Shown piece by piece: positions 1 through 64,000 of a stretch of DNA of 64,000 nt. Position numbers and translations under genes: made by a program. A model generated the notes under the pieces. It saw nothing but the letters and a program-made list of their open reading frames with translations, ran no database searches and was not told the origin of the DNA. Location of the stretch: positions 1,674,001 to 1,738,000 of the forward strand of contig NZ_JAGING010000001.1 in assembly GCF_017875835.1 (NCBI RefSeq). The letters run 5' to 3'. Each line of letters begins with the position of its first letter. Positions within the stretch are counted from its first letter, which is position 1. This stretch comes from Psychrobacter sp. PL19. Lineage in GTDB: Bacteria > Pseudomonadota > Gammaproteobacteria > Pseudomonadales > Moraxellaceae.

Positions 1-391
1 AGTAAGTCATAACCAAGCGTTCAGGGTCTATGGCGAATAAATGAGCGTCATTCATAAATACCTATTATCCGAACAGCCAGGCGGTGAATTTAACAGATTA
101 AACAATCTGCGGTTAGGGTAAACCAAAACATGTCACGATGGGGAACTATCATAATCTACCTTGGCTTAAGATTTGAGTTTAAAATTTTGGCTCAAAACAT
201 TAAGAACTTTCAACACTATCAAATGCTCAAAATAGAAGCTTATAGCGTAACTAAAACAATAAGCCCAGCTAATTGACTTATCGCTGGGTTTATATATTGA
301 ACAAACATATTAAGGCATGAAAGACAGATGACTACTGATCATTAAATATTTAGTAAAACCACCTGTCTAACGTTGTGACTAATAAAAAACG
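1..391. other. No gene recognised; one stem-loop
   Basis: No convincing coding region is seen. The first codons could be the tail of a plus-strand gene that ends at a TAA near base 38, but there is too little to identify. A stem-loop (arms 261-269 and 283-291, one G-T pair) lies downstream of the minus-strand lipoprotein gene and is followed on that strand by a T-rich run. It could be its terminator. Confidence 0.4.
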
Positions 392-1414
392 CTATTCTAC
401 CACTTCTTTTGCTTTATCGATAACCGCTTGTGGCAAACTGATGCCTTCAGCTTCGGCATTTTTTGGGCTGACATATAAATCAAGAACCTGGGGGGTGTAA
501 ACCGCGATCTCGCCTGCTTTTTCACCTTTTAAAATGCGCACTACAATCTTACCGGTTTCGCGACCAAGATCATAATAATTGACCCCTAATGCCGCAACAG
601 CACCACGCGCAACAGAGCTAGTATCAGAAGCGATCAGAGGAATCTTGCTTTCTCTAGCCACTTGGTACAGCGACTCATAAGCTGAGACCACGTTATTATC
701 GGTTGAGGTATAGATCATGTCGACCTTACCGGCAAGGCTACGGGCTGCCATAGCAATATCAGTACTACGTTGCGCTGGGGCCTCATGCACCTTGATACCG
801 AGTGGTGCCAGTTTTTCTTTTAACGTTTTTAGAATAATGGTTGAGTTGACTTCACCTGGGCTATAAACATAACCGACGTCTTTTAGACCTGGAATAATTT
901 GGCGCATTAATTCGATTTGCGGTTCATAAGGAAGCGCATCTGAGGCACCGGTAACGTTAGTACCAGAGCCATCAAGTTTCGGAACCAGCTTGGCTTCGAC
1001 TGGGTCGGTAACCGCTGAGAATACTAAAGGAATACTACTGGTCGACGCAGCAACTGATTGCGCAGATGGGGTGGCAATAGCAACGATGACGTCTGGATTG
1101 TCCGCGACGAATTGCTTAGCAATCTGACCCGCTGTTGCGGTGTTACCTTGTGCACTTTGGTAATTAATGGTTAGGTTTTCACCTTCTTTAAAGCCGGCCT
1201 CAGCCAGCTCATCGATAACGCCTTTACGCACTTCGTCGAGTGCAGGGTGATCAACAATAGCGGTGATGGCAACAGTTTTCATAGCCGTTGCCGCATCACC
1301 AGCCGCCGCGTCATTAGCAGTCGTATCTTGCCCTGACTGATTGCAACCGGTCAGGATAGTGGTACAAACTCCACCCCATAATAGAGCTTTGGCAAAACGA
1401 TTTCGATACAACAT
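392..1414 (-). CDS. ABC transporter substrate-binding lipoprotein (PF04392-type)
   Basis: 340 aa. The N-terminus is a lipoprotein signal with the lipobox LTGC (Cys at residue 24), so the mature protein should be anchored to a membrane facing the periplasm. The body has the features of the ABC_sub_bind family: a repeated alpha/beta fold with stretches such as GNTATAGQIAKQF, TPSAQSV and VYSPGE. Family members bind small ligands, tryptophan in the TrpX case, but ligand cannot be read from the sequence. It is paralogous to the next gene upstream in the same orientation (1574-2623). No permease or ATPase gene lies beside either one, so the partner transporter is elsewhere or outside the window. 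The start is supported by the position of the signal peptide. Confidence 0.85.
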   Translation of the reverse strand: MLYRNRFAKALLWGGVCTTILTGCNQSGQDTTANDAAAGDAATAMKTVAITAIVDHPALDEVRKGVIDELAEAGFKEGENLTINYQSAQGNTATAGQIAKQFVADNPDVIVAIATPSAQSVAASTSSIPLVFSAVTDPVEAKLVPKLDGSGTNVTGASDALPYEPQIELMRQIIPGLKDVGYVYSPGEVNSTIILKTLKEKLAPLGIKVHEAPAQRSTDIAMAARSLAGKVDMIYTSTDNNVVSAYESLYQVARESKIPLIASDTSSVARGAVAALGVNYYDLGRETGKIVVRILKGEKAGEIAVYTPQVLDLYVSPKNAEAEGISLPQAVIDKAKEVVE

Positions 1415-1525
1415 AGGTGTTACTCCTAAAAATAGTAATGTGTCCGTACAATAAATACAGGGTAGTGTTCACAGCAGTTATAAATAATTAATATTTATTT
1501 GCTGGCAGTTATGTGCTTCCTTGCT

Positions 1526-1588
1526 ATTTGAGCTTTATTTCTGAGTTTTATTTTTGAGCTTTATTTTTGAGCTTTATTTTTGAGTTTT
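1526..1588. repeat. 13-bp tandem repeat across a stop codon
   Basis: Four full copies and one partial copy of a 13-bp unit of the type ATTTTTGAGCTTT, with one or two substitutions in some copies. On the minus strand the unit contains the last codons and the TAA stop of the 1574-2623 gene, so the array begins in the coding sequence and runs on into the 3' untranslated region. Confidence 0.85.
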
Positions 1589-2623
1589 GGTATCAACATT
1601 GATGGCATTTTTAAGCATATCTGCTGGCAAGTTAACCCCTTGCGCTTTAGCGTGTTTAGGGCTGACGTATAAAGTTAGCTCATTCATGACTTCAGGCTTG
1701 ATGGTGTTAACTGCTTCGCCATTGAAGATTCGGTAAACCATTTTGCCGGTGATACGACCAAAGTCGTAATCATTAACACCCAGGGCGGCAGTTGCACCGC
1801 GCTGAACACTGAATTCATCTGAGGCAATAATCGGCATTTTAATTTCATTAGCCGCTTGGGTCATCGCTTCAAAAGCGGATGCCACGTTATTATCAAATGA
1901 GGTATAAATGATGTCGGCACGTCCTTGTAAGCTGCGCGTTGCCATCCCAATATCTGTGGGGCGATTGGCGGGGATATCTAGTAATGACAGGCCTCGCGCC
2001 GGTAAAGCGTCTTTCAGGTCATCTCGTAAAGATACCGAATTGGCTTCGCCAGGGCTATAGACATAGCCAATGGTCTTAATACTTGGCTTAATTTTTTGTA
2101 ATAAGTCCAGTTGGGGCTCTAGAGGTAATTGGCTAGAAAGTCCGGTTAAATTGTCTTGAAACGGTTTACCATCTGCGGTAATCAACTTGGCACCCAGTGG
2201 ATCTGAAACAGCGGTATAGACAATGGGTATTGTAGTGGTTGCTGAAACGATAGACTGTGCTGAAGGGGTGGAGATAGCGACAATAACATCAGGGTTGTCG
2301 CCAGCAAATTGCTTAGCAATCTGACCGGCTGTTGCCGTGTTACCTTGGGCACTTTGAAAGTTAACGGTTAAGTTTTTACCTTCGACATAACCATTATCTG
2401 CCAGCTCATCGATGATGCCACGGCGCATGTCATCTAGCGATGGGTGCTCGACAATCTGGGTTATGGCCAAGGTCTTGGCTGGTTTGTCCGCGTTGACGCT
2501 ACTATTATCAGCCGCCGCCTTATTGTCAGTAGAAGAATTTGAGCAGCCTATTAGGCCAAGCGCACTGATGGCACTAATAGCAGCTCCGCACAGGCTTAGG
2601 CGTAGAGTGGAGGTAATAGTCAT
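1574..2623 (-). CDS. ABC transporter substrate-binding lipoprotein, paralogue
   Basis: 349 aa. It is the same family as the 392-1414 product, sharing GNTATAGQIAKQF, TPSAQS, GYVYSPGEANS and the closing SPKHAKAQGVNLP segment. The lipobox is LIGC (Cys 27). The two genes lie head to tail with 159 bp between them and almost certainly arose by local duplication. No membrane or ATPase component lies next to them. The stop codon lies inside a 13-bp tandem repeat, so the last residues (TKTQK) are partly repeat-encoded. Function beyond periplasmic solute binding is not determinable here. Confidence 0.85.
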   Translation of the reverse strand: MTITSTLRLSLCGAAISAISALGLIGCSNSSTDNKAAADNSSVNADKPAKTLAITQIVEHPSLDDMRRGIIDELADNGYVEGKNLTVNFQSAQGNTATAGQIAKQFAGDNPDVIVAISTPSAQSIVSATTTIPIVYTAVSDPLGAKLITADGKPFQDNLTGLSSQLPLEPQLDLLQKIKPSIKTIGYVYSPGEANSVSLRDDLKDALPARGLSLLDIPANRPTDIGMATRSLQGRADIIYTSFDNNVASAFEAMTQAANEIKMPIIASDEFSVQRGATAALGVNDYDFGRITGKMVYRIFNGEAVNTIKPEVMNELTLYVSPKHAKAQGVNLPADMLKNAINVDTKTQK

Positions 2624-3011
2624 TATTAGTTTGGCTCATAGGTTAAAAAATGCAGGTTAGCCTAATCGATGTTACAAGAACGGGCTAACATTAGGGTGAT
2701 CGATTCCTTGATCATGATGGTTGTATTATGACAGTAATGTAACTAATGGCAATAAGAAATTAAAGCGGGTTTGTCAGTAGCAATACTCAGGCATAAATGG
2801 TGTATTGGTTATCTAAAGCATGCAGTTATAAACGGCTTAAAACCTAGCGTTTATAATATTTTATTAAAGTATTTTAACTGTATTATTTACGGGTTTTAAA
2901 GGTTATCGATTTGTCTTGATGGACACTTATTTTACGATAAAAAAAGATGCCACTAAGGACACCTTCTTCACTGCTCGCTAGGTCATTGATTGCTAGGTCA
3001 TTGCTTACTTA
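2624..3011. other. Intergenic, metG 3' side; no gene seen
   Basis: AT-rich spacer between two minus-strand genes. It should hold the promoter of the lipoprotein gene. A 15-bp direct repeat (2977-2991 and 2992-3006) sits immediately downstream of the metG stop, and a likely metG terminator lies at 2936-2966. No other open frame with recognisable content is seen. Confidence 0.6.
2936..2966 (-). terminator. Probable intrinsic terminator of metG
   Basis: On the minus strand a roughly 7-bp stem with two G-T pairs and a short loop is followed by seven Ts. It lies about 50 nt beyond the metG stop. Confidence 0.5.
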
Positions 3012-5102
3012 CTAAGCAAGCAGATCACCAACCACGGCTTGATCCGGTAAAGTAATGACCACCAGTGCTGTCTTAGGGTCACCAGCTGATAATACCATGC
3101 CTTCTGATATGCCAAACTTCATCTTACGCGGCGCGAGGTTGGTGACGCAAATTACCTTTTTATCGACTAATTGTTCAGGCTCATAAAATTTACGAATACC
3201 GCTGAACACATTACGTGGTTGGGCCTCACCGACATCTAGGATAAATTGCAGGAGCTTATCAGCGCCTTCAACATAATTACAAGCTAAGACGTGGGCAACT
3301 TTCATCTCAACCTTAGCAAAATCGTCAATGCTAATATAATCAGTTGGCTCATTATCGTTGTTAGCAACAGTAGTATTGGTTGCTGCTGGCTTTGCTGTTG
3401 GGCTAGTGCTTGGGGCCTCAGCTGGGGCCAATGAGGCTTTTGAGGCTTCAACCATGGCCGCGACGTCTTTTTCTTCAATACGCTGCATTAATGGTTTGAA
3501 TTTTTTGATTTGATGGCCAAGCAACCACTGGTTACGGCTAGCAAAGCTTAAGTCGTCAATATTTAAGAACTCTTTGGCATTAGCAGTCAGCTCAGGCAAT
3601 ACTGGCGCGAGATATACCATGAGTTGACGGAAAATGTTAATCGCCACCGAGCAGACATCTTGTACTTCTTGCTCAGAGCCTTCAAGCTTGGCAAGCGCCC
3701 AAGGTTTTTTGTCATCGATATACTCGTTGGCCTTGTCAGCACACTGCATGATTAAGCGCATGGCCCGTGAGAACTCACGATTTTCATAGGCTGCAGCAAT
3801 CTCATCACCCGTTTTGGTAATGTCTTCTAACAGGCGCGGTTCGGCACAAATCTCTGTTAGCATGCCATCATATTTTTTGACCAAAAATCCTGCACTGCGA
3901 CTGGCAATATTGACCACCTTACCAACCAAATCAGAATTGACCTTTTGCATGAAGTCTTCTAAATCCAGGTTGATATCTTCAACTTTATCAGACAGCTTAC
4001 TGGCAAAGTAATAACGCAAATATTCAGGATGTAGATATTCAGCGTAGGTTTCAGCTTTAATAAAGGTACCGCGCGACTTACTCATTTTTTCGCCATTGAC
4101 CATCAAAAACCCATGCGCAAAGACTCCAGTTGGCGTGCGTAACTCACTGCCGGCAAGCATCGCTGGCCAAAATAGCGCATGGAAATAGACAATATCCTTA
4201 CCAATGAAATGATAAACCTCAGTTTTATGCTCATTTTCTTGCAACCAATAGCGATCAAAGTCGAGGGCTTTATCGGTACCTTTTCGCTGCTCACACAGGT
4301 TTTTGAAGCTGGCCATATAGCCCACTGGTGCGTCTAACCACACATAAAAGTATTTGTCCGGCTCATTACTTGGGGTGTCTGGAATCTGAAAGCCAAAGTA
4401 GGGCGCATCACGGGAAATATCCCAGCTGGCAAGACCGGCTTCAAACCATTCTTGTAGCTTGTTAACAATAGAAGACTGCAAGCGATTATCAGTGCGTGTC
4501 CAATCTTGTAAGAATTGGCTAAATTCTGGCAAATCAAAGAAATAATGTTTGGAGGTCTTGAGAACAGGCGTCGCACCCGATAGCGTCGATTGTGGGTCTT
4601 TGAGTTCTGTAGCGTTATAGGTAGTGCCACATACTTCGCAGTTATCACCATATTGGTCAGCAGCTGCGCATTCAGGGCAAGTGCCTTTGACGAAACGATC
4701 TGCTAAGAATAGCTTTTTTTCGGGATCAAATAGTTGCTCAACGTCTTTGGTGCTGATATGTCCAGCGCTATCAAGCCTACGATAAATCAGCTCGGAGAAA
4801 TGCTTATTTTCTTCTGAATGGGTGGTGTGATAATTATCAAATTCAATCAAAAATTTAGCAAAGTCCGCTTCATGTGAAGCCTTAACAGTGGCAATTTGCT
4901 CTTCTGGTGTAATGCCATTATCTTCAGCCTTGAGCATGATAGCGGTGCCATGTGCATCATCAGCGCAGACATAGGTGACCTGGTGGCCTTGGGCTTTCAT
5001 TGCGCGCGCCCAAATGTCAGTTTGAATGTATTCTACAAGATGGCCCAAATGAATGTAGCCATTGGCGTAGGGCAGGGCACTGGTTACTAAAATCTCACGC
5101 AC
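3012..5102 (-). CDS. metG: Methionyl-tRNA synthetase
   Basis: 696 aa, the usual length for the long bacterial dimeric form. It charges tRNA-Met with methionine in the cytoplasm. The class I signature of HIGH type is HLGH at residues 18-21, after PYANG. The second signature, KMSKS, lies near residue 340. A zinc knuckle with CPEC and CEVC pairs lies around residues 140-165. After an Ala/Pro/Thr-rich linker (about residues 555-590) comes the C-terminal EMAPII-like tRNA-binding domain, starting around [12 protein letters not shown]. It is transcribed alone and its upstream spacer to the next gene is over 400 bp. Identification is secure. Confidence 0.98.
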
Positions 5103-5535
5103 AAAATCACCTATATCACAATAAAAACGGGTTAATTATTAAACGTCACAAGCCTCTAACTACTAGCAAATCATGGTTAACAATAGCGGTATCCGCTAGT
5201 CATAAGCCAATCATAAACAGGGAGTTAAAGACACGACGTTATAAAAATAAAAATTGCGCCTATGATACCGTAATTTGGCTGAATTTGTGCCATTGCTTAG
5301 TAATTATCTCTATAACAGTCACATGACATACTCATTAGTAAGGTACTTATTTTCTCTTCTACTTTCAAAATCTTTGATCATTGTTTTTAATCCTTAATAA
5401 TCACAAAACCCAACCAGCTATTAACCAATTGGGTTTTGAAATTAAATACCTGTGCTCAGTTACTACTAAAATTTAAATACTGGTCACAGCCAACGACCTT
5501 TAGCAATGGCCATTGAATTATGGCTATAACCCTGA
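5103..5535. other. Intergenic, metG promoter region and permease terminator
   Basis: Spacer between two minus-strand genes. The end near metG should carry its promoter. A terminator-like stem (5404-5412 with 5428-5436) belongs to the permease gene. Nothing coding is recognised. Confidence 0.55.
5404..5436 (-). terminator. Intrinsic terminator-like hairpin after the GntP permease
   Basis: A perfect 9-bp stem (AAAACCCAA with TTGGGTTTT) and a 15-nt loop. The A and T ends of the arms provide the U-run in either direction. It lies 100 bp past the stop of the 5536-6999 gene. Confidence 0.55.
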
Positions 5536-6999
5536 CTAAAACGAACCAAATAGCGTGCCCAAAGTAATAACCGCTGCTACAGCAATTAGTGGAATAACCA
5601 TTGTTACCATAGCAAGGTTTAGATAAGACTGCTTATGGGTTAGGCCACAAATCGCCAGAAGTGTGATGACCGCGCCACTATGCGGTAGAGTGTCAAGACC
5701 ACCGGCTGCCATAACAGCTACCCGATGCATCAGTTCAGGATCGATCCCAGCGTTAACTGCCATTCTCAAATAGTCTTCACCCAAAGTCGATAGCGCAATA
5801 CTCAAACCGCCAGAAGATGAACCGGTGATCCCAGCAAGGGTGGTCATGGCGACCGCTTCTGAAATCAACGGATTATCAGGGCTTAGGTTCAAGATGCTAT
5901 CACGAATGATAATAAAGCCCGCAAGTGAGGCGATAACAGCCCCGTAACCCACTTCAGATGCGGTATTAAAAATCGGCAACATGGAATCATAAGTACCGCG
6001 GTTAATGGTTTTTTGTAAATTAACCCAATGACCGATACGCAATAAGATCAGCACCACACAAGCCACGACCAGCGAAATAATAATTGACCATAAACCGAGT
6101 GAGCCGGCGATATTCAAGTCAGGAAACTGGGTTTGTAGGTCACTAAAATCCATTGATGGAAAAATGGCATAAGTTAGTAAGGCGTTTAAACTAATGACCA
6201 ATATCAACGGAATCATCGCGATAGTAAATGATGTCTGATGGGTATCGCGTGCCTCAGCGTCAGTGGCTAAGTTGCTTTTGGCCACATTGCTCTGAGAATC
6301 GTTACTTTGTGAGCCTAAGCCTTGTCCTTCATCCTCATCGTCATGTTGGCCATAGCCTTCGCCAGCAGCATTGGCTTTACGAGCCCGTGATTGTAGCCAT
6401 AACCAACCACAGAAGAACATGATGGTACCGCCGATAATACCCAAGATGGGGGCGGCAAAGACGTTGGTATTATAATACGGAATAGGAATGGCGTTTTGAA
6501 TTGCAGGCGTGCCCGGTAGTGCAGTCATAGTAAAGGTAAATGACCCTAGCGCGATCGCTGCGGGTATCAAGCGCTTAGGAATATCAGCCGCCTTAAACAA
6601 ATCTTTAGCGATTGGGTAGATGGCGAAGGCCACCACAAATAATGATACCCCGCCATAGGTCAAAATGGCGCAGACCAAGATCACTGCAAGAATAGCCTTG
6701 CTGGCTCCTAGCTTTTTGACCACGGTATTGGCAATTGCGGTTGCCGCCCCAGAGTCCGCCATTAGGCGACCAAATAGAGCGCCTAATAAGAAAATAGGGA
6801 AAAATTTGAGCAAAAATCCGCTTAATGCGGACATAAAGACATCAGTATAAGCAGGGATACTGCTTAAAAAATCACCTGACAGTAGCACTGCTAATATTGC
6901 CATAATCGGTGCCAAAATCAGCACCGAATAACCACGATAAGCAAAGAACATCAAAAGTAATAAAGTAATAACAATCGCAAGCGTGCTGAACATAGGCAC
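5536..6999 (-). CDS. GntP-family permease, probably for 3-hydroxybutyrate or a related acid
   Basis: 487 aa and very hydrophobic, with about 12 predicted membrane helices and a charged central loop around residues 205-245 rich in D, E, Q and S. The N-terminal block (ILAPIMAILAVLLSG, FFPIFLLGALFGRLM) and the C-terminal block (AVAMTTLAGITGSSSGGL, GGLDTLPHSGAVITLL) are typical of the GntP/H+ symporter family, which takes up gluconate and other organic acids. It is divergent from scoA-scoB, and 3-hydroxybutyrate dehydrogenase follows. The inferred substrate is therefore 3-hydroxybutyrate or acetoacetate. Substrate is inference from context only; the family call is firm. Confidence 0.85.
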   Translation of the reverse strand: MPMFSTLAIVITLLLLMFFAYRGYSVLILAPIMAILAVLLSGDFLSSIPAYTDVFMSALSGFLLKFFPIFLLGALFGRLMADSGAATAIANTVVKKLGASKAILAVILVCAILTYGGVSLFVVAFAIYPIAKDLFKAADIPKRLIPAAIALGSFTFTMTALPGTPAIQNAIPIPYYNTNVFAAPILGIIGGTIMFFCGWLWLQSRARKANAAGEGYGQHDDEDEGQGLGSQSNDSQSNVAKSNLATDAEARDTHQTSFTIAMIPLILVISLNALLTYAIFPSMDFSDLQTQFPDLNIAGSLGLWSIIISLVVACVVLILLRIGHWVNLQKTINRGTYDSMLPIFNTASEVGYGAVIASLAGFIIIRDSILNLSPDNPLISEAVAMTTLAGITGSSSGGLSIALSTLGEDYLRMAVNAGIDPELMHRVAVMAAGGLDTLPHSGAVITLLAICGLTHKQSYLNLAMVTMVIPLIAVAAVITLGTLFGSF

Positions 7000-7509
7000 C
7001 TCTCCTTGGCATCAATAAATCAAACAAGCGGCAATTATGTATTGCTTGCTGTGATAGGTCAATAAGCTATTTCTCAGGATAAGTTATTCGCACAGTGCTG
7101 TTGAATGGACTATATTGAGTGTGCACTAATATTCATATTAAAAACTCTAGGCGCCGCTGCCATCGTTCCATTAATTTTATTTTCTAGTCGCGTTGAGAAT
7201 TATATGTTAACTTAGCATAACTATAGCGAACATTATATATCGATACATATCGTATTATTATTAGTATAGCAGCACAAAAACACTGCCATTCAAACGTTAA
7301 TCTATGTTAACAACCCTAGAGTACGCATGAGTAAGCGACGTCAACGACCCGCCAAATGTAGATAATAATAAACACAGGCATTCAGACTAAGAAAAGTATT
7401 CAAAAATGCGTCAGCAATGACAAAAATATAATCGACAGCCTATAAGTTCCAATCATTTAAATCCACAAACTGATTATAAAAACAGATGTGATAATCGTAG
7501 GAGATTAGT
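7000..7509. other. Divergent promoter region between the permease and scoA
   Basis: 510 bp of AT-rich DNA between divergent genes, so both promoters should lie here. No gene, RNA or strong terminator is seen. Confidence 0.5.
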
Positions 7510-8223
7510 ATGAGTCAATCAAAAGTATATAGCAGTGCTAACAGTGCGCTAGAAGGTATTATCAATGATGGACAGACCCTAGCCATTGGCGGTTTTGGTC
7601 TGTGTGGTATTCCTGAAGCGTTAATCGAAGCCCTGCGTGACAGTGGGGTCAAAGATTTGACCTGTATCAGTAATAACGCGGGTGTGGACGAGTTTGGATT
7701 GGGTCTGCTATTGCAAACTCGGCAAATAAAAAAAATGATCTCCTCCTATGTAGGCGAAAACAAAGAATTTGAGCGTCAATATTTGGCAGGCGAGTTAGAA
7801 GTTGAACTGACTCCTCAAGGCACACTTGCTGAAAAGTTACGTGCTGGCGGCGCTGGCATACCGGCGTTTTATACTGCGACGGGTGTGGGTACGCTAGTTG
7901 CCGAAGGCAAAGAAACCCGTGATTTTGACGGCCGTACTTATGTGCTGGAACATTCGTTAGTGGCTGATGTGTCCTTAATCAAAGCACAAAAAGCCGATAA
8001 AGCCGGCAACTTAATATTTAATAAGACTGCCCGTAACTTCAATCCAGACTGCGCGATGGCTGGCAAGATTACCATTGCTGAAGTAGAAGAAATCGTCGAG
8101 ATTGGGACGCTTGATCCTGACGAGATTCATTTACCAGGTATTTTTGTGCAGCGTATTGTACTTAATAGCAATCCTGAGAAACGCATTGAAAAAACCACGA
8201 CTAAAGCGGTTGAAGGCGTTTAG
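7510..8223 (+). CDS. scoA: 3-oxoacid CoA-transferase subunit A
   Basis: 237 aa. It is the alpha subunit of succinyl-CoA:3-oxoacid CoA-transferase, which moves CoA from succinyl-CoA to acetoacetate so that it can be cleaved to acetyl-CoA. Family features are [16 protein letters not shown] at residues 28-43, the [12 protein letters not shown] block, and the [16 protein letters not shown] segment. The start has a good ribosome-binding site (TAGGAG 5-6 nt upstream). scoB follows after 79 bp on the same strand, and the two subunits work as a complex in the cytoplasm. Confidence 0.95.
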
Positions 8224-8302
8224 CTTCTTCAAAAATTAGCTTTTTTCAAAAATAGTTAGCAAATCGATAACAATAGAATACCGTAAAAATAAGGAATGTA
8301 TC

Positions 8303-8932
8303 ATGGCATGGACAAGAGAACAGATGGCGCAGCGTGCAGCGCAAGAGCTAAAAGATGGCTATTATGTGAACTTGGGTATTGGTCTGCCAACCTTGGTGGC
8401 CAACTATATCCCTGAAGGGATGGATGTTTGGCTACAGTCAGAAAATGGTTTACTGGGTATTGGTGAGTTTCCAACCGCAGACAAGGTTGACGCTGATTTG
8501 ATTAATGCTGGTAAGCAGACCGTAACGACTGCGCCAGGTGCCAGTTATTTTAGTAGCTCAGAATCGTTTGCGATGATTCGCGGTGGCCATGTCAATCTGG
8601 CGATCCTAGGGGCAATGGAAGTCTCAGAGCACGGTGATCTAGCCAACTGGATGATTCCTAAAAAGATGGTCAAGGGTATGGGCGGCGCCATGGACTTAGT
8701 CGCAGGCGTGCAACGAGTGATCATCATAATGGAGCAGGTCAATAAACATGGCGATCCAAAAATCCTTGCCAACTGTGAGCTGCCATTAACTGGTAAAGGT
8801 GTAGTGGATCGTATTATCACCGAACTTGCGGTATTAGATGTCACTGACCAGGGTTTAAAATTAGTTGAGCTAGCAGAGGGCGTTAGCTTCGCAGAGCTCC
8901 AACAAAAAACCCCAGTAACTATTATTAAGTAA
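8303..8932 (+). CDS. scoB: 3-oxoacid CoA-transferase subunit B
   Basis: 209 aa. It is the beta subunit, carrying the catalytic glutamate in the [10 protein letters not shown] motif (Glu 47), which forms the CoA thioester intermediate in this family. Other family blocks are [25 protein letters not shown] and [10 protein letters not shown]. An AAGGA ribosome-binding site precedes the ATG. The last four codons and the stop are the first copy of a 14-bp tandem repeat that continues into the 3' region. The C-terminus (VTIIK) may therefore have been altered by repeat expansion, although length remains normal. Confidence 0.95.
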
Positions 8933-8984
8933 CTATTATTAAGTAACTATTATTAAGTAACTATTATTAAGTAACTATTATTAA
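8915..8984. repeat. 14-bp tandem repeat, five copies, starting inside scoB
   Basis: Five perfect copies of GTAACTATTATTAA (starts at 8915, 8929, 8943, 8957 and 8971), then a partial sixth. The first copy contains the end of scoB with its TAA. Because 14 is not a multiple of three, every later copy shifts frame. Confidence 0.95.
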
Positions 8985-9023
8985 GTAATCATTACTTATT
9001 GACACTTACCAAGTAGCTACATA

Positions 9024-9062
9024 ATAATATGTATTTAATAGTTTTTATTAAATACATATTAT
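9024..9062. terminator. AT-rich perfect 16-bp hairpin downstream of scoB
   Basis: The arms 9024-9039 and 9047-9062 are perfect reverse complements around a 7-nt loop that contains five Ts. It is almost free of G and C, so it is a weak classic terminator. It may instead end or protect the scoAB transcript. Confidence 0.45.
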
Positions 9063-9222
9063 GTTACATTTAATAACAGTTAACCAAGTTACTAAACAGG
9101 GCAACAACCCTTAGCTGCTAGTAGGCTATTGTCACTAACCCAGTGGTAGTTGTCATCAGATACCTTATATCTAGTAACTCGCATCTAATACCTCATGTCT
9201 AATAGCCATTTTAAGTACAATC

Positions 9223-9252
9223 TTGACATAATAGCTGTGCTTTTTTTATAAC
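9223..9252 (+). promoter_or_regulatory. Candidate sigma70 promoter
   Basis: TTGACA at 9223-9228 and TATAAC at 9247-9252 with an 18-bp spacer. It would give a leader of about 390 nt for the dehydrogenase gene. Recognised by eye only. Confidence 0.3.
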
Positions 9253-9558
9253 TGTAATTTCTACAACTGTAATTGTTTGCCTCGCTTTACCAATCGTCCC
9301 ATCCCTGCATAATCAGTACACCTAACGCTTAAGTATCAGAAGATACAAAGCTTAAGTCTCAGAACACACAAAGATTCAATTAGTAAGTCCTATCCAGTAA
9401 CAATCAAAAAAATAGCAGTACATAACCAATATTTAATAATAGATTACCCTTAGTAAATAACTGTTTTTCCCCTTCCCAATAACAGCAGCTTAATCACTGT
9501 TGTTTATATAAAATCGCGTAATAAGAATCATTTCATAACGCGCGACAACCCTTGATGG

Positions 9559-9626
9559 TAGCGTTAGAACGCTATAATAATGGCACAAGGAATTTGCGTG
9601 CCATAACGACAGCGTTTTGTCGTTAT
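9559..9626 (+). promoter_or_regulatory. Promoter box with three successive dyads upstream of the dehydrogenase
   Basis: A 16-bp dyad (9559-9574, TAGCGTTAGAACGCTA) overlaps a TATAAT box at 9573-9578. It is followed by an inverted repeat ATGGCAC/GTGCCAT (9580-9586 and 9598-9604), then a 9-bp stem ATAACGACA/TGTCGTTAT (9603-9611 and 9618-9626). The first could be an operator over the -10 box; the others would lie in the 5' leader. The core of the first recurs upstream of the acyl-CoA dehydrogenase gene. Confidence 0.45.
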
Positions 9627-9656
9627 TATCATAACAACCCATAATAAGGATAAAAT

Positions 9657-10457
9657 ATGGCGACCCAAATACAGCAGGATTTAACAGGCAAGGTAGCTTT
9701 AATCACTGGTGCTGCAGGGGGTATCGGCCGTGATATCGCTGAGACTTATGCCCAAGCAGGGGCAGCCGTTGGTATTGCTGATATCAATATGGCAGCCGCA
9801 CAGCAGACCGTTGATACTATTGAAGCCGCTGGCGGTCGTGCTCTGGCAATTGTCATGGACGTCACTTCTGAAGATGCGGTTAATGATGGCGTGCAAAAAC
9901 TGGTAGATACCTTTGGTAGTATCGATATTCTAGTTTCTAACGCGGGTATTCAGCTGATTGATCCCATCAATAAAATGAGCTTTGACAATTGGAAAAAAAT
10001 GCTCGCTATTCATTTAGATGGGGCATTTTTAACTACCAAAGCGGCTATTCAACATATGTATAAAGACGACAAAGGTGGCACGATAATCTATATGGGCTCG
10101 GTGCACTCGCATGATTCATCACTATATAAAGCACCTTATGTCACGGCTAAGCATGGTCTGCTTGGACTGTGTCGTGTTATGGCAAAAGAAGGTGCGCCGC
10201 ATAACGTGCGTACGCACTTGCTGTGTCCAGGGTTTGTAAAAACTGAGATGGTTGAAAAGCAAATTCCATTACAGGCGGCGGAAAAAGGCATCAGCGAAGA
10301 GTCCGTGGTCAATGACATTATGCTGATCAATACGGTCGACAAAGAGTTCACGACCGTTGAAGACGTGTCGCAATTAGCCCTGTTTTTAGCGGCTTTCCCA
10401 ACCAATGTCTTCACGGGACAGTCTATCAATGCCAGTCATGGTTGGTGTATGAAATAG
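9657..10457 (+). CDS. 3-hydroxybutyrate dehydrogenase
   Basis: 266 aa, a classical short-chain dehydrogenase. It has the NAD-binding motif TGAAGGIG (residues 17-24), NAG at 95-97, and the catalytic Ser 148, Tyr 161 and Lys 165 (YVTAK). The C-terminal blocks [17 protein letters not shown] and HGWCMK match D-3-hydroxybutyrate dehydrogenases, which interconvert 3-hydroxybutyrate and acetoacetate with NAD. It sits downstream of scoA-scoB and the permease, so the set would import or use 3-hydroxybutyrate and pass it to acetyl-CoA. An AAGGA ribosome-binding site lies just before the ATG. It could be named bdhA or hbdH. Confidence 0.9.
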
Positions 10458-10534
10458 CTTTTTATGACGTAGCTTTTTAAGGCAATGTAACTATAAGCTG
10501 CAGCACTGATCACTATAAAAACAAAAATGAGTTA

Positions 10535-10570
10535 ACCACAATGTCAGACCTACTGGCGTTGTGGTTTTTT
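10535..10570 (+). terminator. Intrinsic terminator of the dehydrogenase gene
   Basis: The stem ACCACAA (10535-10541) with TTGTGGT (10559-10565) is followed by a run of Ts. The loop and right arm belong to a 27-bp sequence repeated at 12361-12387. Confidence 0.7.
10544..10570 (+). repeat. 27-bp repeat, first copy, upstream of mgtE
   Basis: This segment, starting TCAGACCTACTGGCGTTGTG and ending in six Ts, is identical to 12361-12387. The pair brackets mgtE in direct orientation. Confidence 0.9.
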
Positions 10571-10760
10571 ATAGTCATTTTTTAATCAACAGTCATTTGG
10601 AGATGCCATAATCTAGATCAGCAGTCATCAAATGAACTAGGCGCCGGATGCTTGGTGTTATATTCAGCAAACGGGTATGATAGAGGCGCTTTATGGTTTA
10701 GCTCATATTATAAGTTTAATAACCAATAATTAATTCGGTAGTATCTTTTTTCTATCAACT

Positions 10761-10785
10761 AGAGCCAATGATATTGGCTCTTTTT
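10761..10785 (+). terminator. Terminator-like hairpin in the mgtE leader region
   Basis: Perfect 9-bp stem AGAGCCAAT/ATTGGCTCT (10761-10769 and 10773-10781) with a 3-nt loop, then TTTTATT. It lies about 60 bp before the mgtE start, so it either insulates mgtE or acts as an attenuator of its transcript. Confidence 0.6.
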
Positions 10786-10843
10786 ATTGATCCTATTTAA
10801 AAGCGCTAGTTGCACCGTTTTAGGATCGCACGGAGTAAAAATA

Positions 10844-12181
10844 ATGCACAATAAAACCCTGGCATTGACGTTAAGCAAGGCCATTGAACAACAAGAGTTT
10901 GAACAAGCGATTAATCAGGTTAAAGCATTACGCCCCATCGATATTTCTGATATGTTAGCCTTAATTAAGCCAGCGTTTGCTTGGCAGTTGCTAGAGCGTT
11001 TGCCCAATCGTTCTACGATATTTTCTTACCTAAAAACTGATATTCAAGTTGCTTTGGCACAGGAGTTCCCCCGGGATAGTATGGCAAGATTGGTGGGCGA
11101 AATGCCTGCTGATGAACGGGCCGACTTATATAAATGTTTAAATCAAGACCAACGTGATGCCTTATTACCGGCACTAGCCCAAGCGAAGCGCGAAGATATT
11201 CGTAGATTAGCCGCTTATGAAGAAGGTACCGCTGGGGCCTTAATGACTTCGGATTATGCTACTTTAGGCGCGGCGATGACTGTCGATGAGGCACTGGCTA
11301 ACCTAAGAAGAGAAGCGCCCGACGCGGAAACTATTTATCACGCCTACGTGATTGACGAACAACGCAAGTTATTAGGCGTCGTGTCGTTACGGACTTTAAT
11401 TCTAGCGTCTCCTGAACAATTAATTAGCGAAATCATGGTCAGTGCTATCGTGTCTAGTAACGTACATGATGATCAAGAAGATGTCGCTAAAACAGTGGCT
11501 CGTTATGATTTGATTGCATTACCGATTACCGATGACAGTGGTGCCTTGGTAGGTATAGTGACCCACGATGATGCGATGGACGTCGCTAGTGATGAAGCTA
11601 CCGATGACTTTCATAAATCGGGCGGTGTCTCTACTATGGTTGGCCGACTAAAAGATGTCAGCATTGGCATTCTATATCGCAAGCGGGTATTCTGGTTGGT
11701 GTTTTTAGTCTTCGGCAACCTGCTCTCTGGCATTGGTATTTCCCATTTTGAAGATGTGATTGCCGCCAACCTAGTATTGGTATTCTTTTTACCGCTACTG
11801 GTCGATAGTGGCGGTAACGCCGGCTCCCAGTCTGCTACTTTGATGATACGTGCACTGGCAACTGGTGATGTCGTGATGCGTGATTGGTTCTCGCTACTGG
11901 GCCGAGAAGCGATGGTTGCGGTGCTATTGGGCGGTACCATGGCAGTCGCTATTTCCATCATCGGTTATATTCGCGGGGACGAAGTAGTGTCTCTAGTGTT
12001 AGCGCTTAGTATGATGTCAGTGGTAATGATTGGCTGTGTGATTGGGATGAGCCTGCCTTTTGTGCTTAACAAAATAGGCTTTGACCCTGCGACCGCCAGC
12101 GCGCCTTTGATAACGTCGGTATGCGATGCTTCGGGCGTGATTATTTATCTGTTTATTGCCTCACAATTCCTGTCCATATAA
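10844..12181 (+). CDS. mgtE: MgtE-family magnesium transporter
   Basis: 445 aa from the ATG at 10844, which has GGAG 8 nt upstream. A TTG at 10787 in the same frame would add 19 residues without a good ribosome-binding site. The protein starts with the MgtE N domain (LERLPNRSTIFSYL, AYEEGTAGALMTSDYATL), then two CBS domains (about residues 130-250), then a C-terminal membrane domain with about five helices containing FFLPLLVDSGGNAGSQSATL, the conserved pore segment. In this family the cytoplasmic N and CBS domains sense Mg and gate the channel. It is flanked by a direct repeat that includes the upstream terminator. Confidence 0.93.
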   Translation: MHNKTLALTLSKAIEQQEFEQAINQVKALRPIDISDMLALIKPAFAWQLLERLPNRSTIFSYLKTDIQVALAQEFPRDSMARLVGEMPADERADLYKCLNQDQRDALLPALAQAKREDIRRLAAYEEGTAGALMTSDYATLGAAMTVDEALANLRREAPDAETIYHAYVIDEQRKLLGVVSLRTLILASPEQLISEIMVSAIVSSNVHDDQEDVAKTVARYDLIALPITDDSGALVGIVTHDDAMDVASDEATDDFHKSGGVSTMVGRLKDVSIGILYRKRVFWLVFLVFGNLLSGIGISHFEDVIAANLVLVFFLPLLVDSGGNAGSQSATLMIRALATGDVVMRDWFSLLGREAMVAVLLGGTMAVAISIIGYIRGDEVVSLVLALSMMSVVMIGCVIGMSLPFVLNKIGFDPATASAPLITSVCDASGVIIYLFIASQFLSI

Positions 12182-12547
12182 TAGCCGATAGCCCTGTAAT
12201 AGGTGGCTGTTTAATAAGGCCTGATTTTCTCAGCTGTGATTTGCTAACGCTGGTTGATGACTGAACGTAGTAGGGTTTTGGTAATGGGTTATTAACATTC
12301 GATTATAGCTGCCAATAATCAGCTGCCTACAAATATGGTACTGAATATATTGAATGAGGCTCAGACCTACTGGCGTTGTGGTTTTTTTATAAGCCTAATT
12401 CGGCTACACTGGTACCAAGGATTTTAGTGACTACTTATCACCTTTACATTAGGCGTTAAACTAAAGCTTAATTCACATCGCAATCGTCTTGAACCATTTA
12501 TACTTATACCAATATCAGCCTCATTCATATACAAAGCGAAGGTAGCT
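12182..12547. other. Intergenic between mgtE and mrp
   Basis: No gene seen. Contains the second copy of the 27-bp repeat (12361-12387). Unlike the first copy it lacks the left stem arm CCACAA, so here it does not form the same terminator. The mrp promoter should lie downstream of it. Confidence 0.5.
12361..12387 (+). repeat. 27-bp repeat, second copy, downstream of mgtE
   Basis: Identical to 10544-10570 and followed by one extra T. The left arm of the original hairpin is absent. Confidence 0.9.
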
Positions 12548-13774
12548 ATGTTTAACTTTATAAAAAAAAGAACGCAATCAAAATCTGAGACTCCGCAGCA
12601 GAAAGCGGAACGTGATAGTACAGTAGATAAAGTGTTGCTGGGTTATGAAGTCGGTGAGACCAGTATTGCACAGATGGTCACGGGTTTAGATCGTGACGGT
12701 GACCAGCTCACTTTAGATTTACGCCTACCACAAGATAGCGATCCCGAAACCATTCAAAAAGAGCTTGGTCAGCTGTTACACCCACATGGTATTAATGCGA
12801 TCCATATGAATGTGCGTCTGTCAGCGTCCGCCAAGGGTGAGTCTAAAAGCTTGCCTCAGAAAATGCCAAAAACGACTGATGCCATGAGCAAACTATCAGG
12901 TACTCCTAATACGCCAGCGCAGCCTAGCCCTGCTGCAGAACCACCTATTACCAAGGCGGCTCCAACCCAGGCATCACTGTCTGGGCACCCGCATATCCGC
13001 CATATTATCGTGGTAGCATCAGGCAAAGGTGGGGTCGGCAAATCAACCACTACTGTTAATATTGCCTTGGCATTACAAAAGCTGGGCAACCGGGTAGGTG
13101 TACTCGATGCGGATATCTATGGACCCAGTATGCCGACTATGTTGGGGGTGGCCAATATAAAGCCTGAGCTAGAAAACGAACAATTTATTCCTGTTAATGC
13201 GCATGGCATGGCGATGTTATCTATTGGCAGCTTGCTCGATGGTGATAATACCCCAGTAGCATGGCGTGGACCAAAGGCGACTGGTGCACTGATGCAACTG
13301 TATAACCAAACCAACTGGCCACAGCTTGATTATCTAGTGATTGATATGCCGCCTGGTACGGGTGATATCCAGCTGACGCTCGCACAGCGTATTCCGGTCA
13401 CCGGCGCGGTTATCGTGACTACTCCGCAGCACATTGCACTACTTGATGCTCAAAAAGGTATCGAGATGTTTAAAAAAACTAATATTCCGGTACTAGGAGT
13501 GGTGGAGAACATGGCTCTACACACTTGTAGCAATTGTAATCATACCGAAGCTATCTTTGGCGTCGGTGGTGGTGAGCGAATCGCTGAGCAATATCAGGTG
13601 CCGCTATTAGGGCAGTTACCATTGGCTACTGGTATCCGTGCTCAAGTTGATAAAGGCGAGCCCAGTGTCTTAGTTGATGATGAGTTTGCTCCATATTACT
13701 TAAGTATTGCCAAAAATATTGAAGCCAATATCGATAAGTTTGCTAAGCCTATTGATAACCAGCGTATCTTTTAA
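12548..13774 (+). CDS. apbC: Mrp/ApbC-type P-loop iron-sulfur carrier ATPase
   Basis: 408 aa. Members bind and transfer Fe-S clusters in the cytoplasm. Residues 25-95 form a MIP18-like N-terminal domain. A Pro/Ala/Ser/Thr linker (about 95-145) leads to the ATPase with the deviant Walker A motif GKGGVGKS (159-166), the DADIYGPSMP block, DMPPGTGD, and the CxxC pair TCSNC near residues 326-329 that ligates the cluster in this family. The N-terminal stretch KKRTQSKSE and the linker make it slightly longer than the E. coli protein. The dcd gene follows on the same strand after about 155 bp. Its name may also be given as mrp. Confidence 0.92.
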   Translation: MFNFIKKRTQSKSETPQQKAERDSTVDKVLLGYEVGETSIAQMVTGLDRDGDQLTLDLRLPQDSDPETIQKELGQLLHPHGINAIHMNVRLSASAKGESKSLPQKMPKTTDAMSKLSGTPNTPAQPSPAAEPPITKAAPTQASLSGHPHIRHIIVVASGKGGVGKSTTTVNIALALQKLGNRVGVLDADIYGPSMPTMLGVANIKPELENEQFIPVNAHGMAMLSIGSLLDGDNTPVAWRGPKATGALMQLYNQTNWPQLDYLVIDMPPGTGDIQLTLAQRIPVTGAVIVTTPQHIALLDAQKGIEMFKKTNIPVLGVVENMALHTCSNCNHTEAIFGVGGGERIAEQYQVPLLGQLPLATGIRAQVDKGEPSVLVDDEFAPYYLSIAKNIEANIDKFAKPIDNQRIF

Positions 13775-13929
13775 GGAAAAAGAGTGACTTTGCAAACAAT
13801 AACGAATTAGACGATCCTTTATCAAAATCAGTCATTTTTAGAGATGTCGCTAAAAGTACCAGCGACTCTATAAATTGAGCCTGCAATTACGTATAATCAC
13901 CGCTATTAAATATTTGCTAAGGAATGACA

Positions 13930-14505
13930 ATGTCTATTAAATCTGACCGCTGGATTCGGCAAATGGCTGAAGATCATAATATGATTGAGCCGTTTGAAGC
14001 GGGTCAAGTACGCTTTAACGACGCTGGGGAGCGTCTGATCAGCTACGGCACGTCAAGCTATGGTTACGATGTGCGCTGCGCCCCTGAGTTTAAGGTTTTC
14101 ACTAACGTCCATTCAGTGATTGTCGATCCCAAAAACTTCGATGAAAAAAGCTTTATTGATATTGTTGGTAATGAATGCATCATTCCACCCAATTCATTTG
14201 CCTTGGCACGGACCGTTGAATATTTTCGCATTCCGCGTGACGTACTAACTATTTGCCTGGGCAAATCGACCTATGCGCGCTGCGGCATTATCGTCAATGT
14301 CACGCCACTTGAACCCGAGTGGGAAGGGCATGTGACCTTAGAATTCAGTAATACCACTAATTTGCCGGCGCGTATTTATGCGGGCGAAGGGGTTGCACAG
14401 ATGTTATTCTTCCAAAGTGATGCTGATGATGTCTGTGAGACCAGCTATAAAGACCGCGGTGGTAAATACCAAGGCCAAAAAGGCGTGACATTACCCAGAA
14501 CGTAG
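13930..14505 (+). CDS. dcd: dCTP deaminase
   Basis: 191 aa. It converts dCTP to dUTP, the main source of dTMP precursor in many Gram-negative bacteria. The start at 13930 ([16 protein letters not shown]) fits the family and has AAGGA 6 nt upstream. An in-frame ATG at 13924 has no room for a ribosome-binding site. Family motifs are [44 protein letters not shown] (quoted in part: STYARCGI with the catalytic Arg, and EPEWEGH with the catalytic Glu) and [11 protein letters not shown] strong bidirectional terminator follows. Confidence 0.97.
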
Positions 14506-14513
14506 AAATCTAT

Positions 14514-14543
14514 AAGTATGCAATAAAAAAGTATGCAATAAAA
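14514..14543. repeat. 15-bp tandem duplication after dcd
   Basis: Two perfect copies of AAGTATGCAATAAAA (14514-14528 and 14529-14543), 8 bp after the dcd stop. The second merges with the left arm of the terminator. Confidence 0.9.
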
Positions 14544-14576
14544 AAGCTGGGCGTATTAGATACGCTCAGCTTTTTT
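14541..14576. terminator. Bidirectional terminator between dcd and sspB
   Basis: Arms 14541-14556 and 14560-14576 pair with one G-T pair, with A-run and T-run on the two sides and a 3-nt loop. It serves both convergent genes. Confidence 0.85.
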
Positions 14577-14595
14577 ATTGCGGTAGTTATTATGA

Positions 14596-15036
14596 CTATT
14601 TCAACACTTTTAATCCCGCTTTATTATCACGTTTAGGCTTGTTTGGAGTACTAGTGCTATTTTGTTTAGTTGATGAGGCATCGTCTTCTGGCTGATAGTC
14701 ATCATATTCACTAGGATCAAAGAACATACCTTGCGAGTTTTCTTTAGCATAAATTCCAAGCACGGCAGTCAGTGGCACCCAAATCTCTTGCGACACACCA
14801 CTGAAACGCGCACTAAAATGAATGTAGTCGTTCTCTATACTCATATTGCCAGTAGCGCGACTGGCAATGTTAAGTACAATACGCCCGTCTTGTACGTGTT
14901 CGGTTGGAATCTGTACATTCTTGGCAGTGGCATCGACCATCAAGTAGGGCGTAAGCTCATTATCTTCTATCCATTGATAAAGGGCGCGCACCATATACGG
15001 GCGGGTAGGAGTGACTGAAGTAGTAGTCTCGCTCAT
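14596..15036 (-). CDS. sspB: ClpXP protease specificity-enhancing factor SspB
   Basis: 146 aa from the ATG at 15036, which has CAGGAA about 8 nt upstream. The frame is open for 46 further codons upstream, but that part overlaps the sspA-sspB spacer and does not look like SspB. SspB binds ssrA-tagged peptides and hands them to ClpX. The N-terminal domain has TPTRPYMVRALYQWIEDN, then the substrate-binding beta sheet region (HVQDGRIVLNIA, FSARFSG, PLTAVLGIYAKEN), then an acidic, disordered tail that ends in the basic, hydrophobic motif GLKVLK, the ClpX-docking tail. sspA lies 134 bp upstream on the same strand, the usual pair. Confidence 0.93.
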   Translation of the reverse strand: MSETTTSVTPTRPYMVRALYQWIEDNELTPYLMVDATAKNVQIPTEHVQDGRIVLNIASRATGNMSIENDYIHFSARFSGVSQEIWVPLTAVLGIYAKENSQGMFFDPSEYDDYQPEDDASSTKQNSTSTPNKPKRDNKAGLKVLK

Positions 15037-15170
15037 CTTATAATTTCCTGTACTAATGGTATCAAATGAATATTTTAGCGAATTTATTATTGGGTGGTAT
15101 GCTTGTCTGGCCGTATTATTACTTGCGGCACAGTTGTGCTTGATAAAGGAGTCATCACTACTTAACTTAC

Positions 15171-15785
15171 TCAACGCACGCTCTTTTGAAAGCTTTCTCG
15201 ATCAAATAGTCGCTTTTGATAGTCAATCAAGGGACGGCTAATAGCTGGAGGTAACGTGATACCCATCTCGTCTAAACGCCATAATAGCGGCGCCAGTAGT
15301 ACATCACACCAGCCAAAATCATCAGCCATAAAATAGGGCTTATGAGCAAATAATGGCGACAAGGTGACCAAAGAATCTGTCAGTTGTTTTTTTGCATGAG
15401 CGGCCTGCGCCTTATTAAAGCTGTCTGGATGCATGAGCAAGCGTTTGCCTAATGCCAGCCAATCACGCTGAATACGCCATGCTAATTGCCGAAATTGCGC
15501 GCGTTCTTGGGGGGTGTCAGGCAGCAGTTTATTAGTGTGATAACGCTCTTCAAGGTATTCAAAAATAACATTGATTTCGTACAGCGCAATTTCGCGCTGC
15601 TGCAAAACCGGCAAGGTATGGTAGGGGTTAAGCTCGGTCAGATCTTCAGGACGCTCTGAGTGCAAGCGGGATAAATAGTAAGCCAGCTTCTTTTCTTCAA
15701 GTAATAGGCGTACCACATGACTGTCGTACCCATCGTCAGCGTATAAAATCAGCTGACTACTTGGAATGTCATTCGCATCAATCAT
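15171..15785 (-). CDS. sspA: Stringent starvation protein A
   Basis: 204 aa with a glutathione-S-transferase fold: a thioredoxin-like N-terminal domain (LILYADDGYDSHVVRLLLEE, NPYHTLPVL, LYEINVIFEYLEERY) and an all-helical C-terminal domain. SspA binds RNA polymerase and is needed for stress and stationary-phase gene control. The call is supported by the sspB neighbour and by the cytochrome bc1 genes upstream on the same strand, an arrangement common in gammaproteobacteria. Confidence 0.92.
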   Translation of the reverse strand: MIDANDIPSSQLILYADDGYDSHVVRLLLEEKKLAYYLSRLHSERPEDLTELNPYHTLPVLQQREIALYEINVIFEYLEERYHTNKLLPDTPQERAQFRQLAWRIQRDWLALGKRLLMHPDSFNKAQAAHAKKQLTDSLVTLSPLFAHKPYFMADDFGWCDVLLAPLLWRLDEMGITLPPAISRPLIDYQKRLFDRESFQKSVR

Positions 15786-15899
15786 GAAAGCCTAATGTTA
15801 ATGGTTAAGGCTGCCATCGTAAACAAAATCGCCCTATTTATCAAGGTGCGAAGCGTAAACTAGGTCTCGTACTGGCTTATTAGTGGTCTAGTTTTAGCC

Positions 15900-15930
15900 C
15901 ATAAAAAAGCACTACCGAAGTAGTGCTCAA
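15900..15930 (-). terminator. Intrinsic terminator of the petABC operon
   Basis: On the minus strand a perfect 8-bp stem AGCACTAC/GTAGTGCT with a TTCG loop is followed by TTTTTTAT. It lies about 65 bp beyond the petC stop and before sspA. Confidence 0.85.
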
Positions 15931-15991
15931 TATGGTGCTTAAATAAACGGTGCTTAGCTATTAAACTTAATTTTTAAGCTTAGCTATCAAA

Positions 15992-16705
15992 TTATTTGAC
16001 GTCTTTCCAGAACTCTTTATTGAGCAAGTAAACAGGAATGAGCAACACTAACAAGAACAGTATAACAAAGAAGCCGATAACTCGACGATCATGACGAACA
16101 GGCTCACCCATCCATGCCATAAAGTTAACCAAATCGCCAACTTCGCTTTCAAACTCTTCTTGACTCATGCTGTTTTGCATGTTGTTCAGTACATGAGGCA
16201 TCGCTGCGTTCTGTAGCACTAGGTTATTAGCACCCCAAGGACGGCTTGGATCCTCATAGAATGACAACAAATAGGTATAAACCCAGTCGTCACCACGCAG
16301 TCTAGTGACTAGTGACAAGTCTGGAGGCGCTGCTCCAAACCATGCCGCTTGAACATCAGGATCAATCTCGGCATCGATGTGATCGCCAATCTGATCGGTA
16401 GTTACCATCAGATATTTTTCGACCAGCTCAGGTGGTATGTCCAAGTCTTTAGCGATACGCGAGTGACGAACATACTTTGCAGAGTGACAACCGGCGCAGT
16501 AATTCATGAAAATCTTCGCACCGTTCTGTTGCGAACCCTTGTTAGTAAAGTCAATCGGGGCTTCACTACAGGCTAAGTGCTCTTCAACACCCTCAGCATT
16601 GGTAAAGGTGCCGCAACCACCGCCAGCGGCCGTCGCGGTACCAGCCGTTAAGGTCAATGCCGTACCTAAGCCCAAACCAGTTAGGAATTTCGTTAGCGTG
16701 TTCAT
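15992..16705 (-). CDS. petC: Ubiquinol-cytochrome c reductase, cytochrome c1
   Basis: 237 aa. A cleavable signal peptide (residues 1-27, ending ATA-A) sends the protein to the periplasm, and a C-terminal helix (about 207-228) anchors it. The haem c attachment site is CAGCH (Cys 70, Cys 73, His 74). The segment GAAPPDLSLVTRLRG and the Met in NAAMPHVL fit the cytochrome c1 fold and sixth ligand. It passes electrons from the Rieske protein to cytochrome c. Its start codon overlaps the stop region of petB at 16705, so the two are translationally coupled in the petA-petB-petC operon. Confidence 0.96.
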   Translation of the reverse strand: MNTLTKFLTGLGLGTALTLTAGTATAAGGGCGTFTNAEGVEEHLACSEAPIDFTNKGSQQNGAKIFMNYCAGCHSAKYVRHSRIAKDLDIPPELVEKYLMVTTDQIGDHIDAEIDPDVQAAWFGAAPPDLSLVTRLRGDDWVYTYLLSFYEDPSRPWGANNLVLQNAAMPHVLNNMQNSMSQEEFESEVGDLVNFMAWMGEPVRHDRRVIGFFVILFLLVLLIPVYLLNKEFWKDVK

Positions 16706-17946
16706 TAGTGACCTCCGGTGACACGTTCTGGCGGCTGTTTACACTTCTCAATGGCAGTGTAAATCGGCATCAATAAGAAAAATAGGAAATATAAGACGGT
16801 AAACACACGCGCCGCTATAGTTGCTGCTGGCGACGTTGGCGTTGCACCTAAATAACCTAAGGCTATGAAGCTAATCGCAAACACGGTCAACGCGATTTTT
16901 GATAGGACACCTTTATAACGCATTGAGCGTACAGGAGATCTATCCAGCCAAGGTACTAAGAACAGTACCGCGATCGCTCCACCCATGGCGATAACACCAC
17001 CAAGCTTGTCAGGTACTGCTCGCAAGATAGCGTAGAACGGTGTGTAGTACCATACTGGTGCAATATGCGCCGGTGTTTTTAGGGAGTTTGCCGCCTCAAA
17101 GTTAGGGGGCTCAAGGAAGAAACCACCACCTTCTGGGAAGAAGAACACCACTGCAGCGAAGCAAATAAAGAACACCACGATACCAACCATGTCATGCACA
17201 GTATAGTACGGGTGGAACTCAATACCATCTAATGGTACGCCGTTTTTGTCTTTAAGCCTTTTGATGTCAATACCATCGGGGTTATTCGAACCCACATGAT
17301 GTAGAGCCACTAAATGCATGAACACCAAACCGACTAATACTAGTGGAATAGCGACTACATGTAACGCAAAGAAGCGGTTTAGGGTAATACCTGAGATGAT
17401 GTAATCACCACGTACCCATTCAGCAAGACCATCGCCAATGACCGGTAGAGCAGCAGGAAGGTTTAGAATAACCTGTGCACCCCAGAATGACATGTTGCCC
17501 CATGGTAAGAGATAACCGAAGAAACCTTCTGCCATTAAAGACAAGTAAATGCCCATACCGATAAGCCAAATAAGCTCACGCGGTTTTTGATATGAGCCGT
17601 ATAGCAATGCTCTAAACATATGCAAATACACGACCACAAAAAATGCGGAAGCGCCGGTCGAGTGCATATAACGGATGAGCCAACCGCCCTTGACGTCACG
17701 CATGATGTACTCAACAGACGCAAATGCCCCTTCGGCACTCGGGTTGTACATCATGGTTAGCCAGATACCGGTGACCAATTGGTTAACCAACACCACCATT
17801 GCCAACACGCCAAAGAAGTACCAAAAGTTAAAGTTCTTTGGTGCATAGTATTTGGACATGTGATATTCATAGGTCTCGGTCGCCGGAAAGCGTGCGTCAA
17901 CCCAACGCATGATATTTTTACCCATACTCATATTAAGCCTCCCCAA
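16705..17946 (-). CDS. petB: Ubiquinol-cytochrome c reductase, cytochrome b
   Basis: 413 aa, full-length eight-helix cytochrome b of the bc1 complex. The bis-histidine haem ligand pairs are seen in helices B and D (MHSTGASAFFVVVYLHMF and LHVVAIPLVLVGLVFMH). The GYLLPWG block and the C-terminal helices are present. In the Qo site the usual PEWY motif reads PVWY (APVWYYTPFYAILR), so the glutamate is replaced by Val. Such variants are known in some proteobacteria. The gene overlaps petA by 14 nt upstream and abuts petC. It oxidises ubiquinol in the inner membrane. Confidence 0.97.
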   Translation of the reverse strand: MGRLNMSMGKNIMRWVDARFPATETYEYHMSKYYAPKNFNFWYFFGVLAMVVLVNQLVTGIWLTMMYNPSAEGAFASVEYIMRDVKGGWLIRYMHSTGASAFFVVVYLHMFRALLYGSYQKPRELIWLIGMGIYLSLMAEGFFGYLLPWGNMSFWGAQVILNLPAALPVIGDGLAEWVRGDYIISGITLNRFFALHVVAIPLVLVGLVFMHLVALHHVGSNNPDGIDIKRLKDKNGVPLDGIEFHPYYTVHDMVGIVVFFICFAAVVFFFPEGGGFFLEPPNFEAANSLKTPAHIAPVWYYTPFYAILRAVPDKLGGVIAMGGAIAVLFLVPWLDRSPVRSMRYKGVLSKIALTVFAISFIALGYLGATPTSPAATIAARVFTVLYFLFFLLMPIYTAIEKCKQPPERVTGGH

Positions 17947-18517
17947 CCGTCAAGATGGTACCATCCACATTATAATCTGGGATGGGTAAGTTAAGCGGAG
18001 CAGGAACACCGCTATAGACGCGGCCCGCTAAATCGTACTTAGACCCATGGCACGGGCAGAAAAATCCACCATACCAGTCATTACCACCTAAGTCAGTCGC
18101 GCCAATATCGGGACGGTAGTTCGGTGCACAACCTAAATGTGTACACACGCCTTCAACCACCAAGATAGTGGGGTCTATAGAGCGTGTAGGATTAGCACAG
18201 TATTCAGGTTGTAACGATTCGCTTGAGTCAGGGTCAGCCAGCAAAGGCTTGACCGATTCTAAGGTCGTCAGCATCTCTTCAGTACGCTTTACTACAAAAA
18301 TAGGTTTACCACGATATTTGATGACAATCATTTGTCCTGCGTCAACAGAACCGATATCTTGGGTAACTGAAGCCCCTGCAGCTTCCGCTTTGGCACTTGG
18401 ATACCAAGAACGGACAAAAGGTGTCGCCACCGCAGCTACTCCAACTGCACCAATCGCGGCAGTTGAGGCAATTAGAACTCTACGGCGTTGTACATTAACG
18501 CCTTCGGCATGGCTCAT
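17933..18517 (-). CDS. petA: Ubiquinol-cytochrome c reductase, Rieske iron-sulfur subunit
   Basis: 194 aa. A twin-arginine type N-terminus (QRRRVLIAS, residues 10-18) and one membrane helix (about 15-36) are followed by the Rieske domain. Cluster ligands are Cys 125 and His 127 in CTHLGC, and Cys 154 and His 157 in CPCHGS. Cys 130 and Cys 156 form the stabilising disulfide of the family. It is the first gene of the petABC operon. An AGGAAG ribosome-binding site lies before the ATG. Confidence 0.96.
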   Translation of the reverse strand: MSHAEGVNVQRRRVLIASTAAIGAVGVAAVATPFVRSWYPSAKAEAAGASVTQDIGSVDAGQMIVIKYRGKPIFVVKRTEEMLTTLESVKPLLADPDSSESLQPEYCANPTRSIDPTILVVEGVCTHLGCAPNYRPDIGATDLGGNDWYGGFFCPCHGSKYDLAGRVYSGVPAPLNLPIPDYNVDGTILTVGEA

Positions 18518-19046
18518 TAATACTTCCTCCAGGTGAATGAAATGGGATTATCCCACACTGGGTTTGTGGCTTAGAAATTTACAATATCGATCACCAGCCA
18601 CTTTAGCTGTGCCTAATTCTGCTAATTGTTACTATTCTAAGCTATTTTGGTGATAAAATAAATTATTGTGTTAAAAATAAAACCACCTCAATAGGTCATA
18701 ATAGTCTATTGAATATGACAGAATACTCACCATATCCTTGTAATATATAGAGAATTTCAAGGTTTGAGTTATTAAGGAGGATTTGCCAATCACCTTATAA
18801 ATTATAAGGATATTTAGCAATAGGGAATGATACTTGAAATTAAGGTAATGTTCACTAACTTTCAGTACATTTACATTGTGTTAGTCGGTGGTATAAACCG
18901 TTGCAAACCCCTTAACATTATTTTGTGATGCATAAAGATAATAAGAGGCAGTAGTTTTAAGGCACTATTTCAAAACAGCGCCTTAAAATAAGCTTGTGGC
19001 ATTACCATAATAACAGTTTTAAATTGAAGCGCTAGCACTGTTCAGA
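18518..19046. other. Intergenic between petA and uup
   Basis: 529 bp of AT-rich sequence between two minus-strand genes. The petA promoter should be in the part next to 18518. No open frame, RNA or clear hairpin is recognised in the rest. Confidence 0.5.
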
Positions 19047-20990
19047 TCAGCCTTCAAGGATATCCCAACGTTCAAGTTTATGCATCATCTCTTCTTCTAT
19101 AGTTAATAAGCGTTCACTAGCCGCGGTCGCAGCATCAACGTCTTGAGTAAACCACGAACCATCAGCCAGTTTTTCTTGGAGCTGAGTTTGTTCGGCTTCA
19201 AGAGCGGCAATCTCTTTTGGTAAGTTATCCAGTTCACGTTGGTCATTGTAGTTGAGCTTTTTGGCTGCTTTATTAGGCTTGGCCGTTGGCGCTGACTTAT
19301 TAGCAGACTTACCATTGGTCGCACCCTTATTACCAGATTTTGCTGCTAGTGCGGCTTGCTCGCGATTTTTTTGTACCAGATATTCTTGGTAGCCACCCAC
19401 ATATTCTTTGACGATACCTTTATTGTCTTCATCGGTATCAAATACCCATGTTGAGGTAACCACGTTGTCCATAAATGAACGATCATGACTAATGAGTAGA
19501 ATTGTACCGTTAAAACTGGCTACTGATTCTTCTAATAGCTCAAGGGTCGCCATATCCAAATCGTTGGTAGGCTCATCGAGCACCAGGATGTTGGCAGGTT
19601 TTAGTAACTGCTTGGCCAATAGCACGCGGTTACGCTCGCCACCTGATAGGGCTTTTACGGGCGTACGGGCACGCTCTGGGGCAAATAAGAAGTCTTGTAG
19701 ATAACTCATAATATGAGTCTTGCGGCCGCCGACTTCAACAAAGTCTGAGCCTTCTGAGACGTTTTGGGCCACACTGGCTTCAAGATCCAACTGATCTCGC
19801 AGCTGGTCAAAGAATGCGATCTTTAAGCTAGTGCCTAACTCAACGCTGCCAGTCTTGGTCACTTCGTCGTCTGACATGTCGAGTAAGGCTTTAATCAGCG
19901 TGGTTTTGCCTGCGCCATTAGGTCCGACAATACCAATCTTGTCACCGCGCATGATAGTGGTGGTAAAGTTGTCGACCAACACATTACCATCATATTCAAG
20001 ATGAAGGTTTTTGACTTTACAAACCAGCTTGCCGCTTTTTTCGCCTTGACCCATGGTAATGTTGACATTACCGACTTGTTCACGGCGGTCGCCACGTTCT
20101 TCGCGCAATGCTTTTAGATCGCGTACGCGGCCTTCATTACGGGTACGTCGGGCCTTAATACCTTGGCGAATCCATACTTCTTCTTGAGCCAGTTTCTTAT
20201 CAAAGTTAGCGTTATTCTTCTCTTCAGCCAATAGCTGTAGCTCTTTTAGCTCTTGATAGCGTGCGTAACCACCTGCACCTTGGGTCACGTCATAGCTGGT
20301 CAATTGACCGCGGTCCAGCTCAATAATGCGGGTTGATAACTTATTAACAAAGGCTCTGTCATGGGTGACGAACAGTAAGGTCAGCCCTTGCCAATCTAAT
20401 AAGAAGCGCTCTAGCCATTCAATACTATCAACATCCAAATGGTTAGTCGGCTCATCGAGCAGCAGCACATCAGGCTTGGTCACTAGTGAGCGTGCTAATA
20501 AAACACGGCGCTTACGACCACCAGAGAGCGACGATAAGTCATCTTCTGGATCAAGCCCCATAGTGGTGATTAGACGGGTTGCTTCGCGCTCTAAATCCCA
20601 GCCATGTACCGCATCGATATCATGCTGCAAGTCTGCCATACGCTCGCACGCATCCATATCACCATTAGCGCACAAGTCAGTTTGCTTATCATAGTTGATC
20701 AGTAGATCTGCGGTACGGCGACTACCGCCCATGACGATATCTAATATTCTGCCATTGGTTTCGGGCACATCCTGCTCGAGCATGGCAACGCGTACGCTGC
20801 TGTTAATAATAACTTCGCCGCTATCAGGCAGCAATGAGCTATTGATCAGCTTAAACAAGGTGGATTTGCCTTCGCCATTGCGGCCGATTAAGCACACGCG
20901 CTCGCCTGCATCGATAGCAAAGTCAATACCATCAAGGACAGGAGCGACGCCAAAGGCAAGGTGAATATCTTTTAAATGTATCAGTGCCAT
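19047..20990 (-). CDS. uup: ABC-F ATP-binding protein Uup
   Basis: 647 aa. It has two ABC cassettes and no membrane segment, so it is a soluble ABC-F protein acting on ribosomes or on nucleic acid structures. First cassette: Walker A GRNGEGKST near residue 36, signature LSGGRKRRVLL, Walker B LLLDEPTNHLD. Second cassette: Walker A GPNGAGKTT, signature LSGGERNRVLL, LVLDEPTNDLD. The C-terminal part (about 545-647) has a basic, Ala/Lys-rich linker and a coiled coil (LPKEIAALEAEQTQLQEKLA), which is the DNA-binding domain of Uup. It is monocistronic. Confidence 0.95.
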   Translation of the reverse strand: MALIHLKDIHLAFGVAPVLDGIDFAIDAGERVCLIGRNGEGKSTLFKLINSSLLPDSGEVIINSSVRVAMLEQDVPETNGRILDIVMGGSRRTADLLINYDKQTDLCANGDMDACERMADLQHDIDAVHGWDLEREATRLITTMGLDPEDDLSSLSGGRKRRVLLARSLVTKPDVLLLDEPTNHLDVDSIEWLERFLLDWQGLTLLFVTHDRAFVNKLSTRIIELDRGQLTSYDVTQGAGGYARYQELKELQLLAEEKNNANFDKKLAQEEVWIRQGIKARRTRNEGRVRDLKALREERGDRREQVGNVNITMGQGEKSGKLVCKVKNLHLEYDGNVLVDNFTTTIMRGDKIGIVGPNGAGKTTLIKALLDMSDDEVTKTGSVELGTSLKIAFFDQLRDQLDLEASVAQNVSEGSDFVEVGGRKTHIMSYLQDFLFAPERARTPVKALSGGERNRVLLAKQLLKPANILVLDEPTNDLDMATLELLEESVASFNGTILLISHDRSFMDNVVTSTWVFDTDEDNKGIVKEYVGGYQEYLVQKNREQAALAAKSGNKGATNGKSANKSAPTAKPNKAAKKLNYNDQRELDNLPKEIAALEAEQTQLQEKLADGSWFTQDVDAATAASERLLTIEEEMMHKLERWDILEG

Positions 20991-21338
20991 AGAGTATCTT
21001 AAGCTTATATAATAGTGAGGTAGGGGTTGTTGCGAAATTGCGAGCAGTATAACATGCTGCCATGCGACTGTAGTGTGAGTAAAAAATTTTTATGATGGCT
21101 ATTTCAGCGCCGTCACTCTACTAGTAGGCTACTAGGGAGTTATCAATTGTAAGCTATCAAATAAGAAGCTGTTAACTACCTATGGAGCTAAATATCTTGA
21201 TCTATCATTTTGACCCGAATAGTCATCGGTATTATTCACAGTGCCATACGCGAAACCCTGTAGATACAATGATTTTAGAAAATTAAATATCTTTTCTTAC
21301 CACATAAATAAAACCCACCATTTTAATATGAGACCGCA
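20991..21338. other. Divergent promoter region uup/slyX
   Basis: 348 bp with the promoters of both divergent genes expected. Nothing coding is seen. Confidence 0.5.
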
Positions 21339-21563
21339 ATGGCACAAACTGAGCTAGCAGCACAAGTGATTGAGTTACAAATGAATATGGCACATCTTGA
21401 GCTGACCGTAGAGCGACTCGATGAGGTTATTACTCGGCAAGATAAGCATATCCGAGAGTTACAACGTCAGCTACAGCTGGTCTATAAGCAAGTTGAAAAC
21501 CAGAATGCAGACAGTGGTATTGCCCCGTTCGATGCGGTGGCAGACAGACCACCACACTATTAG
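21339..21563 (+). CDS. slyX: SlyX family protein
   Basis: 74 aa. Almost the entire first 50 residues form a coiled coil with heptad Leu, Val and Ile (VIELQMNMAHLELTVERLDE, IRELQRQLQLVYKQV). The C-terminus ends in DRPPHY, the hallmark of SlyX proteins. The function of SlyX is not established. A 13-bp tandem repeat starts exactly at the stop codon. Confidence 0.92.
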   Translation: MAQTELAAQVIELQMNMAHLELTVERLDEVITRQDKHIRELQRQLQLVYKQVENQNADSGIAPFDAVADRPPHY

Positions 21564-21599
21564 CAAATACTGGTAGCAAATACTGGTAGCAAATACTGG
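21561..21599. repeat. 13-bp tandem repeat, three copies, starting at the slyX stop
   Basis: Three perfect copies of TAGCAAATACTGG. The first three bases of the first copy are the TAG stop of slyX. Confidence 0.95.
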
Positions 21600-21826
21600 T
21601 TAATAAATGCTAGCTAAATTGATTTGACCATTAACTGGGTTTGTCATTACAGTAGGGTTTGTAGCCATAGTTATCACCCTGTGACTACTCAGTCATAATA
21701 GAGAGATAATGTGTTTTTGCAGTTGTCTTAGTGCCTAAAAGGCATTAGTATCTTGCACTTCAAATATCGCTAGCCAAATCAGGTTTGAGGTAGCGGTAAA
21801 ACAATATGGATGTTTGGAGAGTGACA

Positions 21827-23059
21827 ATGCGCCCTACCTTTAATTTTAAAAATCTAGCAGTAGCCGTTACTGCTTTTTCTGCAGCCAGTGTAGCCAGTGC
21901 GGCCGGTCTTGATCGTTCAGGTCAAGACATCACCGCATTCCTACAAGATGGATTGTATGCTGAAGCCAGCTATACTTATATTGATGCTGATGTGAGTGGT
22001 TATGATAAAACAGATAATAAAAATAAGATTGACGATATCGCAGAATCTTATGATTTTGTCCGTTATGGCGTAAAAGCGGATATCAACGATACTTTTAGCG
22101 TGGGTATTTTATATGATGAGCCCTTCGGTGCGGCGGCTGATTATAGCGGTGATAATAACTTTGTGGATGCAAATGGTGAAGGTACTAATGTAGAAGTACG
22201 TACTGAAAGCATCACCGGTATCATCGGTGCAAAACTTGGTGAAAATAAGAATTTCCAAGTGTATGGCGGTCCAGTAGCCCAGCGTGTCAAAGCGGATGTA
22301 AAACTACGTGGTACTGCTTATAGTATTGCTAATGGTTATACTCTAAATGTTAATGTGGATCAGGATTACGGTTATTTAGCGGGTATATCCTATAGTAAGC
22401 CTGAAATTGCTTTACAGGCAGCATTAACTTATCGTTCTGAGATTGAACATAATACGCAAGCATCTGAACTCTATCCTTTTGCTGCTAATCCACCCCCATT
22501 CGGTCCTGGACTTCCGGCAACTAGAAGCGATACCATTGAGATCACCACGCCTAAGTCTGTGAACTTTGATTTCCAAACGGGTATTAATCCTACCATGTTA
22601 GCGACTGCAAGAGTACGTTGGGTGCCATGGAGTGATTTTGCGATTACGCCATCGTTATATAATGAGACTAGCAAGAAATTACCAGCATTGGGTGTGCAAG
22701 GCATTCCTGATGAAGGTTTCGATTTAGTTAGTTATGATAAGGATCAATGGTTGGTAGAGTTAGGTTTGGCTAAACGTTTATCTCCAGCACTCGCAGTCAG
22801 CGGGACTGTCGGTTGGGATAGTGGTGCGGGTGACCCAACAACTTCTTTAGGTCCTATTGAGGGCTATTATAGTGTAGGTCTGGGCGCCAAGTATAACGTC
22901 ACTCCAAGCTGGGCCGTATCAGCGGGTGGCAAATACCTATGGTTCGGTGATGCTGAAGGCCAAATCCCAAGCAAAGCTACCGTTAGTAACTTTGAAGACA
23001 ATGATGGCTATATCGTTGGTGTGAAGCTGTCTTACCAAGCACAACAAAAATTTAACTAG
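21827..23059 (+). CDS. FadL/OmpP1-type outer-membrane transporter
   Basis: 410 aa from the ATG at 21827, preceded by GGAGA at 21816-21820. The upstream paralogous sequence before 23502 has the same arrangement, so the in-frame ATG at 21806 is not used. A signal peptide ends at ASA (about residue 24). The mature N-terminus GLDRSGQDITAFLQDG and the body rich in aromatic and Gly residues, ending in ...YQAQQKFN with a terminal aromatic-type strand, fit the FadL beta-barrel family that moves long-chain fatty acids and other hydrophobic compounds across the outer membrane. It is the shorter of two tandem copies. Beta-oxidation genes lie far away in the window, so substrate remains open. Confidence 0.88.
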   Translation: MRPTFNFKNLAVAVTAFSAASVASAAGLDRSGQDITAFLQDGLYAEASYTYIDADVSGYDKTDNKNKIDDIAESYDFVRYGVKADINDTFSVGILYDEPFGAAADYSGDNNFVDANGEGTNVEVRTESITGIIGAKLGENKNFQVYGGPVAQRVKADVKLRGTAYSIANGYTLNVNVDQDYGYLAGISYSKPEIALQAALTYRSEIEHNTQASELYPFAANPPPFGPGLPATRSDTIEITTPKSVNFDFQTGINPTMLATARVRWVPWSDFAITPSLYNETSKKLPALGVQGIPDEGFDLVSYDKDQWLVELGLAKRLSPALAVSGTVGWDSGAGDPTTSLGPIEGYYSVGLGAKYNVTPSWAVSAGGKYLWFGDAEGQIPSKATVSNFEDNDGYIVGVKLSYQAQQKFN

Positions 23060-23501
23060 ACGGTTTGAGTATTAACTCTATCTTAAGTTAATACTACTGT
23101 CTGAGTCAAAAAGCGACCTATTATGGGTCGCTTTTTTTATGTTGAATTATTAAAAATAAATAATATCGCAGAAGATAAAATTTAGCTATGAAGCTTTTTG
23201 TTAGCGCCTCAGGGAAGATAACTCATTACATAAAAGCGTTCAATACTGAGTGATAAAAGGAGTGATTTAGGGGTAAGCAATAAGCTAAGTTACTGCATAT
23301 TTAAGACAGACACTTGCTTATATGCTATCTGTACTGTTCAGTCATATTAGGGAAATAAAGTGTTTTAGTCGTTGTCTTCCTGTTAAAAAGATATTACTAT
23401 TCGAATCAGGACATCGTTACAACAACCAGCAACTAGTGTGCATCACCATCACCTGCTGATTATCGTAACGATAAAACAATGCGGATGTTTGGAGATACAC
23501 A
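23060..23501. other. Spacer between the two FadL genes
   Basis: Contains the terminator of the first copy (23108-23138) and then an upstream region that is similar in parts to that of the first copy (a TCAGTCAT-type segment, GTGTTTT and a common ribosome-binding region, GGATGTTTGGAGA). The promoter appears to have been duplicated with the gene. Confidence 0.6.
23108..23138 (+). terminator. Terminator of the first FadL gene
   Basis: Stem GCGACC/GGTCGC extended by a G-T pair and A/T runs, then seven Ts. Confidence 0.85.
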
Positions 23502-24908
23502 ATGCGACCTACCTTTCACTTAAAAACTCTTGCTGTAGCTATTACTGCTTTTTCTATGGCTAGCATGGGTAATGCCGCCGGTCTTGATCGCTCAGGTCAA
23601 GATATGACCGCATTCTTACAAGACGGCGTATACGCTGAGGCAGTTTACACCTATATCGATGCTGACGTTAGTGGTTATGATAGCGCTAATGATGATCCTA
23701 ACTCTAACACTTATGAGCGTGGCAAAAAAACCGGTGATATTGCTGAGTCTTATGACTTCTTCCGTTACGGGGTAAAAGCCGACATCAATGATACCTTTAG
23801 TGTTGGTATCTTATATGACGAGCCTTTTGGTGCTGCTGCAGCTTATAGTGGGGATAATAGTTTTGTATCAAGAGGTGACGTTGATGCTATTCTTACAGAC
23901 CTAACAGGTTCAGACAATGAAGGTGTTGAGGATAGAATTGCTGAGTTAGGTGGTAGTTTGGGACCCTCTTCTACCCCAGAGGATATAGATGCGGTCACAG
24001 CTGGAATAACAGCGCTTCGTACTGCACAAGCAATAGCAGCAGCTGAAGTAGGTACTGCAGGAGAGGGTACCAACGTCGAAGTGCGTAGTGAAAATATCAC
24101 TGCTATTCTTGGTATGAAATTTGGTGCCAATAAAAATTTCCAAATCTACGGCGGTCCAGTTGCTCAGCGCATTCAAGCGGATGTGAAGCTACGTGGCACT
24201 GCATATGGTCCAGCCACGGGTTACACTTCACATATTAGTCCAGATCAAGACTATGGTTATTTAGCGGGTGTGTCGTATAGCAAGCCTGAAATTGCCTTAA
24301 AGGCTGCTCTAACCTATCGATCTGAGATTGATCATAAGATGAATATTGCTGAGCAATACCCAGTAGCTGCTGCCTTGGGTATTAACCCAGTTCAGAGTAA
24401 TGAAATGGAAATAACGACACCAAAATCAGTCAACTTCGACTTTCAAACTGGTATCAATCCAACCACATTAGCAACCGCTAAAGTGCGCTGGGTGCCATGG
24501 AGTGACTTTGCTATCACGCCACCGTTGTATAATGATGTTAGTAAAAGGTCCTATGGTCCTGATGGTTTGAATTTGGTTGAGTATGAAGATGACCAATATC
24601 AAGTAGAGGTCGGTCTTGCTAAACGTCTAACACCAGCACTTGCATTAAGTGGTACTGTAGGCTGGGACAGTGGTGCTGGCGATCCTACCACGTCATTAGG
24701 TCCTGTCGAGGGCTATTATAGTGTTGGTCTCGGCGCCAAGTACAATGTAACCCCAACCGTTGCCGTATCAGCGGGCGGCAAGTACTTATGGTTCGGTGAT
24801 GCTAAAGGTCAATTACCAAGTGACAAAATTGTTGGCGATTTCCAAGATAATGATGGCTATATCGTCGGTGTGAAGCTATCTTATCAAGCAAAACAAAGCT
24901 TTAACTAG
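23502..24908 (+). CDS. FadL/OmpP1-type outer-membrane transporter, longer paralogue
   Basis: 468 aa. It is highly similar to the 21827-23059 product along its whole length, including the GLDRSGQD start, the ESYDF(V/F)RYGVKADINDTFSVG block and the C-terminal YGLGAKYNV-type segments. The main difference is an insertion of about 60 residues after SGDNSFV (around residues 123-183), rich in acidic, Ala and Thr residues (e.g. GVEDRIAELGGSLGPSS). In the barrel model it would lie in an extracellular loop. The first copy has only NANGEGT-like residues there. Signal peptide ends near residue 25 (GNAA). It has its own terminator. Confidence 0.88.
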   Translation: MRPTFHLKTLAVAITAFSMASMGNAAGLDRSGQDMTAFLQDGVYAEAVYTYIDADVSGYDSANDDPNSNTYERGKKTGDIAESYDFFRYGVKADINDTFSVGILYDEPFGAAAAYSGDNSFVSRGDVDAILTDLTGSDNEGVEDRIAELGGSLGPSSTPEDIDAVTAGITALRTAQAIAAAEVGTAGEGTNVEVRSENITAILGMKFGANKNFQIYGGPVAQRIQADVKLRGTAYGPATGYTSHISPDQDYGYLAGVSYSKPEIALKAALTYRSEIDHKMNIAEQYPVAAALGINPVQSNEMEITTPKSVNFDFQTGINPTTLATAKVRWVPWSDFAITPPLYNDVSKRSYGPDGLNLVEYEDDQYQVEVGLAKRLTPALALSGTVGWDSGAGDPTTSLGPVEGYYSVGLGAKYNVTPTVAVSAGGKYLWFGDAKGQLPSDKIVGDFQDNDGYIVGVKLSYQAKQSFN

Positions 24909-24961
24909 AATGGCTTAGCGTTAAGACAAAATAGAATAGCGTTAACGCTATTATCCAATGC

Positions 24962-24993
24962 AAAAAAGGCGACCCATTATGGGTCGCTTTTTT
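24962..24993 (+). terminator. Terminator of the second FadL gene
   Basis: 8-bp stem GCGACCCA/TGGGTCGC (24969-24976 and 24980-24987) followed by six Ts. It is nearly the same hairpin as at 23108-23138, so it was duplicated with the gene. Confidence 0.85.
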
Positions 24994-25275
24994 ATGGATT
25001 GATTTAAATATAGACTATCTGGTCTAAGAGATAAGGGTATGATGTGAAATATTCTCGCCGTATCGTTAAGGTATCATGAATATATTATCAATGTATTATG
25101 GCTGCCGATTGTAACCGGTAATCGTTTACTCAGTATTAACGCCATAGCAGGTTGGTCATATCGGAACCCAGAGCTGAAAATGATAACAGGGAGATAAGCG
25201 GAGTTGCCGCTATTCTTATCGATATTTGTACAACTACAAATTCTAATCTCTTAATCTCATACTAATAACACCCAA

Positions 25276-25314
25276 CAAAAAGCCCCGCTACTATAAAAGT
25301 AACGAGGCTTTTCT
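25276..25314 (-). terminator. Terminator of putP
   Basis: Imperfect stem AAAAGCCCCGcTACT with AGTAaCGaGGCTTTT around ATAA. On the minus strand it ends in a T-rich stretch and lies about 65 bp past the putP stop. Confidence 0.7.
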
Positions 25315-25379
25315 TAATAAGGGCATTAACATTCAATCAAGGTAGTAAACAGGTTACTACGCTCATTCAAGTTAGTATC

Positions 25380-26897
25380 TTATTCATTTAAATTCATTTC
25401 CATTTCTTTAAACTTCGCTGAGACTGAAGGTTTTGGACCACCGGTCATTATACTAACCGCAAAGATGGTAATAGTACTGAGGGCAAAACCGGGAACAATC
25501 GCATATAACCAGCTGTTAAGCGCCATACCATTGTACTCGAAAGGACCATATGTCCATATAATAACAGTCAAGGCACCGACGACCATACCGGCAACAGCAC
25601 CGTTACGGTTCATACCGCGCCATATTAAGCTAAATATTACTAATGGTCCAAATGCGGCACCAAATCCTGCCCAAGCATTAGATACGAGATTCAGTACAGA
25701 GCTTTCTGGGTCGGATGCGACAAAGATCGAAATCACAGCGACTAATATTACCGAGATACGGCCAACCATCACCTGGCGCGCTTCTGGTGCGTCTTTGTCA
25801 AAAAATAACTTATAGACATCTTTAGTCAGTGAGCTTGAGACCACTAATAATTGTGATGAGATGGTACTCATAATCGCTGCTAAAATCGCTGCTAATAAGA
25901 AACCTGAAACCAATGGCGTGAATAAGAACTGAGTGAATACCAAGAAGATAGTCTCAGGGTCATCCAAGGTCATTGAAGTTTTTTGTACATAAGCACGACC
26001 AGCGAAACCAGTCGCCAAAGAACCAATTAGACTGACGATCATCCAGCTCATACCAATATTACGCGCGGTTGGTACTTCTTTAACTGAGCGAATAGCCATA
26101 AAGCGGACGATGATATGCGGCTGGCCAAAATAGCCGAGGCCCCATGACAGCAGTGAAATAATACCAAAAAGCGTCATGCCGCTGGTAATATTCAGTAGGG
26201 TCGGATCAATGTTTCTGACGGACTCAGTAACCGCTGCAATACCACCAAGATCAGTGAAAGCAACCACGGGTACGATAACCAGCGCAAACAGCATAATAAT
26301 GCCCTGCACAAAGTCAGTCATTGATACTGCTAAGAAGCCACCGAATAAGGTGTAAGCGACAACCACGCCAGCCGTGACCCAAAGACCAGTCGTGTACGGT
26401 AGGTTGAGCGAACTTTCAAAGAGTTTACCACCACCAACTAAGCTGGCTGCAGTGTAAACCGTAAAGAATAGAATAATAACGATCGCTGAGATAACGCGTA
26501 GCATGTGCGACTTATCTTCAAAGCGGTTAGCAAAATAATCTGGCAAGGTAATCGCATTATCAGCAATCTCGGTATAAACACGTAGACGCGGTGCGACAAT
26601 GATGTAGTTTAAAAAAGCACCAGTCGTTAAGCCGAGAGCAATCCAAATACTAACGACCCCGTCAGCATACATATAACCTGGTAGACCGAGTAACAACCAA
26701 CCAGACATATCTGATGCACCAGCGGATAACGCGGTTACTGCGGGGCCTAAGTTACGGCCACCAAGCATATAGCCTTCTGTATCATTGGCCTGCTTAAAGT
26801 AAGCATAAATGCCGATGCCGATCATTACTAGAAAGTAGGCGCCTAACGATACTAGTACGCCAGTAGAAATCCCATTCATATAACTGTCCTTAGCCAA
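25380..26897 (-). CDS. putP: Sodium/proline symporter
   Basis: 505 aa with about 13 membrane helices, SSS family. Diagnostic segments are ALSAGASDMSGWLLLGLPG (the Na and proline site region near residues 54-72), YFANRFEDKSH, LFGGFLAVSMTDFVQG, GYFGQPHIIVRFMA and AAIMSTISSQLLVVSSSLT. Length and order match PutP. It imports proline with sodium as a carbon, nitrogen or osmoprotective source. There is no putA next to it. Confidence 0.94.
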   Translation of the reverse strand: MAKDSYMNGISTGVLVSLGAYFLVMIGIGIYAYFKQANDTEGYMLGGRNLGPAVTALSAGASDMSGWLLLGLPGYMYADGVVSIWIALGLTTGAFLNYIIVAPRLRVYTEIADNAITLPDYFANRFEDKSHMLRVISAIVIILFFTVYTAASLVGGGKLFESSLNLPYTTGLWVTAGVVVAYTLFGGFLAVSMTDFVQGIIMLFALVIVPVVAFTDLGGIAAVTESVRNIDPTLLNITSGMTLFGIISLLSWGLGYFGQPHIIVRFMAIRSVKEVPTARNIGMSWMIVSLIGSLATGFAGRAYVQKTSMTLDDPETIFLVFTQFLFTPLVSGFLLAAILAAIMSTISSQLLVVSSSLTKDVYKLFFDKDAPEARQVMVGRISVILVAVISIFVASDPESSVLNLVSNAWAGFGAAFGPLVIFSLIWRGMNRNGAVAGMVVGALTVIIWTYGPFEYNGMALNSWLYAIVPGFALSTITIFAVSIMTGGPKPSVSAKFKEMEMNLNE

Positions 26898-27578
26898 CAG
26901 ATTGACTTTAATTATATCTAACTATAAAACTTTAATCTTCAAAGACCAGGTTCAAGAACAACGTCTAAAGACAAGAAAAGCCATTAAGTAGGACATAATG
27001 GCTCTTAAATTATGATAAATAATTGCGCTTAGTTTTATATGATTGATACTATTTTAGGGATAACCCTATCTAAGTCGATTCTGCCGAGGTAATGTGTTGG
27101 GAGTAACAGAAATAACCGATCCGGTATTCCTACTCAACCAACCACATATATTAGCCGCTGATAAAATCAATCATTTAAAACCGTTAATTATATTATCGAT
27201 AGTTTTTATATTAGCGTTGTCTCTATCTACTATAAAAACTATTTATTCTAAAATTAGTGTTTGTTATTCTGAAATTAGATAACATAAATTAGACAACATA
27301 GTATAGAAAAAGTAATAGGCATTTAAAAAGTACACTATTGTTTAACTGTACTATTGTTGAGAGTAATTATAGCTTCAGTGCCATGATAACTTACTCAAGC
27401 TATTCAATATATAACTATCAGTATCACTTTGGTAATGATATGTTATAAAACATCAGATTAAGGCATTATAACGTAAGAAAGCTATAATTGCGAATAAAGC
27501 TCTTATCTGGTTAAAGCCAGTCAGACTTCCTACGTGGCTTTAGCCAGCGACACTATATTTATTTAATGGGCGCAAGAT
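26898..27578. other. Intergenic between putP and the LysR gene
   Basis: 681 bp. A 62-codon plus-strand frame beginning at a GTG (27094) encodes a possible C-terminal membrane helix but has no family resemblance and is not counted as a gene. A 13-bp hairpin with one G-T pair (27507-27519 and 27535-27547) lies downstream of the LysR gene, without a T-run. The rest is AT-rich. Confidence 0.4.
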
Positions 27579-27596
27579 TTATTCAATGGGCGCAAG
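27557..27596. repeat. 20-bp tandem duplication across the LysR stop codon
   Basis: Two adjacent 20-bp copies (27557-27576 and 27577-27596) with one mismatch. The copy nearer the gene contains its last codons (LAPIE) and TAA. Confidence 0.9.
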
Positions 27597-28451
27597 CAGA
27601 TCCAATAAAGCGGTAACGCTACTAGACTTGGTCAGTTTTGGGTTGGTGACGACACCTAAGTAGCGTTGCAGCTCAATATTTTCTGCCATATTTATGCGTT
27701 CTAAGTCTTGACTGATCAAGGTTTGCGGCAATACTGACCAACCCAGACCAACGGATACCAACATTCGAATAGATTCAAGTGGATTGGTACTCATGGTGGC
27801 ATAAGGTTTTAGATTATGCTTGGCAAATTCAGCTAAGGTAATCTGACTGGTAAAAGTATTTGCGGACGGCAAGATAGCAGGATAACGTGCCAACTGCTCT
27901 AAAGTGACGTCACTTTTCTTCGCTAGTGGCGATAAGGTGCCGGTCACTAAATACAGTGGGTCTGACCATAATGCATGATAAGTTAAGCGCTTGTCATAAA
28001 CTGGCGGCAGGGTCAAAAAAGCCAAAGACAAATCGCCATCTAATACTGCTTTGTGCGCTGTTTCCGAATCAACGAAATGTACTTCTAGCTGTACCGCTGG
28101 ATAAGTTTGGATAAAATGCTTCAATACGGGTGCTAAGTGATGCAAGCCAATATGATGACTGGTGCCGATAACCAACTTACCGGATACAATATGTTGGGAG
28201 TGTTGTAGGTTAATCTTGAAGTTTTCATAATCATCCAACCAACGTTTGGCGTGCGGCAGCATTTCGTTGGCCGCTTGGGTCGGCACAATACCGCGACCTA
28301 CGGTATCAAATAAGGTAATTTTGAACTCTTCTTCTAGGTTTTTGATCCGCTTACTGACAGCAGGCTGAGTAATAAACAGCTTTTCTGCTGCGCCTGAAAT
28401 ACTGCCAGTGTGCATAACTGTCACAAACGTCGTCAAATTAGTAGTATTCAA
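27579..28451 (-). CDS. LysR-family transcriptional regulator, probably of leucine genes
   Basis: 290 aa from a TTG start at 28451, chosen because AAGGA lies 7 nt upstream and because it places the first residue just before the helix-turn-helix (NLTTFVTVMHTGSISGAAEK, LFITQPAVSKRIKNLEEEF). A longer TTG start at 28541 lacks a ribosome-binding site. The C-terminal two-thirds is the usual LysR ligand-binding domain (KLVIGTSHHIGLHHLAPVL). The gene is divergent from leuC, as in other Moraxellaceae and pseudomonads, and may control it. This is inference from position. Confidence 0.88.
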   Translation of the reverse strand: MNTTNLTTFVTVMHTGSISGAAEKLFITQPAVSKRIKNLEEEFKITLFDTVGRGIVPTQAANEMLPHAKRWLDDYENFKINLQHSQHIVSGKLVIGTSHHIGLHHLAPVLKHFIQTYPAVQLEVHFVDSETAHKAVLDGDLSLAFLTLPPVYDKRLTYHALWSDPLYLVTGTLSPLAKKSDVTLEQLARYPAILPSANTFTSQITLAEFAKHNLKPYATMSTNPLESIRMLVSVGLGWSVLPQTLISQDLERINMAENIELQRYLGVVTNPKLTKSSSVTALLDLLAPIE

Positions 28452-28876
28452 ACCGGTGTCCTTAGCTGCAATACGAGCTATAAATAAAAGTTGGCTGACC
28501 CAGTCAAAACGTCTTAGAAATAAAAGTTTGTGACTGGGCAAAAATCATCAATTATTATTATAGGATTAGGCTGCTATAATCACAAGGTATCTAGACACTT
28601 TTTGACATTTTTATTATGTCAGCCTTATGATGACGATCTGATAAACCATTTGATAAACGATTCGGTATTCTGATAAAGAGTATTGCCCTTCTATAAATTA
28701 CTATCGCGCCATAAAAGCTATCGACTATAAGGTAATATACGTTAGCAATACGACGCCAACGCCCAAACACAACCATGCTCAAAGAACGACAGTACCTAAA
28801 GAGAGACTCAGCTTATAATATATAAGCAGTAATGAATATCAAGCTAAGCGATTAGCAACTAATAAAGGATAGTAAA
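28452..28876. other. Divergent region LysR/leuC
   Basis: 425 bp with the leuC promoter candidate at 28602-28631 and a leader of about 240 nt. No leader peptide rich in Leu codons was found, so classical attenuation is not evident. Confidence 0.5.
28602..28631 (+). promoter_or_regulatory. Candidate sigma70 promoter of leuC with overlapping dyad
   Basis: TTGACA (28602-28607) and TATGAT (28626-28631), 18-bp spacer. A dyad GACAT-N7-ATGTC (28604-28620) overlaps the -35 box and spacer and could be bound by the divergent LysR regulator. Confidence 0.45.
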
Positions 28877-30295
28877 ATGGCCGGTCAAACTTTATATGAC
28901 AAACTTTGGAATGCTCACGAAGTCACTAAACGTGATGATGGCTCAAGCCTAATTTATATTGACCGCCATCTGTTACATGAGGTGACTAGTCCGCAAGCAT
29001 TCGAAGGTTTGGAGCTCGCTAATAGAGCGCCATGGCGATTGTCTGCCAACATTGCCAGTCCTGATCACAACGTTCCGACCGTGTCCAAAGAGCGCTTAGA
29101 AGGGGTGACCGGTATTAAGGACAAGGTCTCACGCCTGCAAGTAGTCACCCTAGACGATAACTGTGCTAAATTCAACATCGCCGAGTTTACGATCAATGAT
29201 GCCCGCCAAGGCATCTTACACGTGGTTGGCCCTGAACAAGGTTTGGTGCTACCAGGCATGACCGTGGTTTGTGGTGATTCACATACCGCCACTCACGGTG
29301 CGCTTGGCTGTCTGGCACATGGCATTGGTACTTCTGAAGTTGAGCATGTATTAGCGACTCAGTGCTTGATCACTAAAAAAATGAAAAATATGCAAGTTCG
29401 GGTCACCGGTAAGCTAAGTGCTGGCATCACCTCAAAAGATGTGGTGTTGGCTATTATTGCGCAAATCGGTACCGCGGGTGGCACAGGGCACGCTATTGAG
29501 TTCGCCGGATCAGTGTTTGAAGATATGAGTATGGAAGGGCGGATGACCGTCTGTAATATGGCGATTGAAGCCGGTGCGCGTGTTGGTATGGTAGCAGTTG
29601 ATGACATAACGATTGATTATGTCAAAGGTCGTCCTTATGCGCCCACTGCTGAACAATGGCAGCAAGCAGAAACTCATTGGCGGACCTTCTATTCAGATGA
29701 TGATGCAGAATTTGATACCGTGGTCGAGATTGATGGCAGCCAAATAGCACCGCAAGTGTCTTGGGGTACGTCACCTGAGATGGTAGTGGACATCACCCAA
29801 TCAGTACCAACCCTTGATCAAGCAGTGGATGCGGCGCAAGAAGAAGGCTGGCTACGCGCTTATACTTATATGGGCTTGCAAGCAGGGCAGAAAATTACGG
29901 ATATCCAACTTGATCGAATATTTATTGGCTCGTGTACCAACTCGCGTATAGAAGATTTGCGTGATGCGGCAGCAGTCATTAAAGGTCGCAAGGTTGCAGA
30001 CAGTATTAAAGAAGCGATTGTGGTAGCAGGGTCAGGACAAGTGAAGTTGCAAGCGGAAGCAGAAGGTCTAGATACCTTGTTTACAGATGCTGGTTTTGAG
30101 TGGCGTGAGCCAGGTTGTTCGATGTGCTTGGCGATGAATGCGGATAAGCTTGAACCCCAAGAGCATTGTGCGTCGACTTCTAACCGTAACTTTGAGGGTC
30201 GTCAGGGTAATGGCGGACGTACTCATTTAGTGAGTCCAGCGATGGCTGCCGCCGCCGCCTTGGCAGGATACTTCGTCGATGTGCGCACTTTTTAG
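28877..30295 (+). CDS. leuC: 3-isopropylmalate dehydratase, large subunit
   Basis: 472 aa. With LeuD it isomerises 2-isopropylmalate to 3-isopropylmalate in leucine synthesis. Aconitase-family features: [15 protein letters not shown] (residues ~131-145), and the three cluster-ligand cysteines in [12 protein letters not shown] and [11 protein letters not shown]. The closing block NRNFEGRQG and [15 protein letters not shown] are typical. AAAGGA precedes the ATG. leuD follows on the same strand. Confidence 0.97.
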
Positions 30296-30317
30296 GCTTT
30301 ATTTGTCCCTGATATTC

Positions 30318-30368
30318 GGTAAATGCCAATTATTGGTAAATGCCTATTATTGGTAAATGCCTACTATT
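30318..30368. repeat. 17-bp imperfect tandem repeat after leuC
   Basis: About three units containing GGTAAATGCC with variable ends, about 20 bp downstream of the leuC stop. Confidence 0.75.
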
Positions 30369-30443
30369 AGCGTGAAGGATGGTGCAATTAATAATATGCA
30401 TCACTCTTTACTCAATAAGACCCATGATCTATAGGAAATTATT

Positions 30444-31094
30444 ATGCAAGCTTATAACACTCAAACTGGTATTGTCTGCCCGCTTGATCGCTCGAATGTT
30501 GACACCGATCAAATTATTGCTAAGCAGTTCTTAAAGTCTATTAAACGTACGGGCTTTGGGGTCAATTTGTTCGATGACTGGCGTTATCTTGACGAAGGCT
30601 ATCCTGGTCAGGACAACAGCAAACGCCCTATCAATCCGGACTTTATTCTAAATCAGCCGCGTTACCAAGGTGCCAATATTTTGCTGGCGCGCAAAAACTT
30701 TGGCTGTGGTTCGAGCCGTGAGCATGCACCGTGGGCACTTTCAGAGTATGGTTTTCGTACGGTCATTGCCCCCAGTTTTGCTGATATTTTTTATAATAAC
30801 TGCTTCAAAAATGGCATGCTGCCTATCGTTTTGGCCGAAGGGATCGTCGATACTTTGATGCAAGCAACATTCGCTAATGAAGGTTACAAGCTAACCGCCG
30901 ATCTAGAACGACAAGTGGTCATTACCTCAGCTGGTGAAGAATATCCTTTTGAGGTTGAAGCCTTTCGCAAGCATTGCCTACTGAACGGTCTTGATGATAT
31001 CGACTTAACATTACAGCAAGGGGATGCGATCAAAGAGTATGAAGCTAAGATGATGCAAACCACTCCCTGGATCTTCAACGAAGTGCGCGCGTAA
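30444..31094 (+). CDS. leuD: 3-isopropylmalate dehydratase, small subunit
   Basis: 216 aa, the small (swivel) subunit partner of LeuC. Diagnostic segments: [20 protein letters not shown] near the N-terminus, [15 protein letters not shown] and [13 protein letters not shown]. Length is as expected. An AGGAAATT ribosome-binding region lies before the ATG. The spacing from leuC is 148 bp and includes short repeats, but both genes are probably cotranscribed. Confidence 0.97.
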
Positions 31095-31333
31095 CTGTCA
31101 CTGCAAGTCTGATAATCGATACGGCTATTAACTTAATAGTTAAGTCCACCCTGCTAATTTCACTATATTAGTAGGGCTATGGCTATAAGTGTGAATAAAA
31201 GGCAGTCAATTAGGGTTGCGGCGTTGAGTTATGCCGACGAACTGGCTAAAATGAATACAACCTATAAGCTTTAAGTACCCCTAGATAGCATGTCACGTGT
31301 CTTTTCACTTTTATATGAACAGTAGCCGTCCTT

Positions 31334-32074
31334 ATGAATAAAAAAAGTTATGCTGTATTTGCAAGTACTGCCGTGGCCGCAAGCTTATTGCTATCCGGCT
31401 GTCAGCTATTGACTGGCTATCAGCAAATAGAGGAAGAGGCCAGTGCTGGAGATTGGGCGGGCCAAGTCATACTCATTAGTGGCGAAGTTAATATTGCTTG
31501 TGCGGGAACCTACCACTGCGAGATCACTCGAATCGACCAAACATCAGTAATAGCAACGGATACCCATCAGCCTGTTGATCCTTCGATGTTGATTTCTATG
31601 TCGAGCGCCAATGGAGTACATTACGCTAGGCTCAGTAAAAGTGAGCAAGCGCAAATACAAATGGACACGATACCACTGGTAAATAATAAATCAGTGAAAA
31701 TAGTACCCTTATCAGCCTCTGGTATTGATGGTCTGTTTAATTATTATGCGCGTGTCAAACCCATAAAGCGTGAAATACACATCAATTTTTATCCTGAAAA
31801 TAATGTTGACTATATTGAACGTTTTGCCATGATCGATGAATTCAAAGAGTCAGGGACGTATCTGCTGCGCGCTTATCGCCATAAATCAACCCAGGTCAAC
31901 GGTAGTTTACTAGAAGCAGCATCACCCGAACCTTTATGCATTGACTTGCTAAAAGATAATATTTTACAGCGCCGTTTTTGTAAGCAGTCAGATACTGACA
32001 ATCAAGGCGAGTTTGTAGAAACCAGTATAGTCACTCAACCGGTAATTAATAATAAAGTAACGGTCAAAATTTAA
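31334..32074 (+). CDS. Putative lipoprotein between leuD and leuB
   Basis: 246 aa. Lipobox LSGC (Cys 23) after a hydrophobic signal, so a lipoprotein is predicted. The mature part has no domain I recognise. It has two or three beta-rich stretches (VILISGEVNIACAG, SVKIVPLSASG, KREIHINFYPENN) and Cys at residues ~56, 62, ~202 and ~213 that could form disulfides. No function can be given. It lies in the same orientation between leuD and leuB and is closed by a strong terminator. Confidence 0.8.
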   Translation: MNKKSYAVFASTAVAASLLLSGCQLLTGYQQIEEEASAGDWAGQVILISGEVNIACAGTYHCEITRIDQTSVIATDTHQPVDPSMLISMSSANGVHYARLSKSEQAQIQMDTIPLVNNKSVKIVPLSASGIDGLFNYYARVKPIKREIHINFYPENNVDYIERFAMIDEFKESGTYLLRAYRHKSTQVNGSLLEAASPEPLCIDLLKDNILQRRFCKQSDTDNQGEFVETSIVTQPVINNKVTVKI

Positions 32075-32209
32075 GGTAATAGCCTATAGGTGTTGATGCT
32101 ACTGAGTGTTTAAACGTTAGTAAATACTGATATCAACTGCGTTCATCGAGCCCGTACATAGAGCCGGTAATATTAATCAAGGTAGTCCATATATAACAAC
32201 GATATAAAC

Positions 32210-32257
32210 AAAAGGACTCATTGAGCCGATAGTATATTTAGCTCAATGAGTCCTTTT
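32210..32257 (+). terminator. Strong hairpin, perfect 17-bp stem, just before leuB
   Basis: Arms 32210-32226 and 32241-32257 are perfect reverse complements, ending in a T-run. The loop is 14 nt. It terminates the lipoprotein gene and lies only 44 bp before the leuB start. Confidence 0.85.
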
Positions 32258-32301
32258 ATCTACTCATTTCTTATTTTATTAACTCAGTCACAAGGATTAG
32301 C

Positions 32302-33405
32302 ATGGCAACGATATTAACATTAGCAGGCGATGGTATTGGTCCTGAGATTATGGCCCAGGCCATTGACGTGCTACAAGCTGTCAATAAGAAGTTTGCGTTA
32401 GATTTAACGCTGGAGTCAGGATTGATCGGTGGTGCCGCTGTTGATGCCACCGGCGAACCGTTGCCGGAAGACACGTTAAGCCGTGCTCGAGCAGTAGATG
32501 CAGTACTATTAGGAGCAGTTGGCGGGCCTAAGTGGGACAGTATTGAGCGCAGTAAACGTCCTGAACGCGGCTTACTCAAGATTCGTAGCGAGCTTGGCTT
32601 ATTTGCCAATTTACGGGTCGCCAAATTATATCCACAGCTGGTTAATGCTTCGAGTATCAAACCTGAGATTATTTCAGGTCTGGATTTACTGATCGTTCGT
32701 GAGTTGACTGGTGGTATTTATTTTGGTGAGCCACGTGGTATTCGCACTTTAGAGAATGGTGAGCAGCAAGGCTATAATACCATGGTGTACAGCACTAGCG
32801 AAATCAAACGTATTGGTAAAGTAGCGTTTGAGATGGCGCAAACTCGTGCTCAAGCAGCAGGACGTCCTGCTAAAGTGTGCTCAATTGATAAGGCCAATGT
32901 CTTAGAAGTCACTGAGTTGTGGAAGCAGACTATAACGGCTATGCAGGAAGCGGATTATACTGATGTGACCTTATCACACATGTATGCAGACAATGCCTGT
33001 ATGCAACTGATTCGTAATCCTAAGCAGTTCGACGTTATGGTAACAGGTAATATGTTTGGCGATATCTTGTCAGATGAAGCGGCGATGCTGACAGGTTCTA
33101 TTGGCATGTTACCCTCTGCCAGTTTGGATGAAAATGGCAAAGGGATGTATGAGCCTTGTCATGGTTCAGCGCCTGATATCGCCGGTCAGGATAAAGCCAA
33201 TCCTTTGGCGACTATCCTATCTGTAGCAATGATGCTGCGTTATACCTTTAAGCATGAAGCAGCCGCGCAAGCCATTGAGCAAGCAGTTAGCGATGTACTT
33301 GACGATGGACTGCGTACCCTTGATATTCTTGACAACAGTGAAGCTGGATTAACCCAGGTAGGCTGTCAACAGATGGGTCAGGCGGTATTGGCTAAATTGG
33401 TATAA
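32302..33405 (+). CDS. leuB: 3-isopropylmalate dehydrogenase
   Basis: 367 aa. It oxidises and decarboxylates 3-isopropylmalate to the leucine keto acid with NAD. Family blocks: [11 protein letters not shown] (residues 7-17), [43 protein letters not shown], and [20 protein letters not shown] with catalytic Lys in [14 protein letters not shown] lies before the ATG. Because a strong terminator sits 44 bp upstream, it needs either its own promoter within or close to that hairpin, or read-through. Confidence 0.97.
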
Positions 33406-33441
33406 AAAACGGCTCATAAAGCGTTTACGGTTTATCGTCTT

Positions 33442-33480
33442 AAATCCCATAAATTGCTTGGTAATTTATGGGATTTTTTA
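33442..33480 (+). terminator. Terminator of leuB
   Basis: Perfect 14-bp stem (33442-33455 and 33463-33476) with a 7-nt loop and a T-run. Confidence 0.9.
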
Positions 33481-33685
33481 TATCTGTGCTGAAGCCTCAA
33501 ACAATTATAGTAACCTCTATATAAAAAATTAAGGATTACGTCGACCGAATTTATAGTGTTTAATGGTAGTCTTAAAAGGACTAGTATTAACAGAGATGCC
33601 GCACGAGTTGCCAGTTATTAACACAAAGTGGTTATATCCTGACGTGGAGGGATATGGCATGATTAATGAATAGTAGAGGTCATTT

Positions 33686-34969
33686 ATGTATAAATTAATA
33701 AAAGTTAGTGTGGCGATAGCAGCGGTAGGGCTTTCTACGGTTTTATTCATGGCTAACGGTAATGCAGACGGCACCGATAGCATCAACAGTACTGATATCA
33801 ATGATAATACTGATATCAATGATAGCGCCGTTGACACGCAAACAGCGGTTGATCCTAAATCAAATGCTCAAGATGTTAAAGTGGCCCAAGGTAATAATCC
33901 TAACACACCTACCCAAAATGATAATCTCACCGAAAACACTCAAAATACTGACTCTACCGTAACAGCCCAAAACAATAGTGATATTAGTCCGGTGACCAAT
34001 AGTATTGGCCAACAACCAAGTGGTAATGTCAGAACAGTGGTTTCTCCTAATAAGTTTTTGCCTACTATTAAGTATACGACAGAAAATTTATCTACTACCG
34101 CAAAGAAGGTCAATGCAGCCAATTGGAAAGCAGCCGTAAAAATAAACCGCAGCACCGGCACCAGACTTCAAGCACTACTTAATTGGCAGCAAAGTGGGGT
34201 TGGCCCTGTTGATGGCTATTGGGGCAAAAATACTCGTAAGGCCATGCAAGCATTTCAAATGGCGCGCGGTCTGACCATTACAGAGACCCTCAACGATGAA
34301 ACGTGGCAAGCACTGACTAAGAGTGAAAAGCTTATGGCACAGCCAGTACTGGTCAATTATCAGCTTGGCGATGCAGACATCAACATTAAAATGACCACTA
34401 TTCCGACAAGTTCAGAAGCCAAGGCCAAACTTGATGGTATGTATTATGAAAGTGTACTCGAAGGACTGGCAGAAAAATTTCATATGAGCGAAAGCTATCT
34501 TAAGTCATTGAATCCTAATGCTAGCTTTAGCGCGGGTGAGGTAATCACTGTTTACAATCCAAGTACGCCTAATACCAAGCCGGTCAGCCGAGTGGTCGCT
34601 GATAGAACCACTCAAACCCTATACGCTTATGATGATAAGGACACTCTAATTGCGAGCTATCCGACCACAGTGGGGAGTACAGCAACGCCGTCGCCATCAG
34701 GTACTCATAAGGTCAAAGTTAAAGTTTACGAGCCTAATTATACCTATACTCAGGATGATGGTAGCAAGTTAATTATTCCACCAGGCCCTAATAACCCAGT
34801 AGGCTCGGTATGGATTGGCCTCAGCAAGCCAACATATGGTATTCATGGTTCACCAGATCCTGCACGCATTAGTCGGCAGGCGTCAGCAGGCTGTGTACGC
34901 TTGACTAATTGGGACGCGCTGGCTTTATTAGGCACTATCCAAAACGGCGCTACCGTAGCGTTCCAGTAA
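33686..34969 (+). CDS. L,D-transpeptidase with peptidoglycan-binding domain
   Basis: 427 aa. A signal or signal-anchor sequence (residues 1-25) is followed by a low-complexity region rich in Asn, Asp, Thr and Gln (about 28-120). Next come a PG_binding_1 domain (LQALLNWQQSGVGPVDGYWG to NDETWQAL, about 155-210), a short LysM-like stretch (LAEKFHMSESYLKSLNP, about 258-290) and the YkuD catalytic domain (about 300-427). The active site is HGS...SAGCVRLTNWD with the catalytic Cys near residue 409. It acts in the periplasm, making 3-3 crosslinks or attaching proteins to the cell wall. Repeats with the unit NDNTDI near the start (STDINDNTDINDS) look like recent duplication. Confidence 0.92.
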   Translation: MYKLIKVSVAIAAVGLSTVLFMANGNADGTDSINSTDINDNTDINDSAVDTQTAVDPKSNAQDVKVAQGNNPNTPTQNDNLTENTQNTDSTVTAQNNSDISPVTNSIGQQPSGNVRTVVSPNKFLPTIKYTTENLSTTAKKVNAANWKAAVKINRSTGTRLQALLNWQQSGVGPVDGYWGKNTRKAMQAFQMARGLTITETLNDETWQALTKSEKLMAQPVLVNYQLGDADINIKMTTIPTSSEAKAKLDGMYYESVLEGLAEKFHMSESYLKSLNPNASFSAGEVITVYNPSTPNTKPVSRVVADRTTQTLYAYDDKDTLIASYPTTVGSTATPSPSGTHKVKVKVYEPNYTYTQDDGSKLIIPPGPNNPVGSVWIGLSKPTYGIHGSPDPARISRQASAGCVRLTNWDALALLGTIQNGATVAFQ

Positions 34970-35006
34970 AAACTAACGATAAATAGACGCTTCGGTGCTT
35001 TATTTT

Positions 35007-35045
35007 AGAGCTTTGTTTCAGAGCTTTGTTTCAGAGCTTTGCTTC
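35007..35045. repeat. 13-bp tandem repeat, three copies
   Basis: AGAGCTTTGTTTC twice and once with one substitution, 37 bp downstream of the L,D-transpeptidase stop. Confidence 0.9.
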
Positions 35046-35134
35046 AGTACTGTATTTTTTGATCCAGCTTGGTTGGTGCACTATCGAATAGCTTTTATTT
35101 AGAAGACAGCCGTTAAAAATTTAACATCACACAC

Positions 35135-35165
35135 AAAAATACCGCTGATAATTAGCGGTATTTTT
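35135..35165 (+). terminator. Terminator, L,D-transpeptidase/infA spacer
   Basis: Perfect 12-bp stem AAAAATACCGCT/AGCGGTATTTTT with a 7-nt loop. The A/T runs make it usable from both strands. Confidence 0.85.
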
Positions 35166-35486
35166 ATGAATAAAGATGCATTATTAAAGGTAAAAATATG
35201 ATCGAGTGGTACAAATATAACGTCAGTTATTAAACAAACTCTTACCAGTAGATAGTTGATATATCTAACTATTATTTAGCGTTCGTCATCCATTCAATAC
35301 TAATTCAAAATGCTGAGTGAATGCTTTGAACGCTGATATAAATAGCTAATCATAAGCAGATTATCATTGTCGTTATTATTGTCAGTTAGACTACCCAGAT
35401 AGTGGTAACAGTCGGTTAATCAAACTATTCAATAACTGATACTGCTAATACTTTAGTCTTATACAGACTAGCTTGCAGTCGACAAA

Positions 35487-35711
35487 TTAGTTTTTGCCAC
35501 GGTAAGTAATGCGACCTTTAGATAAGTCGTAAGGTGTCATCTCAACCTTAACCTTATCACCAGTTAAAATACGGATGTAATGTTTACGCATTTTTCCTGA
35601 AATGTGCGCAATAATTTCGTGTCCGTTTTCTAAACGAACTTTAAACAAGGTATTTGGAAGAGTGTCGATGACTTCGCCTTCGAACTCCATAATTTCGTCA
35701 TTTTTAGCCAT
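35487..35711 (-). CDS. infA: Translation initiation factor IF-1
   Basis: 74 aa, a single S1-like OB fold. The sequence [20 protein letters not shown], with [20 protein letters not shown] and the end [10 protein letters not shown], is unmistakable for IF-1, which occupies the ribosomal A site during initiation. It is two residues longer than the E. coli protein. The gene stands alone. Confidence 0.98.
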
Positions 35712-35834
35712 AATTCATATCAATCAGTAGAAAAACAAGCCCACATTATACGTAAGTTGGCGCGTTAAAGCAACAAAATACCCTATTTTTACTTGACAGC
35801 TTGTAAGTGTTATGTATGTCAATCGAACATTAGC

Positions 35835-36758
35835 TCAATCAGGTAGATTGAGCCAAATAGGAGTCAATGGCGGATTAGGTAATAGCTGCTGATAAATCTC
35901 TGGATAATAGGCATTAATAAAGTATAGGCCATCCCCAGAAGCAGTTGATGGTGCAATAGTGCGGTCTTTTTTGGCCAAAATGTTTAGAAAGTCGGCCGGT
36001 TGTAAGTCATGTTTGCCAATAGCGAATAGGGTGCCCATCAGGTTACGCACCATGTGATGCAAAAAGCCATTTGCTTGGATATCAAAGACGATAAATTGGC
36101 CATGGGTAAAAAGCCTAGCATGGCTGATGGTACGCACGGGTTGATTGGATTGACAGGCTGCCGCACGATAGCTGCTAAAATCATGTGTGCCGACAATGTC
36201 AGCGGCAGCAAGTTGCATTGCTGCCAAGTCAAGAGGCTCGTAGATATGGGTGACTTGATGATTCAGTATCGCAGGGCGCTGGGGTTGGTTAAGGGTAATA
36301 TAGCGATAACGACGGGCAATCGCCCCAAACCGTGCATGGAAGTCGTCCGGCATCGGTTGAATCCATCGCAGCGCAATATCACCAGGCAGCAGGCTATTGA
36401 CCCCGCGTAACCAGTTCCGAGTCGGACGATAAGCATGGGTGACAAAATGGGCAATCATGTTGCTGGCATGGACACTGGCATCGGTACGTCCTGCTGCGAT
36501 GACTTCTACTGGCTCATTAGCCACTTTACTGATAGCGGTTTCTAGCGCTTGTTGTACCCCCAACACTTCTTTTTGCCGTTGCCAGCCGTGATAATGGGTA
36601 CCCAAAAACTCAATAGCAATCGCTAACGTATAAGTGGGTTTATCTTGAGACACTGCGTATTCAGGATTGGTCAGTCCAGGCACTTTATAGTCAGGCATTT
36701 TATAATCAGGCATCTTATAGTCAGACATTGCAGATTTGGGGCTTGTAGAGTCAGGCAT
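35835..36758 (-). CDS. truA: tRNA pseudouridine synthase A
   Basis: 307 aa. It makes pseudouridine at positions 38-40 of tRNA anticodon arms. The conserved domain begins near residue 43 (YTLAIAIEFLGTHYHGWQRQ) and holds the catalytic Asp in AAGRTDASVHA. The ends FLHHMVRNLMGTL and KDRTIAPSTASGDGLYF are typical. The first 40 residues are an unusual extension with KMPDYK repeats (DYKMPDYKMPDYKVP) encoded by an 18-bp direct repeat. No good ribosome-binding site precedes the ATG at 36758, so the true start may lie further in. Confidence 0.92.
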   Translation of the reverse strand: MPDSTSPKSAMSDYKMPDYKMPDYKVPGLTNPEYAVSQDKPTYTLAIAIEFLGTHYHGWQRQKEVLGVQQALETAISKVANEPVEVIAAGRTDASVHASNMIAHFVTHAYRPTRNWLRGVNSLLPGDIALRWIQPMPDDFHARFGAIARRYRYITLNQPQRPAILNHQVTHIYEPLDLAAMQLAAADIVGTHDFSSYRAAACQSNQPVRTISHARLFTHGQFIVFDIQANGFLHHMVRNLMGTLFAIGKHDLQPADFLNILAKKDRTIAPSTASGDGLYFINAYYPEIYQQLLPNPPLTPIWLNLPD

Positions 36759-36779
36759 AATGGAGGGTCACAACACTTA

Positions 36780-36841
36780 TAATAGTTACTGGCAATAAAT
36801 ACTGGTAATAAATACTGGTAATAGATACTGGTAATAGATAC
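36780..36841. repeat. 13-bp imperfect tandem repeat upstream of truA
   Basis: Four to five units of the type AATACTGGTAATA, with T/G changes, lie 20-80 bp before the truA start. Confidence 0.75.
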
Positions 36842-36914
36842 TTAGCATACGTGCTAATAGCATCCATAGGTATTTTGATACATGTTTATTTTAATTAAAA
36901 AGTATCGTTTAGGC

Positions 36915-38015
36915 CTACCGTTTTTTAATGGTTATGCCCGTCTGATTGACGCTATGTGTCCAGCGCTGTCGCCGCCGTGCAGGCGTATCATAACGCAGTA
37001 ATAACCACAGTAATCGCGCATAAATAGCAGGAATGGTTAAGCGTCCACCCGCGATAACGTGATAATCGTATTGCCAACTGCCAGCAGCATAACTGTCACT
37101 GACCCCGCCGAACGGACATTGACTGGCACATATTACCATGTGACCTCGCTCATAGGCGAGCTGTAGGGTTTCCGCTAGCGTTGATGAATAAGGCACATTA
37201 CCGGCACCAAAGCCTAACAATATAATGCCACATGGCGGCTGTATTAATAATGCTTGTAGCTGATTGCTCAACATGTCAGGATCATTTGGTAGGCAGTATA
37301 AGGCGTGTACGTGCGCTTGCTCAGCTCGGGTTTGGATGTTGTCTAATACTGCATTTTGATCATCAATCCAGTGTTGCTGCCGGGTAGCTGGCAGTGACTT
37401 AATATAACTGTTCGCCGGATAAGCGGCCCGCGAGTGACCGGTAAAGGCCATAAAGTCATGGCTGTGTATTTTTTGTACCGTTTGCGCCGCCCACGACTCA
37501 CCGCCGAAGCTAATCTTGACGCCTGATTCTCCCGCAGCGGCTACCCTTAACGACTCGTTGAGATTGTCCCAAGCATCACTACTGGCATCAACGCTATATT
37601 GTTGAAGTATTTCACTGTCTAATAACGGGCTCATACTGCCGGTAACGACTAAACAAAGATCACTACCTGCAAAGGCCTCCGCTAAAAAAGCGCCCAGATA
37701 ACTTAAGGTATCGGTACCCGTTATTAAGACAAAACGCCGATGTCCTTGCTCATAGGCCTTTAATAGTAACTTATAAAAGTGTGTAAAGTCACTAGGGGTC
37801 AGCTGGCTGCTGTCTTTGATTAAGGTGTTATCTAACCATGAGATAGCAGGCAGTCTTGCGGTATCATTATGCTCAGCAAGCAGTTGTTGCAATGTGGGCA
37901 AAAAAACTTCTGCTGACAACGGCGTTAACGGCCGCCCATAGCTACCAAAAGTACCACCAGCATAAATAAGCTGAATGGGGTTAGATGCCGTTGTTACGAT
38001 AGAGGATAAGGACAT
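36915..38015 (-). CDS. Asparaginase family protein
   Basis: 366 aa. It has the asparaginase/glutaminase fold with the first catalytic motif as IYAGGTFGS (residues ~18-26, in place of the usual TGGTI) and the second as TGTDTLSYLGAFL (~100-112, in place of HGTDT). A C-terminal block (ILLGFGAGNVPYS, CASQCPFGGVSDSYAAG) is as in type I enzymes. It probably hydrolyses L-asparagine to aspartate and ammonia in the cytoplasm, because no signal peptide is seen. The altered residues around the catalytic Thr make substrate less certain. Confidence 0.82.
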   Translation of the reverse strand: MSLSSIVTTASNPIQLIYAGGTFGSYGRPLTPLSAEVFLPTLQQLLAEHNDTARLPAISWLDNTLIKDSSQLTPSDFTHFYKLLLKAYEQGHRRFVLITGTDTLSYLGAFLAEAFAGSDLCLVVTGSMSPLLDSEILQQYSVDASSDAWDNLNESLRVAAAGESGVKISFGGESWAAQTVQKIHSHDFMAFTGHSRAAYPANSYIKSLPATRQQHWIDDQNAVLDNIQTRAEQAHVHALYCLPNDPDMLSNQLQALLIQPPCGIILLGFGAGNVPYSSTLAETLQLAYERGHMVICASQCPFGGVSDSYAAGSWQYDYHVIAGGRLTIPAIYARLLWLLLRYDTPARRRQRWTHSVNQTGITIKKR

Positions 38016-38177
38016 AGTATTAGCGCAATAATAAAAAAGTGAAAAGTGGTTAATAGAAGTCAGATTAATAATAATAAACAGGTTGACAGGGTAATAGTAA
38101 AATAGATTTTAAATAAAGCATGAGCAAGTATCCTAATATTATAAAATACTTACTAACACTAATTATAGCAGCGCTTT

Positions 38178-39785
38178 TTAAGCTGTGCGGTCGAGCAGCA
38201 CCTGTGCTTGATGTTGCTGTTCGTTATTACCTAGGGTTATCACTTCATTAAGCAAACGTTTGGCACTATCATATTCACCCAGTTTTAAGTATTGACCGGC
38301 TAAATCTAAAGTCACTTGATGACTATCTAACGTTTTAATAAAATCAAAGTCTGCTGCAAAACGCGCTGCAAAGTCTGCCGCCGTTTCAGTGTTAACAGTG
38401 TCTCTAACACTATCTCTAATAGGGTTTCTAATATCTTCACCATCGTTTTTGAGCGCACCAGTACTACCAGCGTTTACAGTCGCATTTTTCTCAGTCTCGA
38501 CTGGGAGGGTTACTTTTGGCGAGTCCGTTGTCGCATCAGAGTTCAGATCTAATATGTCAGTACTGTCCAAGGATAATATAAAATCTTCTTCTATGACTAG
38601 AACAGAAGCATCGGTAGCGGTGCTACTTTCAGCATCAGCATCAGCATCAGCATCAGCATCAGCATCAGCATCAGCATCAGCATCAGCATCAGCATCTACG
38701 TCAACATCAGCTGCTAACTCTGCAAAATCTAAGACAAAATCATCATCCTCGTCCAAGTTAATTTCTTCTAGATGGCCATCAACGGTTACTGGGCTCACAG
38801 GAGTAGAGTCTGATTGCTCAGGTAAATCAAAATCAAAATCAAAGTCTACATCAAGACTAAAATCGTCGTCATCAGTATTTTTAATAATATCTAGGTCCTG
38901 GTTAGCGGGTGTCATAAGGGATTCATCCGTAGTATCTAATGAATTGACAGCATCGGCAGCATCTAATGGATCGACTGGCGTGAAGTTAGTAGCGTCTGGC
39001 TCAGCGGCCTCAGTCTCTAAACTATCAGCTGCCGGATCATCGGCCTCTAAATCATCTAGGGTAAGATCAAAAATATCATCCATATTAGCGTCAGTAGCGG
39101 TCATATCGTTGGTATTATCGACAGGTTCTGAACGTTCGCTAGGTACTGAATGCCTGCTAGGTATACCCGTTTCTATATTAGTGTTGTTTTCAGTAGCGAG
39201 CGTATCAAAAACAGTATCTGCATTAACGTTAGGAGTGCTAGTTTGGGTGGCGGGCAAGTCAAACTCTAAGCTTTCAAAGTTAACGCTGTTGATACTAGCT
39301 GCTGTTAAGCCTGGAGATATTGCTTGATTGTGCTCTTCGGCAAACAATGCCCGTAACGCATCAGCGTGCTCAATAGTTGCTACATCGCTATGGGCTTTTA
39401 TAGCATCGTAGGTTCTATAAAAATCATCAGGTTGATTAATCGTAGCATAGACGTTAAGTAACTGGAGCAACAGTTGGTTGTCGTCAGGTTTTTCAATTAG
39501 ACCACGATTTAGGGTTTCAATAGCTTTGTCATAACGCTGTTGATCCATAAAGCGTAAAGCGATAGTAATGTTGTCAAACCTGTTTGCGCTGCTAGATCCG
39601 TTCTGAGCAGGATTTATGTTATACATTTTTGATGTTGATGATATTGGTGCATTGGCTGCAGCATTCCTACCGATCTGCATAGCTCGCTGTGCAGGTCGTT
39701 TCTGGGCTTTGTTTTTACGCAGCACCATTACGGCTATTAGTAAAATAAGTACCAGTCCAGCGATGATATATAGCATATTATCCAT
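38178..39785 (-). CDS. FimV-like C-terminal part: membrane helix, acidic linker, TPR domain
   Basis: 535 aa from the ATG at 39785 (GGGAG 5 nt upstream; a further in-frame ATG at 39821 lacks this). One membrane helix (residues 3-22) is followed by a basic cytoplasmic stretch, a TPR-like region (FMDQQRYDKAIETLNRGLIEKPDD), a long acidic low-complexity linker with (Asp-Ala)11, and the C-terminal FimV motif LDLAGQYLKLGEYDSAKRLL. This is the cytoplasmic half of FimV/HubP, a polar landmark protein for type IV pili and cell pole organisation. The N-terminal half is encoded by a separate gene upstream. Confidence 0.85.
   Translation of the reverse strand: MDNMLYIIAGLVLILLIAVMVLRKNKAQKRPAQRAMQIGRNAAANAPISSTSKMYNINPAQNGSSSANRFDNITIALRFMDQQRYDKAIETLNRGLIEKPDDNQLLLQLLNVYATINQPDDFYRTYDAIKAHSDVATIEHADALRALFAEEHNQAISPGLTAASINSVNFESLEFDLPATQTSTPNVNADTVFDTLATENNTNIETGIPSRHSVPSERSEPVDNTNDMTATDANMDDIFDLTLDDLEADDPAADSLETEAAEPDATNFTPVDPLDAADAVNSLDTTDESLMTPANQDLDIIKNTDDDDFSLDVDFDFDFDLPEQSDSTPVSPVTVDGHLEEINLDEDDDFVLDFAELAADVDVDADADADADADADADADADADAESSTATDASVLVIEEDFILSLDSTDILDLNSDATTDSPKVTLPVETEKNATVNAGSTGALKNDGEDIRNPIRDSVRDTVNTETAADFAARFAADFDFIKTLDSHQVTLDLAGQYLKLGEYDSAKRLLNEVITLGNNEQQHQAQVLLDRTA
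38631..38696. repeat. Hexamer repeat, eleven copies, inside the FimV-like gene
   Basis: (AGCATC)11 on the plus strand, read as GATGCT on the coding strand and giving eleven Asp-Ala pairs. Length changes would keep the frame. Confidence 0.95.
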
Positions 39786-39843
39786 AGTTACTCCCACACC
39801 TAAGATTTTTACCGGCAGCATGCTGCGTTAATCAGCTAGGCAC

Positions 39844-40032
39844 TTATTGATCGCGTAATTTGTTGAGACGAGCTTGCAGCCCAGTAAGTTTTTGCTTTTG
39901 TAATGGCCGTTTTTTAGTATAGCCATTATTAGTGTGATTACTACCAATATAGTTATTAAGAGCACCGTCAGTCTTTGATAAACACTTAGCTTGACTAGTA
40001 GTGCGTTGCTGTGGCGACTTGAGAGTTGCCAA
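39844..40032 (-). pseudogene. Frame-shifted FimV segment with coiled-coil motif
   Basis: A 62-codon open stretch in a different frame, overlapping the end of the FimV N-terminal gene by about 38 nt and ending 59 bp before the start of the C-terminal gene. Its last residues, KLTGLQARLNKLRDQ, are like the coiled-coil region found in FimV between the LysM part and the membrane helix. No proper start codon or ribosome-binding site. It may be the middle of a once continuous gene split by one or more frameshifts. Confidence 0.4.
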
Positions 40033-40909
40033 TATCTCTATGTTTAGACCCTTGTTGTGATGAAATCACACTATAACTGGGTAGGTTTAGCTGAGCATTG
40101 GCTCTGAGCTGACCGGGGTCTTGATCAATAAAAGCAGCAGGCTTTATTTGCCGTGTCACTTGTATGTTTAAGATGTCGAGCTGTTTATCTGTTATACCCG
40201 CCACTGGCGTACTGTTATTCAAGTAAATACTAGGAGTGCTGAGATCAATAGTAGTGGTATTAGGAGCATTAGTCAGGTTATTTGTTGGTAGCGTCGGCAT
40301 TACTGCTGTCGACAAGATTAACGTTTGAGCTTGAGATGATGTCTGAACATTGGGCATTGACCACCTAGGTGATATTAATGAAGGTGGTGTACCTGGTCTA
40401 ATGGTCAGCGGTTTAGCACTATTGACTGAACTTACGGCCAAACTTGGCCTTTGTGCACCTGTGATGAGGGTATTATCTGTTTGAATCGACAGGTTGTCAT
40501 TAAGAGGCATGAGCAATGTTTTAGGAATAACTTTGCGTTGACCGCCATCATTAATAGTCAAAACTATATCAACAAATGGCTCAGATATCGGTTGAGTCGT
40601 ACTGATAAGTAACAGCCCCGTATTGGACGAGGTAAGCTGAAAGCGCACTGTGATTGAGTCGGTAGGCGTTAGGCCCATCTGCTGGTAAACAACGGGATTT
40701 GCCAGGCTGGCTGAAAAATAAGATGCCTCAATATTATTAATTATAATATTAGCCGCTAAAGGCTCATACTGAGCGGACATCACTCTTGTCTTACCGATAG
40801 TTGCCGCTTGTGCAGCAATTGATATTACCACCGAGCTCACTGAACAGAGTAGTGTTATTGACACTGCACGATGAACGGTGGCCAAGCGATGAGGTAACTC
40901 CCAAGACAT
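39995..40909 (-). CDS. FimV-like N-terminal periplasmic domain protein
   Basis: 304 aa from the ATG at 40909 (AAGGG 6 nt upstream; an upstream TTG at 40942 would add 11 residues). A signal peptide ends AAQA. The mature N-terminus fits the FimV N-terminal domain: TIGKTRVMSAQYEPLAANI, the AxLxNPVVYQQMGL block, FQLTSSNTGLLLISTTQPISEPFVDIVL and RKVIPKTLLMPLN. The remainder is Ser/Thr/Pro/Asn-rich. In FimV this domain is joined to a LysM, a coiled coil, a membrane helix and a cytoplasmic TPR part. Here the LysM is not seen and the rest is in a separate gene. It could bind peptidoglycan or pilus assembly factors. Confidence 0.8.
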   Translation of the reverse strand: MSWELPHRLATVHRAVSITLLCSVSSVVISIAAQAATIGKTRVMSAQYEPLAANIIINNIEASYFSASLANPVVYQQMGLTPTDSITVRFQLTSSNTGLLLISTTQPISEPFVDIVLTINDGGQRKVIPKTLLMPLNDNLSIQTDNTLITGAQRPSLAVSSVNSAKPLTIRPGTPPSLISPRWSMPNVQTSSQAQTLILSTAVMPTLPTNNLTNAPNTTTIDLSTPSIYLNNSTPVAGITDKQLDILNIQVTRQIKPAAFIDQDPGQLRANAQLNLPSYSVISSQQGSKHRDIGNSQVATATHY

Positions 40910-40984
40910 GCGCCGCCCTTTATACTGATTGGTTTGAAGCAATTAACTGTTAAGATTTAGGTTATTAAAGCCCAGCACAATATA

Positions 40985-41020
40985 AGTTGTTTAAGTTATT
41001 TAAGTTATTTAAGTTGTTAT
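40985..41020. repeat. 9-bp tandem repeat upstream of the FimV-like gene
   Basis: Three to four copies of TTATTTAAG-type units lie 75-110 bp before the 40909 start, in the spacer to queA. Confidence 0.8.
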
Positions 41021-41086
41021 GACAAAATACTGTTTAGTTTACCCATTTATTTCATAGTAGCCGTGACCACTATGCCCAAGCTGGGC

Positions 41087-42286
41087 TTAACTTTCAACTT
41101 TGTCGAGTAACATGGCGTCGCCGTAACTAAAAAATCGATACTGGGTATCAATGGCATGTTGATAAGCATTTTCGATGGATTCTTTACCTGAAAATGCGGA
41201 TACTAGCATTAACAAGGTGGACTTAGGGAGATGAAAATTGGTTAATAAGCGATCAATAACCCCAAACTTAAACCCGGGGTAAATGAAGATATCAGTATCT
41301 CCAGACCAACTAGAAAGTGCTTGACCTTTCACGGCTGTTTTTTGATAAGCCGTTTCAAGAACGCGCGTCACGGTAGTACCAATGGCTATAACTTGTCTGC
41401 CATTAGCATGCGTTTGATTGATTAGATCCGCGGTGGCTTGTGGTAGATGTGCATATTCACTATGCATAGTATGATTAAGCAGGTTGTCGGTTTTTACCGG
41501 TGCAAAAGTACCAGCACCGACGTGCAAGGTAACAAAAGCGGTATTGATGCCTTTTGCGGCTAGCATATTTAATACTGTCTCATCAAAATGTAAGCTGGCC
41601 GTGGGCGCTGCGACGCTGGCAAGCTTAGCAGGGTCATGAAAAACAGTTTGATAACGGGTATTGTCAGTGGCGTCTGCATGGCGCTCAAAGTAGGGCGGGA
41701 TGGGTAGTTCACCATAACATTCGAGATTAGGTAAAATGGGCGCATCAAAGGCTAGAATAAACAAGTTGTCTTGGCGTCCAATCATCTCACAATGCATATG
41801 ACCGTCAGCAAGTACCAAACGTTGACCAAGTTTAGGGGCTTTACTGGCTTTTATATGGCATAGCGCGACATGTTGCCTCTTAGGTAGTGGCTCGTTATTA
41901 GTATCTGACTCGCTGCTAATAGGCTTTGAACGGGAATCAGTACTATCTATTAAACGCTCAATCAATACTTCAATCTTGCCACCCGTGTCTTTATTGCCGA
42001 ACAGTCGTGCTTTCATAACTTTAGTGTCGTTAAACACAATCAAATCGCCCGCATGCAGTAAGTCGGGCAGCTCAGTAAATAGGTGATCTTCTGGCTGACT
42101 GGTAGATGTTGTCTGAACGCTAGTGGGCACGTATAGCAACTTTGAGGCTGAACGCTGCGCCAACGGATAGCGCGCAATCAGATTATCAGGTAGCTCATAA
42201 TCATAATCCGCCACACTCAAATACTCTACAAGGGAGTCATTGGTATTGGCATTATTTTCAGTAATTACAGTGTGAGAGTGGGTCAT
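41087..42286 (-). CDS. queA: S-adenosylmethionine:tRNA ribosyltransferase-isomerase
   Basis: 399 aa. It makes epoxyqueuosine from preQ1 in tRNA. Family motifs are DYDYELPDNLIARYPLAQRSASKLL, FNDTKVMKARLFG, LHVGAGTFAPVKTDN, FIYPGFKFGVIDRLLTNFHLPKSTLLMLVSAF (in parts). The enzyme is about 50 residues longer than the E. coli one, because of an N-terminal extension (about 27 residues) and an insertion rich in Ser, Asp and Thr near residues 115-140. The ribosome-binding site at 42286 is weak, so the start may be internal. Confidence 0.94.
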   Translation of the reverse strand: MTHSHTVITENNANTNDSLVEYLSVADYDYELPDNLIARYPLAQRSASKLLYVPTSVQTTSTSQPEDHLFTELPDLLHAGDLIVFNDTKVMKARLFGNKDTGGKIEVLIERLIDSTDSRSKPISSESDTNNEPLPKRQHVALCHIKASKAPKLGQRLVLADGHMHCEMIGRQDNLFILAFDAPILPNLECYGELPIPPYFERHADATDNTRYQTVFHDPAKLASVAAPTASLHFDETVLNMLAAKGINTAFVTLHVGAGTFAPVKTDNLLNHTMHSEYAHLPQATADLINQTHANGRQVIAIGTTVTRVLETAYQKTAVKGQALSSWSGDTDIFIYPGFKFGVIDRLLTNFHLPKSTLLMLVSAFSGKESIENAYQHAIDTQYRFFSYGDAMLLDKVES

Positions 42287-42503
42287 AATGAGTCTTTAAA
42301 TAGATGGATATTTTGGCGTTAGTTTAGCAGAAATGGGGCTATAGCGTGATAAATTCCGTGGCATTCGTGAGTCATGACACTAATAGTCAATAAGATAAAT
42401 AGCCTAAGCAAAAAATAACATAGACAGAATAGTCGGATGACCACTTGAATGATAGTTTTTCAATAAATAAGAGTTTTTGGAGAACTTAGATTAACAAATA
42501 ATA

Positions 42504-43589
42504 TCATTCAAATAATCTTAACTGCGGTAGAACTTGCGTGGCAGGCGTTAATGAAGAATAGGTTACACCGACTAGCCTAATAGACAAGGTACGCGGAATG
42601 TCTAAAAATAACTTGTCTAACCAATAATGTGCGGATTCGACGCTGACAAAAGCCGTAGCTACGGTGTGTGAACGTGTAATCTGGGTAAAATCAGCATACT
42701 TAATCTTGAGAGTGATGGTATAGGCAATCAGCTGCTTATTGTACATTTGGCCAAAGGCGTCAGAATTTTGTTCGTAAATTTGCGCTCGTAGCTCATGATC
42801 ACTATCTAAATTTTCCCTAAAAGTAGTCTCAGAGCCGACAGATTTATGTTGACGCTCAGATTTAACGGGACGCTCATCTCGACCATGAGCAATATCATGA
42901 TAAAACTGTCCGCGCTTGCCAAACTCGTATACCAATACTGCTGCCGGCGTCCGTCGTAGGTCAGCACCAGTACGAATATTCAAAGCATGCAAACGTTTGG
43001 CCGTTGCTTTGCCAATACCATGAAAGCGCTCAATAGGCAGTGTGCTAATAAAGGCATCGGCAGCCTCTGGGGTGATAATCGCTGTCCCATTAGGCTTATT
43101 AAGATCAGAAGCAATTTTGGCCAGCATTTTATTGAATGAGACACCTGCAGACGCGGTCAGTCCTGTTTGCTCTAATATTTGCGCCCGTAGCCAATTGGCC
43201 ATTAGGGTTGCTGAACCTTGATGCACTTGTAGTCCAGTAACATCCAGATAAGCCTCATCTAAAGATAAGGGTTCAACCTTTGGGGTCAAGCTCTGCATAA
43301 TCTCTCGAATATGGACGCTGACTGAACGATATACCTCAAAACGTGGTGGTACAAATATCACATCTGGACAACGTTTGCGGGCTTCGTAGCACGACATTGC
43401 CGAGCGCACACCGAATTGGCGCACTTCATAACTGGCCGCAGCGACCACACCGCGTCCTTTAGGGTCGCCACCAACTACTAAAGGCTTGCCACGGAGTTCA
43501 GGGAAATCGCGCTGTTCTACACTGGCATAAAAGGCGTCCATATCGAGGTGGATAATCTTACGCGGCGTCGGTTTGCTAGAGTCTGTCAT
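42504..43589 (-). CDS. dinB: DNA polymerase IV
   Basis: 361 aa, Y-family translesion polymerase. The catalytic motifs are HLDMDAFYASVE (Asp 20 region), PLSLDEAYLDVT with the Asp-Glu pair near residue 112, and the SAGVSFNKMLAKIASDLNKPNG block. The C-terminus is QLRLFE, a beta-clamp binding motif. Promoter and LexA-type control were not identified with confidence. Confidence 0.95.
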   Translation of the reverse strand: MTDSSKPTPRKIIHLDMDAFYASVEQRDFPELRGKPLVVGGDPKGRGVVAAASYEVRQFGVRSAMSCYEARKRCPDVIFVPPRFEVYRSVSVHIREIMQSLTPKVEPLSLDEAYLDVTGLQVHQGSATLMANWLRAQILEQTGLTASAGVSFNKMLAKIASDLNKPNGTAIITPEAADAFISTLPIERFHGIGKATAKRLHALNIRTGADLRRTPAAVLVYEFGKRGQFYHDIAHGRDERPVKSERQHKSVGSETTFRENLDSDHELRAQIYEQNSDAFGQMYNKQLIAYTITLKIKYADFTQITRSHTVATAFVSVESAHYWLDKLFLDIPRTLSIRLVGVTYSSLTPATQVLPQLRLFE

Positions 43590-43783
43590 AGACGCTATTT
43601 TACCTGATATCGCTGTTATTTTTGGTATCGATTTATAGAGTCTGTCACCACTTAAATATTGATCCTGCCCGGCAAATCATATTCGATTTCTTAGACCTGT
43701 TATTACAGCAACTTGGCTTTGGGCTAGCAATGAGTTTACTGGTAGTGGTTAACTGATTTTAGACAATAATGTTATGGCGTCGT

Positions 43784-44203
43784 TTAGCCAATACTATTCC
43801 TAAACTGCAGATAAGCAGCTGTGTGCATGTCACTACTACCATCCACTTGCCTTGCTAATAACTCTTGAGCAACTGTGTCACCATAATCGTGGGCTAAAAT
43901 ATGATAGTCACTGATACCAAGTTTATGCAAAAGATTCTGACAGATATCTGCTTGTTGACTGATTAAGTAGCGCGCGTTCTGAGGTTTGTCTGACAAGCCA
44001 AACCCCAACATATCGAGGGTAATCACGTAATAATGTTGTGTGAGCTCATCCCACATACCTTCCCAGTCCCAACTGGCACTAGGAAACCCATGAATTAACA
44101 ATAATGCTGGCGCATTTTTATCCCCCGCCTGACGAGTAAAAATTTGCTGACCGTTAATGGACTCAAATCGCCCCTGCTGTTGCCATTCACTCAAGATTTT
44201 CAT
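43784..44203 (-). pseudogene. Truncated alpha/beta hydrolase (Asp-nucleophile type)
   Basis: 139 aa, less than half of the usual ~300. The intact N-terminal half shows the fold: LLLIHGFPSASWDW (oxyanion region), LDMLGFGLSDKP, and the nucleophile elbow AHDYGDT with Asp instead of Ser, as in epoxide hydrolases and haloalkane dehalogenases. The cap, the second acidic residue and the catalytic His are missing, and the frame ends in unrelated sequence (AAYLQFRNSIG). It follows the class II aldolase gene by 21 bp on the same strand. Most likely a non-functional remnant. Confidence 0.75.
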
Positions 44204-44224
44204 AACTGGCGTACCCCCATTGGA

Positions 44225-44992
44225 TTATTTCTCAAATGAGGGATCAGTTCGGCGCAATTTTCTTAGCAGGGCAGGCCAAGCAATATCACCATTTGCACCC
44301 TTGGTCACCTCATCTGACGCCGCTTGGATACCCGCTAATATGTGTGCTGGTATGAGTGTCAATTCATTGCCACTACTTTGCGCTTTGATTTGAATCTCGC
44401 ATGCTTTTTGCATGATATACATGTATAAAAATGCATCCGCAACGCTGCTAGCACAGGTGAGTAAGCCATGATTGCGTAAAATCATAAAGTTGGCACTACC
44501 CAAATCAGCGACTAGACGCACCTTTTCTTCAGGGTTTAATGCGATCCCTTCGTAGTCGTGATAGGCCAAGTTAGATAACGGAAATAGCGATTGCTGGGAT
44601 ATAGGCAGTAAGCCTTGCTTCTGAGTAGACACAGCGACGCCGTCACTAGTATGAAGATGGAGCACACAATGAGCATCGCTACGTGCCTCGTGTACAGCAC
44701 TATGAATGGTAAATCCCGCCGGATTAACGTCATATTCTGATGGCGACACCTTTTCACCCGCTTGATTCACTTTAACTAAGTTAGAAGCGGTAATTTCTTC
44801 AAACAATAAGCCATAAGGATTAATCAAAAATTCATCCTCAGTATCTGGCACTCGTGCAGAGATATGAGTGAATACTAAATCATCCCAACCATATGAGGCG
44901 ATCAGTCTATAGCAAGCAGCAAGATTTACTCTCATTTGCCACTCTTGTTCTGTTACATTATGTTGTAAAATCGGTACTGAATCAGTCTGCAT
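44225..44992 (-). CDS. Class II aldolase/adducin family protein
   Basis: 255 aa. The fold is that of L-fuculose-phosphate aldolase and adducin N-terminal domains. Metal-binding His residues are in HLHTSDG (near residue 115) and in LRNHGLL (near 185). The segment WDDLVFTHISARVP and NPYGLLFEEIT are typical of this branch, whose members are often of unknown substrate, and several are decarboxylases or dehydratases. It is first in a two-gene unit with the truncated hydrolase. Substrate cannot be deduced. Confidence 0.85.
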   Translation of the reverse strand: MQTDSVPILQHNVTEQEWQMRVNLAACYRLIASYGWDDLVFTHISARVPDTEDEFLINPYGLLFEEITASNLVKVNQAGEKVSPSEYDVNPAGFTIHSAVHEARSDAHCVLHLHTSDGVAVSTQKQGLLPISQQSLFPLSNLAYHDYEGIALNPEEKVRLVADLGSANFMILRNHGLLTCASSVADAFLYMYIMQKACEIQIKAQSSGNELTLIPAHILAGIQAASDEVTKGANGDIAWPALLRKLRRTDPSFEK

Positions 44993-45149
44993 TACGTTGT
45001 CCCTAACTGTTTTAGTTATTGTGATTTAGATACTGTCAATATACCATTCTAAGTAGCTTCATAAAACCAAGTCTACCAAAAATACGACACTTATGGATAT
45101 CAATCACTATCTAAACACTGACCCCTGATTTACTCACTTACCGCCTAAT

Positions 45150-45429
45150 ATGTAAACACTATTGGCAGACATAATTGTACTCAAAACATATCAAAAGGGC
45201 CAAATGACTCAAGCTATCGGTGACGACGCTATAGTACTGCATTTTGTCTAGTAGTGACTGGTTTGGTGAAATATTAATTATAGATGATAATCCCCAGACC
45301 CATGATGTGTGGACCATGAATGAGGTTAACCTCATTCGTATCTCTAAAAATGCGGTTGTTAATTTTGCTCAATCACACCCTATTTTGTTGCAAGTATCTG
45401 ACCCAATTGAGTGCTTTGATAGCAAATAA
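45150..45429 (+). pseudogene. Frameshifted Crp/Fnr-family regulator fragment
   Basis: Reading two frames in turn gives a cyclic-nucleotide-binding-like domain. In frame one, about 45156-45252: LADIIVLKTYQKGQ then AIGDDAIVLHFV before a TAG. In frame two, from about 45244: SSSDWFGEILIIDDNPQTHD and LIRISKNAVVNFAQSHP, then stop at 45429. WFGEI followed by a THD segment is characteristic of the beta-roll of Crp/Fnr regulators. The N-terminal strands are reduced and the helix-turn-helix is absent. It is a relic, and lies about 600 bp upstream of the rhodopsin gene. Homology is by eye only. Confidence 0.55.
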
Positions 45430-45598
45430 AAATAATTTTAGTGCACAAGTATATAAACGAGACGGCAACCTTCCTAGTCCATTATACTCGTATCAATCCT
45501 GATTAAGGACGTCACCTTTAAGCCTTTATTATGAACATCAGCACCATATTTTAAGTTAACCATTTGCTTACATTCTTAGATTAATTTGAGCTTAAATC

Positions 45599-45641
45599 GC
45601 CGTGATCGGGCTTCCTCCGATCTGAAATTAACGGCCTTTTT
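45599..45641 (+). terminator. Two-part stem-loop with T-run upstream of the rhodopsin gene
   Basis: Inner hairpin GATCGG/CCGATC (45604-45609 and 45617-45622) lies within an outer pair GCCGT/ACGGC (45599-45603 and 45631-45635), followed by five Ts. It may terminate transcription from the decayed gene or, if the rhodopsin transcript starts further upstream, attenuate it. Confidence 0.5.
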
Positions 45642-46028
45642 ATTCCAAAAGGTATCGTAATAAAAAGTACGATTATTATTTACAATAATCTGTTACAAAG
45701 TGGTAAGCTAGCTTAGACAAAAATTAAAACTTAAGTGAGCTTTGTACTTAACAACTTTGTACTTAGCAATAAGAAGCTTTTGTATTGAGTTCACTGTTTG
45801 CAAGATATGTTTATGACATATGGGCTTACCTGGTAAGGCACAAGTTTATTGGTTTGCAGCATGTAGTATCACTGAACTTTTCCAACTAAATTTGTGAATT
45901 TTTTGTTAGCATTATTATTTACGAACATAAGCGTAAACAGAAGCGGTTGGGGACAACACCAGATACATAACCCCTTAATATGATTGTATGAACAAAAATT
46001 TCTTTGAAGGACAAACGGAGAAAAAATT

Positions 46029-46856
46029 ATGACTACAAAAAATGCACATAATGAAACAAAAAGCTTCTCGTTGAGTCAGGTCAGTGTTAACTTAAAAATG
46101 ATATTCACCGTATTGTTTTTATCACTGCTTCCAAGCTTTGCAAATGCCGCAGCCAATTTAGCTGCTGACGATTTCGTCGGTATCTCATTTTGGTTGATTT
46201 CTATGGCATTAATGGCAGCTACTGTGTTTTTCCTTTGGGAAACTCAAAGTGTTACTGCAAAATGGAAAACATCCCTGGTAGTATCAGGGTTGGTGACCTT
46301 TATTGCGGCCGTTCATTATTTCTATATGCGCGATGTGTGGATAGCGACTCAATCCACACCTACCGTATATAGATATATAGATTGGTTATTAACGGTACCA
46401 TTACTAATGATCGAATTTTATTTGATCTTACGTGCTATTGGCGTAGCAAAGGCTGGAATTTTCTGGCGTTTGTTAATTGGTACTTTAGTAATGCTTATTC
46501 CTGGTTATATGGCGGAAGCAGGCTTCCTAAATATCACCGTAGGGTTTATTATCGGAATGCTAGGTTGGTTCTATATCCTGTACGAGATCTTCTTCGGAGA
46601 AGCAGGAAAAGCTGCAGAGCGCGAAGCCAGCCCAGCAGTCAAATATGCTTATAAAGCAATGCGCTGGATTGTAACCGTTGGTTGGGCAATTTATCCAATC
46701 GGTTTCGTACTTGGTTATATGACAGGTACTGCAGATCAAGATGCACTAAACATCGTGTATAACTTTGCAGATTTGGTCAACAAAGTCGCGTTTGGTTTGC
46801 TAATATGGTACGCAGCAACTAGTGAAAGTCAGGGTGTAGCAGAGAAGCACGTTTAG
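46029..46856 (+). CDS. Proteorhodopsin, light-driven proton pump
   Basis: 275 aa, seven membrane helices. A hydrophobic leader (about 24-41, ending FANA) is likely cleaved. Retinal-binding Lys 252 lies in DLVNKVAFG. Helix C has the proton-pump set Asp 118, Thr 122, Glu 129 (DTE), and His 96 is the proton-acceptor partner of proteorhodopsins. Position 126, equal to the tuning residue 105 of the green form, is Leu, so green absorption is expected. Phe 173 occupies the site that is Gly in carotenoid-antenna rhodopsins, so no antenna is expected. GGAG lies 8 nt before the ATG. It pumps protons outward on illumination, and heads a six-gene photosystem set. Confidence 0.96.
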   Translation: MTTKNAHNETKSFSLSQVSVNLKMIFTVLFLSLLPSFANAAANLAADDFVGISFWLISMALMAATVFFLWETQSVTAKWKTSLVVSGLVTFIAAVHYFYMRDVWIATQSTPTVYRYIDWLLTVPLLMIEFYLILRAIGVAKAGIFWRLLIGTLVMLIPGYMAEAGFLNITVGFIIGMLGWFYILYEIFFGEAGKAAEREASPAVKYAYKAMRWIVTVGWAIYPIGFVLGYMTGTADQDALNIVYNFADLVNKVAFGLLIWYAATSESQGVAEKHV

Positions 46857-46886
46857 TAATAAGCGTATACTATTCACTGTACTAGC

Positions 46887-46919
46887 GAGTTTGTGACTTC
46901 AATTTGGGGTCACAAACTC
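46887..46919 (+). promoter_or_regulatory. Perfect inverted repeat between rhodopsin and crtE
   Basis: 11-bp arms (46887-46897 and 46909-46919) around an 11-nt loop, without a following T-run. It could be an RNA stability element at the 3' end of the rhodopsin message or a processing or attenuation site upstream of crtE. Confidence 0.65.
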
Positions 46920-46942
46920 ACTCTCATATTAGGGTGATACCT

Positions 46943-47800
46943 ATGATACAAACTAAAGCGGTCGTATTACCAAAAGCATCTCTCATTCTGAAACAGTGTG
47001 AAGAAAACATGAATTTCAGATTAAAGGATAACCAACCCGCCCTATTTCACCTAAATAGCGGTGGCAATAGATCCCGTGCAAAGTTCTGTTTAGAAGCAGG
47101 CGTTGCGCTGCAATTGCCGATAAAATCGATAATTGCGTTAGCTTGTACTATCGAATTACTGCATAACGCATCACTAATACATGATGACATTCAAGACTCA
47201 GAAGCCGTGCGACGAGGCAGGCAGGCAGTGTGGAAAAAATATGGCAAATCGCATGCTATTTGCGCCGGCGATGTCATGATATCCGCTGCATACGGAGCGC
47301 TCGCTGACATTGGTTCACATCCAGCTCTAGCAGCACTATTGGGGCAAACACATCAAGCGGTCAGCACCACCATCAAAGGGCAATCACAAGACCTTGACGC
47401 CACAGATAATGTGAGTGAAAAAGAATATGAAAAAATTGCGGCTATGAAGTCAGGCCCTTTAATTCAACTCACCCTTTCTTTACCTCTGCTTATGGCAGAT
47501 ATGGGAGAGCACGTAGAAACGGCTCATAACGCATTACAAAAATTCGCTGTCGCCTATCAAATAGTGGATGACCTTGGCGATTGGCAGCAAGACTTGCAGC
47601 AAAACCACCTCAACCTTATCAATTTGTTAGCATTGAGCTGTGGTATTGACGAGGCCATCGATACTGCGCAAAACCGTGCGCAATATTTATTAAGACAGTG
47701 TGAAAAAGACCTAGCATTACTTCCAGCTAATTGTGCGGCATCAATTATTAAAGCTTCGCAGGCCTTATTGGCAAAAACGAGGGTAAGTGTTTATGAATAA
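46943..47800 (+). CDS. crtE: Geranylgeranyl diphosphate synthase
   Basis: 285 aa from the ATG at 46943 (AGGG 8 nt upstream; a TTG at 46904 lies inside the hairpin and is not used). It makes the C20 precursor of carotenoids. First aspartate-rich motif DDIQD at residues 81-85, second DDLGD at 209-213, with the basic RRGRQAVW segment between. Its stop overlaps the crtI start by 8 nt, indicating translational coupling. Confidence 0.93.
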   Translation: MIQTKAVVLPKASLILKQCEENMNFRLKDNQPALFHLNSGGNRSRAKFCLEAGVALQLPIKSIIALACTIELLHNASLIHDDIQDSEAVRRGRQAVWKKYGKSHAICAGDVMISAAYGALADIGSHPALAALLGQTHQAVSTTIKGQSQDLDATDNVSEKEYEKIAAMKSGPLIQLTLSLPLLMADMGEHVETAHNALQKFAVAYQIVDDLGDWQQDLQQNHLNLINLLALSCGIDEAIDTAQNRAQYLLRQCEKDLALLPANCAASIIKASQALLAKTRVSVYE

Positions 47801-49265
47801 GGCTGTTGTTATTGGGGGCGGATTTGGTGGCATAGCATCGGCGCTTCGACTGCGCGCAAAAGGCTACGACGTGGCTATTATAGATCAACGAGGACGTCTA
47901 GGTGGGCGTGCACAACAACATAAAATAGACGGATTTGTTTTTGACGCAGGGCCAACCGTCGTGACGGTACCTTTCTTATTCGAGGAACTCTTTTCACTGT
48001 TCGACAAAAAAATGGAAGATTATATCAATCTTGTTCCTGTTGAACCTTGGTATCGTTTTGTCTTCCCAGACCAGAGTCATTTCGATTATGGCGGCACCAT
48101 TGAAGACACCCTAGCCAATATTGACGAAATTGAGCCAGATGATAAAGTCGGATATATGGCCTTATTGGCGCAGTCAGAAGCCATTTTTGATGTTGGCTTT
48201 ACTAAGCTGTCAGATAAGCCATTTCATAAAATATCGACCATGTTGGCCCAAGTCCCGGCATTAATCAGGCTTAAGTGTCATCGTACCGTTTGGCAAATGA
48301 CGTGTGCCTATTTAAAAAATGATAAATTACGACAAGCATTTTCTATTCAGCCTTTACTAGTCGGCGGAAATCCATTTGCAACAACCAGTATCTATAGCTT
48401 AATACATTTTGTAGAACGCAAATGGGGCGTTCATTTTGCCATGGGTGGGACCGGTGCGATGGTCGACGGCCTTGAAAAATTGATGCGGGAAGAAGGTATT
48501 GAAATAAAGCTTAATACTAGCGTTAGCAGTTTAACCATAGAGGCCAATCGTATCACGCAAGTACACACTAACGATGGTTCTTTTTTATGCGATAAACTAG
48601 TCTCAAATATCGATCCAAAATTCTTATATCGACATCTTGTACCCAAAGAAAACCAAAAAATGGGGGCCAAACTAAAAACCAAACATGCCAAGTCATCAAT
48701 GGGTTTGTATGTGCTACATTTTGGCACCACCAAAAAGTACTCAGATGTAGTGCACCACACTATATGGTTGGGCAAGCGATACGAAGCGTTGTTGAGTGAC
48801 ATATTCGATAAAAAAATACTAGCAGATGACTTTTCTTTATACCTACATCGACCAACAGCAACCGACCCAAGCATGGCGCCCGAAGGGTGTGACTCCTTTT
48901 ACGTGTTAGCACCAGTCCCTAATAATCTGTCGGGTATTGATTGGGCAGCGAAAGAGCAAGAGTATGGCGATAAAATAATCGAGGCACTTGAACGCACTAT
49001 TATGCCGGATTTATCCGCCCATATCGTGCATCGTTTCGCGAAAACGCCTACAGATTTTGAACAGGACTTCAGCAGTGTAGAAGGCAGTGGATTTTCTATT
49101 GCACCATCATTTCAGCAATCTGCTTGGTTTCGCTTTCACAATAAGGCAGAAGGTCCAGAAAATTTATTTTTGTGCGGCGCAGGTACACATCCAGGCGCAG
49201 GATTGCCCGGTGTTTTATCATCGGCAAAAGTAGTAGACCGGCTCATTGCTCCAGCGAGTCAATAG
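47793..49265 (+). CDS. crtI: Phytoene desaturase
   Basis: 490 aa from the ATG at 47793 (a GTG at 47787 would add two residues). It is a bacterial CrtI that converts phytoene to lycopene with FAD. The FAD-binding motif VVIGGGFGGIASALRLR (residues ~4-20), the GGRAQQ and DAGPTVVTVP segments, and the C-terminal signature LFLCGAGTHPGAGLPGVL are present. crtB follows after 3 bp. Confidence 0.95.
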   Translation: MNKAVVIGGGFGGIASALRLRAKGYDVAIIDQRGRLGGRAQQHKIDGFVFDAGPTVVTVPFLFEELFSLFDKKMEDYINLVPVEPWYRFVFPDQSHFDYGGTIEDTLANIDEIEPDDKVGYMALLAQSEAIFDVGFTKLSDKPFHKISTMLAQVPALIRLKCHRTVWQMTCAYLKNDKLRQAFSIQPLLVGGNPFATTSIYSLIHFVERKWGVHFAMGGTGAMVDGLEKLMREEGIEIKLNTSVSSLTIEANRITQVHTNDGSFLCDKLVSNIDPKFLYRHLVPKENQKMGAKLKTKHAKSSMGLYVLHFGTTKKYSDVVHHTIWLGKRYEALLSDIFDKKILADDFSLYLHRPTATDPSMAPEGCDSFYVLAPVPNNLSGIDWAAKEQEYGDKIIEALERTIMPDLSAHIVHRFAKTPTDFEQDFSSVEGSGFSIAPSFQQSAWFRFHNKAEGPENLFLCGAGTHPGAGLPGVLSSAKVVDRLIAPASQ

Positions 49266-49268
49266 CTT

Positions 49269-50210
49269 ATGCAAGACGATCCAACCGCGTTATTAAAAAA
49301 ACATGGTAAATCGTTCAACTTTGCACGCCTGTTTCTAGGAACGGATACAGGCATGGCAGCGGCACGCTTATATGGTTTTTGTCGAATAGTAGATGACATT
49401 GCAGATGAGAGCCCCGATAAAGACCAAGCCAAGAAGCAACTTGAAGAGTTACACCATGCCATTCTCCAAAATAAAACCGAACATCCTCTGATTGGCGATT
49501 TTTTGCAGCTATGCGAAGAATATAATATTGACAGAAACAATGGCATTACGCTCATTCAAGGCGTGAGTGAAGACTTGTATCAACAAGCCTTGGAAACAGA
49601 ACAAGAAATCGTAAACTATGCGTACAAAGTTGCCGGTGTCGTCGGCTTAATGATGGCACCTATCTTGGGTGCTAAAGAAGAAGGCTATCAGTTTGCTGTT
49701 GACTTGGGTATTGGTATGCAGTTAACGAATATCGCCAGAGACGTTATGGAAGACGCTAATATGGGGCGTCGTTATATTCCAGGAGAATGGATAAATGCGC
49801 TATCAGCTGAGCAAATTGCTCTTGCACGGCTTGACGATCGTCAAAAAATACAGCATGCCATAGTAAAATTACTGAGCCTCGCTGAAGAGTATTATCAAAG
49901 CGGATTAGCAGGACTTTATTACCTACCTAATGGCAACAAACGAGCCATTGCGGTGGCAGCCTATGTATACAGACAAATAGGCCGAAAATTGCTAAAACAA
50001 GATTGTGAATACTGGCAAGGAAGAGTGTACATATCGCCCTTGCACAAAATAATATTGGCCGTACAAGCGCTATGGCACTTACGTATCAACAAATTTGCCG
50101 AAAAAGCAGTTAAGCATCGCAGCGAACTGCATACCCATCTCATAGAGTCACAGTCCGCTAGCCATAATTATTTGCATGAAAATATCCAGGCAAAGGAAAA
50201 AACTTTGTGA
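49269..50210 (+). CDS. crtB: Phytoene synthase
   Basis: 313 aa. It joins two geranylgeranyl diphosphates to phytoene. The two aspartate-rich motifs are DDIADE near residue 42 and DVMEDANMGRRYIP near residue 160. The start has no strong ribosome-binding site and follows the crtI stop by 3 bp, so it is probably coupled. Its TGA overlaps the GTG start of crtY. Confidence 0.95.
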   Translation: MQDDPTALLKKHGKSFNFARLFLGTDTGMAAARLYGFCRIVDDIADESPDKDQAKKQLEELHHAILQNKTEHPLIGDFLQLCEEYNIDRNNGITLIQGVSEDLYQQALETEQEIVNYAYKVAGVVGLMMAPILGAKEEGYQFAVDLGIGMQLTNIARDVMEDANMGRRYIPGEWINALSAEQIALARLDDRQKIQHAIVKLLSLAEEYYQSGLAGLYYLPNGNKRAIAVAAYVYRQIGRKLLKQDCEYWQGRVYISPLHKIILAVQALWHLRINKFAEKAVKHRSELHTHLIESQSASHNYLHENIQAKEKTL

Positions 50211-51409
50211 ACACCATAAAGGCTAAGCAAGCTGCTATTGATGTGGTAATCATTGGTGCTGGTGCAGCTGGCTTATCCCTGTTATTGGCTCTCGATGAAC
50301 ACAACTATACCGGCACGGTTAAAGTGTTAGAACGGCGAAGCGGCCCTCAGAACGACCGTATTTGGAGCTTTTGGCATAGTAATGCTGTGCCAAGTTATAT
50401 TGAAAGCATTGTTTCTCATAAATGGTCAACTTGGAGTCTAATGACACAGCAAGGCCACTATTTGATGGGTCATTCTTTTTATCAGTATTGTTCAGTAAGG
50501 TCAGAGCATCTCAGCGCGCTTGCTGTTGAAAGAACAAGTGCGCAGGCGAATATCGATGTACTCTTTAATTGTGATGTAGCCTCTATTAAAGCCGAGGATG
50601 ACGGGTTTATCATCACCACCTCAAGCGAAACCTTGATGGCCAAGCAGATTATTGACACTCGACCCCCAGCATTAAACAGCAATCACAAAGGACTACTGCA
50701 GTGTTTTTATGGTGAGGAAATCATGCTCGACGCAGCGATATTTGAACCATCCACCGTTAAATTAATGGATCAATTATGCCGCTCAGCGCTAGGTATTGAG
50801 TTTGTCTATATATTACCCTTCAGCGTCAACCATGCACTGGTAGAGTTCACTTGCTTTAGTATCGATATTATCGATAAAGAAACACTTAAAAAACGCTTCG
50901 CTCAAATAATCAAAAATATAGTCAAACAGCATGATTATAAAGTAGTGCGAACCGAACATGCGGTGTTACCAATGTATTTAATTAATCAAAATAGGCACGA
51001 GCCTCATAGCGATCTTATTTATGGCGGCATTGCAGGAGGTGCCATGCGAACGGCCACAGGATATAGCTTTCTCAGCTCCCAGCGATGGGCAAAAAAATGC
51101 GCCAGTGCATTAACACAGCGAACCAAACTAAACGCTGCAGCCCTTGCTCCTATCAATAGCCTATACCAGAAAATGGATGTCATTATGCTGAGAGTACTAC
51201 GCACTGACATGAAGACAGGTGTGACTATTTTTGAACGCATGTTTGAGCGAGTAAAAGCAGAGCGATTCGCGCGTTTTATGACCGAGCAGGCAACCTTACT
51301 TGATATCTTAAGCGTGATTTGGGCAATGCCAAAATGGGCGTTTTTGTGCGCCGCTTTTGGCTCTTTTTTTACCCGCACAGCGTCATCCAATAAAAAACGT
51401 GAGCGCTAG
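50207..51409 (+). CDS. crtY: Lycopene beta-cyclase
   Basis: 400 aa from a GTG start whose bases overlap the crtB stop by 4 nt. FAD/NAD-binding motif VVIIGAGAAGLSLLLAL (residues ~12-28), the lycopene-cyclase block RRSGPQNDRIWSFW (~44-57) and the IYGGIAGGAMRTATGYSF segment are present. It cyclises lycopene to beta-carotene. The length is usual for the bacterial CrtY type. Confidence 0.94.
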   Translation: MNTIKAKQAAIDVVIIGAGAAGLSLLLALDEHNYTGTVKVLERRSGPQNDRIWSFWHSNAVPSYIESIVSHKWSTWSLMTQQGHYLMGHSFYQYCSVRSEHLSALAVERTSAQANIDVLFNCDVASIKAEDDGFIITTSSETLMAKQIIDTRPPALNSNHKGLLQCFYGEEIMLDAAIFEPSTVKLMDQLCRSALGIEFVYILPFSVNHALVEFTCFSIDIIDKETLKKRFAQIIKNIVKQHDYKVVRTEHAVLPMYLINQNRHEPHSDLIYGGIAGGAMRTATGYSFLSSQRWAKKCASALTQRTKLNAAALAPINSLYQKMDVIMLRVLRTDMKTGVTIFERMFERVKAERFARFMTEQATLLDILSVIWAMPKWAFLCAAFGSFFTRTASSNKKRER

Positions 51410-51411
51410 TA

Positions 51412-52311
51412 GTGACAAAATTACGTTATACCCAAATTTATCTATATGTGTTTTTGTGCGCAATATTAATCACCTTACTAAATCCAGACATACCACAAAG
51501 CTATCTGATTATTGCTTTAGCGCTGGCTGTGACTGTATTGGGCTTACCTCATGGCGCGCTCGACTTTGCTGTTGCTAAATCACTACGACTGGTTGACTCG
51601 CTCAATGCTGCTTTGTATTTTATTACTGCCTATGTCGCTGTTTCCGCTCTCGCAATTATCTTTTGGATAGCCTTTCCTGCTTTGGGTCTTGCCTTGTTTC
51701 TAGCCGTGTCTATTTATCATTTTTCTGCTGATTGGCGAAATACTATGCCTAGTTATGCTGGCATAGGACTGGCGGCTGTGATTATTTGTGGCCCCGCTAT
51801 TTTCTATTCAGCAACATTATTGACCTTATTCACCTCGTTGCTGCTCAGTCCTGAAAGCGCCAAATGGATTATTCAAAGCATGCAGTTAGTCTTTGGTGTC
51901 GGAATCGTGATGTTCTTACACTTTGTCGTTAGTGCGGCACAAAATAAACGGCGAGACAAAAAGCAAGATAAACAGACTATTGGCAAATGGACTTATGCCG
52001 AATGGATAGCCTTGGTAGTAAGCAGCTTGATTTTGAGCCCTTTACTGCATTTTGCGCTTTACTTTTGCTTGTTGCATTCGCCCAAACACTTGCATGATGC
52101 GAGCGAAAATCTGAACATAAGCGTGCGCAAAGCGATCATCATTAGCTTGCCTTTCGTCCTGCTCACGCTAATACTGGCGATAGTCTTATTCAAATTAGTT
52201 GGTACGAGTGAGCTCAACGTTACTTTACTAAGATGGGTATTCATCGGTCTTTTTGGACTGACCATGTCGCATATGTTACTGATTACTCTGTGGCATCGTT
52301 CACAGCGATGA
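51412..52311 (+). CDS. blh: Beta-carotene 15,15'-dioxygenase (Brp/Blh family)
   Basis: 299 aa, eight or so membrane helices. It cleaves beta-carotene to two retinals, the chromophore of the rhodopsin encoded upstream. The family motif GLPHGALDFAVA (first iron-ligand His region, near residue 44), VSIYHFSADW (~98) and HSPKHLHDAS (~220) contain the His residues expected to bind iron. A GTG start follows crtY by 2 bp. Its last 12 nt overlap the end of the convergent idi gene. Confidence 0.93.
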   Translation: MTKLRYTQIYLYVFLCAILITLLNPDIPQSYLIIALALAVTVLGLPHGALDFAVAKSLRLVDSLNAALYFITAYVAVSALAIIFWIAFPALGLALFLAVSIYHFSADWRNTMPSYAGIGLAAVIICGPAIFYSATLLTLFTSLLLSPESAKWIIQSMQLVFGVGIVMFLHFVVSAAQNKRRDKKQDKQTIGKWTYAEWIALVVSSLILSPLLHFALYFCLLHSPKHLHDASENLNISVRKAIIISLPFVLLTLILAIVLFKLVGTSELNVTLLRWVFIGLFGLTMSHMLLITLWHRSQR

Positions 52312-52863
52312 TGACAGGCTTAGCTGATTTTTCTTTATGAAGTCAAAAACCATTGGAAACCAAGCCACAAACGCAGTTGGTTCGCAGTGAAGGAGTTTAA
52401 CTAGATCACGCTCTTTCCACCATTTAACATCCATCACTTCATCAGGATTTTGCTGCCATTCGATGTCATCTACATTAGCGATTACAATATTGTCTAATTC
52501 ATGTTCAATCATCTGGTTATCTAGCGGGTACTTATATTGAATCTGACCAATCGTAGAAAGATTCAATGCACTAGTAATACCCAACTCTTCAGCGACACGT
52601 CTTTGCGCTGCATCCTTAATGCCTTCGTTTGGCTGCGGATGAGAACAACAGGTGTTGGCCCATAAGCCGCCGCTGTGGTACTTGTGTAATGCTCGCTGTT
52701 GTAAGAGATACTCGGTATCTGCGCCTCGAGAACGTATGATCATCAAGGAAAAAGCAAGATGAAGTTCACCACGCAAGTGCGTTTCTATTTTTTCTGCATA
52801 GCCGGTTATTTCGCCTTTGGTGTTGACGAGTGTAAGGAGGTCGATGCCTTCAGTCTTATTCAT
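52300..52863 (-). CDS. idi: Isopentenyl-diphosphate delta-isomerase, type 1
   Basis: 187 aa from the ATG at 52863. A TTG at 52881 would add six residues; neither has an ideal ribosome-binding site. It balances isopentenyl and dimethylallyl diphosphate for carotenoid synthesis. The Nudix-type domain has the catalytic Cys motif NTCCSHP and the segment RRVAEELGI. Metal ligands are in LHLAFSLMI and WWKERD regions. It is convergent with blh, so it has its own promoter, and belongs functionally to the carotenoid set. Confidence 0.93.
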   Translation of the reverse strand: MNKTEGIDLLTLVNTKGEITGYAEKIETHLRGELHLAFSLMIIRSRGADTEYLLQQRALHKYHSGGLWANTCCSHPQPNEGIKDAAQRRVAEELGITSALNLSTIGQIQYKYPLDNQMIEHELDNIVIANVDDIEWQQNPDEVMDVKWWKERDLVKLLHCEPTAFVAWFPMVFDFIKKNQLSLSSSL

Positions 52864-53044
52864 TATATTAAAATACCTCAAACTACAGACAAGATTACCT
52901 AGAGTATCAGTATTTGCCTGTATTAACGAGACTAAAAATATGGTTCACTGCTTGGTTGTAAGCCTGCTGCTGATATTCCTCCCGAATGGCTGTGCAAAAG
53001 CTCTCCATGAGCATCAAAGAACAGCCTATTTGCGCTAAAAAAAA

Positions 53045-53221
53045 CTACTCACGCTTGTCGCTTAGGCGGATATACAGGATAGTCAGAGTAAGAATAATAG
53101 TAACAGGCACTAATGCCATGAGCGGAGAACCCGATAAAGCGGTCTCGCCAGCCACATAGACCAGCGCCGCAACCGCCGCAAATGCGCCTAACATGGTGAG
53201 TAGTTTGATTAATTTTTTCAT
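53045..53221 (-). CDS. Small membrane protein, two predicted helices
   Basis: 58 aa: a basic start (MKKLIKLLTM), helix one (GAFAAVAALVYVAG), a short loop, helix two (MALVPVTIILTLTILYI) and a charged end (RLSDKRE). AAGG lies 10 nt upstream. The positive N-terminus, the well-formed helices and the ribosome-binding site support a real gene, but no family is recognised. It lies upstream of idi on the same strand. Confidence 0.5.
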   Translation of the reverse strand: MKKLIKLLTMLGAFAAVAALVYVAGETALSGSPLMALVPVTIILTLTILYIRLSDKRE

Positions 53222-53313
53222 GAGCGATGTACCTTAATTTAACGAGTTAAACGGCTATTTTAATTTCTGATTTTCAACGCTAGTAAGTAAACCATTAGGT
53301 TTGGCAAATTTTT

Positions 53314-53526
53314 TTATTTGACGATTAAAGGCTGGAATTGCGTCACGAATTGCCCGTGTGACATTGCCTGTGTAGCACAGTCAAGAACCACTTCACTCAA
53401 ATCCGCTAAAGTAACACTAGGCGTATAAGAAGGTTGAACGCCGCCGATTTCAGCACTGGATTTCCCCGCCAAAAAATCACCGATTAAATGAGCAGGTGAG
53501 TGATGTTTCAAAAGTATGCTAGGCAA
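53314..53526 (-). pseudogene. C-terminal fragment of an FAD-dependent dehydrogenase
   Basis: 70 codons in frame, with PAHLIGDFLAGKSSAEIGGV and YTPSVTLADLSEVVLD, which match the C-terminal region of uncharacterised FAD-dependent dehydrogenases (COG2509 type, ~550 aa). The N-terminal nucleotide-binding part and the closing ESRTSSP segment are absent. The frame is preceded directly by a stop codon. It is a remnant next to an IS1-family relic. Confidence 0.65.
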
Positions 53527-53587
53527 TTAGAAGAAGGGTGACAGCCGCAGCAAGATGTTATATTTGAGGTTATGAAGACACAAATAG

Positions 53588-53758
53588 ATATCAACCAACT
53601 GCCCCGATTGCCACAATCCCAGTTTAAAGAAAAATGGTACAAAAAGCTATGGTCAGCAAAATTACCAATGCACAGACTGTAAACATCAGTTGATTGGCAA
53701 CTATGCCATTACCTATCAGGGCTATCACTCTAAAATGAAGGCAATAACTGCCGTTTAA
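53588..53758 (+). mobile_element. IS1-family transposase relic (InsA-like zinc ribbon)
   Basis: Open stretch of 56 codons ending TAA at 53756-53758. It reads CPDCHNPSLKKNGTKSYGQ, then QNYQCTDCKHQLIGNYAITYQ and GYHSKMK. The two CxxC pairs, the KNG segment and the NYQC spacing fit InsA-type proteins of IS1 elements. There is no start codon in frame, no InsB catalytic domain and no terminal inverted repeats were found. Confidence 0.7.
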
Positions 53759-53856
53759 GACACCGATTAAGGCGAGCGGTTAGGCAGACCTGTGCTTTTT
53801 CTAACAAGCTAGACAATCACTTTAAAATATTCAGTATGGTATTGTTTTATATTAAT

Positions 53857-53904
53857 TATGACTATGACTATGACTATGACTATGACTATGACTATGACTA
53901 TGAC
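53857..53904. repeat. Hexamer repeat, eight copies of TATGAC
   Basis: Eight perfect copies in a non-coding region between the IS relic and the SMR gene. A simple sequence repeat that may vary in length by slippage. Confidence 0.95.
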
Positions 53905-54267
53905 TATATCTGATGTCAGCATATTGTTTGAAGCACCGTCAAATATTTTAGTCTTTCTTAAAACTGTGCATGTCTTCTAAGATAACCGTAAATCTCTCAT
54001 AATGCTTACATATAACGAGCACAGTCCACCCAAAATATACGGCCACAGGTAAACACTCAGCCTGTAACTAACAATAATGATAAGAAGTGAATAGCGGGGC
54101 CTAAATGATAAAGGCACAAACTAGCCCTTCCAATTCTTCACAAAAGGCTATAAGATACCTTCCGTATGGTTTCTTTATAATAATCTATTAATACTGTTTT
54201 AGTTAATAGCGTCTTAAGTAGTAGCGCTGCGACTAACGTGAGCCCCTCAACGATAAGTACCTCAACT

Positions 54268-54612
54268 ATGAGTCCTACCACTATTGCTTACTTTTATCTT
54301 GGCATGGCTATTATCTGTGAGGTGATCGGCACGACGTTTTTGGTCAAGTCAGAACAGTTCACTCGCTTAGGTCCGACCCTTATTATGGGTGTGCTGTATG
54401 TGCTGTCGTTCTACCTGCTAACGCACACGCTAAAAACGTTGCCGTTGGGTATTGCTTATGCCATGTGGGGAGGTCTGGGTATCGTTCTAACCTCTATTAT
54501 TGGCATCATCGTATTTAAACAAAATCTGGATACTCCAGCGGTGGTCGGCATTGCTATGATCGTCGGTGGGGTGGTAGTGATGAACGTACTCTCTAATTCT
54601 GTCGGACATTGA
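54268..54612 (+). CDS. Small multidrug resistance (SMR) efflux protein
   Basis: 114 aa from the ATG at 54268; a GTG at 54238 would add 10 residues and neither has a clear ribosome-binding site. Four membrane helices. The essential Glu of SMR pumps lies at residue 18 in IICEVIGTT, and GIAYAMWGGLGIVLTSIIG matches helix three of EmrE/QacE proteins. It works as a dimer in the inner membrane, exchanging cations or osmolytes for protons. A TetR gene follows by 3 bp. It precedes betaine genes, so a role in osmolyte transport is possible but unproven. Confidence 0.9.
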   Translation: MSPTTIAYFYLGMAIICEVIGTTFLVKSEQFTRLGPTLIMGVLYVLSFYLLTHTLKTLPLGIAYAMWGGLGIVLTSIIGIIVFKQNLDTPAVVGIAMIVGGVVVMNVLSNSVGH

Positions 54613-54615
54613 ACT

Positions 54616-55182
54616 ATGGATAATGCACATAAACGCAAAAAGCAGCCGGAGCTGGTTCGCCGTGCTTTGCTTGACCAAGCAGCACGAATTACGTTGGAAC
54701 AAGGGTTATCGCATATCACGTTTCAGGCGGTCGCTGATGCGGTAGGGGTGACCAAGGGTGGTGTGATGCATCACTTTGCGACCAAAGACGCGCTTATTCT
54801 TGCCGTATTCAATGATGCTATGGCAAAGTTTGAGTCAGAAGTAAATGACGCAATGGCCAAAGACCCAGTGAGTTATGGTTCTTTTACGCGCGCATATATA
54901 GATGCGACCATCAGCTTAGGCGAAAAAGGGCAGGATGAATTTAATCACCAAGCCACCTTATATGTGCTGATGCTAGGTGATAGCGAGCTTCGTGAGGCTT
55001 GGGCTGCTTGGTCTAATAAGCAATTACAGACGCATGAAGCAACGGATAATACCGAAACATTATGTATGGTGCGCTTGGTCGCTGATGGCATTTGGCTCTC
55101 TGATTTTTCGGATATTGTTATTTCTGATAAAAAGTCATTGCGTCACCGTTTAATACGAATGACTCAGAGTGAGCAGCAGTAA
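54616..55182 (+). CDS. TetR-family regulator
   Basis: 188 aa. The N-terminal helix-turn-helix is seen in LDQAARITLEQGLSHITFQA and VADAVGVTKGGVMHHFATKD. The C-terminal helical part is a ligand-binding domain of unknown specificity. The gene begins 3 bp after the SMR gene stop and probably is cotranscribed; it may control that pump (QacR-like arrangement), or, given betB downstream, a BetI-like role. BetI itself is usually ~195 aa and also N-terminally similar; which of the two applies is open. Confidence 0.85.
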   Translation: MDNAHKRKKQPELVRRALLDQAARITLEQGLSHITFQAVADAVGVTKGGVMHHFATKDALILAVFNDAMAKFESEVNDAMAKDPVSYGSFTRAYIDATISLGEKGQDEFNHQATLYVLMLGDSELREAWAAWSNKQLQTHEATDNTETLCMVRLVADGIWLSDFSDIVISDKKSLRHRLIRMTQSEQQ

Positions 55183-55183
55183 G

Positions 55184-55215
55184 ATATAGCCCCATTAAAA
55201 TATAGCCCCACTAAA
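55184..55215. repeat. 16-bp tandem duplication after the TetR gene
   Basis: Two copies of ATATAGCCCCATTAAA with one substitution (55184-55199 and 55200-55215), starting 1 bp after the TAA. Confidence 0.9.
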
Positions 55216-55301
55216 AAACAACTTTATTAAAGAACGACAATTCATTAGGTGTAAAGGGCTTGCTATAGCCCTTTTTTTGCCGGTTGTCATAAGGAGCAAT
55301 C

Positions 55302-56804
55302 ATGACTGATTCAACTAATATGAAAAACACTATTGATTTTAACCAAACACAGACCGCTTACATTAATGGTAGCTACCTTGCGGTAGACCAGTCGACATCG
55401 ACTTTCGATAGCATTAATCCTGTGACGGGTGAAGTATTAACGACTATTCAACAGACGACGACTAAGCAAATTGACCAAGCCGTGATAGCAGCGCAAAAAG
55501 GTCAGAAAGTCTGGGCAACAATGACTCCGGTTGAGCGTAGTCGCATCTTATTGCAAGCAGTGGCTCTATTACGCGAACGTAATGACGAGCTAGCGATGCT
55601 TGAGACTATGGATACTGGCAAGGCAATCTCTGAGACTAAATATGCCGACATCGTCACTGGTGCTGATGTCATTGAATACTATGCGGGGCTTGCACCAACT
55701 ATTGAAGGCCGTCAAATTCCATTGCGAGATACCAGTTTCGTTTATACCCGTCAGGAGCCATTAGGCGTTATCGCGGGTATTGGCGCATGGAACTATCCGA
55801 TTCAAATCGCCATGTGGAAAGCGGCTCCTGCGTTAGCGGCTGGTAATGCGATGATTTTTAAACCTTCTGAGATGACGCCTTTATCAGTCTTAAAACTGGC
55901 AGAAATCTTCACTGAAGCTGGCTTGCCGGATGGGGTCTTCAACGTGGTACAGGGTAATTATGAGGTTGGCGAAGCGCTTACCCAGCATCCTGACATCGCT
56001 AAAGTATCGTTTACTGGCGGCGTACCGACTGGCAAAAAAGTCATGTCTAGCGCGGCAACGTCGTCGCTTAAAGACGTCACGCTTGAGCTTGGTGGTAAGT
56101 CGCCGCTAATCATATTTGACGACGCTGACATTGATACTGCTGCTGATATCGCTATGATGGCAAACTTTTACAGCACTGGTCAAGTATGTACCAATGGTAC
56201 GCGGGTGTTTGTTCCCAAGACTTTGCAAGCCAAATTTGAGCAGGCCGTTCTAGAGCGTGTCCAGCGTATCAAGTTAGGCGATCCGATGGATGAGAGCGTC
56301 ACCATGGGGCCATTGGTAAGCTTTCCGCATATGGAAAGAGTGCTCGGCTATATTGAACAAGGTAAGGCGAGCGGTGCGCGCTTGCTATGTGGCGGCGAGC
56401 GAGTAACGGCAGGTTCACTTGCTGATGGCGCCTATGTTGCACCGACTGTTTTTAGTGATTGCACGGATGATATGAGTATCGTTCGCGAGGAAATATTTGG
56501 CCCGGTCATGTCGATATTGACTTATGAGACCGAAGAGGAAGTCATTCGCCGCGCCAATGATACCGTGTACGGTTTAGCCGCTGGGGTTGTGACTGCTGAT
56601 TTGAAACGAGCCCATCGCGTGATTGCTCAAATCGAAGCCGGTATCTGCTGGTTAAATACTTGGGGTGAGTCGCCAGCACAAATGCCAGTCGGCGGCTACA
56701 AACATTCAGGTATTGGCCGCGAGAACGGCATGCAAACCCTTGAGCACTATACTCAAACCAAGTCTATTCAAGTAGAGCTAGGTGCATTTGAATCGGTATT
56801 TTGA
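55302..56804 (+). CDS. betB: Betaine aldehyde dehydrogenase
   Basis: 500 aa. It oxidises betaine aldehyde to glycine betaine with NAD(P). Aldehyde dehydrogenase features: [19 protein letters not shown] (residues ~150-168), [12 protein letters not shown], catalytic Glu in LELGGKSP (~263), catalytic Cys in [11 protein letters not shown] (~297), and [17 protein letters not shown] at the end. The [10 protein letters not shown] block is as in BetB. A ribosome-binding site (AAGGAG) precedes the ATG. It is followed by a chimeric BetA-BetT gene, so the first step from choline appears lost. Confidence 0.95.
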
Positions 56805-56881
56805 TGGCGAATCTTTAAGGTTTGTTTCCGCGATTATTTTTTAATGTCTGTTATCTAACTACTAAGATTGAAGAGGTTTTT

Positions 56882-57826
56882 ATGTCATCAACCATACCTG
56901 AATATGACTATATCATTGTCGGTGCAGGGTCAGCAGGAAATGTATTGGCCGCGCGCTTGACTGAAGATGCCGATATCAAGGTGTTGCTGTTAGAAGCGGG
57001 CCGTCCAGATCATCGACTAGATTTTCGTACTCAAATGCCTGCTGCTCTGGCGATGCCGTTGCAAGGGACTATTTATAATTGGGGCTACAAAACTGATCCT
57101 GAGCCTTATATGAATGATCGGGTCATGGACTGTGGTCGCGGTAAAGGCCTTGGCGGCTCCTCTTTGATTAACGGGATGTGCTATATCCGTGGTAATGCGT
57201 TAGATTTTGACGACTGGGCCAAAATCGAAGGCTTAGAAGATTGGAGCTATGCAGATTGTCTGCCTTATTTTAATATGATAGCTCTATGGAAATCATTAAA
57301 AGAAGAGGGCAATAAGCGCAAAGCCAGTACCATAGGTACGGCTAATGTGCTTAACAGTGGCAAAAGTTGGAAAGCGCGTTTACAACGTATTGTTAGCTTC
57401 CCTGGACATACTCAAGTTGAGCATTTTTTACAGACTATCGTATTACCTGCTATGACTGACGTTGAGAACGAGCTAAAAGCAGGGGGATTGAACACCGTTT
57501 TAATCGTCCGTAATCCTGAGCATATTGGTCAAGATATAGATCAAGGTAAGGGCCAGGACAGCGTTCACATAGAAGGTCTAAAACTACAGGTCGGCCATAG
57601 CGAGCAAGATGACTTTATTTACGAAGTCAATTTGGTGAAAGCTGAGCGACCCAATTTCACGCTTAATACTTCCAGTAAGTTGGCTGAGTATTATTACCGA
57701 GCCGAGGTGTTCTTAAGTGATGGTTCGCAAGAATATGATCTGGTTGGCTACACTAAAGAGCAAGTGTTGGTCGATATTCTCAATCAGTATGAGCGTCATA
57801 TGCAGTATCTACATCTAGAACGCTAG
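56882..57826 (+). pseudogene. In-frame fusion of BetA N-terminus and BetT (BCCT) C-terminus
   Basis: 314 aa from the ATG at 56882 (AGAGG 5 nt upstream). Residues 1-130 are the start of choline dehydrogenase BetA: FAD motif [56 protein letters not shown]. From about residue 131 it becomes the last helix end and cytoplasmic tail of a BCCT transporter of BetT type: [59 protein letters not shown] deletion of about 1.3 kb of betA and most of betT would yield this join near base 57272. It cannot have dehydrogenase or transport activity. Whether it is expressed is unknown. Confidence 0.85.
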
Positions 57827-58122
57827 TCAGTCTTGAACGACAACTACAGCTAGCAAGTTGTTATTATTTAGTCGTTATAGTATGTGATGAACGTTGTATA
57901 ACAAAAAACTCCAGCTCATGAGCTGGAGTTTTTTTTGTTTATTTTTTAAGGTTCATTTAGGATATTGGGCGGTATAACACCGGGCTTGTTCTCGTCGTTG
58001 CTGTTCAAAAGTCATAACTGCCAAACCCCTTTTTGGCTCACTAACTTCATTCACCAAACAGTAGTGATTACGATAGAACAGCTACTACATTAACCTTCTT
58101 ATCTATCTTGATATATAATTTA
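57827..58122. other. Spacer with terminator downstream of the BetA-BetT fusion
   Basis: Contains a strong terminator at 57903-57936. A 40-codon minus-strand frame ending near 57953 (MTFEQQRREQARCYTAQYPK at its end) has no recognised relative and is not called. Confidence 0.5.
57903..57936 (+). terminator. Terminator after the BetA-BetT fusion
   Basis: Stem ACTCCAGCT/AGCTGGAGT with a CATG loop, extended by A and T runs on each side. It may work in both directions. Confidence 0.9.
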
Positions 58123-58857
58123 TCAAGCCGTTTGAGTCTGCTTCTCAGGCTTAGACATGCTACGCCACAGGATCTCAAATAGTGCGTCAAAGTCGGCAGT
58201 CATCGGTGTGCGGGTCTGACGAATAATATGCATAAGGCCGAGACGACTTATGAATCCCATAAACACATCAAACAGTATATATAGCGGTACGGTATCATTA
58301 AGTACCCCTCTATTCTGGCCATCTGCCAACACAGTCAAAAACGCATCTATCAGCTCTTTATTCTCATAGATAGCAATATTACGATAGCGTGATACCGACA
58401 CTGCAGACAACACCATAACGGCATCGGGTTGCGTATCCACAAAGTCTAAGCAGACCCACAGGGTCTTGCGCAAGCGTTCTTGCACATTATCAATGCCCTG
58501 CAGATGATCTAACATTCGAGCTGCTAGCCGTCCCAATACTTGATCCATAATGGCATACAGTACTGTTTGCTTGTCACCAAAATACTTATAGAGTGTTTGT
58601 AGTGACACATTTGCAGTGTTGGCAATCTGGATCATGGTGACGTCGTGAGCATCGTAACCGGCAAATAACTGACGCACTGCTTTTTCTATTTTATCCAAAG
58701 TAGCAGGGCGCATAGCGGATAACGGCGTCAGAGTTTGGGTTTCGGTAGTGCTATTGATTTTGTTGTCTGTGCTTTTACTCTGATTGCTTATCTCATTGAG
58801 TCCATAATAATCTGGATCACTGCTGCCATTTTGAGGGGGTGGTGTGAGAGTGGTCAT
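58123..58857 (-). CDS. TetR-family regulator, probably of fatty acid degradation
   Basis: 244 aa. The first ~48 residues are a disordered Ser/Thr/Asn/Gln-rich extension. The HTH lies at ~52-100 (LDKIEKAVRQLF, DVTMIQIANTANVSLQTLYKYFGDKQTVLYAI). The remainder is a helical effector domain. It is divergent from an acyl-CoA dehydrogenase-thiolase-FadB set, and may repress it. Effector is unknown; acyl-CoA would fit. Position is the only evidence. Confidence 0.83.
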   Translation of the reverse strand: MTTLTPPPQNGSSDPDYYGLNEISNQSKSTDNKINSTTETQTLTPLSAMRPATLDKIEKAVRQLFAGYDAHDVTMIQIANTANVSLQTLYKYFGDKQTVLYAIMDQVLGRLAARMLDHLQGIDNVQERLRKTLWVCLDFVDTQPDAVMVLSAVSVSRYRNIAIYENKELIDAFLTVLADGQNRGVLNDTVPLYILFDVFMGFISRLGLMHIIRQTRTPMTADFDALFEILWRSMSKPEKQTQTA

Positions 58858-59164
58858 GGGCCATTATTCCTTTAAAGGGCTAGGGTTTATGCGATTTGAC
58901 AGGTTATTTATTAATTTACTAAACATAAGTAAATAGTATAACGGTAATATATATTACTATAATAAATTATTTAGTTGCAGATTACGTTTTAATTTCCTAC
59001 TATAGGACTCATAAAGATTAATAAATACAACGAATATAGCAAGTATAGCAAAGGGTAATTATAATTACCATTTTATATACACCAAGCTTTATATGTTTCG
59101 TTTAGTGCGTACTGCACAACTTTAATTTAACCGTTAGAACGTTAACCTCGTCAAGGATAGACAC
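58858..59164. promoter_or_regulatory. Divergent regulatory region, TetR/acyl-CoA dehydrogenase
   Basis: 307 bp between divergent genes. It has a perfect 14-bp palindrome GTAATATATATTAC (58944-58957) and the core CGTTAGAACG (59132-59141), the latter also found in a dyad over the -10 box of the 3-hydroxybutyrate dehydrogenase promoter. Either could be an operator. Not tested. Confidence 0.4.
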
Positions 59165-60316
59165 ATGAGTATTGAACACTTTACCCCCAACTGGATGACC
59201 GAAGAACATCAAATGGTACACGATAGCGCCCTGAAAATGTTTAAATCATGGGATCCAAAAGACGAACAGTGGCGTGAAAATGGCCAGATTGATCGCGCTG
59301 CTTGGGAAGAAGCTGGCGCAAATGGCTTTTTGTGCGCCTCAATGCCAGAAGAGTACGGTGGCGGCGGTGGCGATTTTGGTCATGAAGCGGCGCTTATTTA
59401 TGCTCAAGCTGAAGCCAACCAAGCCGGGTTTGGTGGTTTGGTTCATTCAGGGATCATCGCGCCTTATATTTTGAACCATGGTACTGAAGAGCAGAAAAAA
59501 GAATGGCTGCCTAAAATGGCCACTGGCGAGCGAATCGGTGCTATTGCTATGACTGAGCCTGGTACAGGGTCAGATCTACAAAATATCAAAACGTTCGCAG
59601 TAAAAGATGGCGACGACTATATTATCAATGGTTCAAAAACCTTTATTACCAATGGTCAGCATGCCAATCTTATTATTGTGGCTTGTAAAACCGATCGTGA
59701 AAAAGGGGCACAAGGTGTATCGCTTATTGTGGTCGAAACTGAGAATTCTCCAGGCTTCGAGCGCGGTAAAAAGCTAAAAAAACTCGGTTTGGCATCACAA
59801 GATACCTCTGAGTTATTCTTTAGTGATATGCGGGTACCACAAAAGAACTTGTTAGGTACTATGGAAGGTCTGGGATTCATGCAGCTTATGCAAGAGTTAC
59901 CACGTGAGCGTCTGATTATTGCCTTGACTGGTGTGGGTGCTATGAAGTTGGGTATCGAGTTAACCCTTGATTATGTCAAGCAACGCGAAGCATTTGGTAA
60001 GCCAATCTGGAAATTCCAGAATACTCGCTTTAAGATGGCTGAGTGCTATGCAGACTATCTAGCATCACGCAGTATGTGTGACGCCGCTATTGATGCTCTG
60101 TTAGAGAACAAGCTTTCTGTACCGCATGCTTCATTGATCAAATACTGGGTCACAGAAAAACAGTGTGAAGTTTTAGATGAGTGTGTTCAGCTGTTTGGTG
60201 GCTATGGTTATATGTCGGAGTATCCAATTGCCCGTATATACGCTGATTCTCGAGTGCAAAAAATCTACGGTGGCACTAACGAAATCATGAAAGAGCTCGC
60301 GTCACGATTCATGTAA
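59165..60316 (+). CDS. Acyl-CoA dehydrogenase, long-chain type
   Basis: 383 aa. It introduces the 2,3 double bond of acyl-CoA using FAD and passes electrons to ETF. Signatures are MTEPGTGSDLQNIKT (residues ~136-150) and QLFGGYGYMSEYPIAR, with YGGTNEIM near the end. The usual catalytic Glu of medium-chain enzymes is Gly here (YGGT). Instead Glu 248 in ELPRERL corresponds to the catalytic base of long-chain and isovaleryl-type enzymes. It is first in a plus-strand row with thiolase and a FadB-like gene. Confidence 0.92.
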   Translation: MSIEHFTPNWMTEEHQMVHDSALKMFKSWDPKDEQWRENGQIDRAAWEEAGANGFLCASMPEEYGGGGGDFGHEAALIYAQAEANQAGFGGLVHSGIIAPYILNHGTEEQKKEWLPKMATGERIGAIAMTEPGTGSDLQNIKTFAVKDGDDYIINGSKTFITNGQHANLIIVACKTDREKGAQGVSLIVVETENSPGFERGKKLKKLGLASQDTSELFFSDMRVPQKNLLGTMEGLGFMQLMQELPRERLIIALTGVGAMKLGIELTLDYVKQREAFGKPIWKFQNTRFKMAECYADYLASRSMCDAAIDALLENKLSVPHASLIKYWVTEKQCEVLDECVQLFGGYGYMSEYPIARIYADSRVQKIYGGTNEIMKELASRFM

Positions 60317-60452
60317 TCGCTTATCTAACGGCCTTCTTTAAAACTGCAGCACCTGCTACTATTATTGATTACTTAATTGAGGAGACTTGTTCTCCTCAAT
60401 ACCTCATTATTTATTACCTCATTATTAATCAAAGATAAAAAAGGGATTTTTT

Positions 60453-61661
60453 ATGACTCAGACAGCTTACATCTATGATTCGATTCGAACGCCTCGCGGT
60501 AAAGGAAAAAAAGAGGGTTCCCTTTATCAAGCGACACCAATCTGGTTGGTCCGTACCCTATTAAAAGAAATGCAACAGCGCCACAATCTTGATACCAGCT
60601 TGGTTGATGATGTGGTGCTGGGTTGTGTGACCCCAGTTGGCGAACAAGGCTCAGATATTGCTCGGGTTGCTGTGCTCGATGCGGGCTGGGATCAAAGCGT
60701 TGCCGGCGTAACCTTGTCACGATACTGCGCATCAGGCCTAGAGTCTATTAATTTGGCAGCCGCTAAAATCATGTCTGGTATGGAAGACATGGTAGTAGCC
60801 GGTGGCGTTGAGTCTATGAGCCGCATACCTATGGGTTCTGATGGCGGCGCTTGGTATATGGATCCGCGTGTCAATGACGCTACCGGTTTTGTACCACAAG
60901 GTGTTGGCGCTGATACTTCGGCGACTCTAGAAGGCTTTAGCCGTACGGACGTCGATGAGTTTGCCTCTGAGTCCCATCGCCGTGCTGCTGCTGCTTGGGA
61001 CAAAGGCTATTACGACAAGTCGGTCGTTCCTGTCACTGACCTCAATGGCATGACTCTATTAGCCAAGGATGAGACCATCCGTCCTAATACCAACGTCGAA
61101 ACCCTAGCCGGTCTTAATCCCTCGTTCGTCATGCCAGGTAAAATGGGCTTTGATAGCGTCATCTTAGATAAATACACTACGATTGAAAGCGTCAATCATG
61201 TCCATCATGCGGGTAACTCTTCAGGTATCGTTGATGGTGCAGCACTTTGCTTGGTGGGTAGTGCCGCTGCTGGTAAAAAAGCCGGTCTAAAACCACGGGC
61301 AAAAATAACCATGGGTGCCGTGATTGGTTCTGAACCTATGATTATGCTGACGGGTCCGATCCCTGCTTGTCAAAAAGTGCTCGACAAAGCGGGTATGAAA
61401 GCATCAGACATCGACCTTTGGGAAATCAACGAAGCCTTTGCTGCTGTACCACTTAAAACCGCCAGAGACTTTGGCGTATCACTTGATATCGTTAACGTAA
61501 ACGGTGGTGCTATTGCCATGGGTCACCCACTTGGTGCGACTGGTGCTATGTTACTGACCACCGTACTCGACGAACTAGAACGCCGCGATCTTAAAACAGC
61601 GATGGTTACGTTGTGCGTTGGCGCCGGTATGGGCATTGCGACCATTATCGAACGAGTATAG
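60453..61661 (+). CDS. Acetyl-CoA C-acyltransferase (thiolase)
   Basis: 402 aa. It cleaves 3-ketoacyl-CoA in beta-oxidation. The acyl-bearing Cys 92 lies in RYCASGLES. Near the C-terminus are [17 protein letters not shown] with the catalytic His, and [13 protein letters not shown] with the second Cys. The [18 protein letters not shown] start is like FadI/FadA homologues in Acinetobacter and Psychrobacter. Spacing to the upstream dehydrogenase is 136 bp. Confidence 0.94.
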
Positions 61662-61818
61662 TCTGCCCACGATAATACGGCTGTTTATTAGACCTTATTT
61701 GCTATATCTGCTTTATTAATTAGAGCGTAGCTTACTGCTGGTTTTTAAATATTCGTATTATTGTGCATTGATTGCATAAGACACTGTCAACTCAGCATTA
61801 TTAATATAAGACACTGTT

Positions 61819-61867
61819 AATTTAGCACTATCAATTTAGCACTATCAATTTAGCACTATCAATTTAG
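61819..61867. repeat. 14-bp tandem repeat, three copies plus part
   Basis: AATTTAGCACTATC at 61819, 61833 and 61847, then a partial copy, in the spacer between thiolase and the FadB-like gene. About 34 bp before its start codon. Confidence 0.95.
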
Positions 61868-61900
61868 ATTGGAAGCCACAGAATATAAAAGGGATATAGG

Positions 61901-64000
61901 ATGACTATCAACAACATAGATAGCACAGATAACATGGATAGCATGGATAGCATAAACGTCATTAATGTATTGGCAAACTTTTCAGCCGAGCGTGATGAGG
62001 ATGGTATCGTCACAGTAATTATTGATCAAAGCGATCGTAAAATGAATGTAATTGGCGCCGGGTTCACTGAATCCTTTGCCACCCTGGCTGACAGCTTTGC
62101 CACTGATGAGTCTGCTAAAGGCTTGATCTTAACCTCAGCCAAAGAAACCTTTGTGGTTGGTGCAGATATTGATTCATTAGGACAAATCAAAACCGCTGAG
62201 CAGGCATTTGACTTAGTTGAAGATCTCAAAGGCAGTCTGCGCAAACTAGAGTTATCTGGTAAGCCGGTAGTCGCTGCTATGACTGGTACTGCATTGGGTG
62301 GTGGTCTTGAGATTGCCTTGGCTTGTCATTATCGTATTGCTATTGACTCGCCAAAGACCAAGCTCGGCCTGCCAGAAGTGAAGTTAGGCTTGCTACCAGG
62401 TGGCGGTGGTACTCAACGTCTACCACGCTTAGTCGGCATCCAAAAATCATTAGAGCTGATGACTCAGGGCACAGAGTTACGTCCTGGCGCTGCAAAAGAC
62501 ATCGGTTTAATTGATGACACTGCTACTGATCAAGCAGACATGCTACAAAAAGCCAAAGAATGGATCAAGGCCAATCCTAAAGCACAGCAACCATGGGATA
62601 AAAAAGGTTTTAGAATTCCTGGTGGCGACAGTATGAGTCCAAAAGTCGCGCAGATGTTTGCTATAGCACCCGCGATGGCCAATCAAAAGTCACACGGCAA
62701 CTATCCTGCCATTACCCATATCATGTCTAGTGTGTTCGAAGGTTGTATCGTTGATATTGATACCGGCTTAAAAGTTGAGTCTCGTTATTTTGTAGCATGT
62801 GTGCTGTCTCCTGAAGCCAACAACATGATCAATACGCTTTGGACTCAGCTTAACAGTATCAAAAAAGGCCAGTCACGTCCTAACGGCTTTGAGAAATATA
62901 AGACTAAAAAGGTCGGTATTCTTGGCGCGGGTATGATGGGTGCTGGTATTGCTTATGTGACTGCCAAAGCAGGTATGGAAGTGGTATTACTGGATACTGA
63001 GATAGCCGGTGCTGAAAAAGGTAAAGACTACTCAACTAAAATTCTTGATAAAGCCATCAGCCGTGGCCGTTCAACGGTAGAGAAAAAACAAGCATTGCTG
63101 GATAAGATTAAACCTACTGTCTCTTATAGTGACTTAGAAGGTTGTGATTTAATCATTGAAGCGGTGTTTGAAAACCGTGAAATTAAAGCAAAATGTACGC
63201 AGCAATCTGAAGCGGTTATTGCTGAGTCAGCGGTCTATGCTTCAAATACGTCGACACTGCCAATCACTGGTTTAGCCACCGCCAGTAAGCGTCCAAATCA
63301 GTTCATTGGTCTGCACTTTTTCTCTCCGGTAGATAAGATGCCATTGGTTGAAATTATCATGGGTGAAGAGACTGATGATGAGACCTTGGCCAAAGCCTTT
63401 GACTATGTATTGCAAATTGGTAAGACCCCGATTGTGGTTAATGACAGTCGTGGTTTCTACACCTCACGTGTTTTCGCAACTTATGTGTCAGAAGGCATCA
63501 CCATGCTGGGCGAGGGTGTCCATCCTCGCAGTATCGAAGTGGCAGGTATAAAAGCCGGTATGCCAATGGCACCATTAGCATTACAAGATGAAGTAACGCT
63601 AAGTCTAGTCCGTCATATTACTGAGCAAAATAACCGTGATATGGAAGCAGAAGGCAAGCCAGTAGTGGTTCATCCTTCTTACGAAGTGATTAAAACGGTT
63701 GGTGAAGAGCATGGTCGTGAAGGTAAGCGCTTCGGCAAAGGTTTTTATGATTACCCAGAAAATGGTGAAAAGCGCTTGTGGCCTGAACTTACTAATTTGT
63801 TCCCAGCCACTGCAGAGCAACCATCACAACAAGACCTAGTCGATCGCTTGATGTTCATTCAAGTTAACGAGTCAGCCAAGTGTTATGAAGAAGACGTCGT
63901 ACGCTCTGTTGCAGATACCAACGTTGGTTCTATCTTTGGTTGGGGTTTTGCACCACAACATGGTGGTACCTTACAGTTCGTCAACGCGATGGGCGCAGAC
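61901..64000 (+). CDS. FadB/FadJ-like multifunctional enzyme, 3' end outside the window
   Basis: The first 700 codons of a frame that is open to the end of the window. The start ATG at 61901 has AGG-type bases just upstream. Residues ~20-220 form the enoyl-CoA hydratase domain with the oxyanion segment TALGGGLEIALA and catalytic Glu in LGLPEVKLGLLPGGGGTQRL. Residues ~340-520 form the 3-hydroxyacyl-CoA dehydrogenase NAD domain (VGILGAGMMGAGIAY) and its catalytic His in LHFFSPVDKMP. The first 18 residues are an unusual repetitive stretch (DSTDNMDSMDSIN). It is the usual alpha subunit of the beta-oxidation complex with the thiolase upstream. Confidence 0.93.
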   Translation, partial: MTINNIDSTDNMDSMDSINVINVLANFSAERDEDGIVTVIIDQSDRKMNVIGAGFTESFATLADSFATDESAKGLILTSAKETFVVGADIDSLGQIKTAEQAFDLVEDLKGSLRKLELSGKPVVAAMTGTALGGGLEIALACHYRIAIDSPKTKLGLPEVKLGLLPGGGGTQRLPRLVGIQKSLELMTQGTELRPGAAKDIGLIDDTATDQADMLQKAKEWIKANPKAQQPWDKKGFRIPGGDSMSPKVAQMFAIAPAMANQKSHGNYPAITHIMSSVFEGCIVDIDTGLKVESRYFVACVLSPEANNMINTLWTQLNSIKKGQSRPNGFEKYKTKKVGILGAGMMGAGIAYVTAKAGMEVVLLDTEIAGAEKGKDYSTKILDKAISRGRSTVEKKQALLDKIKPTVSYSDLEGCDLIIEAVFENREIKAKCTQQSEAVIAESAVYASNTSTLPITGLATASKRPNQFIGLHFFSPVDKMPLVEIIMGEETDDETLAKAFDYVLQIGKTPIVVNDSRGFYTSRVFATYVSEGITMLGEGVHPRSIEVAGIKAGMPMAPLALQDEVTLSLVRHITEQNNRDMEAEGKPVVVHPSYEVIKTVGEEHGREGKRFGKGFYDYPENGEKRLWPELTNLFPATAEQPSQQDLVDRLMFIQVNESAKCYEEDVVRSVADTNVGSIFGWGFAPQHGGTLQFVNAMGAD

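Follow-up and report, generated by a model that had tools for sequence, protein, structure and literature searches.

Proteorhodopsin (PR) is usually regarded as a one-protein photosystem. An earlier note on the DNA analysed here had stated that complete PR units are known in marine bacteria, in agreement with the precedent of Vibrio campbellii BAA-1116, where PR and crtEIBY-blh reportedly lie on the chromosome as a laterally acquired unit with flanking transposases (PMC3380642). The type of unit is already known, and the 58-residue two-helix membrane protein that accompanies it here appears to be undescribed. In the open-licence literature, covered as titles and abstract beginnings, no report was found of PR in Psychrobacter or of a small PR companion. 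Overall, the locus is very probably best explained as a whole by the acquisition of a self-contained photosystem, passed as one block between Psychrobacter lineages together with a small, putative accessory protein of PR.

The window, i.e. the whole stretch of 64,000 nt analysed from the cold-living Psychrobacter sp. PL19, harbours a PR gene of the green-absorbing proton pump type at positions 46029–46856 (plus strand). Its product scored 164.9 bits against PF01036 (Bac_rhodopsin, seven-helix opsin; cut-off 24.6 bits; E 2.6e−48), its best E-value against solved PRs was 1.4e−83, and residues 44–274 aligned to a solved microbial rhodopsin, with PRs next in the list. All the key residues claimed for this pump were found in the alignment (H96, R115, D118, L126, E129 and K252), and we take them to be the equivalents of H75, R94, D97, L105 (green), E108 and K231 of green PR. 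In particular, the retinal lysine, the acceptor aspartate, the donor glutamate and the H75 equivalent were all present, K252, D118, E129 and H96 presumably filling these respective roles. The gene thus encodes an intact green-type PR, which, by family membership and residues, is predicted to hold retinal at K252 and pump protons outward in the light.

The retinal-synthesis genes were all adjacent and intact, completing a PR-crtEIBY-blh unit. On the plus strand these were crtE, geranylgeranyl diphosphate synthase (46943–47800; PF00348, E 9.5e−40, with DDIQD and DDLGD motifs), crtI, phytoene desaturase (47793–49265; TIGR02734, 540 bits, cut-off 238), crtB, phytoene synthase (49269–50210; PF00494, E 4.8e−58), crtY, lycopene beta-cyclase (50207–51409; PF05834, E 2.2e−51) and blh, beta-carotene 15,15′-dioxygenase (51412–52311; TIGR03753, 144 bits, cut-off 95; PF15461, E 2e−54), followed on the minus strand by the convergent idi, type 1 isopentenyl-diphosphate isomerase (52300–52863; NF002995, 145.6 bits, cut-off 127). 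The seven genes named earlier are therefore all present. As for the overlaps of 2–8 nt attributed to them, two junctions do overlap (crtE/crtI by 8 nt, crtB/crtY by 4 nt), but the others are gaps (3 nt for crtI/crtB, 2 nt for crtY/blh), and the 3′ ends of blh and idi overlap by 12 nt. The start of crtE is more likely the ATG at 46943 than the TTG that opens the frame, as the TTG falls within a hairpin and AGGG stands ahead of the ATG; for crtI, the ATG at 47793 is the likelier start. Departures at columns invariant over 19 homologues (14 for idi) were few, namely 3/135 in PR, 1/45 in crtE, 3/182 in crtI, 1/53 in crtB, 0/33 in crtY, 0/28 in blh and 1/46 in idi; they were for the most part conservative and located at columns where Psychrobacter sp. 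TAE2020, the other carrier described below, also departs. As far as their predicted products tell, the block genes show no sign of decay. From family membership, Idi would provide DMAPP, CrtE, CrtB, CrtI and CrtY would lead to beta-carotene, and Blh would cut the latter into retinal.

The hairpin mentioned above lies at 46884–46922 (plus strand), within the 86 nt that separate PR from crtE. It is strong, with a 15-pair stem (z-score of −6.8 against dinucleotide shuffles), and a strong hairpin was also found between PR and crtE in most of the PR loci examined. As it has no T-run, it was missing from the list of terminator-like sites, which numbered 16 against 7.7 expected and fell mostly within genes; the promoter scan was uninformative (22 sites vs. 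24.1 expected). The stem-loop is likely an mRNA stability or attenuation element, and its position 3′ of PR would probably raise the PR mRNA above the crt mRNA.

Among 348 Moraxellaceae genomes, only two had a rhodopsin above the Pfam cut-off, the one containing the window and that of the Antarctic strain TAE2020; likewise, in a set of 105 Psychrobacter genomes, idi was confined to this pair. The same-genus relatives were Psychrobacter genomes, in keeping with the Moraxellaceae-like chromosome previously recognized. The segment shared with TAE2020 (locus L005) extends from 45655 to 53284 (about 7.7 kb, 85.6% DNA identity), and thus the common unit is longer than the earlier note said and includes a gene for a 58-residue protein at 53045–53221 that had not been listed. 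The whole block is alike in both strains, but in TAE2020 it occupies another chromosomal site, among open reading frames that look like serpin genes. Moreover, dS between the two genomes ranged from 0.22 to 0.66 for all seven block genes, while all 17 other genes measured had higher values, from 0.91 to saturated. The occurrence in two species of one block, including its additional gene, would fit an element ancestral in Psychrobacter, lost nearly everywhere and relocated within the genome of one carrier; however, the presence of carriers in only 2/105 Psychrobacter genomes, the differing loci and the lower dS of 7/7 block genes than of 17/17 others in the same two genomes make such a history very improbable.

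The flanks of the block were themselves mosaic. On the left, beside an aldolase, comparison with a relative, whose gene (L114) has the cNMP_binding and HTH_Crp_2 domains, disclosed a decayed Crp-type regulator in the host flank (approximately 45091–45440, plus strand). The flanks are indeed decayed and rearranged, as had been pointed out, but this is poor evidence for an arrival, and decay was rejected as an insertion mark because the same regulator is truncated in genome G326, which has no rhodopsin match. The left junction falls between about 45356 and 45655, and the right one between 53284 and 53946. No simple empty site was found in genomes G324 and G326, where the flanks lie apart, and a search for direct or inverted repeats around the block that might mark where it was inserted returned only weak pairs, none of them clear. 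The one mobile-element trace recognized at the boundaries was an IS1-family remnant lacking about 400 bp of its middle (53500–53870), of which G324 has fuller copies; one fuller copy (L213) encodes a PF03400 transposase (E 2.4e−26). The remnants of the window and TAE2020 are 75% alike, less than the 83–85% between the window and the G324 copies, and so they look separately gained. Regarding vehicles, the searches gave no close plasmid copy (eight plasmid records matched, each at less than 60% identity and over less than 80% of PR) and no close phage copy (no phage record matched; in viral_contigs, one stretch matched, with no locus), and a plasmid or phage vehicle was therefore set aside.

Both trees, one of PR and one of crtEIBY-blh, contradicted the host taxonomy. 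The two Psychrobacter copies were paired with supports of 99 and 100, respectively, and the pair was placed inside the Alteromonadaceae, within a seven-row Glaciecola/Paraglaciecola set (supports of 96 and 100). Furthermore, the gene order with convergent idi was identical in TAE2020 and 12 Alteromonadaceae loci. The rarity in Moraxellaceae, the different loci, the two trees, the co-occurring idi and the lower dS together support acquisition from an Alteromonadaceae donor near Glaciecola/Paraglaciecola, as the sequence comparisons suggest. The acquisition formerly proposed agrees with the rhodopsin and crt trees, and the finding that would have spoken for ancestry, the block at the same locus in most relatives, was not obtained. 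By the dS comparison, the block is estimated to have moved after these Psychrobacter lineages split. The arrival, called fairly recent in the earlier note, is so only relative to that split, and not very recent, given the dS between the copies and a G+C content equal to that of the rest of the window. Foreign base composition was discarded as evidence of transfer for being uninformative (42.9% G+C in the block vs. 43.3% in the rest). Separate uptake by each Psychrobacter lineage from closely related, unsampled Alteromonadaceae donors would agree with the different loci, with a dS that allows time for two events, and with IS1 remnants that lie on the same side in both strains yet look separately gained; nevertheless, it seems rather unlikely, as each copy is much closer to the other (path of 0.13) than to the next row (0.56). 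Under the preferred reading, the block would have been carried from one Psychrobacter lineage to another as one piece.

The additional gene of the block (53045–53221, minus strand), located beyond idi, encodes a companion of PR clusters that matched no Pfam, NCBIfam or PHROGs family above the cut-off. AlphaFold2 modelled it with two helices (residues 2–29 and 33–57; mean pLDDT of 89.9), and the changes between the Psychrobacter copies look constrained (dN/dS of 0.37, from 58 codons only). A24, P39 and L44 are among its conserved residues. Against cytochrome c oxidase subunit IV (PF12270), it scored below the cut-off (13.4 vs. 26.9 bits); 4/7 family members matched that model weakly (best E 0.0058). 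Since the seed of an iterated profile had absorbed distant hits, the search was rerun with a seven-sequence profile, with which matches in Alteromonas were weak (E 0.004 to 2.3); an Alteromonas 54-residue gene is probably related to the family, judging from hhalign (87% over 54 columns). In 21 of the 80 loci compared, mostly of alphaproteobacterial type (including Pelagibacteraceae), a small two-helix protein is encoded divergently from PR, but homology with the family was rejected (hhalign probability of 2.4%).

Regarding its distribution, the protein was found in 13 out of 395 Alteromonadaceae genomes, five of which had provided seed sequences taken beside PR, and all 13 were among the 27 with rhodopsin; at E 1e−6, it was absent from the other 14 of those 27 and from every rhodopsin-less genome of the sample. 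Across the 348 Moraxellaceae genomes, it was full-length solely in the two with PR; thus, in 743 genomes it was never clearly found without rhodopsin. Its gene lay within 9 kb of PR in 10/13 Alteromonadaceae genomes, with differing placements (shortly upstream in seven, about 6 kb downstream in three), and in the remaining three (95 kb, 119 kb and another contig) it still co-occurred unlinked. From this co-occurrence, the helical hairpin may serve PR as an accessory factor in this lineage, acting in assembly, oligomer formation or retinal loading. It may be a dedicated partner subunit or assembly factor in the Alteromonadaceae-type clusters, co-transferred because PR would work better with it, a reading with slightly less than even chances, in which the two-helix proteins of the mainly alphaproteobacterial loci, for which no homology to it was found, may act analogously. 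Common descent of a single cluster lineage, from which most members come, accounts for some of the association, and PR can do without the protein, to judge from the 14 genomes that lack it; both facts would suit a mere passenger sharing the ancestry of the cluster, unrelated to PR function. This is possible though somewhat doubtful, as the co-occurrence persists despite the varying placement, rhodopsin-less genomes lack the gene and it was retained through transfer.

Compared with known systems, Vibrio sp. AND4 (locus L023) has the same PR-crtEIBY-blh order, but the three Vibrio loci (L021, L023 and L024) differ from it in lacking the convergent idi, two of them having idi upstream and co-directed, in showing no match to the 58-residue profile better than E 0.39 and in their host family, Vibrionaceae. 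Conversely, the PR clusters of Glaciecola, Paraglaciecola, Alishewanella and Aliiglaciecola share the order, the convergent idi in most cases and the same 58-residue protein, are the nearest in the trees and represent the donor-type lineage, differing in that several of them have the small gene ahead of PR or at another place in the genome. At one of these loci, L011, the stretch examined had no idi. The photosystem would add Psychrobacter (Moraxellaceae) to the lineages known to have acquired a complete PR unit, in a case where the donor lineage can be named and the transfer dated in relative terms. More important than the photosystem itself is the 58-residue membrane protein, a candidate PR accessory subunit for being conserved and, in the genomes searched, never clearly seen in the absence of rhodopsin.

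To begin with, the complete photosystem claimed by the earlier note was confirmed, as the genes for proteorhodopsin (PR), crtE, crtI, crtB, crtY and blh, together with the convergent idi, were all present at 46029-52863. The PR matched solved microbial rhodopsins and proteorhodopsins, with E-values down to 1.4e-83, and the key residues likewise claimed were found, namely the retinal lysine, the proton acceptor and donor and, at the site of green/blue tuning, a leucine, with numbering and roles following green PR. None of these seven genes showed signs of decay, and dN/dS against Psychrobacter sp. TAE2020, an Antarctic strain, was no higher than about 0.2 in each of them. The window PR would be expected to pump, with its retinal made in situ. 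Moreover, residues 166, 226 and 246 were Phe in both Psychrobacter PRs, while they were invariant in 19 homologues (Tyr, Tyr and Leu, respectively). Since residue 246 stands two positions before D248, the counter-ion aspartate, these substitutions may affect the colour or kinetics of PR.

Rhodopsin above the Pfam cut-off appeared in 2 of 348 Moraxellaceae genomes (those of the window and TAE2020), two further genomes matching below the cut-off being left out of the count. The TAE2020 block was 85.6% identical to window positions 45655-53284 and its neighbours were unlike those in the window, so this sole other carrier has the block at a different site, in agreement with the arrival or rearrangement that the earlier note had suggested. 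Furthermore, idi was found in 2 of 105 Psychrobacter genomes, and, as these were the two rhodopsin carriers, it arrived with the block. No rhodopsin match was found in G324 and G326, the related genomes closest by the window flanks. In G324 about 115 kb separated the aldolase of the left flank from the sugE-betI-betB genes of the right flank, and in G326 they were on different contigs. Because these flanks stand apart in both genomes, the whole neighbourhood of the block is, judged by their positions, a rearranged mosaic, and no simple empty site was demonstrable. A short perfect tandem repeat of TATGAC was present at 53857-53904, at the edge of an IS1 remnant.

A total of 28 genes were tried for the dS comparison with TAE2020, whose counterparts were sought in selected stretches of its genome; the aldolase, sugE and betI (no counterpart) and betB (only a 35% paralogue) were dropped. 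The dS values ranged from 0.22 to 0.66 in the seven block genes and from 0.91 to saturated in the 17 other window genes used, from which it follows that the divergence of the block postdates the species split. Against G324 and G326, dS was 0.23-0.46 for the aldolase, sugE, betI and betB and 0.51 upward for other genes, thus indicating that the flanks were also exchanged. The acyl-CoA dehydrogenase at 59165-60313 showed 81% identity to TAE2020 and 74% to the otherwise closer G324 and G326, which can be read as a sign of further gene exchange. At 56822-57826, an in-frame fusion joined the start of a betA-like GMC oxidoreductase to what we take to be the end of a BetT transporter, and about 3 kb was absent from the window at 57273-57281 compared to G326.

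The origin of the block was traced with trees (quick searches, SH-aLRT support only) of the window and 30 loci, these being the first 30 in hit order among the 47 with all six genes out of 80 loci (the best 80 of 404 relatives). In the PR and concatenated crtEIBY-blh trees alike, the Psychrobacter pair (support of 99 and 100, respectively) fell within a set of seven rows that also contains Paraglaciecola and Glaciecola (support of 96 and 100), which bears out the proposed acquisition. Some long end branches were flagged in both trees. In the crtEIBY-blh tree, rows with unusual letter composition were flagged as well, as was the doubtful grouping of Idiomarina locus L022 with 28 rows that include the window; none of the seven rows was flagged for a long end branch or for composition.

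The homology to TAE2020 ran beyond idi into an unlisted ORF of 58 codons at 53045-53221 (-), with AAGG upstream in both genomes. Its product, a predicted two-helix membrane protein, was 76% identical to the TAE2020 copy (dS 0.36 and dN 0.13 over 58 codons), and AlphaFold2 modelled it with confidence as a helical hairpin (mean pLDDT 89.9). No family was found over the cut-off in Pfam or NCBIfam, nor at E 0.01 in PHROGs. Among 348 Moraxellaceae genomes, six had profile matches at E 0.01, the only strong full-length ones being in the two PR genomes (8.8e-31 and 4.0e-30) and the other four being partial (9.6e-4 to 7.8e-3).

The protein was also conserved in PR loci of Paraglaciecola, Aliiglaciecola, Alishewanella and Glaciecola. 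Genome-wide, it was found in 13 of 395 Alteromonadaceae genomes (E 1e-6), and rhodopsin in 27 of the same 395 (E 1e-10), the draw being identified by agreement of the genomes listed, a part of the total, for each search. All 13 were among the 27, with a chance probability of 2.7e-17 that ignores kinship. Five of them had given seed sequences taken beside PR, and the remaining 8 of 8 likewise have rhodopsin; in the genus of genome G356, 3 of 22 genomes had the protein, all three with rhodopsin. The small gene lay within 9 kb of PR in 10 of the 13 genomes: in seven it was upstream of the rhodopsin match, by about 0.4-0.65 kb, and in three about 6 kb downstream (beyond idi in loci L009 and L010). 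It was remote in G349 (95 kb), G350 (119 kb) and G351 (other contig). A distant second copy of the family (L239, L243; E about 1e-6) was detected in G355, G350 and G351, which likewise carry rhodopsin. The protein could assist PR, while its absence at E 1e-6 from 14 of the 27 rhodopsin genomes speaks against its being required.

Other small genes were found beside PR. A 54-aa gene divergent from PR in Alteromonas is, by sequence, probably related to the 58-aa gene. Another small two-helix family (MDTVLxGG...WHS), with no detectable kinship to the 58-aa protein, was encoded just upstream of PR, divergently, in 21 of the 80 loci, mainly alphaproteobacterial and including Pelagibacteraceae (L034-L036, L038-L040, L042, L043, L045-L048, L050-L054, L056, L058, L067 and L069); the four members compared with Pfam and NCBIfam had no whole-protein family over the cut-off.

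A stable stem-loop sits between PR and crtE. Gaps of 44 to 400 nt were compared in the window and 55 loci, and in 52 of the 56 none of 40 dinucleotide shuffles was as stable as the best local hairpin, shuffles being a control for base make-up only and terminators being common in intergenic regions generally. In the other four, such shuffles did occur, 12 of 40 for L016 and 1 of 40 each for L023, L027 and L048, and at least six T within ten bases after the hairpin were found in only 5 of the 56 rows. This hairpin might set the expression ratio between PR and the crt genes.

Finally, among the papers found by searching the open-licence PMC literature, titles and abstract openings mentioned neither PR in Psychrobacter nor a small PR companion. 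For photosystem transfer itself, V. campbellii offers a precedent, according to PMC3380642.
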